Positions 1 through 64,000 of a DNA stretch of 64,000 nt are shown one piece after another. Both the position numbers and the translations under genes were made by a program. Numbering within the stretch: the first letter of the stretch is position 1; every line of letters begins with the position of its first letter. Below the pieces are notes generated by a model, which saw nothing but the letters and a program-made list of their open reading frames with translations, did no database searches and was not told where the DNA came from. This stretch comes from Brachyhypopomus gauderio. Its lineage: Eukaryota; Chordata; Actinopteri; Gymnotiformes; Hypopomidae. The DNA is taken from the NCBI RefSeq assembly GCF_052324685.1, contig NC_135221.1, forward strand, positions 6,215,208-6,279,207, in the 5' to 3' direction.

Positions 1-2843
1 GCCCCAGGCTTCGGCTCATGTGCAGATATGAAAGCTCCAGTCTCGAGTAGAGAAGAACTGGTGGACATTGCTGAAACGCTGGTGAAGTGGTTTTTGGTGT
101 GTGTGCGCGCAGTGCACTCACAGGCAGAGACGTCTGTATGTTCGTTTGTGTTTGTGAGCATGCGAGTGTGTGCCACTTAGATCAGGATGCTGTTCGTCCT
201 GAATCGTGAGTGCAGATTTAAGGGTGTGTTGCTTCTTAATTTTTTTCTCTCTGAATTTTCTTTTATGTCCTTCATTCTCTTTGATTGGGATCCTGATTAT
301 TATTTGAATTTGCAATTCTGAATAATTAATTCCTGCAAGAAGAGATTCGTTCAACTTGGCCGCTGCTTTCTTCGATTGTGCCCCCGTTTGTGTGTCTCCC
401 CCCCCCCGTTGTTCAGACACCCGTATAGAGCTAGGGACCGCACAGGATTTCATCTGGAGGCCTCGTGCCGTTTGCTCGTGACACGGTGGACGGAGGACAC
501 GACGTGGCGAGATCAAACCCCTTTGAGGTGCTGTGCTCGGTTTAATGGCTTGCACGTTCCTTCGGTATCCGACTTGTGTGGGTAATCTGCAGGTGCTGTC
601 TTATTTTTACATGGTGGTTGCGTTGTAAGAACAGAGCTAATTTGATGATTGCTGTCATACTGTTGCACTAATTCAGGAGTGCTCCTCTCCGAGCTCATAC
701 GAAAAGGTGGCGTGTTATTTTAAATATCTTCTGAGCTTCCTGATATTGCTCAGCACAGGTGGTTGGAATTGCAAACTACCAGAACATCAGTACTGCGAAT
801 CCCATGCCTGTTTTACCCTAAATCCTTTTGGAGATTCTAGGCACACTACACCACACACACACACACACACTCTCTTTCAAACTCTCTTGCTCACGCTTTC
901 TCTCAGACCTGTTCCCTGTATCTCAGAATGTTAAAATTTAAGAGGCATTACTGGTATGTTGTAGTCAGTGTTTCTATGCAGTATGACTATGGCGGTATGC
1001 ATATGTCCGTTTCTCTTTGCCTCTACTCTGTTTTCTAAAATCTGACATTCAGTATATTAAGTAGCCAGCCAGTGCAGCCAAAATGTTCACCAGTGTGTCA
1101 GAGTACACGCTCGAGCAAGCTTGATGTCGTCATCAGCAGGTGAAGACATATGGTGACTCAACATACACTCCTACATGGACAGAGATCTATACCTGTACGT
1201 CAGCGACTGGAAAACCACCACATCCACCACAATAAAGAAACTGCAGCAATATCTCTTGAGTTGCATATCTAGATAGCGTCACAAATAGCCAAATGTTAAG
1301 CTTGTTTGAACTTCTGTGAATTACTGCAGTGATGTAGTTATCACAAAAATAAATATCTGCGTAACCGTAGAGCTGCATCCTTCATTGTTTCCACGGATAC
1401 AGTGAATAAATGAGGCTTTTTCGGTTTTTTTTTCTCTCTCAGTAATTTTCAGTTATTTATAAGAAATGAGTGACAAATAGTATACATAGTCAGGATGCAA
1501 CATGCATGTTAACAGTTATATTTATAAACATCTAGCTATTTGTACACAAATGTGTACAAATATGTATGTATCTGAAAAATCTACCGGGAAGTCTAGACAT
1601 TTGCGTCTGGTAAAGTGGTATTTTTATATGGAAAATGTGTAGGAACCTTGTGTATTACTCCAGGCCAATGGAAAATAAGAAAGAAAGTTATTAAAATAAG
1701 TAAATTAAAACACACAAATACAGGCAATCCTGCCTCCTCCTCGGTGGAGAACATTGGCATTCCTTCGGGCTATCTCCACTCAAATGAATTGAGGAAGCGA
1801 TGCAGGTCATCAGGGTCTCGGACTCCAGTGGGAGCGTTTCTCTGCACCATCAGCCCCCCCCCATTGTGGGGCCTGCTCAGTAAACGTCTAGGACACACAA
1901 CCATGCACACACTGAGCCTGGCTGGCCTCTGATCCCACAGACACACATTCGCTTCCCTTAAGGGCTGAGACACTTGCACCAGAACCCACCTGCCCTGCAT
2001 TCTAGCAGGCACCCCCACCCTGTCTGTCTATAAATAAATAAATTCACGTCTCACCCTTCAAGTGGGAGATCGTATCTTTTTCTTCACATTGCAGTCTTCT
2101 GCCAGAGACTTTGAGAGAGTGGCCGCAGTATTTGAACGGTTCCTAGGATTGTTCTGTTCTGAACTGAGACTGACCCGATCATCACTGGGATCTGCTGGAG
2201 TCACGTGTCCACCATTCGTCCACCAAATGACTCCAAAACCGATGTATCTTTTGTCACTCGCAGTTTCCTGGATGCATTCATGGGTGTTTCTTGGATATAT
2301 TCTTGGATATTCTCGAGTGTTTCTCGTCTCACCTTGTCCTTTGTTGTTTTTGCATCATGGTTCCCATGAGATTGGAGAAGTCCCTTGTATTTTGTATCTG
2401 CCCTCCGGCTGCACTGTCCTGTGGTCTTGTGACAGTACGTTTCCCTCTGTCCTGATCACGTGTCCTTCTCCTGATCACACTTCTCCAGCCCAGTTGACGT
2501 GAGGAGCATCAGTGAGTCAGCTTGATGTCATCTACTTATTTATTCCACACTTTATGGTGATCTGCAGCTGTCTTTGACTTCAATTGTCCTCCGGTGTTCT
2601 GGATCAAGGGCTTTATTGTTGACGTTATACAGCTCTAGGAATTAGTGTCCTTGTGTATGGAATTGAGTTATATGATTTTGCTTTGACAATCTGGTGGTGC
2701 TGCTAATCCCCCTTCTGAAGCACCAATCAGGAACTTGCGCACCATCATATTAAACTTGGTGTGTAGTAATTCTCTCTGGAGCGTCTATTTTATAGACAGG
2801 CACATAATTGGTCTGTATTCGTATGGTGTTTGGCGTCTGTTGG
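1..2843. other. intergenic or intronic sequence, no gene supported
   Basis: AT-rich sequence with a short (CA)n near 851-872. The short open frames have no recognisable domains. Frame 1 is open from base 1 to 180 and could include the end of an exon that starts outside the window (see findings), but I recognise no protein. It could be intronic DNA of a gene lying to the left. Confidence 0.5.
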
Positions 2844-3343
2844 NNNNNNNNNNNNNNNNNNNNNNNNNNNNNNNNNNNNNNNNNNNNNNNNNNNNNNNNN
2901 NNNNNNNNNNNNNNNNNNNNNNNNNNNNNNNNNNNNNNNNNNNNNNNNNNNNNNNNNNNNNNNNNNNNNNNNNNNNNNNNNNNNNNNNNNNNNNNNNNNN
3001 NNNNNNNNNNNNNNNNNNNNNNNNNNNNNNNNNNNNNNNNNNNNNNNNNNNNNNNNNNNNNNNNNNNNNNNNNNNNNNNNNNNNNNNNNNNNNNNNNNNN
3101 NNNNNNNNNNNNNNNNNNNNNNNNNNNNNNNNNNNNNNNNNNNNNNNNNNNNNNNNNNNNNNNNNNNNNNNNNNNNNNNNNNNNNNNNNNNNNNNNNNNN
3201 NNNNNNNNNNNNNNNNNNNNNNNNNNNNNNNNNNNNNNNNNNNNNNNNNNNNNNNNNNNNNNNNNNNNNNNNNNNNNNNNNNNNNNNNNNNNNNNNNNNN
3301 NNNNNNNNNNNNNNNNNNNNNNNNNNNNNNNNNNNNNNNNNNN
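2844..3343. other. assembly gap of exactly 500 N
   Basis: 500 consecutive N. The round number suggests a placeholder whose true length is unknown. A (GT)n begins 48 bases beyond it, consistent with assembly breaking at simple repeats. Frames that run through the gap are artefacts. Confidence 0.99.
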
Positions 3344-3389
3344 ACACTGACCCCTACTGCAGCACTGAAGTGTTTTTAATGCAGTCAAG

Positions 3390-3390
<1 letters not shown>

Positions 3391-3448
<58 letters not shown>
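3391..3448. repeat. (TG)n microsatellite
   Basis: Uninterrupted dinucleotide TG for 58 bases just right of the gap. Confidence 0.97.
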
Positions 3449-3450
<2 letters not shown>

Positions 3451-3840
3451 CATGAAACCAGTGAGTGGGATTTGTGTTTCTTTGAGCATATGAAATATGA
3501 ATAAAAAAAACTAAAAATAGTTAGCTAAAATGGTTAGCTAAAACCTAAATGGTAAAAAATGGTATAATGGTATAATGATTAGCTCAATCTAAATGGTTAG
3601 GTCAGTCTGGCCAACAGTACCGCCACGTTATGGCCCGTCGTCCTTTGAGCACTGACAGCACTGGTCCACAGTCGGGGGAGCATTTTCACTGAGGGAAAGT
3701 CGTTCACATTTTGTCACATTTTGACCTGCCCTGCAGGGTGACGGTGGCCCCTACATCACACATGAGACGCCTGTCAGGGCGGGACTGGTGGAGGCTGACC
3801 CTGATCTGATCTCCACATCCACCATGGCTCTGCTTGAGCC

Positions 3841-3906
3841 TCACACTCACAACCTCACACTCACACTACACACCTCACACACACACACCTCACACACACA
3901 CACACA

Positions 3907-3964
<58 letters not shown>

Positions 3965-4498
3965 CACACTCCACACACACACCTCACACTCACACACACA
4001 CACACACACCTCACACTCACACACACACCTCACACTCACACACACACCTCACACACCACACACACACACACACCTCTACACACACACCTCACACTCACAC
4101 ACACACCTCACACTCACACACACACCTCACACACACACACACCTCACACTCCACACACACACCTCACACACACACACACACCTCACACTCACACACACAC
4201 CTCACACTCACACACCTCACACTCACAACACACACACACCTCACTCACACACACACCACCACTCACACACTCACCTCACACCACACACACCTCACACACA
4301 CACACCTCACCCTCACACACACACTCACACCACACACTCACACCTCACACACACACCTCACACACCACACTACCTCACACACACACTCACACCCTCACAC
4401 ACACCACCTCACACCTCCACACACACCTCCACACACACACCTCACACACACTTCACACACACACTCACACCACACACCTCACACACACCTCACACACA
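3841..4498. repeat. CA-rich degenerate minisatellite
   Basis: About 650 bases of CACACA interrupted regularly by CCTCACA and CTCACA, so the array is (CA)n mixed with variants such as CACCTCACACTCACA. One strand almost lacks G and T-rich stops, which leaves two long overlapping open frames made of His/Thr. These are composition artefacts. Confidence 0.95.
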
Positions 4499-4604
4499 GG
4501 CTCCACAGGGGGGGAATACGCTTCATGGTGACTCTGGCCCCTACAGAGGGCTTGTGTCTTGCTTCTGAACTCCTGATTGACGGATTTTCAGTGGACTACC
4601 TCTG

Positions 4605-4895
4605 CCCCCCCCCCCCCCCCCTCTCTCTATTTCATTTTTAATGCTTTACATTTGCATGACTGTAATGGGCTACAACATTTTGTCTTTGCAAAACAAAGGT
4701 AATGCTATATGTTAAAAGAATGGAAAACTTCAACATCTTAGATATACTTCACTGCTGTGGTTCCCCCCCTCTCTCTCTCTCTCTCTCTCCTCTCCCTCCC
4801 TCTCCTCTCCCTCTCTCTCTCTCTCACTCCTCTCCCTCTCTCTCTCCCTCTCTCTCTCTCTCACTCCCTCCCTCACCATCTCTCCCTCCCTCTCT
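4605..4895. repeat. poly-C run and (CT)n-rich tract
   Basis: A C run at about 4605-4621, then unique sequence, then CT/CCCT pyrimidine-rich sequence from about 4767 to 4895. The strong strand asymmetry creates spurious Ser/Leu/Pro frames. Confidence 0.93.
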
Positions 4896-5471
4896 GGTCA
4901 CGTCTCGCCTTCTCTGAGGTAGGGACGGCTTGTCCTTTTGCACAGAAGATCAGAGGCCACTGATATTTTACCGTCACGTGTTGTAGACGACGCTGTGAAG
5001 GCTCGTAAGTTCTGTTCTACCCTTTCAACTGCCCACTAACTGTCAACCTCAACCCTCGCGAAGTAAAACCCAGCAGAACCGGAGAAAGGCCTCATTAGCC
5101 CAGTTTCAGTGTGCAAATGGGTGGGCTCATCTCCTCATGCCAGATGACCCAAAGTCAGTCCACAACCTCTGCTGCGCTGGTGTCGATTAGGCCCCGCCCG
5201 ATTTGTGAATAGTCCGTTCCTTTCTGTAGGTTCTGCCCCCTTGTTTTGTGAGGGTTTATGTTTTTATTTTTAATTTTTCTAGATTGAATGTGTCTTTTAT
5301 GTAATGAGCTGAAGCATTAAAGGTTGTTGTGAGTGCCGGGGGGGGGCCTTTGGAGGGTCTGACCCTCTGGACACGTCTGGGCGTGCAGGCTCTTGATTAC
5401 ACAGAACCCCTCCAGAGATCTACAAAACCCACCTCAAAGTCCGAATCCCTTCCCCTACCTTCTTAATAGAG

Positions 5472-5479
5472 CATGCTTT

Positions 5480-5553
<74 letters not shown>

Positions 5554-5697
5554 CTCACTTTTTGTTTCTCTCTCTGTCTCTCTCTCTCTCTCTCTTGCTC
5601 ACTTTTTGTTTCTCTCTCTCTGTCCTCTCTCTCTCTCTCTTGCTCACTTTTTTGTTTCTCTCTGTCTCTCTCTCTTTCTCTCTCTCTGTCTCCTAGG
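5472..5697. repeat. (CT)n array with interspersed TTGCTCACTTTTTG units
   Basis: CT dinucleotides interrupted three times by a nearly identical TTGCTCACTTTTTGTTTCTC segment, at about 5550, 5594 and 5640. A larger unit of roughly 45 bases has therefore duplicated inside a microsatellite. Confidence 0.93.
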
Positions 5698-6617
5698 CAG
5701 ATGAGCAATGCTTCAAAAGGAAGGAACCTAAATCAATAGACTGACGGAACAAAACAAGCAGTGAGACACCCTAGACTACAGATTACGATGGGAAAGGCTC
5801 TGTGAGCGGATTGCTGGATATCTTTGTACGACACACTCCCTCTCACACTCTTTCTCTCTCTCTCTCCTTCTCTGAGTGTGAGTTTGAAGTAAGGAATATG
5901 AGCTCCTGTAGGTATAACCTAGCTTTTATACACCATGTGCTCTGCCAAGGTATGATCTTTTTCAGTTTGGTAATATGATTTATAATGCCGAAGTCCTGCT
6001 TGGGACGCGTTCATAGGCAGTATACCCTGCCGCCTACACTCAAAAGGCCTCGAGAGCAGCAGAGCTCCAGTAATGACCTGCGTCTCCGCTGGACGCCTGT
6101 CGGGACGGAGAGAGGGCGGTGTCGGCCGTGGTTGGCCCGGCCCGCTCGGATGCGTTGGCTCCTGTGCCACTTTTTGAAGCTCTCGGACGATGTTGTCCTT
6201 GATCCTCCACCAAACCGTGAGGACTGAGGACTGAGGACAACACAAAACGAACCTTCTGTCCAGGACCACCTGGGATTCCCTGAACGCCTCACTCACCTCG
6301 TCACTGTGACATATTGATTTCACTGAGTTGAGGTGGGATGTCATTACAGACGTTTTCTCCTTCCTCCACTGGCCAGTCGGCACAGTATCTGTGATCGGAG
6401 GTGCGGGATGTTCTGCAGTTCGGTCAACCCCTTTATGAGCGTCTTGATATTACGCCTTCCTACACCCATTGGCTGACAGGCCCCATGGATTCCTAAGCCT
6501 CATTGGATGACATCAGTGCCTGGGAATATCAGGGGGGATCTGAAAATGAAACATGCCGAACTTGTCATCCAATCAGAACCCACCTGCTGGGTTGGTGGAT
6601 TTCTTGCTCCCTTTCAT

Positions 6618-6619
<2 letters not shown>
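5698..6619. other. no gene supported
   Basis: Mixed-composition sequence with overlapping open frames on both strands around 5919-6383. They have no recognisable domain and are mutually antisense. I see no splice-bounded exon I would defend. Confidence 0.45.

Positions 6620-6712
<93 letters not shown>
6620..6712. repeat. (CT)n microsatellite
   Basis: About 93 bases of nearly perfect TC/CT repeat. Confidence 0.97.
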
Positions 6713-6715
<3 letters not shown>

Positions 6716-7780
6716 ATATCTTTCATCAGCAGAGCGTGAAGCCCCCTGGTCCACCTCCAGGCCCGGGTGTTTAAGGAACGTCAGAGCAGGGCAGTGGGGT
6801 AGCTTATTACTCCACGGACTTTGTGTAATTGGAGGACTTGTCCTTTGGGTCTGACTGATCCATTACTCAAGACCCACTGATTTTTTAAATTCCTTTTTCT
6901 TTTTTCTATCTCCCAATTTTCTGTCGTTTCTGTCGTTGGAGCAGTGAGGAGACCGGGCCCCTTCATCCCACATGCAGCGGTGTCTTGCACTAACACCGTG
7001 CAGGGGTGTTGGGGTTGATTACCTGTCAGGGTGCTTCTCTGGGCCTGATAGACTGTTCCTCTCCTCCAGTGTCCCTCTCCTGCTTCTACCCGTGGTGTGT
7101 GTCTGATTTATCCTGGACTTCCTGTTCGGGCAGGTTGGCGCTGGCAATTTAGCATCTTGGATTGAAGCAGGAATAAGAAGCCCGAGATCTGGAGCGCAGG
7201 ACGGCTTCCCAGAGATTTCACTGCGGCGTGGAACGTCGCCGTGGCAGATTGCTTAGGAGACAGCAATCGGTGTCGAGGTTAGGAAGAACAACCCCCTGGC
7301 CAGGGTGGAGATGGGCTCCCCCTGCAGGTGGTTGGAGGTAAGAACCATGGTAGGGCAGCCGTACGCCACTTATTATCTGCTCAAAGAGTGCTGGAAGAAA
7401 CGGCGGTAGCTGCCGTCTTCCCAAATGTCACTGCTACACACCCTGCGCTTCCCAAACCTCTCAAAGTATTATCAGCAGCTCTAGCAGCAGCACTCATCTG
7501 GCCATATGAAGGAAAAATACTGTTTCTAGATCAGTTGCAGTCATTTTTCTCTCTGGACTCGATACCTTGTGGAACAAGCAGTGTAATCTGTCAAACTAAT
7601 TCTGAGAGGGGCCGGAGGAACCCAGCTATCCTCAATTGATCAGAGTGTTTCTCATTTGGAGACAGTTTGGCCAGGCCGTTGCACAAGCTCCAGGTAAGAG
7701 GGGGCGCCGGTGTGGATCCGCTGCAGTGACGGAGAGCTGACGGGGAGATTTACTTCTGACTCCATCACCAGACTAAGCCA

Positions 7781-8050
7781 AAGCGTATGGACCACTTCAG
7801 GGGCAACAGCGAGCGTATGGACCACTTCAGGGGCAACAGCAAGTGTATGGACCACTTCAGGGGCAACAGCGAGCGTATGGACCACTTCAGGGGCAACAGC
7901 AAGCATATGGCCCACTTCAGGGGCAACAGCGAGTGTATGGACCACTTCTGGGGCAACAGCGAGTGTATGGACCAATTCAGGGGCAACAGCGAGTGTATGG
8001 ACCACTTCAGGGGCAACAGCGAGTGTATGGACCACTTCAGGTGCAAAAGC
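7781..8050. repeat. 30-bp minisatellite, nine copies
   Basis: A 30-bp unit containing GTATGGACCACTTCAGGGGC followed by AACAGCGA repeats with an exact period for nine copies. Copies differ mainly at the G/A-C/T positions of the AGCGAGCG or AGCAAGTG joint. Because 30 is divisible by three and the unit lacks stops, four frames on the two strands stay open across it. These are not taken as genes. Confidence 0.97.
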
Positions 8051-8804
8051 GAGTTTCTTTATTTCTCTTATTTCCAATGGAAATGCTTCAGATCTTCCAA
8101 AGTTAAGTAGATTTGTTTACTGCAGATTATTTAATCTCAGTTTAGATTAGTAATGGGATTCCTTCCCATTAAGGGCATGAGTAGATGTGGGTGCTCCCAA
8201 TTACGTCATCTACCATTTAGAAGATCGCTGACTGGTTGCACTGGTTACGGTCCTGCAAATTCCTTCCCCTCATTGGGGTGTGACGTGTGGAGTCATGGTC
8301 CCCCCCACCATACACACACACACACACTTTTCCGCTAGACAGAGTGTCCTAACCCCTTGGTCTATGGGCAGTTTAACAAACAGAGACATTTGGGAGGGGT
8401 TTTTTCACACTGCTTGCACATGGGATCCAGACACAACAAACGAAAAACACTGAAGTTTGAGAATCCTTTCACAGACCTTCATGATAAACAAATTACCCCC
8501 AGCCATCGGTATGTTCATATTTAATTTATGGCATGCCCCAGTGCCTGACAATAGTTGGATTTATTCGCATCATAACCTGGAGTAGGTATGCATAAGTCAT
8601 GAACCGAGACGTACGTGGAGCAACCAGCAGTCATTCGCTGATAAGACGGAGCTTCCAGAGAGAATAACACTGGTGAGAAGAATCGGGGGGAGAAGTGTGA
8701 GTGCGGTTAGATAACACGTTCTCCTTTGTTACGAGAGCTGTCTTCAGTGAACAAAAACACACTGTCAGGTGCGGCAGGCGCAGTATTTGCGACAGTGTGC
8801 ACGA

Positions 8805-8979
<175 letters not shown>

Positions 8980-9318
8980 ACTGTCGCTCTGACAAAGAGC
9001 AACATTATAATCATTCTGCATATTCTGGCAGTCCACTGCCTCTGTCTTCTTGATAAGGAAGGATGGCTCTAACCTTTTTAAAGAGGGCTGTGTGACAGAC
9101 CATCATTCACATGCAGATTGGAAGCATTTAGTACCCTGGCACTCCATTACATAGAGCCAATCATCCACACCCCTGCTGTCCTGTTCTTCCAAACAAGATC
9201 TCACCCCTCAGGAGAGCCCACCGATGGGGCCACCCAAAGATGGAACGTTGGAATTATTCTCAGACATGTTTTATTTTTGTGTGAGTGCATGCACGGGTGT
9301 GTGTGTGTGCACATGTGC

Positions 9319-9323
<5 letters not shown>

Positions 9324-9377
<54 letters not shown>
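9324..9377. repeat. (GT)n microsatellite
   Basis: GT dinucleotide run, preceded by an imperfect GTGTGCACATGTGCGTG segment. Confidence 0.95.
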
Positions 9378-9381
<4 letters not shown>

Positions 9382-9470
9382 CTTGGTCTGTCAAATCTCA
9401 GGTCTCTCAGGTCACAGAGTTCAGTGACTCTGTTTGTTCATACTGCCTCGTTGGACCTGTTGGAAGGTCT

Positions 9471-9882
9471 GTACCTGTAGGAGTACCTGTACCTGTACCT
9501 GTAGGAGTACCTGTACCTGTACCTGTAGGAGTACCTGTACCTGTACCTGTAGGAGTACCTGTACCTGTACCTGTAGGAGTACCTGTACCTGTACCTGTAC
9601 CTGTACCTGTAGGAGTACCTGTACCTGTACCTGTAGGAGTACCTGTACCTGTACCTGTACCTGTAGGAGTACCTGTACCTGTACCTGTACCTGTAGGAGT
9701 ACCTGTACCTGTACCTGTAGGAGTACCTGTACCTGTACCTGTAGGAGTACCTGTACCTGTACCTGTAGGAGTACCTGTACCTGTACCTGTACCTGTACCT
9801 GTAGGAGTACCTGTACCTGTACCTGTAGGAGTACCTGTACCTGTACCTGTACCTGTAGGAGTACCTGTACCTGTACCTGTAG
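9471..9882. repeat. hexamer-based minisatellite (GTACCT/GTAGGA)
   Basis: About 69 consecutive hexamers: runs of two to five GTACCT units (written ACCTGT in the other register), each run separated by one GTAGGA unit. This gives super-units of 18, 24 and 30 bases. Every step is six bases, so three frames remain open, encoding PVPVG-like, TCTCRS-like and GTGTPT-like peptides. I treat it as non-coding: no flanking exon features, and all frames open together. Confidence 0.95.
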
Positions 9883-9929
9883 GAGCTCCGCTGAAATCAC
9901 ACAGACCTTTAATTTCACTCTTTCTCACT

Positions 9930-10070
9930 CTCTATCTCTCACTCTCCCTCTCTCTCTCTCTCTCACACACACACTCTCTCTCTCTATCTCTCTCTCTCAC
10001 ACACACACACTCTCTCTCACTCTTTCTCAATCTCAGTTTTCCTCTGTCTCCCTCTCTCTCTCTCACTCAC
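9930..10070. repeat. mixed CT and CA simple repeat
   Basis: Alternating CTCTCT and CACACA blocks with ACTCTC and CAATCTC interruptions. Confidence 0.9.
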
Positions 10071-10526
10071 AGCCACGCAAATCTCACTCAACTTTTCCCA
10101 AGTGGAGCATTTGAGCGAAAGGCTTTAGTTTCCAGCTCAATTTTCTTTTCATTTCAATTGTGATAAACGGGGACTTTTATGAGCGAAATGGCCACGGTTT
10201 CCCACGCTGCTCTTAGAGGAAAGGTCACGATAACCCTCCAATGAAAACCTCCATTACTCTGATCCTGCAAGTCAGGATATTGATCCTATTTTTTATGCAT
10301 TCTACATTAAATATTTATTATTACCTTTGTGTCATATTCTGTGTTCATGTTTGTCTGTGTGTTTATTTTAGTGAAGTACGATGTATGGTGACTACTTTCT
10401 GATAGTATGGGTGATACTGATGTTCTGTAAACGAGTAACTTATAGTTTGGCACCACGCCTAGTTCATCCTGCCTAATAGTTTATTTACAGTATATGAACT
10501 AAATTAAATTCTGAAAGTACTAAGAG

Positions 10527-10676
10527 ATGTGTGGGCATGCTCATGTGTGTGTGCACGCTCGTGTGTGTGCACGATCATGCGTGTGCACGCTTGCTCATGT
10601 GTGTGTGCATGCTCGTGTGTGTGCTCGCTCGTGTGTGTACTCGCTCGTGTGTGCGTGTATGCTTGCGTGTGTGTGC
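10527..10676. repeat. GTGTGTGCACGCTC-type minisatellite
   Basis: Degenerate units of about 14-20 bases containing GCTCGTGTGTGTGCAC and CATGCTCGTGTG. Alternating purine-pyrimidine steps predominate throughout. Confidence 0.85.
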
Positions 10677-12059
10677 ACAGCATCTCATTATGCCAAAAAG
10701 TCTGAGTGAAGGATTGTTCATTGATGTCTGATTTACTGATATTTCATTCATTCTTTAATACTCTCATGTTTTCTACATCAAATCACAGAACAGCCAAATG
10801 TTTAATGTTTTTATTTTGCTCTATTGTAATTAGTGGCTTGTTGACATAATGGGGTCTGCTGGAGATGTTTGTCATTTTTGTTATTAATATTTAATTTACT
10901 AAGTCTGTAATTCATCATGTTAAATTGTATATTTATAGAATAGATGTTTATAATTGGTGTTTGTGCTTTACTGGTTATGTGTTTATGGTTCATATCTCTT
11001 TACTAAAGCCTTTCCTGTTCATCAGTGTTTTTCAGTGGTCAAAAATGCATGCATCTATAAAAAAAATAATGTGTGTGCGCACATACACCTTTGTGTAAAG
11101 GAGGCTAGGTACACCTGATTACATTGTTCAGTGTGTAAAACTGCACACTCTAGCACATCCAGATTTACTCTCTAATGAAAGGTTGGCAGACTGGAGTTTT
11201 ATTCTAAAATTAGGGGGATATTAAAGTGTGTTTGCACGTGCCTGCATTCATGACTGTGCACACACACACACACACACTCCTGTCCAGCAGACAAGAATAA
11301 TTGAATGGGTTTAATTGGGTTTCCTCTGACTGTGAAGACTGTGATAACCCCACCCCTTCCTGTCGGGCAGCCAACCAGGCGAGAGTTCCCACACTAAACA
11401 GGATCTAAAAGCGCTTTGTCATTATCTGCCTTACATAATCACAAGGGATTATGGGCCGGTCTTTGGTCCAGGAGGCAGTGAGTCGGGAGATGAGGAGAGG
11501 TCCCTGGGGCCCCAAAAGTAGGGCTCTCCATGCACTGATGTCGAAAGGCTTCGTTCCAGTCGAAGTGAAGCTCCCTACGATCGAGTCAACAAGGGAGAGT
11601 TGGGATGTATTCTCCTGTGAAGAGAGCTCTGGCCCCGTGATGTGCATCGTGGTGTGACTGATACTCTGTTTCATCACCGAGGGAAGAAGCTCAAAGTGGG
11701 ACTCCTGACCGCAGCTTACAGGGACATCGTCACGGGACCCACACAGATAAAAGCTGTTTTCTTCTCTTTTTAAAGTTGGCCTGGAAGGATTAGTGTACTT
11801 TTATATGCAAAAACAACAGCTATTGTTTTGATCTTCATAGAGGCCCATTTAAATGCAAAAGTGATGAACGTGAAAACCCACGAGAGTCCCAGCATAGGGG
11901 TGACACTCTTCTCGAGCAATTTACTCTGTGTATATTTATCACCATGACAGTAAATGTGAACCCATGACCTTGTGTGTGTAACCTGGTCTACCAGCGGAGC
12001 TACAGGGTTCTGGTTAGAGGTCACAAAATGTTTTAACCCTAGTGAGTAAGAAGGCTGCT
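10677..12059. other. no gene supported
   Basis: AT-rich sequence with a short (CA)n near 11261-11278. The frames near 11405-11677 are short and antisense to one another. No RNA gene was recognised. Confidence 0.45.
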
Positions 12060-13385
12060 GGAGAGCAGTACTATCATCACAGTACCAGTACAATCACCCC
12101 AGTACTATCATCCCAGTACCAGTACAATCATCCCAGTACAATCATCCCAGTACTATCATCCCAATACCAGTACAATCATCCCAGTACTATCATCCCAATA
12201 CCAGTACAATCATCCCAATACCAGTACTATCATCCCAATACCAGTACAATCATCCCAATACTATCATCCCAATACCAGTACAATCATCCCAATACTATCA
12301 TCCCAGTACCAGTACAATCATCCCAGTACTATCATCCCAATACCAGTACAGTCATCCCAGTACTATCATCCCAGTACCAGTACAATCATCCCAGTACTAT
12401 CATCCCAATACCAGTACAATCATCCCAGTACTATCATCCCAATACCAGTACAGTCATCCCAGTACTATCATCCCAATACCAGTACAGTCATCCCAGTACT
12501 ATCATCCCAGTACCAGTACAATCATCCCAGTACTATCATCCCAATACCAGTACAGTCATCCCAGTACTATCATCCCAATACCAGTACAGTCATCCCAGTA
12601 CTATCATCCCAGTACCAGTACAATCATCCCAGTACTATCATCCCAATACCAGTACAATCATCCCAGTACTATCATCCCAATACCAGTACAATCATCCCAA
12701 TACCAGTACAATCATCCCAATACTATCATCCCAATACCAGTACAATCATCCCAATACTATCATCCCAGTACCAGTACAATCATCCCAGTACTATCATCCC
12801 AATACTAGTACAATCATCCCAATATTATCATCCCAATACCAATACTATCATCCCAGTACCAGTACAATCATCCCAATACTATCATTCCAGTACTATCATC
12901 CCAGTACTATCATCCCAGTACTGTCAACCCAGTACTATCATCCCATTACCAATACAATCATCCCAGTACCAGTACAATCATCCCAATACTATCATCCCAG
13001 TACTGTCAACCCAGTACTATCATCCCATTACCAGTACAATCATCCCAGTACCAGTACAATCATCCCAATACTATCATCCCAATACCAGTACAATCACCCC
13101 AGTACAATCATCCCAATACCAGTACAATCATCCCAGTACTATCATCCCAATACCAGTGCAATCATCCCAGTACAATCATCCCAATACCAGTACAATCATC
13201 CCAGTACTATCATCCCAATACCAGTACAATCATCCCAGTACTATCATCCCAGTACCAGTACAATCATCCCAGTACTATCATCCCAATACCAGTACTATCA
13301 TCCTAATACTGTCACCCCAGTACTATCATCCCAGTACTAGTACAATCATCCCAATATTATCATCCCAGTACGATCATCCCAATCA
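12060..13385. repeat. 1.3-kb minisatellite with 14- and 20-bp units
   Basis: Tandem units built from CAGTACTATCATCC (14 bases) and CAATACCAGTACAATCATCC (20 bases, i.e. the 14-mer plus a six-base CCAATA or CCAGTA insertion). They are mixed in irregular order for about 1.3 kb. No stop occurs in one plus frame, so a 432-residue SQYQYNHPST-like frame is open. The lack of any non-repeat protein domain and the two-length unit structure mark it as satellite DNA. A/G transitions at one position (CAATAC versus CAGTAC) are the main variation. Confidence 0.96.
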
Positions 13386-16106
13386 CCCAGTCCAGCTCCT
13401 TCAGAACTGGAGCCTCCTTCACGATTCACTCTTCCATGCTGAAGGACAAGAGTACCCCCCCCACCCCCCTCCCACAGCAACAGGCGTTGGCTCTGTGCCA
13501 GCCCCACGTACCTGCTCCTTGTTATGTATGCACAGCGTGCACTCAGGGTCCATACAGTACCAACCACGCAGAGGCGTTTAGTGCCTTTCATAGCCACACA
13601 CTGCAACAAAGACCTGCCTGCTTTGCATCAGGGTGCATTCTGGGATCCCCATTTGGATCAGGTTCCCTGGGTAAGGACCAGGCACCATGAACCTGTTGGA
13701 TGGTGAGAATAAGGTGTCCCAGTGTGGGTCTTCTTGAGTCTGTGCAGATCTCTTGCTAGTCATGTCTGCTGACCTTAAAGGAAAAGAAATCCTGCTAATG
13801 TGGTTTTATCTACCAAACGTGAAGATCACAGCATAGCAACATCTAGGTTTACGTGTTTAGTTAGAGTTTAGTGATATTACAGAAGCCTAAGCATGGTTGT
13901 TATAATACACTGAGATGATGATGATGATGATGATGATGAAGGAGAAAAATCACCACCGTTATCCTCAAATTTTGGGGGGTTCTGTAGATGTTAGTTGGCC
14001 ATTATTTTTTTTACTGTTAGTTAGGTATTTGAATTCAAATTACCCAGCATGTTGTGTTTAGTACATAAACATTTATTTCTGCCTGTCACACCTAGTGTGT
14101 GATTAAGTGAGATGTGAGTACTTAATGTAGTGTTGGTGCCTCTGTTTACCTAATCATGACCGCGAGTCTAGAAACGTTCTGTGTAATTTGCAGAGTCATT
14201 TTCTTTATATGATTCTTTGAGGTGATCTTACAAATACCAGTTCGAATTTTGCCACTGAATTGCCTATTTAATATTGCATCTTTTTATTCGCACACATACA
14301 CACAACTATATACACACATACACACAACTATATAGCCTAACCTTGAGCAGAGATGATGGATTTTCTTAATGCAGAATGAGTTGCACATCAGTTGGAACAG
14401 ACACAAGTAATATGTCTTCTCATACGTCAACATAATATGCCTATCCTTTTTAAACAGCTCAACTGATCAAAAGCCATGATTTTACTTTCTATTCATTCAC
14501 ACGTAACGCTACCCACATCTTATTCAGCATCGACTTAGAATCCATTTTTAGCTGTTCCCAAAACACGTTACTGTCAAGGGCCCATTTCAGAACTCGCGTA
14601 ATTACTCATTCTAATGTACAAACACGCACATTTACTTCTGCCGCTATCGGGCCGCTATCGACACTGGCGTGTTCTGCTGATCCAGTGGTCGAGTCCCTGC
14701 CGCCTCCAGCGGACCTCGTGCCGCCGGGTCCCTGTGCGCGCGCTCTGGCCTTCTGGGAACGCGACTCCGGCCCCTGCGCTCAGCGGTAAAAATGTCCGTT
14801 AAAGGTGTCCGTCCCTGCTCGGTATCCCTCCGCTCTTGCGCACAGCGAGAAACGGGTCCTACGGAACACGGCGCTCCGTGTTAGGCCAACATACAACCGC
14901 CTGCAGACGGTACACTCGCGCCTAAGTGCACATGTTCCATGCAGAGGTTTGTTACCGTCATCATGCAAGCTAAAAACGTTACCACAACAACATGGAAATA
15001 CAGCCTATTAATACACTTGTATTATAACTTTTCTAAATGGTCAGGTTTCCATTTGACAGTTGCTGTATTGCAGAAGGAGCAAAATGTGAAGTCTGTTTAT
15101 GAATCAGAACTTATGTACTTAGTGAGACCATAAGAACTGAAAATCTTTGATGAAACTTTGATGAAATCTTCCTGTCTAACTAAGGCAAATTCAGCTTCTG
15201 GGTAAATCCTTTCAGGTAGACAAGTAACTTTGGCTATTGCTTTCGACTAAATATCTAAAGTCAAATTAATTTATATATTTTTACAAAGCACAGATGCACC
15301 GTGTTTTACAAATGTATGGGTCCAGATCACTAAACTGCAAACTAGAGGCGAATTTGGCAAGAAAAAACCCCCATGTACAGAACTGTGGGACAAAGCTTGG
15401 GTTGACCAGGACTCGTGAGGGAGCCCTCCACTGGATGGCCAAGGTAGAGGCCAGCACAGCGTCTGGGAGCCCCAGCCCTGGCCTGAACTCCCTCTCTCCA
15501 TCACACATAATAACCTCCATAACATGGAGAACAGCAGGCAGTGTGCGTAGCGTTTGATGGGGTCGGTCTGGGAGTGACGGGGCCTCGTCTTGGGAAGCGA
15601 CTTTGAGCGCTGGGATTGGCAGTACGTAGGGTGTGCGGCGACGTTATCTTTAACAGCTTTAAGAGTCTGCACTGATGGATGCATTTTGGCTCAAGGCAGC
15701 CTGGAACAGAGTGGAATAGCAGGAGCAGAACGTCCTCCTCCCGACAGACGTGTGTGTCACGGCATACCTCCAAAAACTGTTGTGTCTGGGATCAAAATGA
15801 GGGGGTGGGGGGGGTGTGGGGGTGTGGAGGATGGGGTATTTATTTATTTATTTTGGCCCCTTTTTGCATCCAGAAGTTTATTTTTAAAGTGTCTTTAGTA
15901 CATAAGTAGGAAGCAGTTTGAAAGTTTGCTCTTAGCATGGTGAGTGTCATGTGTGCTCCAAGCCACCATCATTCTGCAGAGAACTGTGTGAAATTGCCTG
16001 TCATTAGCTCCCATGAAGATGTCTGCCTGACCCCTTCAACTCACAGCCCAAACACCACTTCCCTTTCCTACACACTCCTGTTTGAACACTGAATAGATAG
16101 GGTCTG
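13386..16106. other. no gene supported; (GAT)n and a CpG-rich patch
   Basis: Contains a (GAT)n at about 13914-13939, a CpG-dense stretch at about 14640-14930 and otherwise AT-rich sequence. I could not identify exons with matching splice sites or a protein family. Confidence 0.45.
14640..14930. promoter_or_regulatory. CpG-rich patch, possible promoter or first exon
   Basis: Many CpG dinucleotides in about 290 bases (for example GTGCGCGCGCTC) within an AT-rich neighbourhood. Vertebrate CpG islands commonly mark transcription starts, but no coding start here could be tied to a known protein, so the role is inferred from composition alone. Confidence 0.3.
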
Positions 16107-16131
16107 AATGTTCTCTCGCTCTCTCTCTCTT

Positions 16132-16179
<48 letters not shown>
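16107..16179. repeat. (CT)n microsatellite
   Basis: CT repeat with a few TTT interruptions. Confidence 0.93.
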
Positions 16180-16186
<7 letters not shown>

Positions 16187-16452
16187 ACGAATTCTCTACT
16201 CATTCACACAGGTCTGATGTACCTGTTCGACATGCTGTCGCCTAGCAACCTATTGTCTGCTCACAGCTGTCTATCATTAGCCAGAATGGCTTCCCATCTC
16301 AGAGCCTGGATCCCACATGAGAATACATTCTGACATAAATACGTTTCTGCTCTTCCTTTTGCTCGTACAGAAATGCTACGAACATCTGCGTTTTTGACTC
16401 GCTGTCTATGAACCAACACACTGGTGCCTTCAGGTGGTGCTAGACAATCAGC

Positions 16453-16505
<53 letters not shown>
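16453..16505. repeat. compound (AT)n(GT)n microsatellite
   Basis: An alternating AT run passes directly into a GT run, making an alternating purine-pyrimidine tract of about 53 bases. Confidence 0.95.
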
Positions 16506-16508
<3 letters not shown>

Positions 16509-19500
16509 TTGTGATTAACAACATACTGGGCAAAAAAAAAAAAAAAACTCAGTTAAAGTGTTTACAAGTGTTTGGATGGAAGTCAGATGAAGAGGGAATG
16601 CTCACTCTGCTCCTGTGTGTGTGTTTCCTCTGGGTGTTCAGTTTAACAACTGTTCCTGGGTCAGATCCTGGCCTTTTTGCTCAATGGCCATAGGGTTGCT
16701 GTTGTTTTCAACATGCCAAAATAGGACACGACTGTTCCATTAGACTCATCGCTAATGTGTCTTCCACCTGTACTCTGTATTTAATGTTTCTTGCTGACTT
16801 TTGGTTGGCCTAATATGGCCAGTGGGAGGGGGGAGTAAGAACAAACAAACTGAAGATGATCTCACACGATTTGGGAGAATATTGCAAAACAAATCTAAGT
16901 AATGGACAAACAGAAGTCAAAACATGACATTCAGGCCTAAAACTGCTCTGTGGGATGGCAACGCTACATGGGCAGTGTTAACAGAACATTATGAACATTA
17001 CACAGCACAGTGAACTGGAAAGACAGGCAAGAAATGTAGGTCTGCTCATGGAGTCAGTACAGCTTGAGAGACCGATGCATATCTCTCCTAAACTCCAAAT
17101 AAATTTGTCATTTAGAGCATCCATTACTTTTTTCAGACCATGAATAATGCAAAGGAAACACAATCATGTTGATTTTTAAACACACTGTCTAAGGAAGCGT
17201 TCAGACATCAGGATCTGGTGTAGTGATGTCGATATTCAGTGTTCAGTTGCGTCAGTGTCCCAGGGTGTTAGTTGCATACTCTCAACCAGGCGTTCACCCT
17301 GCTCGTTAAATATGGTTTGGTTCAGGTGATCACCTCATCAGTACTTCATTAAGTAGAATGAGAGGTGGCTGTGGTAATTCAGCAGAGGCTGTAATGTTAT
17401 GTCTGCCTTACGAGTATGGAGTCGTCTTGTTTTTATTTAGCACTGTATATTAATTCGAACCTTAATTCAAAGGCAACACAGTTAGGGTGTTTACATGAGA
17501 GCTTAATTAATCAAATTATTACCCTAATCTGATTATCAGAGTTTGTAAAAGTGCATGTAAAAGCATTAATAGGTTCAGACAGTGGGAGTTGTATGTATTG
17601 GGTAGGACAGTTGTGTACTTGACGCTGAGGTAATAGTCCCATCTTAAAAATCAGAGGATCAGCTTTAGTTTTTCCTTCTTGATTCCGTATATTCAGGGAA
17701 AAATAACTATTTTAGTCCACGGTAAATTGATTGTTGAGTAAATTGTTGTCGAGCTCATTTTCCAAAGTGAGTCTTTAACATATGCTGAAAGGGCTAAATT
17801 GTGGAAACAGCTTTTTCCAGTATTTTGAATGATTGTAGACAATAGGAAAACTCAGCTAGTCTGGGAAAATGTGAAAGCTGTAGGCTACCCAATGCAGTTT
17901 CTGCATCTAATGACTGACAAGAACATTCTAGAAGTCACTCAGATTCACTGTTTTCTGCATCACATGAGCAATGGATATATGATGATATATGATTTGCGTC
18001 CCCCATTACTGTGACGGGTGTCTGTGTTGGCAGACACACGTCTAGCTAGCAGACAAGCTTCTGTCCATGTGTTCCCAACAGAAGTGAAAGCACCTTTTAC
18101 AGAGTACCGCTGTCCTTGAAAGCAATTGATTTAGCTCGTTCTATTACGTTAAATAATGACTCAGCATCTTCCATGCATATGTTTCAACAGCGACCCCTTG
18201 GTATGTTTATTCACTTATCAAACACATTAACTATCTAGTAACTGTACAAGGGGAAATCACGAACAATTATAAAATTATCATTCATCAAGCATGCTATACG
18301 GATCTCATATACTTAAAGGAATGGTTCTGCAAAATATGTAATAAAGAAAGGCTTGTTTTTTTTAGCTGTACAGTGTAGCAACAAGACCAATGTAGCTAAC
18401 AGGTATAACCATTTTCACTCCAGATCTAATCTTCCAAATAGGAGGAATAGGGAAACTTGTCTTTACAAATTTAGATTCAAAGTGGAACTACATTATCTGT
18501 CCTCTGTGTCCTTTGCTGTCTTGAGACGGAGACTGACCCACCTCTCCCAGAAGGCCTTGCAGCACCGTTCGTTACTGCAAGACACTTATTTAAATACTAA
18601 TCCCACAATGAGCTCTTAAAGAAAACTAACTTGCTGTGTAATTTGCTGGTGTAGTTAGTCAGAGTTCTATCATTGAATACCTGGCCTAATGTACCAGCAT
18701 ACGAACTACAGGAAGTAGCTCTGAACAAGAGCTTCTGCTAAATGCTGAAGACATCAAGATAAATATTGTAGTGTGTTGTGGTAAAAGCTTGCCTTCTTGA
18801 AGCTCGTGAACATTTTGCTCTTCATCTTCTTCCTGTCTCTCTTAGCCTCTCAGGTTGATGCCATATGGGTTGAGGGGAGCCAACCATATGTCAGAATTTA
18901 TACATCTAATGAATATTAATGAACACCAGGGCTCTGCAAATGAATGTGGGTGGTCTCAGTGAAATACATGGACATGCTTTTCAGAGGAAAAATCAATTTA
19001 ATTGTATTTCATGAGCCTTTGGGAAAAGCACAGAAATGTCTGAGGTAAAAAAAAGATAAAAAATAGCACCTTAAAAAAACAAGTGCCTACAGATCTAGTG
19101 AATGCCATAGGCCTGACAGACTGGGGACATTTGTGTTGATTATCTGGGTTCTTTCCACAGCAGACGCATGTTCATGAAACAGTTAAATTTCACGACTGTT
19201 AAGAAACACTTTCCTGTTGTTCAGCCTGATGTTTCCTCTCCTTGGTGACATCAACCAAGAGTTTGGTCTAGAACATAATAAAGATTTATTATCTCTGTTT
19301 TTCTTCCTCCAGTCTTACAAACAATTGTCAGACCATAACCAAATCAGCATAAATCTAATCTGTGATCAGCAAAAGTTTCAGTGTAGATTTTTCACATCAA
19401 TTGTTCAATTTACATAACATTCCCTACTAACAAATGGCTTAATAACTAACAGGCAACCTAGAGCCATTATTCTCAAGTACAGGATTATAGCAGAGTACTG

Positions 19501-21008
19501 TCTCACCCTCTCCCTGTCTCACCCTTTTCCTGTCTCACCCTCTCCCTGTCTCACCCTTTCCAACTCATTCTCTCTTTATCTCTCCTCTCCCTCCATCTCC
19601 CTCTCCCTTACTCTTTCCCTCTCTCTCACACTCCCTTTCCTTCTCACTCTCACTTTCCCTCCCTCTCTCCCTCCCTCCCTCTCTCTCTCTTTGCATCCTG
19701 GCATTATGTCGGATGCAGTTCTGGACAAATAAAGCAAGAAGCACTGATGACACTGCAGTCCAGATTTGGCTGCACGGCTGGTGCTGACTAGAGACAGAGA
19801 TGTTCCTCATTCCACACCAGCTGTATCTGCGTCTCTTCTCGGTTCAGTCCAGCCCTGAGCACTTTTCTGTCTGTGCTACTTTTCCCAGCGGTTCACTCTC
19901 ATCCAACTTCCATGACACTCTCTATACTCCATTTTGCACAGATTATGAATATCACTCGCACAAAGGTGAGAGGGCAGGTGAGGGTGGAGACATGAACATG
20001 CATCTTAAGAGTGATTTACCCACATAATATTGTACAAAACTAGAGTTCAGTGCCTTTGGGGCAGAAAATGACCATGTCTAATGTACTTATAAAAATTAGG
20101 ACATTGAGACCTTGAGTTTCAAAGAGATCATCATACAAACGTAGGGGTCTCATTAATTTTTAGATTTGTGGCCCAGACTCCCACAAACCCTGTGGCATTA
20201 CAGATAAGAGGGTTCTATAGATGAGCTGGGTAAACGGTCACCTCAGCATTCAGTTACATCCCACGGTGGGGAAGAGCTCAACACGCCAGAAGCTTCCACT
20301 TCTATTACGGCGTCCTAGAGGCAGGCGGGGCAGAGCGAGCTCAGACTGCACCACTGCAGGAAGCCGCCTCAGACACCTGTGGTGTTCAAGCCAAAGGACT
20401 GGTCCAAAGAGCTGCTTTAACAAACACACAGCTAACGTAGGAAGAGAATGAGGAGGAGGAGGAGAAGATCGGTGATTGCACCAGAGGGGTTGTCAGGAGA
20501 AGAACACGGTTTAATGTTGGTTTCCATGGTAGAATAGGAGAACCACTTATATCTGACCTTAAGAGTGTCCAGGGAATATAAAACACTATTGTGTTTACAC
20601 ATGTTTGTCAAGATCATTACTATAATACAATGTCTTTGGTGGTAGTTTTGCCCTATGGCTATGATTTGTCTGAAAATGATTATCACTGATGTCCAAGAGC
20701 GCTTGGTCCTGTCATCGTGTGTGTCGTGGTGATTATCAGACACACAAACACGCAGCATTGCACTTGGAAGTTCCATACAGCTGCTGGTGACTGGCCCCGT
20801 TTCTCAGAGCCACAGGTCGCATGACTCAGCAGGGTGAGGAACCTCCCGTCACTGTAAGCAGAAGAGATGCATTATGGGACGATGGCCATTCTCCTCACCT
20901 GCCCTTTCATTCCGCTCACAAATTCAATTTTCATTGGATGGTCCCCAGCTTTCAGAACACAATGGAAAGCCAACGTCAAGGACACGTACGCTCAGACAGA
21001 TGCACACG
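16506..21008. other. no gene supported
   Basis: AT-rich unique-looking sequence with a CT/CCCT-rich tract at about 19500-19690. I found no exon, RNA gene or transposon terminus that I would defend. Confidence 0.45.

Positions 21009-21097
<89 letters not shown>
21009..21097. repeat. (CA)n microsatellite
   Basis: About 89 bases of uninterrupted CA. Confidence 0.97.
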
Positions 21098-21099
<2 letters not shown>

Positions 21100-21559
21100 G
21101 CTCCTCTCAGTCTGCCTTCTCTATAAGATATGCTTTATGTAATTTCATTACTGCAATGAAAGGTTGAGAAGAAAGTGACTGTACATACTTAATCTCTCAT
21201 AATACTTGTGTGTTTTGATGTTTCATCCTCGTGTTGCTTTTGACACATCAGACATAATTCTTCTGGATCCTGATCATTCCCATGTGATATTGTGAAAAGG
21301 ATATTGCCGTGTGTTCTACCGGGGAGCTCGTTCTCATGTCAAACGTCACTGCTGAGAAATGACCTCATCACTGGCCCAATCTTTCTCACCTCATTTCTAT
21401 GATAAATGCAACACTTTCTATGTCTCTCAGTCAGATAAGGATAGAATCCTACCACACGAAACGCTATCCATTTAAAACCGTGGCCTAAAAAACCGAGCAC
21501 GCTTTGTCACGAGGAGCTCAAGTAAAACACGAGACCTAAACGTTAAGCGTGTCCTGATT

Positions 21560-21850
21560 CACCACCAAACAGGTGGATCCGCATGGCGCGTCCCGGGGAC
21601 GTTTGGCAGCGTTACCCTCGCATTAGTATTCGGGCTCTCGCGCTGTGTTCATTAACGGTGTGAGCTCGTGCATATGCCAACGCAGCTGCCAAGTGCACGT
21701 TTTCACACGGCTCCGTCGCACAGTGTCACCAAACTATTTGCCGGAGTCCTGCTCCCAGCACGGCCGCGCTACCGTCGGCGGACACGTGGGTGTCTCTGTC
21801 TTCATCAACGAGGGAGGTGCGCGTGCCAGTGGTCCTCTCTGAACGCGGGG
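21560..21850. promoter_or_regulatory. CpG-rich patch without an assigned gene
   Basis: Dense CpG (GCATGGCGCGTCCCGGGG, CACGGCCGCGCTACC) in an AT-rich context. It could be a promoter or a conserved regulatory element. No start codon or exon could be linked to a known product. Confidence 0.3.
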
Positions 21851-24020
21851 TTTCGAAGACACGTTTTTATTGAGGAGAGTAATGACGGGTGTTACTTCTG
21901 CACGAGGCTGACGTTAATGATATAAATGTATATGACGCTTGCATATAGATGTCGCTAACCAAAATAAAGCATCGGTTGTAATTTCACAGAATGAGTAAAA
22001 TAAAGCTGGATACCTTATCTTTCCCAACACTAATAATTGGTGTTGTATCCAGTTAGGGGTTATTTGAGGTGACAAGGAGGAAATGTTTTATACTCAAAGT
22101 CCATTTTTCAGAGTGACATCGCCTTCTATACAGTATGAAGTCATTTTGCCTGAAGCGTCGTTATTGATGTTGTTATTTACCTTGGCGGGATTAATTCCAT
22201 TAGGGCGAGAGGGTCGGATATGAGATGACGCTGTCATTTCTGTTTAGTTCATCACTGGCAGAAGACAAAGTGCACTCTGTTGCAGAGCACGCGCCAAAAC
22301 AACCTCTCCAACGTCTAATTATTGCAGATGACTTAATGGAAAACTTCAGCTTAGGTGCAAGACATTCAAACTAGGTCATCACAGTCACGCGTAACAAGGC
22401 TTGGTGTTCATCCACGCGTAATTTGAGATGCTGTGATTTAACGGAGGCCCGGTGCTTAGAAACCACACAATATGAAATAATACAATGTGTTGGCTGTTAC
22501 GCACAGCCAGCAGACACACACAATATTGCTTTCCTACCCAAATAATAAATTATTTCTTTGCACTGCTTATGTTACACAATTTATTCATAATACAAAAGTG
22601 CCACACATCCCCCAGGGCAGAAATATGGAATCGCACGTTTCAGAGAAGCCGAGGTCAGAAAATCTATTGCTGCAAGCATCCGCCCCAGAGTGTCCGACGC
22701 AGTTCGGATCGATCGACATTCTCAACTACAAAAGAAATAGATCAATGTCTAGGGGAGTCAGATTGTGCGTTTTTACCTTTTGTGGCTAATGTCATAGTGA
22801 TGGTTTCCCGTGCTTAGTTATGCTGTACGAACTTACCTCGTCAGTGTCTCAGGAGGTAAGAACACACCGAGCGTTATCAGTGATCTCACATATTGATCTC
22901 ACATACACCTCTGGTAAGGTTTGGGCTGCGTCCTATTTAGTCCTATTTGTCTATACTCCAAGGAAGGCTATGATAAAATACTACAATATCAGAATATCAA
23001 AACTGCAAAAGCTTTCACATTATGTTAAAAAGTGGCGCAAACTGATTGATAGAAACTTATTTTGTTGTGTGACTATAAGAAATAGAAGCATATAGCAAAA
23101 ATCTTAACCTCAACAATCTTAACCAGAAATCATTTCAATTTGGTATCAAATCTGTACGCAATCAGCGTATAATCGACCAAAGTGGAAAAAATAAACACTG
23201 TTCCCCGTTGCCTGGCTTATCATGAGACGTGAGTCAACTTCATCATCAGATTCCTCGGAGATGACAAAAACCTGGGCCGTGATCTCCATAAGCAGGAAAT
23301 GTACTCTCGAGGATGCCGTTTAGGTGCGTTCAATCAACCTGTGGCGCGTGTCGACTCCCCTCGTGCTATGTTGGTTAACAGACGAGCGCTCTCCATGGTG
23401 CTGAAGCTCTTCTTGTTTGTGAAATGGAGTGATAGTGATCTGGGCGGCTTGGCCATCGCAGTGTGTTCAGGTCCACGTCAGCTGAAGCATGTGGCTCACG
23501 GTCTGAACGCATTTAAGTCACTATAGTGCATACTAGTGCATAGTGCATACTCTCCTCAGATGTAACGTGCCAGGAAGTCAGTGTTTGGTGTTGAGTCATT
23601 TATATGAACTGTGTAACATATACACAGTGTGTGATGTGAGTAACTACTCAGAAACATTCAATTTGAGCCTCCAGCAGGTATAAACCAGAGAAGCATTATC
23701 AATATTTAAGGAAATCCACACATTCAGATCCCTCTATGCGGCGTTACGTTTACCTCCGTTCCTGTAACTGCAGGCTGTTTGTGTCCTGTTTCTGACCCCA
23801 GGTGCAGATGCTGGGGATCCAACAGTAGTGGTTGTTCAGGTGATAGAGAAGCTTTAATGAGATCAATCAGAGAGCAGTTTGCCTGCAGGTCTCTAGCTGC
23901 AGGTCTGGGTGATGGTGTCTGGGTTCCAGCTGACTGACAAGCTTAACTGCGTCTCGGTCTTTGCAGATTTTTCTCATCTTTTGCTAATATGACTGCATGT
24001 TTTTTTCTCTCATCATTTTC
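21851..24020. other. no gene supported
   Basis: AT-rich sequence with only short, domain-free open frames. I see no feature beyond ordinary unique-looking DNA. Confidence 0.4.
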
Positions 24021-24039
24021 TTCTGGTTCTTGCCAGAGG

Positions 24040-24720
24040 ACCTTCTGATCAGAGTTTCTCACAGATCTTCAGTGTTTCTCACAGATCTTCAATGCTTCTC
24101 ACAGATCTTCAGTGCAGTTCAAAGGCCTACGGTGGACACTGCAAAGACTGGATTCTGTGGTCAATGAGCAGTTTTAAGGTGGATTTGGAAGTAAGCTGTG
24201 GCTCATTGACCTGCTGGAAGATGCAGTTAAAACCAAGTCTTATCCTCTAACAGAAACAGTTCAAAAGTGTAATGCTATGAGTCCCAACATGAATACCAGG
24301 ACCTCAGGAAGAAAAATGGACCCACAGATTAGCCATCATATTTTATAGTGGGGTTTAGTTTTAGATTAGATTATACTAATTTTCAGAGCAAAATCAAAGT
24401 TCTGATGATATTGTGATATTGTGTCTTATTTGGGTCAATGTTAAAGATTCTCCATTTCAGTGTCTGGCAGTTTTTTTGTGAATATTGGATGTTGGTGTTG
24501 ATCAGGGAAGACTCCAAAAGACCTGTATTTTTTTAAAAGCTTAGCTCCATCTCTAATGGCTCAGAAGACCACTGTGCACTAATCGATTCTCTGTGCAAGA
24601 CCTGTGCTCTGTCTTTAACGTCTGGAGTTTGTCCAGAAGCAACCTTTACCTGTCTGCTCCACACAGACAAATGGATCTGTACATAATGAGTAGCTTTTAG
24701 CAGAGATCAATTTGGACTTT
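24040..24720 (-). pseudogene. degraded Tc1-like transposase remnant
   Basis: The minus strand between about 24290 and 24350 can be read as a decayed version of the Tc1-family stretch K-Y-G-G-G-S-V-x-x-W-G-C-F-S-S-R-G-P: a KYDG-like start, then SV, then a FFFL-like segment. The surrounding text (a 'lattice' of AAGACTGGATTCTGTGGTC, TGACCTGCTGGAAGATGCAG and TCTAATGGCTCAGAAGACC) resembles antisense Tc1 transposase coding sequence that I recognise from other fish copies. Stops and indels interrupt every frame and I could not find terminal inverted repeats, so the limits are approximate. A 23-base segment around TTTCTCACAGATCTTCA is repeated three times at 24051-24115. Confidence 0.45.
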
Positions 24721-26292
24721 CCATCATTGTCGTGGTCATATTCTTTTTAAGCACAAGAAAGGGCTGTATCCATACCTGCAGGAGACGGTCCAGAGAAAAG
24801 GCTGGTGATGCAGCACGGCACTTTGAAAGCACTTAGTCATGATTGCTTTCCAGGTCTGGGAATTAGTGCTTACCCTTAAAAGAGTGCTCAACTGGCCCAC
24901 GATCAGATTACTTTCATACGAGTGGATCTACAGTAATACTGGGTCCTTTTATGTCCTATAATCACTTTTAAAATGTCAACAGAGCATAATGATTCTTGCA
25001 TTAACTATGCATGTGTACTTCTAGATCTCGATTTTAAATATTGTATTTACAATTTTGATTGTCTTTGAATCAGAAGAACAGCAGGATCTTCTCAATCAAA
25101 TGTTTTGCTGATTTGTTTATTTTTGTATTTAATTTGTTTATTCATTTCTTTTTTTTTTTGCTGTTGCTGTTTATCATTGAAATTCTTTCAGTCTTTACAT
25201 AACAAGAATCAGTATTGACAATATGGCAGCACTTTTATAAATGCCATAAAACACCCATCAAACAACAAATTCAGGCTGAGTTACATCCACAGGGACCTCA
25301 GAATATTTTTATTGCTTAGACCAATCACCTGATCAGCCAAGGAAAAAAAAACATAATTGTTCCCACCGAAACAATTGATTTTTCCACTGTCAGCATTACT
25401 AATGGCTTTAATAGAGGTGATTATGAAGACTACACCTTCTTGTGTTTTGGCTCTTTCTTCGTCTTCTCCCACATCATTAAAGTCCTTTCAGATTTGTCAC
25501 TATATCAAACTTTCCCATCAACATTTCATTTACTTTTTATCTGTGTAATTTTTTCAAACTAATTTATTCTGTTCAGCTCGGGAGAACAAGCTTGTCCTCG
25601 TTCCACTGTGGATTCTTGGTTGTCAAATTGTTTTGAAAGAAGTCTTGAGACTTCGGCTTAAAGTAACTCTGATCCTAAATCTGCCTCCAACTCAGTGCAT
25701 GAAAATAAAGACAGTTCACGTCATTCAGTCCACGTCATTCAGTTCACATCAAGGAATGTCCTCCCATTTAAAACTGGACTGCACTGGACTGGATTTGAAC
25801 ACATATTTAGACCAAAAAAGGAGGAATTACAGGCTCAGGACCTTAAAAAGAGTTCTCCTGACACTAGCTGGCAAGCAAACCTCTGAATGTTGGCCCTAAA
25901 GTGATAAAGGTTTGATTAAATGTATCCTCTGAACCATAAATGATTTAACCTTTTTCCCCACTATTTTTCTCTCATCTTCAATACAGCCATGGGCTCTCCG
26001 TCACCTTTCAGATTGCCTAAACACTCTACATAATTTCCTGTTTTTTCTTCTCTTTCTTGAATCCTTAGCCACACACCACCCTCACACGGTGGACGTACAC
26101 CGGCCCTGTTGACTACGGCTGCTGCCTCTCTAGTGCGTGTGAAGTACGAAGGCTTTCATGTCTCCTGCCTTGGAGCAAAGAACCCAGTGTCTCCCCATGT
26201 GACCCCTTTCACTATCTCAATCTCCCCATCTCTGTCTACCACATCTCTTTCAGAAATCTCTATCCACTGGCCTGTTGGCCACTCCATAATGG

Positions 26293-26293
<1 letters not shown>
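24721..26293. other. no gene supported
   Basis: AT-rich sequence with short, unconvincing open frames. Nothing further is recognised. Confidence 0.4.

Positions 26294-26348
<55 letters not shown>
26294..26348. repeat. (GT)n microsatellite
   Basis: GT run of about 55 bases. Confidence 0.96.
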
Positions 26349-26349
<1 letters not shown>

Positions 26350-26419
26350 CTCTGCCTTCACCCTGTCTTGACCTCCAGGTTCCTCATATCCACCATAACC
26401 ACAACCGACCAATCAGGCG

Positions 26420-26790
26420 AACCACGTGCGTCGGCGTCATTACCCAATGAGCGCCAGCACCGGGGGGGAGCCAAATTACGCCGAGTCGCTGTTCAGCTGT
26501 CCTGCGCCAGTGACGCGATTATCCCGTCGGTGTCGGAGGAGCGAGCGGGATCTGAGCGCGAGGCCCCGCCGCAGGAGTGTCCGTGGCAGCTGTGTCCCGG
26601 TGCCGCAATTGAGAGCAGTTACTGAGAGGCTGTGATGGAGGGTGATCAGTCATCCGCCGTAATGAAGTGCAGTCTGGAGTGTTGCCGGCGTGATTAATGA
26701 CGGCGGAGTTTGCGGCGATAGAGTCGACACCGGCTGCCTCGTCCACCCGTAATGCCGTTCGCCCCGCAGACGTCTGAGCAAGTTTCCGTA
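26420..26790. promoter_or_regulatory. CpG-rich patch left of the transposon nest
   Basis: CpG-dense, GC-rich stretch (for example CGGTGTCGGAGGAGCGAGCG and GCGCGAGGCCCCGCCG) ending in a (CA)n that is the target of the outermost nested transposon. A CpG island is possible, but no transcript start or protein can be assigned. Confidence 0.35.
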
Positions 26791-27024
26791 AAGTTAGCGG
26801 CAGGACACACACACACACACACACACACACTAGGGCTGCACGATTAATCGTATTTTTATCGTTATCGCGATGTGAAGTTTCACGATAAACACATCGAAAG
26901 AGCCACGATAACTCCTTGAATAACAGCAAACTCAAATTGCGTTATCCTCGTCCAGCAATAGAGGGAGCTATTCGCGCTGCAGACTATGATCACGTGACGT
27001 AAGTAGGCAAGAGGCAGAGTGAGG

Positions 27025-27299
27025 CAGAGTTGCCGGGTTCGCGGTTTTCACGCCAAATTGGGCTTGTTTGAAAATCCAGCCGCGGGTAAAAATTCTGGGG
27101 CCGCGGGGTGCGGTTTTTTGGGCTACTTTTGAGTTGGGCTACTGCGGAAGTTGTTACAAGTCAACACTAAGAATCGATCGCGATATAATACTTAATTTGT
27201 CTCCAGTTCACACTCGCAACACCCCCCCCCCCCCCCCCCGCCGACAACTTACACTCGCAGATTTTGTGCGGAAAACTTTTGTAGGACCTGGCAACCCTG
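27025..27299. mobile_element. small hAT-like element M inside L1
   Basis: Left end CAGAGTTGCCGGGTTC and right end the complement of CAGGGTTGCCAGGTCC form a terminal inverted repeat with 13 of 16 matches. Flanks GAGTGAGG (27017-27024) and GAGTGGGG (27300-27307) are an eight-base target duplication with one mismatch. The 275-base element contains a C run (27223-27239) and the TATATCGCGATCGAT-type module also seen in elements L4 and Z. No coding capacity: a miniature element. Confidence 0.7.
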
Positions 27300-27469
27300 G
27301 AGTGGGGTGAACACGCTCATCAGACACGCGATTTGGTTTAAGCCTGGTTTACACTTGATGCGGCGCGAGGGTCCGGGAGGCGAAAATAACGTAATCGCGG
27401 TGGCTTCGCCCGTGTGCAATTGCCTCGCGCGCTGTCGATTCACGAGGTCGTGCACCTCTCGAATTTTGT

Positions 27470-27887
27470 AAGTTCGCGCGCGCCGCGTCTCGGCGCAATG
27501 AGAACAGTCATGTTTGCAGGGTTCATACACCTATACAAGGTGGAATTCAAGCACTTGTACGTCACTTTCAAGGTCCATTTCAATAATTCCCAGCACGTTA
27601 TTGAATTAAATATTTATACATATACTCTAAATGATTCGAAATAATTCGCTTTTTTATCACATTATTTAATGTTATTATTTATTTAAAGTTCGCGCGCGCC
27701 GCGTCTCGGCGCAATGAGAACAGTCATGTTTGCAGGGTTCATACACCTATACAAGGTGGAATTCAAGCACTTGTACGTCACTTTCAAGGTCCATTTCAAT
27801 AATTCCCAGCACGTTATTGAATTAAATATTTATACATATACTCTAAATGATTCGAAATAATTCGCTTTTTTATCACATTATTTAATG
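27470..27887. repeat. 202-base tandem duplication within L1
   Basis: Copies at 27470-27671 and 27686-27887 are separated by 14 AT-rich bases. I see no mismatch between them. Each starts AAGTTCGCGCGCGCC and ends TTATCACATTATTTAATG. A diverged third copy lies in opposite orientation at about 29379-29540 inside L5. Confidence 0.9.
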
Positions 27888-28629
27888 GATATTTATTTTC
27901 AAAACGCCCAATCTTAACGTCTTCACGTTCTCTCATGTTTCGTCCTGGAATTACAAGGGGCTCGTATTTGTTAACGTAATACAAGACAGGCCCGTAGCCA
28001 GCATTGTGATGGGGGGGATCTTTTTCCCCCAAAAGTGGACTTCATTTGGCTCTCTACTCCAATGCCCCCTAAATACGTGAGCGCACTTCAAACCTTTTAT
28101 TTACACAAATTTTATTCATTATAAGCAAGGTTGCCAACTTTTCAAAATCACTAGGACTGAGATTTGATTTGGGGGCGGGGGGGGGGGTGTATGTCAAACG
28201 TTGACCGGGGGGGAGTTATGTCTTATATGTTTCCTCTATGCTGTGCCTAAAGCGATCGATCGCCAGTGGTTGGCGCTAGAGGTCTGCACTCCCGCGGTAA
28301 TCCCGCGGGTCCCGCGGGACCCGACTGAATATCTTGCGGCGCGGGACAGAATTTAATTGTTATTGGCGGGAGCGGGAATTGAATTAGTCCAGGCGATGCG
28401 GGAGCGGGACCACATATACATGTAGAAAAATCCCGCAAATTAATAGTCTAGAAAATTATAATAATAACAACGCAATGATTTCCATGCATAAGGAACAGGA
28501 CGAAAACAACTAATCATTCGGTAAGTAAGCAATAAACTAATTCAAAATATTGGCTAAGCAACTGATCACGTGAACATGAAGTGTGCGTCATTTTGTCATT
28601 TTGATACAGAAATGGCAGAGACTGTAGAC

Positions 28630-30066
28630 CAGGGGTCGGCAACCTTTGAGACATGGAGTGCCAACTTTAACATGTCCAGTCAATAAGTGTGCCACTATGG
28701 CAGCGAGTTTAAATTGTTGACCGAGGGGGGGGGGGGTGTAAATCGACACAAAAAGTATTATATCGCGATCGATCCAAGTTTAAACTAGTGATGGGATTTT
28801 CGGCTCTATTTTGAGATGCGGCTCTAATGGCTCTTCTTACTGTGGAGAGCCGGCTCTTTTCGGCTCCCAAACGGCTCCCCATATATATTTTTTGCATTAT
28901 TAATTAATGGCTTAAACCTAATTTTATTACATTTTGTTTCATTATTGACATTGTTAAGCACTTGTGATGAGTAAAAATGCTGCATAACAATGCTTTATAA
29001 ATAAAAATTTTATTATAACCTAAAATAGAACGCAATACAGCTTGGTCAATTGCCTGCCGTTTCCACAAAAATGTGGAGACTTTTTTTTCAGTGTTTTCCC
29101 ACCACATTATTAACTAAAATCTGCGTGTGATTGGTCAGATGTGTGGAGCACACGCTTGACATGCGGGCAGTGGAGACATTCTTTGCAGTGTTGTCCGAAA
29201 CGATATGTGGTAGTATAAAGAAACACCCCTCAAAAACAGGGGAAGGAACATTTACCTGACGAAAATTAATGTTGCATTGTGTTCCAGGTTAGAAAAGTGC
29301 TAAAGTAGGCTAAAGTAGGCTACTTGAAAATGTAACTGTATTTTGTTTCACAACAAATAGATGTCTGACTGAATCGATGTGATAAAAAAGCGAATTATTT
29401 CGAATAATTTCGAGTATATGTATAAATATTTAAGTTTAAGGTGCTGGGAAATATTGAAAATTGACGTACAAGTGCTTAAATTCCACCTTGTAAAGGTGTA
29501 TGAAGCCGGCATACACGACTTTGTTCATTGCGCTGAAGAGGTGCACGACCTCGCTTCGCACGGGGGTCCTCGCGCAGGGGCGGAGCCACCGCGATTGCGC
29601 AGGTCCCTCGCGCAGGTCGCGACGCGCCAAGTATGCTCTACCACTGGCAGAAACAGAGCAATACGCGCAAGGAGAGGGAGAGACAGCGAGGCACCGAAGG
29701 ACAAATAAAATCGATGTTGGAAAAAAACTGTGGCACTTGCAGAGCACAAGCGCAATACTGAACGAAAAAGCGGCTCCCAAATAGGATCCTAAAACGGCTC
29801 CCATTGTGGAGCCGGTTCCAATCGTTCACTTTAAAGAGCCGGATCGTTCGCGAACGACACATCACTAGTTTAAACGCCTCCGCCGTTCGCGCGAGGTGTG
29901 CGTGCGGAGTCGCGCGCTACGGTCACTCGCGAAAGTATAATCCATTAATATAATAATTTATATTAAAATATATATTTTTGCTGATGCTGGTCCAGCGTGT
30001 CGTGTGCCAGTGACTATGCCTCGGTGTGCCAATGGTGGCACGCGTGCCGTAGGTTGCCGACCCCTG
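28630..30066. mobile_element. hAT element L4 with CAGGGGTCGGCAACCT termini
   Basis: A perfect 16-base inverted repeat CAGGGGTCGGCAACCT and a perfect eight-base target duplication CTGTAGAC (28622-28629 and 30067-30074). Termini of this type belong to the Charlie/Tip100-like hAT groups. With L5 removed it is about 350 bases: a G run (28722-28736) followed by TATTATATCGCGATCGAT on the left, and CCGCCGTTCGCGCGAGG on the right. No transposase. Confidence 0.88.
28786..29867. mobile_element. hAT element L5, innermost of the nest
   Basis: Starts TAGTGATGGGA and ends in the complement of TAGTGATGTGTCG; the perfect part of the inverted repeat is eight bases. The eight-base target duplication is GTTTAAAC (28778-28785 and 29868-29875), itself palindromic. 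Subterminal regions carry several CGGCTC/GAGCCG motifs (CGGCTCTATTTTG, GAGCCGGCTC, CGGCTCCC) at both ends, as hAT transposase binding sites often do. The middle (about 29172-29690) is homologous in opposite orientation to the body of L1. No intact transposase. Confidence 0.82.
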
Positions 30067-31410
30067 CTGTAGACGGTCAACCAGTTTCAGCTGTGGAAAA
30101 TTCTATTAAAACAGGCGAATACACCACAATTAAGCCAACTACAGGAAAGTCTGATGTATGGAAGTCATATTCCATTGTAATTAATGGAGATGGAAATCGG
30201 CTTGTTGTGATACATGTCAGAAAGTGTTGGTGTACGTCATCAGAAATGGGACAGCGCGATCCATCGCTATATTGCTGTTTTAATAAATACATAAGAAAAT
30301 TTCAAGTACTAAATCTAATTAATTCAATTCATATTAGGATTGCGGGCGGGGGCGACAGAAATGTGTATGTGGTGGGCGGGTGCGGGATTAAAACAAGCGA
30401 TTTTTTGGCCGGTGCGGGCGGGAGCGGGATTAAAACGAGCAGGTGCGGGCGGGAGCGGGATTAAAACAAGCGATTTTTTGGCGGGAGCGGGTCTAAAACA
30501 AGCGGGAGCGGGATTAAAAAAGCAGTCCCGCGCAGACCTCTAGTTGGCGCCAGAGCGAACTAGTAACTCTTGGAATCATAGATGTAGATCGGAGATAAAT
30601 AAACTAGATTTTTTTTTCAGCATGAGAAATCGGATGTATGTTGGGTGAGCGTGTGAAAACGGTCAAATGCGTGTGTCTCACGCTCATTGCGTGAGAGTTG
30701 GCAACACTGTTATAAGTTTGTTGTGAGTCTGCTGTTGCTGTCCTTATTTGTTCGTCTGTATATTCACCGGAGATTAACAATTCATTCATTGAATAGCCTA
30801 CCTATCTTGAGGGGCATGTGTGTACGGAGGGAGGGTGCGGGGGCGGGGGGGGGGGGATCGAACGAACCCTTCGATCCCCCCTGGCTACGGGCCTGCAAGA
30901 GAATTGTTCAGTCAGACAGATATTTGTTGTGAAACGAAGTAGTTACAATTTCAAGCTTTTTAAAATACTTTAGCCTAAATTCCAGCACTTTTCAAACCTG
31001 AAACACAAAGCAACATTAAAATTGGTCAGGTAAAAGTTCATTCCCCTGTATTTGAGGGGTGTTTTTTTTATACTACTAGGCCTACATATCGTTTCGGACA
31101 ACACTGCAAAGAATGTGACACGGCAAGATTAAACGCTTCCGCCGTTCGCGGAGGTTAACGAGGTGTGCGGAGTCGCTCACTCGTGAAAGTATAAACCTAG
31201 ATTGAATCTATTGTTGAATAAACCTGCAAAATATTTGGAATTATTCTGGATTCATTACACAGTAAAAAACAAAACAAATTAACGTGCTGCTGTTCAGAGA
31301 GACACTACATTTCTGTATTTTAATCTTAATTTATCGTGGTTCACATCGATATCGGGATATCCAACAATGTTATCGCACGTCGCAATTCTAGTCCATATCG
31401 TGCACCCCTA

Positions 31411-33052
31411 ACACACACACACACAGGGCAAAGCTGGGCAAACTGGGGAATGTCCATTATGCTCTGGTGATGTCATCTCACAGTATTACGGTGTTCCCTC
31501 AAACACATTTCTTGTTTCCATCATGTCTAGTTAAGAGCACATGGCACTTCCTCCAGGCATTAGCTGTGCACAATACACAGTGTTTCTGAACAGGAACCTG
31601 TTCACATATAAATGCATATACACATACATATAAACTCATTTAGAGTTATTTATGCAATCACCTTAAATGTGTTACAGGCCTTTTCTGGACAGATTGAATG
31701 CAGAAAATAAAGTGATGTTCCTAAACAGAGATGTCAGTGGTTATTCATGAAAGTTCATATACATGAAGCGAATTTTGTTTTCTCAGGTGAACATTAATTG
31801 AAAATACATCATATATAACGTGTCTTTTCCTTCCAGCAATTTTTTGACAGACCACTCAGAACCAGTAAAATGCATTGAGACATATTAAAGTCATTCTAAA
31901 CTCTCCTCTGTCCCAGAGCTGACACATCCGTTAGAATACTAGTGCGGTGGCAATGCTGCCTTCCAGGAAATGTTTTATAGTTTGCAGTTGTGATATTCTG
32001 AATGACCTGTAGATGTTGATAACACTCTCAGCAACTTTGCTTTAACACTGACAAAATGAGCTCGGAGTTTCGCAGCAATCTCCTCCTGACGGCCGCGTTT
32101 AGGCCAAGCGCCTTTCCCTCCAGTCTGCGCATCTTCCAACTCTCATTTCACACACCTGCTGCAGCGAAGGGGCTTCAGGACGGAGCGCTTCATGCACCAG
32201 GTGTGCCAGACTGCAGTCGAGTGACCACAGACCAACCCCCACTTCAGCACATTTGCAAGTCAAAATGTGTCCACAGTGGAATGCAGTGAAACACCCTTCA
32301 GGGCTCAGAGGCTGCTCTCCGGAAGTCTTGTTTCTTTTTTTCAGGGAAGCTTGTTGCTGCTTTCAAATCCAAACCTTCTGCGTAATATCATTTGAGGCGA
32401 CACACTGATACAATGTGTTTTAATCACCGTATTATGGTTTTTGCTACTGCCTAGAATAAGATGGGTTAATATGAAAGAGCCAGACAAGAGAGCTGAGGTT
32501 TTAGGACACAGCTGCTACGAATGCAACGCTGTGCATACCTGCTCTGTTCCAGATGACCTCTGCTCCTCTCACCCAGGCCAGATCACGATGAAACCCTGGA
32601 ACACAGGCGGGTGAAACCCCCACTGCAGGGACGGCTCCACCGTGCCACACAATACCACACAATAGGAGACAGGCATGAAAAGCAAAGCAAGCAAGCTGCC
32701 AGATTGGGCCAGGACCACTGGAATGAAGCCAAGCAGCACTAATGAGAGGATTATCCAGGTAAATGAAGCAATGGGCTGTTTATTTATGGGGTTTAGACAA
32801 AGAGAGTAATCACAGGGCTGTCTTCATAAGGTCCCGCTCTAAATCATCCACACTAAAGGAAATTGCAGAGAAACGCCAAAGTCATAAAGGCTAAACTGAA
32901 GGAATATGTTTCATTTAACCTCTGACAGTGGCTAAATGAGCTGAGGGAACAGCGCCCCCTTGAGCCAGGGCCTGATACTCCTACTGCGATGCCTCTCACA
33001 ACCTGAGCACACAGACAATATCAGCTGCTGCTGGTTTTCTGCCTTCGCTTCA
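31411..33052. other. no gene supported
   Basis: AT-rich sequence. A frame at 32056-32289 has no recognisable domain or homologue that I know. Nothing else is visible. Confidence 0.4.
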
Positions 33053-33715
33053 AAAGCAGACTGTGCTTCTGTAGACAAGCACCTGTGTTAACTCATTAAA
33101 AGTAGACTGTGATTCTATAGACAAGACTGTGCTTCTATAGACCAGCACCTGTGTTAATTCATTAAACACAGACTGTGCTTCTGTAGACAAGCACCTGTGT
33201 TAACTCATTAAAAGCAGACTGTGTTTCTATAGACAAGACTGTGCTTCTATAGACCAGCACCTGTGTTAATTCATTAAACACAGACTGTGCTTCTGTAGAC
33301 AAGCACCTGTGTTAACTCATTAAAAGCAGACTGTGTTTCTATAGACAAGACTGTGCTTCTATAGACCAGCACCTGTGTTAATTCATTAAACACAGACTGT
33401 GCTTCTGTAGACAAGCACCTGTGTTAACTCATTAAAAGCAGACTGTGTTTCTATAGACAAGACTGTGCTTCTATAGACCAGCACCTGTGTTAATTCATTA
33501 AACACAGACTGTGCTTCTGTAGACAAGCACCTGTGTAATTCATTAAAAGCAGACGTTGCTTCTATAGACAAGACTGTGCTTCTATAGACCAGTACCTGTG
33601 TTAACTAAAAAAAAACAGCCTATGCTTCTATAGACAGACAACTGTGTTAACTCATTAAAAGCAGTCTGTGCTTCTATTGACAAGCACCTGTGTTAACTCA
33701 TTAAAAGCGGCATTA
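33053..33715. repeat. 112-bp satellite-like array, about six copies
   Basis: CTGTGCTTCTGTAGACAAGC recurs at 33061, 33173, 33285 and so on, a period of 112 bases. Each unit contains two related sub-units, GACTGTGCTTCTATAGACCAG and GCACCTGTGTTAA(C/T)TCATTAAA. Central copies are nearly identical; edge copies have decayed. Confidence 0.93.
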
Positions 33716-34202
33716 AAGAGTCACCTGGCCAAAAGCAAAACAGACTTTTCTTTCATCTCTTGTCTCTTTTCTTTTCCAGTCTTGAGCAACCATGGTTGCC
33801 CCTCATTGATAGCCTAGTGCTTCCCTATCGCTTTTTGCCCCCTCTCTGATTTTTGCTGCATGTCATTTAATAGAATACAGCAACCCAGCAGTAGCGGAGG
33901 TCCTTGGAGACCATCCAATGCTCTGAGTTAGCAGAGGTTCCACTGCAGAACACTCCATTTACACGCCACTTACTTCGAAGCATTCGCTGTAGATGTTCCA
34001 ACAACAGAACGCACCCACAGGTGTAACCTGTAATGTGAATGATGAATATACATTTCTGACAATCACCTAACCAAATCCTCCACTTCGCTGCTGAGAAGCA
34101 AGCAAGGCATATGCCTTTAAGAGACTTACAGAGACTAACAAAGCATTTCAGATATGGGCCAGATAAAAGAGCATTAAGAGGCCGTGCCTACAGCAGTCTT
34201 CT

Positions 34203-34448
34203 AGAACTACGACATATGTATACATGATGACATACGTATACATGATGACATACATATACATGACAACATACATATACATAATAACATATACATGACCACA
34301 TACATGATGACATACGTATACATGATGACATACATGACGTCATAAGTATACATGATAACATATACATGACGACATACGTATACATGATGGCATACATATA
34401 CGATAACAAATACATGATGACATACGTATACATGATGACAGACATATA
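34203..34448. repeat. ACATGATGACATACGTAT minisatellite
   Basis: Imperfect units of about 17-18 bases, TACATGATGACATACGTA with CATATA variants, repeated roughly 14 times. Confidence 0.92.
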
Positions 34449-37193
<2,745 letters not shown>

Positions 37194-37985
37194 CTATTTG
37201 TTACTCGCTTCTCCGGGGAATATGTCTTCATACGCGGGCGGCAACTCGTTTGGAAGTGGGTAAGAGAAAGGGTAAGAGTGGTTCAATTCTGGATCGCTTG
37301 GCGAGTAGCCCGGTAGTTCGATGGACGGGTGGCCGCAACATTGCACTTCCACGCCGGCCTCGTCAAACACGTGAAATACCCCCAGGTTAATATAAGACAC
37401 CGGTTGGAATTCCGCCACCGCAAAGTCCCGTTCCTCGTTGAGAATGATCGCCCCCGCGCTCCGCCTCTGCGTGCGCCTTCTTCTATAAAACTGCGCGGTT
37501 TGGTACCTCTTAATGATCACCAGGTTCATCAACCCTATGAGACATTCCAAAGTGTTAAGAATGGTAGATATGACCAGACCTCTCTGATAATCCTTCAGCT
37601 GATCGCATACGGGATTTAGATCCACAGAGTCCAAGCAATAGTGCGAATATTTCCGCTCCACCAGCGACACGGTGTCGCCATCCACCACGGCCCCCGAGAA
37701 CGCCGTGAGAATTCCCAGAAGGAACACCAAGACTCCAAAGAGAAAGAAATTCCGACAGCCCGGTTTCCCTTTGCAACACACGAGCGCCATCCCCAACAAC
37801 ACCTGCCCGAGTCCGACAAGTATTCCCGAGTAAAAAGCCCCGGCCGAGGTCCCGAGGTGGAAATGTACTTTCACTTGGGATCCCAGAGAGATGCATTTGA
37901 ATCCAACGACAACTGTGCTTATGGCACAGACAAAAAGCAGACTGCTGGAGACGATGGCACACAGTCCTTGCCCACTCAACTTCAT
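37194..37985 (-). CDS. tmem271: transmembrane protein 271-like, four-pass membrane protein
   Basis: An intact uninterrupted 263-residue frame, read as a single-exon gene. Four hydrophobic segments at about residues 8-28, 48-71, 79-101 and 136-158 give a tetraspan topology with short N- and long C-terminal cytoplasmic tails. Between segments 3 and 4 is GDTVSLVERKYSHYC, which I recall as the signature of TMEM271 and its TMEM255 relatives, with further Cys at 127. The tail has a basic cluster RRRRTQRR (168-175), SYINLGVFH (197-205) and a PPAY motif (249-252), a potential ligand for WW domains of Nedd4-type ubiquitin ligases. The start at 37985 places the first membrane segment just inside the protein as in family members. 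The molecular function of the family is not established; the family name is from memory of sequence, and a TMEM255-like paralogue is the alternative. Confidence 0.75.
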   Translation of the reverse strand: MKLSGQGLCAIVSSSLLFVCAISTVVVGFKCISLGSQVKVHFHLGTSAGAFYSGILVGLGQVLLGMALVCCKGKPGCRNFFLFGVLVFLLGILTAFSGAVVDGDTVSLVERKYSHYCLDSVDLNPVCDQLKDYQRGLVISTILNTLECLIGLMNLVIIKRYQTAQFYRRRRTQRRSAGAIILNEERDFAVAEFQPVSYINLGVFHVFDEAGVEVQCCGHPSIELPGYSPSDPELNHSYPFSYPLPNELPPAYEDIFPGEASNK

Positions 37986-38024
37986 TATATTCCTCCTCTA
38001 CCACTCCCGGTCTCTCTCCCTCCT

Positions 38025-38450
38025 TCATCCTCCTTTGTCCTCCTCGTCAGCTCTTCTCGAAGCGCTGTCAGACTGTGACATGACTTGCCGGTGATTACTG
38101 TTCAAATCGAGGACCTCCGGAGCTGCGCACTGTGCGCCCCTTTCGCGCCGCTTCAGAAATGGATTAATTATTGATAGGCAGGGCGCGCTCCTTCTGTGGT
38201 ACCAGCCCCCTAAAGCCAGTTTAAAGGTAGTGATTACCTTCATGACCCTCTCCCGCCACCCACTCCCCTACGCGATAAAGCGCGTCTCCGAGCCGTGCTT
38301 CGATCGCCGATGGGGAAGCGATTCCCTCCCGCTCTTTCTGCGCTCGCACGGCGTGCACCCCGCTGATGCGCGGCACCGACGCGCCACCGCGAGCGCACAT
38401 CACGGTGCGCTTTGCTTCTTGGGTTTGAAGTTGGCCATTTGGCTGGAAAC
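38025..38450 (-). promoter_or_regulatory. CpG-rich upstream region of tmem271
   Basis: Immediately upstream of the tmem271 start on its strand. CpG is frequent (TTTCGCGCCGCTTC, CACCGACGCGCCACCGCGAG), in contrast to the AT-rich flanks. This composition and position fit a CpG-island promoter and 5' untranslated region. No TATA box was identified. Antisense open frames here are by-products of GC content. Confidence 0.55.
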
Positions 38451-40470
38451 ACGAGAATGCGACACAGTTGAAACCTTCACTGTTTACGCATTTTCTAATA
38501 AAATGTTTGTGAATGGGTTTATACTCAAACGATAGACTGATTTAATACTCATGAAAAGCAAACAGTACAAGCGTTCAGTAGGCCTAATATTCCATAAAAA
38601 CACGAAGCCGAAAATGTGAGGCCGAAAATAGCCTTTATGTATATCTAAAGTACGTGCGCTTACTTCAGAAACCAATAAGAAAGCATACGTTTAAGAAAAA
38701 TGGGTCAAAGTAATAGTGATAATGTATTGCAAGTGAGTATAAAAATGTGGATAATGCGGATTAAGTGCATCAAGTCAAAAGCTCGAATCGTCATTTGAGC
38801 TATCCATGGTGCTGAAAATTACTACGGTAACTTATAATCCTGATTCATCACGTCAGTAAGAAAGAAAACTGCTGAACGAAGCAATTCTGACCACAGCTAG
38901 TGAAGTAGCACCTAATTCCCATATATCCTTATCTCTGTCAGAGTCCCGATGTAAAAGATAGAGGCGTGTCCTTGTAGGATCTTTACGTGCTACGTGCGAA
39001 TCAAACACGTCTATGAAACACTTCAGGGTACAAATTGCACCCTAAATAGAGTGTGATGCGCAAATGATTCATGTTATGAAGACGTTTCTGTTGGAACGGT
39101 TCTGTCTTGAGCTCTGACGACGCCAGAAAACATGTGCAGGCAAATGTAAAAGCTTCTCGTCACCATAGACGCTGAAAATAGTTAATCCAGTATACAGAAG
39201 CTGTCACAAAAATTAACACACTACGACTAAGTTCTCCATAACTTAAAGTCTGTATGAAGGGAATTTTAATGCAAATATGCAGATGTTAGGAACATGAGGA
39301 ATCGACCGATTTTCCGTGCGTGTAATATATGACAGGAGTGTCTTTTATATTATTAATATAAAATATATTTACTGTATTTTCATGGTAAGACTTAATAAAT
39401 AAAAAGATTAATTAATATACAAAGATCTGTTCATCGAATTAACTAAAAAGCTGTTTTTTGTTCAATCTGTTTATTTTATGAATATTGTAGTATTCACAGT
39501 TTTGAAACATTATTGTGGAGTCGGAGGCAACACCGGTGCGTAATATTTTAAGTTCCCCGTCTGGATTATTGATTAACGGCGAGGTGGCAGTGAAAATCAT
39601 TAACAAAACCGTAGTGAGTTGAAATAAAGGTCGGGAAATGAACAAATGAATTTAGGGGAGAACTCTGGTTGCTTTTCTCAAGGCGTATGGGAAAGATTGT
39701 TTACATTGCATCCGAAGAACCGATTTATTTAGCAATCCAATACAGCCTATTCATTAAAACGTGCAAATTATGTATTATACAAAACTAATTCCAGCTATAG
39801 AAACCAACAATTATCCCCATGACAGCATTAATCACAGCAATTAAGGCGAGCTGCAGGTGTCACTATGTCTCTGGCACGGATGTCGACTTCTGCACACTGG
39901 CAGAGCCTGTACACGGCTCCACTAGGGTTACTTGCAAAACTGTGTTGTTGAGGGATTTGTGTCCTTTTAAAGTGAATGTTTTCCTTGTATAGATCAGGCC
40001 TCCTGTAGACAGGAACAAAAGCAAAGCCTACGGTAATAAACGTCAGTGTACCAAAATACCTTCATCTTTGGTAGTGTGGAGCTGTGGGGTAGTTTCAAGG
40101 ACTCTGTACAGGTGTGGAGTTTAACCCATCTGGCAGAAGAAAATGTGGCCCTCAAAAACAAGCTGACAAATTAGCCTTGATAAATGAACAGAATCCCCTT
40201 TTGCACTTTTCCAGAATGTATTTCAGTTTCTGTTCCTTTTAATGTAATGAACACTGTCACAAAGCAGCTCTACAGTAAACCATGTACGGAAACCTCTAAT
40301 GAGTAAGCAAATAATGGCACAAGCTTGCAGGTAGGAAGTTTATTATGAGGACACATTAGGTTTCAAGCATAAAGGTGCTGGTCTGAGGAGGGAGGGAGGA
40401 TCTTCAGCATATCGATGAGGCTTGTTGCAGCAGAGTGAACCCAAACAGATCCACAGTGATGAAGCAGCTC
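38451..40470. other. no gene supported
   Basis: AT-rich sequence upstream of tmem271 with no recognised exon, RNA gene or transposon end. Confidence 0.4.
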
Positions 40471-40980
40471 CTGAGTGCAGGAGGAAGCAGGAGGAAGCAG
40501 GAAGAATCAGGAGGAAACAAGAGAAAACAAGAGGAAACAGGAGGAAACAGGAGGAAGCTGGAGGAAGCTGGAAGAAGCAGGAGAAAACAGGAAGAAGCAG
40601 GAGGAAGCAGGAAGAAGCAGGAAGAAGCTGGGGGAAACAGAAGGAAGCAGGAGGAAACAGGAAGAAGCAGGAGGAAACAGGAGGAAACAGGAAGAAGATT
40701 GAAGAAGCAGGAGAAAACAGGAAGAAGCAGGAGGAAGCAGGAAGAAGCAGGAGGAAACAGGAGGAAACAGGAAGAAGCTGGAAGAAGCAGGAGAAAACAG
40801 GAAGAAGCAGGAGGAAGCAGGAAGAAGCAGGAAGAAGCAGGAAGAAGCTGGGGGAAACAGAAGGAAGCAGGAGGAAGCAGGAGGAAACAGGAAGAAGCAG
40901 GAGGAAACAGGAAGAAGCAGGAGGAAACAGGAGGAAGCTGGAAGAAGCTGGAGGAAGCAGGAGAAAACAGGAGGAAGCAT
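40471..40980. repeat. 10-bp purine-rich minisatellite, about 51 copies
   Basis: An exact 10-base period of GGAAGAAGCA / GGAGGAAACA / GGAGGAAGCT variants for 510 bases. A larger pattern also repeats: the order of variants at about 40570-40690 recurs at about 40730-40860 and after, so blocks of units have duplicated. Lack of stops leaves long Arg/Lys/Glu/Gln frames on the plus strand and a Ser/Leu/Phe frame on the minus strand, all artefacts. Confidence 0.96.
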
Positions 40981-42567
40981 CGCCTGATCTGTAGAAGGCT
41001 CTGGTATATTCAGCATGTTTACATGTAACTTGGTAAGGAAAGACAACACACTGTTAGGTACAGAGTGCACTCTTAACACAAGATCTGAGCTACACATGCT
41101 ATGCTCTGCTAATCACAGTATATACTGCTTATTAATCTGTAAAGCATGCAGGATAAAAGAACCCAACTATGCAAACGTGATAAGTTCCATACTAATAAAA
41201 CGCACTTGCATTATATGAGGCCTTCATATGATCCACCAGGTAATCTAACCTTTAGAATGAAACTGACACATATAAAGGTAAAGTAGAAATATAAGGAAGA
41301 ATTTTGTCATTTTAGTCATTTGGAGATGCAGCTACAGCGGACGCAACTGTGTCTGTTTTTGTTCCTTTGTATTATTCCTCCGCCGGTAGCCCCACCCCCA
41401 GTGCTGGGATTGAAACAGTAAGGCTACCCCTCATTCTGTTACATATTCAATATGGCATACGAGATCTCTCGAGCAGGCTGTGTTATACTAGATTATATCA
41501 TTTTTTGCAGTGCAAATGGTTCGGTGACACAATGAGAAACAGTGACCTATAGTACGTGACTTCAGACGTGCCTGCTGTGTAGATGGAAATAAGGGTGCAG
41601 ATGCACTTCAAAACGGGGATATCAGGCTAAAAGAGACCACGACCTCTCAGCTGACCACTCAACAGTACACAGCACAGCCAAAAGCCACAAACTGTACAGG
41701 TGATGGGTGATCAAATAAATGACCTGGTCTAGACTGTGGAAGATGTTCTTCAGCCACGAGAGCGGCCTCCTCACCTTCCGTGGCATCCTGGATCTCCTCG
41801 GGTCTCTGGTCTCACGGCAACAGCGAGCCCCGTGTCAGAGAGCCCTTTCTTCCTGGTAGGCCCAGCTCTTCTGAGACGGAACGCGAGACACGGTCAGTAT
41901 GCTGCATGTGTGGGGCGACATTAGCTGGACCAACAAGGTCACAAACACAGACATGGTAATCATAGGCAACGGCATAATTGAGGTACCAAACACGAGGAAA
42001 GGGTGCAAACATGACTGGACATGCACAGAGCAGAACCGAACACAGATGGAAGTGTAGCGCAAGAGTTCACGAGCACTGCTGGTTACCGCACAGGGCGTGT
42101 GTGCAGAGTCCTGAAGATCCCTAATGAGGTGCAGGTTTGAGCCGTGGAGGTGTTAGGGCAGAGTCTGAAGAAGGGCAGGCAAGCCCAGCATGGAAAACCC
42201 CCAGCCCAGCCCAGCATGCTGAAGCCTCTGGGCAGATACGGGCCATAGCATCTTTCATTTACCCAGCCAGCCTCCCTGTTTAGAGGTGTGTCTGTGCTTG
42301 AAAGGATGTATTTGTCTATGATCCTGGCTTTGCCGTCTATTTTCAGAGCCTCGCGGAAAGAGCTCATCGTAATAACAGAGCAGTGCCATAGAGTTTGCTA
42401 TTACAGCTTAAGAACCTTGTTTCCAGAGGCATTAGTTCTCTGGGTTCATCACGAGAGCCGCAGGACTTAGAGCTGAAATCACTATGATACTGGGGATGCA
42501 ATTTGTTGAAACCACCCCACCTGAAAAAACACTGCAATGGAGCATCAGGTTGCTATGGTTGCAGATG

Positions 42568-42570
<3 letters not shown>
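40981..42570. other. no gene supported
   Basis: Mixed sequence without identified exons. A GTTTCAATCCC string (minus, about 41407) resembles a pol III B box, but no A box was found. Confidence 0.4.

Positions 42571-42644
<74 letters not shown>
42571..42644. repeat. (GA)n microsatellite
   Basis: About 74 bases of uninterrupted GA. Confidence 0.97.
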
Positions 42645-42646
<2 letters not shown>

Positions 42647-43808
42647 CTGTCACATTCGTTGGAGCAACAACACAAGCAACAGCTGCTCTGAAAGGGTCCT
42701 GTGAGAATGAGACAGGAAGCCAGAGGGATGTATGAGCTGCCGTCATGTTTCCATGATCCCAAAACTGTTATCAGGAGAGATGCTGCAAATTCATGTGAGT
42801 CTTAGTCTCATCACACCAGAGGACGCTGGCGTGTTCCACACTAGAGAATCAAATGTTCATTAAAACCAACTGATCAATCTCTGCTTTAAGCGTCGTAAAA
42901 TGTCCGTGCGTGTTTATTGCTTTAAAGGTAGAACTTTCATTTGAGGAAGAAAAGGTCACCTCCTTTAAAATGACATCACTTTGTCTCTGATATGTTAACA
43001 ACTGGAATTCAATTTGCACTCGTGGAAGTGTTAAAACCGTCTGCCTTTTATTCATACCTTTTCTGAAATCAGGGCACTGAGTTCCTTACTCTCTGACTGC
43101 AATCCCGGGGTCGTCACTGCGACTGGCCAGCCAGGAGGTTTGAAGCCTGGACTGATTAACTGCTATGACATATTAATGATATTACATCGCCACGTGGCAG
43201 AGCTAACATGGAGAAAGAGAGAGAGAGGGACTGACTCTTTCCTGATTGGATAAGTCATGTTGGCGTATCAAAATGCAAAAATAACTGTATGTGACAAAGA
43301 CTGTGGGCAGCAGCCACTCCAGGTCTTCTCCTTCAGAGAAGGTGCCAGTCTCCCTCATGCTGCCCGGTGCTTCTTGGAGTGTGTTCCTCACGTATCTCCC
43401 CTTCATCCAGGGTCACAGCTGTGGCCCTCACCTGGGCTCCAAGCATCACACCAAAGCCACACACTCTCTGCCACAGTATGGAGAGCAGGTCGCTTCACCT
43501 TGCTGAGTGACGATCGCCGTCACACTCACTCTCTTATTGTTCTATTTTCCATGCTCACAGCATCTCTGGTGAACATACATTTGCTATCTGAAAATCTCCT
43601 GCGTTTATGGACACATACTGAGTTACAGTTTCACCGGTTTGTGGAACAGAACACTGCCTCATTAAACGGTACTGGGTGCAAGAAATGAACACGTGGAGAA
43701 TTTAATAAGGTTCTGAAATAAGTGTGGTTCTACTCATTGGTATTCAGTCTCTGTGTTTGAAGACAGAGAAGATTTACCTGTACTGCGACAAGCAGAGACT
43801 TACATTAG

Positions 43809-43809
<1 letters not shown>

Positions 43810-43876
<67 letters not shown>
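43810..43876. repeat. (CA)n microsatellite
   Basis: About 67 bases of uninterrupted CA. Confidence 0.97.
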
Positions 43877-43878
<2 letters not shown>

Positions 43879-44667
43879 CTAGATAATGATGGCCTTGACA
43901 ATCACGTTTTACTCAGTGTACCCAAAAAAATAATACCCTGACAATTTCCATTCATTTACCATTAAAATCCTGTTCACCTGAGATCGGTTGCACCCCAGGT
44001 TGGCTTGGAGCAGCTCAGCAAAGACGGGTCACGTTGCGATTTGGCATGGGCGACGGTTCTTGACACACCCCATAGTTAATAATGGATGTGTGTCGTCTGG
44101 AGAAAGAGCATCAGAAATGATTTCCTGTGGACCTTGATGAGTTTCTGCTTCATTTAGTTTCATGTTCTTGGCATTTCCTTGGGTGGCTATATAAAGCCTC
44201 CAACGACCTCCTTCCGTCTCTATACATTTAAAAGACGCCTCGGTTTTGGAGAACAGTGCAAAGCAGATTGACTGAGTTCTTAGCAGATATGAGCAGGAAA
44301 AGCTAAACACAATTTGCTTTATCATCACTCAAAGTAATAACATCTTATTAATATGGTACATGTTGCAGAAATGAATTGAACTGCGTAACTCACGCAGTGC
44401 GATTAAAGCACAGTTTAATTCACTAAGAGTTCATTAGGATTCTCTGCCCCTTGAAGCAAGTCTTGAGGGAAGACGAATGGGGCCCTGGTGAATCAGACTG
44501 AAAGGAATAAGCCCAGCTAGTTCTCTTAGCACATAAGAGCCAGGAGACCAGAGGCTACAGTCCCGTGGTGTCAGCTCAATGAGGTATCATGCTAACAGAA
44601 TCAACCACTTCTAGTTTATTACTGTTCCTCTAAGAGCGGACCTCATGGGGGAGATCAGGAAGAGGAG

Positions 44668-44673
<6 letters not shown>

Positions 44674-44715
<42 letters not shown>

Positions 44716-44725
44716 GAAAACAAAA
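44674..44725. repeat. (GA)n microsatellite
   Basis: GA repeat passing into GAAAGAGA variants. Confidence 0.92.
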
Positions 44726-45866
44726 GAAATCAGTAGACCATGTCCACTTACTGAGCTCTGAGGGTTTTCTCATTGAAGATAGAGCTTCACAGTAGTAATG
44801 GAACAGCCTCCCCGGGGGCCGAGTTACTCACCAGTCTGGACGTAGTAACTGGAGTAATAAGCTACCCCACTGCCCTGCCCTGATGCTCCTTAAACACAGG
44901 GGCCTGGTGGTGGACCAGGGGCCTTCACGCCCTGCTGCCAGTGAGGCTGGGTGAACAGAGGCCTCTGCAGAAGTAAGGGGAAGGTTCCTCACTCTGGATC
45001 TCATCCAGACCTCATCTGCCCTGTGTCCGCCTGTTCCCTGCTGCGTGCAGCAGAAGGCATTGTTTCAAACAATAGGAGGGGGTCGATGTCCAGAGCTCGT
45101 TTATAATGGGAAATGAGGCAACATTTACTCTCTCGTTCACTTGTGCATCTCAAATGAGTCCAGGGCCACAAAGCAGCAATGTTCTACAAACAGGCCAGAT
45201 ACATGTAGTCCTCAGGCAAGGTTCTGGGTATTCTCACACGGAGAGAACTGTCTGCTTTTTTATAATAAAAATGATATTCTTTGGAATAATGACAATACGA
45301 GCAGACATATTTCTGAGATAATATACTTTTTAAAAATAGGTAATATCAGATATGAATTGTCTGGTTCAACTGGTAAGTTCTTTGTTGCATGGCAACCTTT
45401 CCTCACTTACGTTGAGTGAATTGAGGTGCCTCCTACCCACTAAATATACTAGTCCTGCCTACAACTCCCATAACCCCCTTCTGCCTCCTTCACATGCATT
45501 TAGGAATATGTGGGAATGCTTGAATATGTGTAAAAAAGGACAATCAAATACTTGGTATGAAAAAGAATACTCTCAACCCAACTGAATGTTAATCATTTTG
45601 ATTTGCCTGGTTTGTTATGCAAGGAATTGTCTTAGTGTGTGCCACTGGATTATTTATAGATATATATAGGGAATATTCATCTTAAATAGAAGTATTAAGT
45701 CATTGAATATAAACACAAACAACTTCTAAGGAGAAATAATAGTGGAGTTATGTAATGTTCCTGTGTAAAATGTGTACACTGATATAGTTTGAGTTAGGAC
45801 ACTAGAGTACAGATCGTTTGGGCAGGACCGTAAGGTGGTACAGGAGCAGGGCTACAGTGCAGTGAG

Positions 45867-45868
<2 letters not shown>

Positions 45869-45909
<41 letters not shown>
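45869..45909. repeat. (CA)n microsatellite
   Basis: About 41 bases of CA. Confidence 0.94.
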
Positions 45910-45911
<2 letters not shown>

Positions 45912-47044
45912 GGAAGAGCATGATCTCCAGTGTGCTTAATGAGGCCGGGTGCTGGGGGGGGGAAACAGCCCCACTCGTGTCTGGCTGCGCTGGCTTTTTG
46001 ACGGCTGAGTCTCCTGCATGAGGTCAGAGGTCAGATGGAGTCCAGGGAGAGGGGTCAGCTGTGATTTTGACCCGATGCATTGTGACTCTGTTGTTACATA
46101 TATATGTAGGCCTGGAGTGTTGTCTGATTACATCTGATAATCCTCTTCACTGTCCTGGTTATTCAGTGTAGAACTGGATCATCAGACCCTGGGGTGGGTT
46201 GAATTGCATCAGCTGCCTCAGAGACCATCCAGCCATGACATCCATTTTTAGCAGAACAGTAAAAGTAAATAAAAAATACAGAAGCCCTTAAGGTCATGAT
46301 TATGCTAATCCGTCTGCTGTTTCAACAATTAAACATTTAATTTCTTTTCAAACTTTGTTTTGAAGGAAAATAATAACCCAGATTCTATTCTTCCTGCTGG
46401 TTTGCTCTCTATCCCACGCACACTCGTCCATTTTGGCCGTACCATGGGTGAGTCTTTCCTCAACAGTGTTCTTCCCCAAATTCCCTACTAATTAATTCAC
46501 TACATTTCCCCTCAGTCCAGACCCGCCTCCATTAGAACAGGCTCGAATTTATGAGAATGGTTTAAACACAACATAAATCAGAGTAATTCTAACAATTCAT
46601 TAGGCTCAGTCCCTCATAAAAGCCTAATAGGGAACAGTGGGCCAAATGAAACAGACACGGGGTTACTGGACAGCCTGAGCACGAGCGCTGGTGGATCTCA
46701 TCTCAGAGAGGCCGTGGTTCCTAGATTACATCAGCGTCCACACAGCGGCTTTGCTAATTAGTCATTGGCTGCTAGCGAATTACTGACGCAGTGAATGAAC
46801 AACACACATCTGCGATGCTAAGGAGAATACTAGAGCTAAACAAAGACCCGATGGCTTCATGTTAGCGGCCAGCGTCAGGGATTTGCCACTACGTGGGCGT
46901 TTCCCCAGTGCCACCGATGCAACAGTTTAACCACCGTCTCCCTACGAGTTAGTCACAAGACTCATTCAATCACCACTTTTACACCAACAGGGCAGGATGC
47001 AGAATAAACCAATGTCTCCTGTTCACCTGGTGTTAACCATTCAT

Positions 47045-47050
47045 TTTATT
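47045..47050 (-). terminator. candidate poly(A) signal of fnta
   Basis: AATAAA on the minus strand about 430 bases past the fnta stop, a plausible end of its 3' untranslated region. No expression evidence is available. Confidence 0.4.
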
Positions 47051-47479
47051 CTAGGCATTAAAAAAAACAAAAAGAAAAAAAAAAAAAGGTCAAAATTTAG
47101 GGTCAATGCAGCATTGGGTAATACAGACTAAACAACGGTTTGGCAGCATTGATTGCCTGCACTTACAACTTACATACTGGTAGAGCTCGCAAACCACATA
47201 ACCGATCAGACTGAGAAGCTATTTACTGGTTCAAATTTACAAACTCAGGTGCGTGTCAGACTGTGTAAACTATGGATGACTCTTTGCAGTCGGTCTTTGC
47301 CGTGTGACTGCAAGGACGCCTCCGGTGCTTCCTCAACCTGCAAACTCAGTACATACAGAAGGGGGTTTACCAATGTGGTAAAACCAGACCGCAGACAGAC
47401 CAAGAGTCCAGTCAGCGTTCGTCCTGCTGGGGCTCCTGGCGAGTGGTTGTCAGGATGTGGGAGGTGAAGCCCGTTTGTC

Positions 47480-47618
47480 TCAGTCGTCCCTGGGGGTGTC
47501 CTGTCGCTCTGTGGCGGGGGGCGAGCTGTACTTGCTCTGAAGGGAGCGGGCGACGTAGCGCCAGTACTCCCGTCGAATAGTGTCCTGCTCCTGAGCAAGC
47601 AGATCACACAACTGGGGC

Positions 47619-47697
<79 letters not shown>

Positions 47698-48200
47698 GGG
47701 TTAGTTAACATTTGGTGCACAGTATCAAAGCAATGAAATCACAGCAATAAATGTCAGTAAGACTGGATCTTCCCAGGCCCAGCAAACAGGAAAAGAGAAA
47801 AAAAGAGAAGAAGAGAGAAGACTGTCGACTGGCAAATGTAAACAGTGGTTTGGTGTTGAAAAGCACCTTGATTAAAGCATCCTTGTGTACATGCTGCATC
47901 TATCTCACATCCTTTTGTAGAATTATACTTGAAACTTCTCACAGGAACCATTTTTTCTTACTGCCTCACAGGACGCAAATTATTCCCCGTCTCTCTACAC
48001 GTGTGTGAAGTGAAACGGTCTGGCTGCTGCTGAAAAAAACATGGCTGTAGTGGGTGTGTGTGTGTGTGAGATCTGTCAGGTAATCCAGCAGGGCTTTTGT
48101 CCCAAAACTCCCATCAGCCACGCGATCACGCCAAGACAGGAGAGCAAATACGGCACACAGAAAGCCCATTAACCCAATGACAGGAGCCAGGCCTGCCTGC

Positions 48201-48249
<49 letters not shown>

Positions 48250-48310
48250 CACGCCATTGAGCCAGCAGGCTATGGCCAAGGGTGGAACCCATGGGAGAGA
48301 CAGAGACAGG

Positions 48311-48397
<87 letters not shown>

Positions 48398-49902
48398 GAG
48401 AGGGAGCCACTAAGAGTTCTGAGTCTTCTTTCCAGCATTTAAGAAGTATTCATTGTTTCTGATCAATCATTCAACAGTATTTTCCCAGGTTAACATTTGA
48501 GTCTCTCCAGCAAACCACTGGCCTCTCGGTTCACTTTGATCAAAATGGAAATGTGTCTCATCAAGGTTTTCATAGGGATTGTCGAATTGTAAAATGTGTA
48601 ATAGTGCAATGAAATATGTACGGCAGTGAGCAAATCAAAGGGAAATAAAATACGCCATTAAATTTTAAATGCAAATCCAAGACAACCCAATCAAAAAGAA
48701 GGTTCCTTTTTCACGAAGGCTGGCAGCAGTAAGACTCGGCTACACAGTGTGGCTCTAATTCTATTGATCCACGCTCCTTGACTAAATCTAATCTCTTCTA
48801 CTGTAAAATTCACTCGTGTGGTTGTCTCCACCACTAACACTAATGTCACTCCTGTATTCATGTCCATGAAATGATCTGATCCCACTGGTAAAGGTAACAA
48901 ATTAAATGTACTGTTTTCCTTTCATATCTAGCTTACGGGGGATCTAGCTTTCTGTCATTTCTACACATGATTAAACAAAGCATCTTAAATTCTCCACGTA
49001 TCCTTTGTGACCGCATCTGTAATTCAGCAAAGCAGTATGATTCTAAAGTAGTGAATCCCTTCCTCTTCTTAGTCCATTATTTTTAATAGTGGGAGACAGG
49101 TACTCATACAGTAGACCAGTGTTTCTCAACCTTTTTTCAGTTGTGGCACCCTTTATATGCATGCAAAATTTTAAGGCACCCCAGTTTACAATGCGTTAAA
49201 AACACAGGCTTTGGGGGGTGGGGGGGTGGAGACGTAAGTTTTTGACGGGGGGGGGGACGTAAAATGGACACAAATTAAGTTTTATATCGCAATCTATTGA
49301 TCGCGGGTGGTTGGCGCCAAAGCGAACTAGTAACTCATTGAATCATAGATATGGATCAGATAAATAAACAAGATTTTTTTTTGGATGTGAGATATCGGAA
49401 GTGTGCCGTGAGAGCGTGTGAAAACGGTCAAATGCGTGTGTCTCATGCTCAATGCGTGAGCGTTGGAAACCCTGAAAACATACTCTCTGCAACCATCTCC
49501 CGGCCAACATAACACAAAAGTGATTATTAAGACAGAGAGCAGATAAATGTGACTTACAGTCAGTGGGAAACCTGCGTAATCACGTGCTGACCTTGGTCAT
49601 ATGCAGGTCATATGCACGCTTTGAGCGTGAGACTCACGCATATTTAGCGATTTCACACGCTCTCACGCCACACATGGAATTTCTCACGCTTGAATATTAT
49701 TATTATTTTATTTTTTAAATAATCTAATCTAATAAATAATCAATTAATTAAATAATTTTAAATAATCTAATCTAATGCGGTGTGTGCGCCGCACACCGCA
49801 GCATATTCAGCCAATCCATCGGTTGTATATTATAACAGGTTGAACCAATCAGAATATAGATCGCGCTGTTTCTTGGTAGACTTTAGCCAGCCTGCTCCCC
49901 AA

Positions 49903-49994
<92 letters not shown>

Positions 49995-52900
49995 GCTACA
50001 CTAACCATCGCGACAGATTCCAATCCCCCCCCGCCTGAAAAAAAGCTCACGCCCACCAAACTTGAGAGATCTGGTCATATGAAATACATTTTAATGATTT
50101 TAAAGCGTATAATAACTTCAATTTTTAAAACTATAGTTTTTTATTTCACATCAGAATATTTTGACGGCACCCCCGATGAAGACAGACGGCACCCCGGTTG
50201 AGAAACGCTGCAGTAGACCATCGTATGCTGTTATAAAGCCATTTTGAACCTTTGACTGTGCCATTTTCTATCTCCTTAAAAGGCTGCTGTGGACAGAGGC
50301 AGGAGTTTGCCATCGCACCAGGACAAACCCTCAGCTTCACCTGGAAACACTGAGTGTTGGCCAGGAAGGCTATAATCATTCAGTATGATGATAACTTCGG
50401 ACCCTGAAACTCAATTAAGAGTGACGGATGAAACGCTCTTACAGCCCGGGCAGAACAGAGCCCACCCTCACCAAAACCAGAGCTTCTGTATAAGTAGTCT
50501 GGCCCAAGACACAAAGACCACGTGTTTCACATATATAAAGAAACTAAGAATATAGGCAATCAGTGGGTGACTTAGTCTTTAAATAAAGTAAACACAGGGT
50601 ATCTGCACCTTTTTAAAATTCAAATTCAATTACTTTTAAGACCTTTTTAATACCTCTCACAAGAAAAAATAATACTATTTCTGGGGATGCAGGTGTGTTC
50701 CACATCGTTGACGGGGGATGGCGGCGAACGAAAATTGTTGACGTTGTTGAGGCCGTATACTCCAACGCTAGGAATCTAGTACTAGAACCCTGGAGCGGTT
50801 ATTTTCTGCATTAGCGCTAGATTCGGCAAAGTTCACATCGCGCCAGAACAACTGAACAGCACACACTTAAAATAATTTAATGCCTCCCCTCATAAAATTC
50901 CAGACATTTTAAGACATTTTTAGGCCTTGAATATGGAAAACTAAATTTAAGACATTTTAAGACTTTTTAAGGACCCGCGGGTACCCTGAAACATGAACAT
51001 TAATGGGGTATCCCAAGACTCTGGCTCACCCCTATGGCCTTGCCGAGCGTCTCCGTCAGGTTGTGGTCACCGGGGTTGGTCTCCAGGGCGTCCTCGTAAA
51101 AGTCCACCAGGAAGCCCAGCAGGTAGGGGGAGGAGCACACCTCCCGCAAGTCCTCCACCTGCTCCAGCAGCCCGGCGTAGGACGAGAGTCCTGTGGTCTG
51201 AAGGATCCTACATACACACACACGCGCACAAGATCAGATGAGATGTTCCTCATACGGTAAATGGCGCCATCTCCTGTTCGTATGTAGCCATTACACCGCT
51301 TGCTCAACGAGGGACCATGTTGGTAATTATAAATGAGTAATAACACGTTAACACTGGCATGAGCAAAATATACAACTCACCCTTTCAAGTAGTTCCAAGC
51401 GCTTTCGTTATTAGGTGCCTTCTTGATTTGCCTTATGGTGTACCTGTCGCAGACAGCAAGACAGCCAGGTCAGCGTCACCGACCGAGCACAAGGCCGCAG
51501 GTGAGTCTAAGGGGCGGAGCTTAGGCCGCAGGTGAGTCTAAGGGGCGGAGCTTGCAGCACGGGCACACTCACTGGACCTCGCGATCCAGCACCTCGGGGG
51601 GCGAGTAGGTGGTGGTGTGTCCGATGACGAAGTGGCGCTGGTTCCAGGCGGAGTTGTTCCTCACGTCCTCCTCCAGCAGCTCCTCCACGTACTCCAACTC
51701 CCCGGCCCACAGCTTAAACTCCTGCGGGCACACGTGCACGTGCTCTGGGTGTGGGCGTGTGTGTGTGGCGACACGCTTGCACACACAGAGCTTACGACCA
51801 AGGTGTTTTCAAAGGCTAATGAGTGCGGCGAGCCGAAAGGCACCAACGCAGCAGTGTCTGTGAGTTTCGATCTGTGAAACAGGCGTTTTTTACGGACGGA
51901 GCCTTGGCGTAATCGTTCAGAGAGCATGATCTCCCTCTTGGCGAGAGCCAGCAGCGCGAGCGGACTCCCACGCCACGTTCTGCTTTCTTGCACATTTTTT
52001 CGCACCGCTCTGCGTGAATGTGACGGCACCCGCCTTGCCTTTAGCTCTGCTTCGCCATTCATCTTTACACACACACACACGCGCTTTAGTTTTTTATTCC
52101 ACGCTACACGGCTGCATAGCTGAAGGTGCAAAACACACAAAAACAGAATAAGATCAGTCTCATTTGCTGTCAGCTCAGCAAAGCTGCTGGTACAGAATTC
52201 AATACAAAGTCCCACCACCCCTCCCCCAAATCATCAAAACCAGCTACTGCAAGTAACCAGGCCGCAGGTATATGTATGAATAGGCCAGCCAGAAAAATGT
52301 GCATGCGTGCACACACCAAAATTATCTATTTACAGCACAGGGTAAAGGTCCCGACTGATTCGCCAAAATCTGAACTTCAAGCAAAACTGACCTGTAAGCA
52401 AATGACAGAACATGAATTCTAATGTATAAAATACTGAATTAAATAATCAAGGAATGGATGAACTGCATAGCAACGGAAACAAACCCCTGGTTCAGTTTTG
52501 TGTTGGATAAGTTGAATCGTAGTCACCTCCATCACTTTGTTTACCCTTACAATGCTTTTCATGAATTTCAGCCTTCAAAAAGAGCTTCTAGGAGCCAAAG
52601 TTTGCACGACCACAAGAGAAAGCCAGGCTGCTGCTGACCAAGGCGGACGGGAGCTCTACCTGAATGACCCACTGTCTGTGCTGCCACGCGTGGTAATTCT
52701 TGGCGTCCTGACCGAGAATCTCGGCTGTGAACCGCAGCTCTTCGGACGGATCGCTGAGCCACTCCACCACCAGTCGCCTGTGGTGCCTTCAGCCAGGGAC
52801 AGAGGTCCAAATCAAGAGACATGAACAGCTACAGCAGGGCTGAAAGCCGTTCTTTGATAAAATTCAAGAAACATTCAAATGAAATATAGTGCATCAATAA

Positions 52901-54348
52901 CCAGGTCATAACTATACGTTATCTGCGCAGATTCTGTGTTATAAGCAAGAACATACAGGTGCATGAATTAATATATACAAACACATACACATATATACAA
53001 ATGAACACACACAACCTACATGTTTGTGCATCTGAACTTCAGCAATAAAACAGTCAGAAGAACCCAACACAATCCCACAGTATTTCATGTTAGTCAATAA
53101 ATAAACAGGGAAGGTGCAGTTGCATTACCAGACTTGGTAGTTTTTGGGCTGCTCCTCTATGATGGCTGTGATATATTTCATCTCCTCCCTTAGATCCTTC
53201 CCCAGGGCCTGCAACAGTACTCTTCTGTAGTGCCTATAGACGTTATCCCAGCAAACAAAGTAAAAAAAAAAAAAAAAGCAATTCCCTCTCACCTCCCAAT
53301 GCCAAGACAGTCATGTTATCGCATGTTACCACAAACTCTTCCCATTTCCAACGCACTACCAAACTCACCATACTGTATAATTGGCTGCGTTCAGCTCAAT
53401 GGCCTCGGCGGTCAGTGCGAACGCTCGCTCGCTCTTCTCGTCCCGTTTCAGCAGCGCCCTGAAGTAGTCGTACACGTCTGTGACTGTGAAGAACACAAAC
53501 AGCACGGTCACGTAGAAGAATATCACTCATTAAAACGCGTGTGGTTCGAGCTACAGGCCCAAAAGGTGCTCACATCTGTCTGAATATGCGATTTTCACCA
53601 CAGGGTTGGGCCCGTCGTCCTGAGGGACGGGCTCCACATCCGCCCACTCCCTCCGGTCCCTGTGACAGCGAAAGAAGGAGGTTCGGTTAACATGCTGTCA
53701 GGTTATCAAATAACACAACGGACCCTAGATACGTGTATTGTAGAATATAGCCTAAAATATTCACTCATTTATTCGGCTGCCTGGCTGGCTAGCTAAAAGA
53801 TAGCGCATGCTAGCCTAGCTAGCACGGTAACTAACGCTACACCCCCATTTTAAACGGCTAGCTTAGCTAACGCGGGCTAGCTTAGCTAACGCGGGCTAGC
53901 TTAGCTAACGCGGGCTAGCTTAGCTAACGCGGGCTAGCTTAGCTAAACACGGCTAGCTTAGTTAACAGGGCTAGCTTAGCTAACACGGACGGCAGTCGTG
54001 TCATCAAACAGCAGCTATTAATCTTCATTTGAGTCCACTAGTGCGGAGTCGCCTACCTGACCGTCTAGGGCGCTGGCGCTACGTACCCGTTAACTAGCTC
54101 CCAAAAGCTGCACACAATTAGCCAGCTAGCTGGTTAGCATGTGCTAACGAGCTAACGTGCTAACCAGCTAGCTGGCTAATCGTGCGAGCGCGAGACAGCT
54201 ATGCGTTTGCCGCCTACCTGTAAAACACGTATCCTTCTCTCGGAGACTCGTCGTACTCCATTTCTGGTTCTCCTTCCAGGTTTTCACTGTTCATCGTTGC
54301 CTCCTCCGGAGCTTCTGGGAGGGAATTTGCCATTTCTTCGACTGACAT
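47480..54348 (-). CDS. fnta: protein farnesyltransferase/geranylgeranyltransferase I subunit alpha
   Basis: The alpha subunit shared by farnesyltransferase (with FNTB) and geranylgeranyltransferase I (with PGGT1B), cytosolic zinc enzymes that attach isoprenoids to the Cys of CaaX proteins. Nine coding exons, all with GT/AG junctions and matching phase: 54218-54348, 53574-53659, 53369-53483, 53129-53233, 52660-52786, 51573-51721, 51381-51443, 51030-51207 and 47480-47611, totalling 361 codons plus stop. Prenyltransferase alpha repeats show as NYTVW (107-111), NYQVW (142-146), NYHAW (176-180), NNSAW (210-214) and NESAW (250-254, within NNESAW). Lys141, before NYQVW, matches the alpha-subunit lysine (Lys164 in mammals) needed for catalysis. 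Mammalian FNTA has about 379 residues; the shorter N-terminus lacks the Pro/Gln-rich tract. The start at 54348 (MSVEEMAN) has A at -3; the frame is open upstream, so the start is likely, not proven. Confidence 0.97.
47619..47695. repeat. (GA)n, i.e. (CT)n in the fnta transcript at the last acceptor
   Basis: About 77 bases of GA. On the fnta strand it is CU repeat ending six to eight bases before the CAG acceptor of the final exon, so it acts as a long polypyrimidine tract. Confidence 0.97.
48201..48247. repeat. (CA)n microsatellite in fnta intron 8
   Basis: About 47 bases of CA. Confidence 0.95.
48307..48402. repeat. (GA)n microsatellite in fnta intron 8
   Basis: GA repeat with GGACAGAG interruptions. 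Confidence 0.94.
49205..49474. mobile_element. element Z inside W, relative of L2b
   Basis: The right end, read in reverse, is CAGGGTTTCCAACGCTCACG; the left end is CAGGCTTTGGGG. A six-base AAAACA flanks both sides; a longer duplication would need a mismatch, so the limits are approximate. It contains a G run, a TTTTATATCGCAATC module and an uninterrupted GGTTGGCGCCAAAGCGAAC, the site occupied by L3 in L2b. The right half (GAGAGCGTGTGAAAACGGTC, AATGCGTGTGTCTCA) matches L2b closely. Confidence 0.6.
49604..50073. mobile_element. element V inside W
   Basis: Flanked by the perfect eight-base duplication GTCATATG (49596-49603 and 50074-50081). It begins CAGGTCATATGCACGC and ends in the complement of CAGATCTCTCAAG; the inverted repeat is short and decayed. 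Internal TGAGCGTGAGACTCACGC and TTTCACACGCTCTCACGCC relate it to Z and L2b. It contains a (CA)n of about 90 bases (49903-49992) and AT-rich sequence. Confidence 0.65.
50595..50988. mobile_element. small element with CAGGGTA termini in fnta intron 8
   Basis: Left end CAGGGTATCTGCACC and right end the complement of CAGGGTACCCGCGGGTCC, with internal inverted TTAAGACCTTTTTAA-like arms. A five-base duplication AAACA (50590-50594 and 50989-50993) flanks it. Its centre contains GTTGACGGGGGATGG, similar to the start of the G-run module found in the nest. About 394 bases, non-coding. The last exon 8 codon of fnta lies only 42 bases to its right. Confidence 0.72.
53853..53990. repeat. 19-bp GCTAGCTTAGCTAACGCGG tandem repeat in fnta intron 1
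   Basis: GGCTAGCTTAGCTAACGCG repeats with a 19-base period about seven times, the last copies carrying ACA or AGG variants. Each unit contains the palindromes GCTAGC and AGCT. Confidence 0.93.
54117..54180. repeat. 23-bp perfect inverted repeat in fnta intron 1
   Basis: Arms at 54117-54139 (starting ATTAGCCAGCTAGC) and 54158-54180 are perfect reverse complements around an 18-base loop, 37 bases from the exon 1 donor. The loop is itself made of GCTAACG motifs. Confidence 0.93.
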
Positions 54349-54565
54349 TCTGAATGGTGTTTTAACTAAATGGAGAACCAACTCCCTCCCTATGGAAATG
54401 ACTTCGCTAGCTATCTGGAATTGACAGTAACGCACTGTGAGCGCGGATAGGTCTGGAGAGCCAACGCATTTCAAAATAAAAGTCGTGTCTAATTCTGATA
54501 CTCCGTAATTTTTTTGCACAACTAATTACAGTGCGTTTGGACTTAAATGCTCGAGGCAAGAAAAT

Positions 54566-54567
<2 letters not shown>

Positions 54568-54632
<65 letters not shown>
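54568..54632. repeat. (TA)n microsatellite
   Basis: About 65 bases of uninterrupted TA at the 3' end of the LINE fragment. Confidence 0.97.
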
Positions 54633-54637
<5 letters not shown>

Positions 54638-55245
54638 GTTATAGTATACATTTAGTATACATTTGCATTTAGCAGACGTTCTTATCCAGAGCGACTTACA
54701 AAGTGCTTTGGATCCGATCACAGAATTCATCCTAGGTAATAGGCCAGAATTCAATATACCATTGTCAGACTACTACTAAACTACAGGAGTCAATGTCATT
54801 ACCTAGTGTTTTTGCAAGTTAGACATTTGCCAAGAAGCACAAATAACCATAGACAGACATACAATTTAAAGAACAAAGGCAAGTGGTATCAGCTGAGTTA
54901 GTGCTCTGGTAAGAACTCAACAAACAGGTGGTTCTTCAGTCTACGCTTGAAGATAGCAAAATCTGCAGTCCCAGCAGCTAATGGAGCCAGGACGGAGAAT
55001 AGTTTGGAGCTTTGTCTTCCATGAGACTTTAAGCATGGTTTCGAGTCGAGTCGAGCTTGAGGTTCTGAGTGTCCGTGGCTTTTGACCATGGACATCATGT
55101 AGGGAGGGGCCAGTCCATTTTTGGCTTTGTAAGCAAGCATCAATGTTTTATATCTGATGTGTGCCGTTACTAGAAGCCATGTATGAGGTAACACAATGTA
55201 AAGTGAAGCTTTAGTCAAGGACAAACTCAACATCAACAATGCTTT
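54633..55245 (-). mobile_element. 5'-truncated L2-type LINE (3' end)
   Basis: The minus strand carries the last part of a reverse transcriptase reading frame (55239-54898) with IRYKTLMLAYKAKNGLAPPY and KRRLKNHLFVEF, the C-terminal motifs common to fish L2/CR1-like retrotransposons. The 3' untranslated part follows, including GTAAGTCGCTCTGGATAAG and TCTGCTAAATGCAAATG, a tail found at many fish genomic sites. It ends in two copies of AAATGTATACT and abuts (TA)n. The polymerase catalytic core is missing, so this is a dead 5'-truncated copy inserted upstream of fnta. Confidence 0.75.
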
Positions 55246-55524
55246 TTTTTAAGGTGGCACTGAAAAGCTGAGAGAGAAAAAGAAAAGCTGCAGAGGTTTT
55301 ACTCACTGAGTGAACAATGTAGGTTTCAGTAGCTTTCCAGTTGTTTTTCCCCAGTATTTTGTCAGGGTCAAGTTGTTAAGTTTGTTAGTTATTTTGATAT
55401 GCCACTATGTGGCTTTGTAATCATATTATTGCTGGAAGTAACATTGTCCATATGACAATAAAAGCTGACAAATACACTACATGCCATGTATAGATTCATA
55501 TACAGTATATACACACACACACAC

Positions 55525-55556
<32 letters not shown>
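55246..55556. other. no gene; flanking simple repeats of the Tc1 insertion
   Basis: AT-rich sequence ending in TATATA and (CA)n at about 55510-55556, into which the Tc1 element is inserted. Confidence 0.6.
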
Positions 55557-55558
<2 letters not shown>

Positions 55559-57168
55559 GGACTGTCTCAGAAAATTAGAATATTGTGATAAAGTGCTTTA
55601 TTTTCCGTAATGCAATTAAAAAAAAAATGAAATGTCATACATTGTGGATACATTACAAATCAACTGAAATATTGCAAGCCTTTAATTGTTTTAATATAGC
55701 CGATTATGGCATACAGCTTAAGAAAACTCAAATCCTATCTCAAAATATTAGAATATTTCCTCAGACCAAGTAAAAAAATAAAAAATATAACAGCAAAACA
55801 AAATCAAACATTTGAAAATGTCCATTAATGCACTCAGTACTTAGTTGGGAATCCTTTTGCACAGATTACTGCATCAATGCGGCGTGGCATGGAGGCAATC
55901 AGCCTGTGGCATTGCTGAGGTGTTATGGATGACCAGGATGCTTCAATAGCGGCCTTTAGCTCATTTGCATTATTGGGTCTGGTGTCTTTCATCTTCTTCT
56001 TCACAATACCCCACAAATTCTCTATGGGGTTCAGGTCAGGGGAATTGGCAGGCCAATCAAGAACAGCAATGCCATGGTCAGTACACCAGTTACTGGTGGT
56101 TTTGGCACTGTGGGCAGGTGCCAGATCATGCTGGAAAATGAAAGCATCATCTCCATAGAGCTTTTCAGCAGATAGAAGCATGTAGTGCTCTAAAATCTCT
56201 TGGTACACAACTGCATTTACTCTGGACTTGATAAAACACAGTGGACCAACACCAGCAGCTGACATGGCTCCCCAAACCATCGCTGACTGTGGGAACTTCA
56301 CACTGGATTTCAAGCAACTTGGATTTTGCTCCTCTCCAGCCTTTCTCCAGACTCTGGCGCCTTGACTACCAAATGACATACAAAACTTGCTTTCGTCTGA
56401 AAAGAGGACTTTGGACCACTCTGCAACTGTCCAGTGCTTCTTTTCCATAGCCCAAGTCAGACGCTTCTTCCGTTGTCTTGAGTTCAGAAGTGGCTTGACC
56501 ATGGGAATACGGCTATTGTAGCCCATTTCCCGGACACGTCTGTGAACAGTGGCTTTTGATACCTGGACTCCAGCTTCAGTCCACTGTCTTTGAAGCTCCC
56601 CCAAATTCTGGAAGCGGCTCTTCTTCACAATGTTGTTAAGGCTGCGGTCATCCCTCTTGGTTGTGCAGCGTTTCCTGCCACATTTCCCCCTTCCAACAGA
56701 CTTTTTGTGAATGTGCTTTGAAACTGCACTCTGTGAACAGCCTGCTCTTTGAGAAATTTCTTTTTGTTTCTTACCCTCCTGATGGAGGGTGTCAATGATG
56801 GTCCTCTGGACAGCAGTCAGATCAGAAGTCTTCCCCATACTTGAGATTTAGTTTACTGAACCAAGCTGAGTGTTTTTCAAGGCTCAGGAAACACTTGCAG
56901 GTGTTTCGAGTTAATTAGACGATTCAAGTGATTAGTTGAATAGCCTACTAGGATACTTTGTCAAGATATTCTAATATTTTGAGATAGGATTTTTGATTTG
57001 TTTTCTTAAGCTGTACGCCATAATCAGCTATATTAAAACAATTAAAGGCTTGCAATATTTCAGTTGATTTGTAATGTATCCACAATGTATGACATTTCAT
57101 TTTTTTTTATTGCATTACGGAAAATAAAGCACTTTATCACAATATTCTAATTTTCTGAGACAGTCCTG
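55557..57168 (-). mobile_element. full-length Tc1/mariner transposon
   Basis: Terminal inverted repeats of about 200 bases (55557-55756 and 56966-57168) begin CAGGACTGTCTCAGAAAATT and differ at only a few positions and small indels. The element is 1612 bases. On the right it is followed by TA, the expected target duplication; on the left the bases are CA, inside a CA microsatellite, so one duplication has changed. With an intact transposase and paired ends it looks recently active. Confidence 0.95.
55834..56838 (-). CDS. Tc1-like transposase, intact, DD34E
   Basis: A 334-residue uninterrupted frame, close to the usual 335-345 residues for Tc1 transposases. The N-terminus (about 1-45, with KEISQRAGCSQSAVSKHI) is the first helix-turn-helix that binds the inverted repeats. 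GRGKCGRKR at 50-58 is a GRPR-like basic hook. A second helix-turn-helix includes VSKATVHRRVREMGY (93-107). The catalytic triad is Asp148 (FSDESKF), Asp238 (FQHDLAPAH) and Glu273 (NPIENLWG), with 34 residues between the last two as expected for DD34E. The enzyme performs cut-and-paste transposition into TA sites. No stop or frameshift is present. The start is the MGKTSDLT methionine typical of this group. Confidence 0.96.
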   Translation of the reverse strand: MGKTSDLTAVQRTIIDTLHQEGKKQKEISQRAGCSQSAVSKHIHKKSVGRGKCGRKRCTTKRDDRSLNNIVKKSRFQNLGELQRQWTEAGVQVSKATVHRRVREMGYNSRIPMVKPLLNSRQRKKRLTWAMEKKHWTVAEWSKVLFSDESKFCMSFGSQGARVWRKAGEEQNPSCLKSSVKFPQSAMVWGAMSAAGVGPLCFIKSRVNAVVYQEILEHYMLLSAEKLYGDDAFIFQHDLAPAHSAKTTSNWCTDHGIAVLDWPANSPDLNPIENLWGIVKKKMKDTRPNNANELKAAIEASWSSITPQQCHRLIASMPRRIDAVICAKGFPTKY

Positions 57169-58618
57169 TATATATATATAGTGGGCCAGTCTGTCAGGAA
57201 CTCCCGGGCCATTTTTTCTCCCCAGTCCGCCCCTGTCACCCATAGAGAGGTCGGGGGGATTTCATCAGCCTGATCATGTTTTTCAGCCACTCACCTAAAT
57301 ATATTATTAATAACTTATTTTGGCCCCAAACCCAGTTGTACACGTGTAGAGGTTTAGGGTCTGTGGTCAGAGCAAACCTTTACTTTGCGTGCGCACATGT
57401 ATTTAAACTTCATTATAATGCAATCAGATCCAACCTCAAGTTAATCTCCAAGTTAGCCCCGAGATATAGCGATGCAAAAGCATCTCTGTCCCTGAGCAGA
57501 TTGGTAAAAGCGTCGCTACGGTCCTGTTCTCCTACGCCCACGCCTCTGTGAGACGATGACTCCAGACAGGATCAACAAAACGCTGTGACATCTTATTAGC
57601 TGGTGAAAAGAAAGGAGGCTGCTATAACAAGCAACAAGCCTCAGTGCTGTTTTCATGCTGTAATGTTGCACTGCACACCGTCATACAGACTAGGACTACT
57701 TTAGTGTGGTGGCGAGTTTTCTTCCCGTCTCCTCTCTCTGTAGGGTGCTCTAATGGACCCAGACACGTGTAAGGGCCTCCAGACGGACGTCGTTTACGGC
57801 AGGATGTAACGGCCATGACCGATGCTGCCTCTCGTTCTTCTGTCTGTGGTAAAGGCATTATCCTGAAGACGTGCAGCTTGCATTCAGGGGTCTGTGTCGC
57901 AGCAGTGACATTTTCTCTCAACCCAACACACCCTCATGGGAATGTGTCATTTTATTGTTCCCTACTGCTGGGTTTATACAGATTTTACCAATCTGTCTTC
58001 CCTTGGAAATCTTTAGAAATCAACAAATACAAAGGACACGATATTTTGCAATTTATTGCTTATAAATGGTCTAGTCTATTTTTCGTAAAAATAAAATCTA
58101 TAATAATATCACAAATGAAATTGTCACAATAACTTTACATGACATATTGCACAATTAAAAGCCTTCATAATCACAATATGTACTGTACTGTAGGGAGGCC
58201 CAACAGGTCCACATTTTCACTCTTTCTTCCATTTTTTTTTTTTTAAATACAACACTCATTCCACAACTATTCACATTTGCAGACCGTACGGTGTCTAACA
58301 AAATCCCACATACAGAAAAAAAAAGAATTAAACAAATGATGTTGGCTGGCAGTACAAATGGTGTGTAGATACAACCTGGCACAAGAATGAAAGGACGGAT
58401 AAGACAGAGACCATGAGATCATCAGTCAGGCCTGCAAGCACAAGTGCTACTAGTCAAGTATTTTCAGAAAATGACTCAGAAATTAAATGACACCCTTCCA
58501 GCACACTGAAGTAAAAGGGCGACTCCAACCACCCCAAAAAAAAACGAAACCTCGATGGAAGCCAAGGTGAACCCTCCTCTCCGTGGATGTGTGCGTGTGA
58601 TCAAACAGTACGTATGGA
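57169..58618. other. intergenic, with the snx25 3' UTR in its right part
   Basis: Unremarkable sequence. The right part directly after the snx25 stop must hold its 3' untranslated region. Open frames near 57622-57921 lack domains. Confidence 0.45.
58052..58057 (-). terminator. candidate poly(A) signal of snx25
   Basis: AATAAA on the minus strand about 560 bases past the snx25 stop, in AT-rich sequence. Position is plausible; evidence is weak. Confidence 0.3.
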
Positions 58619-63396
<4,778 letters not shown>

Positions 63397-64000
63397 CTGC
63401 ACGCACACGCACGGAGGTCACGGAGGTCACGGCTTGAACAGGAGAGGGCGTTATAAAGGGCGTTATAAAGCTCTCTTTTGAATGAAGTGGTTATAAACGA
63501 AACACGGATCCAGCCACACCGTGCGAGACCTAAAACGCCGTTCGCCATAAGAAGCACATTTGTGTTCTTAATCGTCTGCTTTCAGTTCCACTGCTGAATT
63601 TGCACAGGAAGCTCTCTGGCATTTTCTCTGGTGAGTGAGGAAGGGTAACTCGTGTCACTTCCTGCCGGTAGAGCTCACAGGTTCAACGTGCACGGTCAAC
63701 GCTAACGCTGACCTTGGCTTCCACATATTATATATATATGACGGGAGACATATTAATAAAGCAGATGGTAGTGGGGTCAAGCCCAGAGACTGGCTCTTTA
63801 TCAAAAAGAAACCAACACACTTCCGATGACTAAAATATTCTAATAACTAATATACTTCTATTCTAATAAATACTACATTTATATTCCAACTAAAACATAT
63901 TCTGGTAACTCAAATGTATATTCTATTAACTAATATTCTAATGACTAATATACTTACATTCTAATAATGTGTGGATTTATATAAGGCTGTCTGTGAAATG
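63397..64000 (-). other. snx25 intron, no further exon recognised
   Basis: Sequence upstream of the first visible snx25 exon. AT-rich with short repeats near the end (TAATATACTT and ACTAATATTC motifs). No exon with splice borders was identified. Confidence 0.5.

Follow-up and report, generated by a model that had tools for sequence, protein, structure and literature searches.

The locus at positions 26831 to 31410 of the 64-kb stretch of DNA analysed here (the window) raises the question of how six transposon-like shells come to lie one inside another, and whether their nesting can be read as an order of arrival. Very probably, repeated cut-and-paste insertion has here built up a nest of six hAT-type DNA transposons, all of them non-autonomous (MITE-like). 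The components of the nest, with shell 1 as the outermost, are the following:

26831 to 31410, no strand assigned: shell 1, a putative non-autonomous hAT-like element with ends TAGGGCTGCACGAT and TAGGGGTGCACGAT
27025 to 27299, no strand assigned: a separate, putatively hAT-like element within shell 1, with ends CAGAGTTGCCGGGT and CAGGGTTGCCAGGT
27470 to 27901, plus strand: a 216-bp tandem duplication within shell 1, copies 98% identical
27987 to 30895, no strand assigned: shell 2, with perfect 15-bp ends CAGGCCCGTAGCCAG, duplication CAAGA (5 of 5 bases), net length 318 bp
28126 to 30709, no strand assigned: shell 3, with ends CAAGGTTGCCAACT and CAGTGTTGCCAACT, duplication TTATAAG (7 of 7 bases), net length 310 bp
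28277 to 30542, no strand assigned: shell 4, with ends TAGAGGTCTGC, duplication GTTGGCGC (8 of 8 bases), net length 821 bp
28630 to 30066, no strand assigned: shell 5, with perfect 16-bp ends CAGGGGTCGGCAACCT, duplication CTGTAGAC (8 of 8 bases), net length 347 bp
28786 to 29867, no strand assigned: shell 6, the innermost, with ends TAGTGATG, duplication GTTTAAAC (8 of 8 bases), length 1,082 bp

Facing inverted ends lie at these coordinates in all seven elements, i.e. the six shells and the separate element, which bears out the six nested shells with matching inverted ends that a first-pass annotation of this DNA had described. The same annotation had placed direct repeats around each shell: These are exact for shells 2 to 6, and hence in five of the six shells (5, 7, 8, 8, and 8 bp), whereas shell 1 is uninformative. 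It sits inside an (AC)n microsatellite (26805-26830 on the left, 31411-31425 on the right), and because (AC)n lies on both sides, its target duplication is unreadable and the flanking 'ACACACAC' carries no information. The 8-bp length that had been named as the hAT signature is exact in shells 4 to 6 and approached by the separate element, whose flanks GAGTGAGG and GAGTGGGG are identical at 7 of 8 bases, but it does not extend to shell 2 with its 5 bp or to shell 3 with its 7 bp; the latter duplication can be read as the 8-bp TTATAAGT only if the left side has lost one base. The duplication of shell 6, GTTTAAAC, is palindromic, being its own reverse complement. The quality of the imperfect ends varies: Those of shell 1, which has a net length of 1,666 (shells 2 to 6 taken out, separate element kept), match over 14 bases with one mismatch, those of shell 3 and of the separate element over 14 bases with two mismatches, those of shell 4 are exact over the first 11 bases, and those of shell 6, identical at no more than the first 8 bases, are the weakest of the set. 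An extra enclosing element in shell 1 was considered and rejected, as its facing ends, GGTTTACACTT at 27346 and a GGTTTATACTT whose last base is 31197, are weak and are flanked by CCT and TAG, with no duplication.

Structures of this kind could in principle be an artefact, either a misassembly or chance inverted repeats taken for elements. Several stretches of the locus are indeed hard to assemble, namely the homopolymer runs at 27222-27239, 28177-28187, 28725-28736, and 30845-30856 and likewise the microsatellite that flanks the nest. The sole N run in the window, however, is found at 2844-3343; the nest has none, and therefore no scaffold gap lies there. Moreover, each of shells 2 to 6 has a duplication of its own, and with the ends taken as given, flanks that match this well would jointly arise by chance with a probability of about 1e-25, a value computed from base composition and uncorrected for the choice of ends. 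A blind scan of the window for inverted ends accompanied by an exact 5-8 bp repeat (score of at least 38) returned ten matches, comprising shells 2, 4, and 5, two Tc1-like-element pairs, and five internal-inverted-repeat pairs, and the same scan found no match in any of 20 block shuffles, though a scan with a stricter TSD, which recovered shells 4 and 5 only, gave one match each in 2 of 12 shuffles. The blind scan, at its score of at least 38, missed shells 1, 3, and 6. Together with the empty site of shell 4 described below, these results make an artefact, in our judgement, extremely improbable.

Beyond ends and duplications, the reading as a nest of successive insertions is supported by sequence outside the nest:

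49210 to 49474, plus strand: a partial relative of shell 3, left end not recognised, with one uninterrupted GTTGGCGC

When shell 4 and one GTTGGCGC are taken out of shell 3, bases 130-310 of the latter align unbroken to 49296-49474 with 84.5% identity. Judged by this alignment, 49296-49474 holds an empty site for shell 4 within the same window. The element ends and the target duplications are directly observed, as is, for shell 4 only, an empty site. For shell 2, a related situation is encountered within the innermost element: Shell 6 carries at 29176-29599 an inverted relative of the shell 1 interior that covers both sides of shell 2, with 29176-29373 matching 31116-30907 at 82.5% and 29377-29536 matching 27878-27706 at 82.7%. 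The two shell-1-like parts are 3 bases apart in shell 6, while shell 1 has about 114 more bases there besides shell 2; since the relative lacks these bases, it attests continuity across shell 2 and not an exact empty site. No solid empty site was found in the window for shells 3, 5, and 6. An empty site of shell 6 in the right part of shell 1 was considered and rejected, as the left side supports it by only about 3 bases past the duplication.

Internal stretches are common to shells 1, 3, 5, and 6 and the separate element: 27173-27258 reappears inverted at 28703-28773, the part 27172-27211 reappears at 49298-49259, and 31126-31197 reappears at 29867-29943. Consequently, the families are chimeric in part, as non-autonomous elements commonly are. 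Within the window, a complete second copy was found for none of the shells, and the multi-copy property of MITEs is represented there by a second copy of shell 3 only, which is partial. A search of the window with 14-base ends (12 queries, up to 2 mismatches) returned only the nest's own ends and four two-mismatch matches. The latter look like chance: About 0.4 are expected per query, and none of the three that were tested has a partner end and a duplication. Outside the window, the ends of shells 5, 2, and 1 occurred in no stretch of the IMG/VR viral contigs (none of 3 patterns), a search that may leave out records of the genome to which the window belongs, and of the six end sequences searched as text in the literature only 'tagaggtctgc' matched, in five papers with no transposon link in the title or the start of the abstract.

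These observations bear on the order of events. The first-pass annotation had read the nest as insertions from outside to inside by six families. Each inner element did enter a copy of its host element that already existed; this does not imply an order of arrival at the site, because every shell keeps both ends, so that a filled shell could move as a unit. Likewise, it is fair to speak of six families insofar as there are six different ends, but with the internal stretches they have in common they are not unrelated. A composite origin would make the difference between nesting and arrival tangible: Shells 2 to 6, or a subset of them, might have nested elsewhere and jumped in as one cargo-laden element, and the arrival order at this site would therefore not be outside to inside. 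The intact pair of ends on every shell is in keeping with such a jump, as is the size of the filled shells, which at 1.4-2.9 kb could be mobilised in trans by cut-and-paste. However, none of the filled shells was seen a second time in the window, and one-by-one insertion needs no extra assumption; we therefore hold the composite arrival to be unlikely.

The assignment of the elements to a superfamily draws on the ends and the duplication length and on nothing else, and hAT membership of shells 1 to 3 is not firm. hAT terminal inverted repeats follow the pattern Y-A-R-N-G, to which 12 of the 14 ends conform, both misses being those of shell 2 (0 of 2). The exact 8-bp target-site duplication typical of hAT elements is present in all three of shells 4, 5, and 6 and is lacking in shell 2, where CAAGA is found on both sides. 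The target pattern of the Ac group is nTnnnnAn. Buster-group duplications, as given in the available part of PMC3517528, read nnnTAnnn. Since both patterns are matched by shells 5 and 6 and neither by shell 4 or the separate element, the target sequences are of no discriminating value here. With regard to shell 2, duplications of 5 bp are characteristic of the hAT5 lineage, which the part of PMC9004415 at hand reports from some invertebrates and fish. By duplication length only, shell 2 fits a hAT5-like element, whereas its ends depart from the general hAT pattern. A six-frame translation of the nest (X at stops) contains no recognisable transposase domain in a comparison with Pfam, as is to be expected of non-autonomous elements; at E≤1, the only matches are DUF1106 and DUF6863, both under cut-off and both domains of unknown function. 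Since no transposase domain is recognisable and the net lengths range from 310 to 1,666 bases, the elements look non-autonomous. Like MITEs, the shells are short and non-coding and have inverted ends.

The surroundings give no indication of a host gene: The flanks 22001-26802 and 31420-36221 have no Pfam match above cut-off (one sub-threshold match, DUF3969), a 263-aa frame at 37194-37985 belongs to no clear family, and no Rfam family reaches its gathering score in the window. For the nest as a whole, no function is evident. The window shows CpG loss with TpG/CpA excess, many dinucleotide repeats, and a Tc1-type transposase, features that point to a vertebrate, probably a teleost, as the host.

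We also considered whether the depth of the stack calls for a special cause. In a uniform Monte Carlo of the window (4,000 runs each at 9, 15, 25, and 40 insertions), all 16,000 runs stayed at depth 5 or less, a comparison made post hoc on a locus selected for its depth. Extended to a genome, the uniform model predicts, per Gb, 20-102 nests of depth 6 irrespective of kind when TE content is 40-50%, 2.6 when it is 30%, and 0.2 when it is 20%; the all-hAT expectation is 0.005-1.6 per Gb at 40-50% TE content with hAT making up 25-50% of TE bases. Because the nest was picked for depth, these expectations provide a scale and not a test. In zebrafish, interspersed repeats account for 56.5%, DNA transposons for 41.1%, and hAT elements for 11.7% (PMC4746887, in the part available). 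At these figures, again for scale, the model gives 265 depth-6 nests per Gb of any kind and 0.02 all-hAT ones, and at medaka figures 5.9 and about 1e-5, respectively. On this model, depth alone calls for no particular explanation in a genome rich in transposons, and an all-hAT stack exceeds the uniform prediction, unless hATs dominate the genome or went through successive bursts of activity.

It had also been proposed that the site tolerates or attracts insertion. The all-hAT depth exceeds what uniform insertion predicts, but the locus bears no sign of protection. In such a scenario, hAT elements, or a CpG-rich stretch next to a CpG-island-like flank, would attract or tolerate hAT insertion and thereby form a hot spot. 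It is compatible with repeated cut-and-paste insertion, our preferred explanation, and addresses why the nest is so deep. The failure of the uniform Monte Carlo to reach depth 6 and the expectation of some 0.02 all-hAT nests per Gb for zebrafish-like transposon proportions point in its direction, as does the CpG content: The nest has a CpG o/e of 1.18, compared with a median of 0.49 and a maximum of 0.90 in 462 overlapping same-size windows elsewhere in the 64 kb, and its left neighbour (26350-26804) has a GC content of 0.61 and a CpG o/e of 1.05. Vector integrations in zebrafish show an increased preference toward CpG islands according to the available portion of PMC4825651, and the accessible text of PMC3695323 discusses the clustering of MITEs and proposes nested and clustered MITEs as a 'safe haven'. 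Against a hot spot, the Monte Carlo comparison is post hoc, nests of depth 6 from any superfamily are expected at the above 20-102 per Gb, hAT membership of shells 1 to 3 is not firm, and the right flank of the nest has a CpG o/e of only 0.44. The high CpG content of the nest suggests youth or a lack of methylation; a Tc1-like element in the window has a CpG o/e of 0.31. From shell 1 to shell 6 the values are 1.52, 0.61, 0.97, 1.28, 1.30, and 1.09, and an age gradient via CpG loss was rejected, as they follow no trend with nesting depth. A comparison of shell 3 with its outside relative finds CpG losses of 2 and 2, with 8 sites kept and 5 other changes. Because this loss is equal and the relative itself has a CpG o/e of 1.30, a high CpG content is a property of the families and does not point to a protected site. 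All in all, a preferred target is a tentative possibility, and we are doubtful of it. A narrower proposition, a self-limiting target bias by which the hAT elements of this genome insert by preference into one another, strikes us as quite unlikely; if true, a targeting rule would have produced the stack, and genome-wide there would be far more all-hAT deep nests than under uniform insertion.

For the nest as the product of repeated cut-and-paste insertion, the following course of events is the likeliest. A hAT transposase, which we infer to have been supplied in trans, would excise each element elsewhere and paste it into a copy of whichever element now encloses it. Each insertion would duplicate 8 bp of the target, or 5 bp in the case of the hAT5-like shell 2, and the small seventh element would have entered shell 1 on its own. 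All insertions may have occurred here, or some shells may have come pre-filled. Ordinary transposition suffices to produce such a stack, and this single locus is a clear, unusually deep instance of a known process. If deep nests of this type are typical, they would document in compact form which of the non-autonomous hAT families were active atop which, and they could be used to test whether cut-and-paste elements prefer one another as targets.

The six-deep stack is real and unusually deep, yet it is a known kind of structure, as nested MITEs have already been described; among the titles and abstract openings of the literature on nested elements and hAT, no six-deep hAT nest was found, and one may still exist in print. 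Nested MITE clusters were reportedly described by Jiang and Wessler in 2001. Alu retroposons do not move out again once inserted. They form the example in the available part of TinT (PMC3014933), which, like REANNOTATE (PMC2672092, likewise in part), uses nesting as a measure of relative age; cut-and-paste hosts, unlike these retroposons, can carry passengers along. As the present locus illustrates, the order in which mobile cut-and-paste elements are nested does not translate directly into a local time series. The Mar MITE of the Buster family of hAT elements resembles the nest in its short ends starting with CAG/TAG, its 8-bp duplications (as in shells 4 to 6), and its lack of coding capacity, whereas shells 2 and 3 have duplications of other lengths and the shells contain no transposase by which to place them (PMC3517528, as far as the available part goes). 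The nested DcSto clusters of carrot likewise consist of short non-autonomous DNA transposons that are inserted into one another with target duplications of their own; in the part of PMC3695323 available, however, these are plant Stowaway/Tourist elements with TA and TTA duplications and single-level nesting, whereas the nest described here comprises six levels and is of the hAT type.

Within the nest of six hAT-like elements, the outermost, shell 1, contains an internal repeat:

27470-27901: tandem duplication of 216 bp, units 98% identical.

Because both units are equidistant (82.7%) from shell 6, the innermost element, the duplication probably postdates the split of the module that shells 1 and 6 have in common. 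Transversions exceed transitions in both pairs of related copies that were aligned, at 31 to 15 between 27300-31410 and 28786-29867 and at 26 to 10 between 28126-30709 (shell 3) and 49150-49500, a pattern that is odd under neutral decay in a vertebrate and may reflect an alignment effect. Near the latter relative of shell 3 lies a second partial one (49615-49690), which matches the right part of the element in inverted orientation at 79%.

Immediately left of the microsatellite hosting the nest, 26350-26804 is CpG-island-like (GC 0.61, observed/expected CpG 1.05); no gene was identified in this flank. Two open frames, one of them inside a transposon-like element, lie elsewhere in the window:

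37194-37985, minus strand: open frame of 263 aa, in a CpG-rich stretch (37201-38400).
55834-56838, minus strand: unbroken transposase frame of 334 aa, within the following element.
About 55585-57140 (outer limits approximate): Tc1/mariner-like element with long inverted ends, from an inverted-end scan.

The 263-aa frame found no match in PDB or NCBIfam and only weak Pfam matches, all below cut-off. The Tc1/mariner-like element has an observed/expected CpG of 0.31, and its transposase frame matches the Pfam families HTH_Tnp_Tc3_2 and DDE_3.
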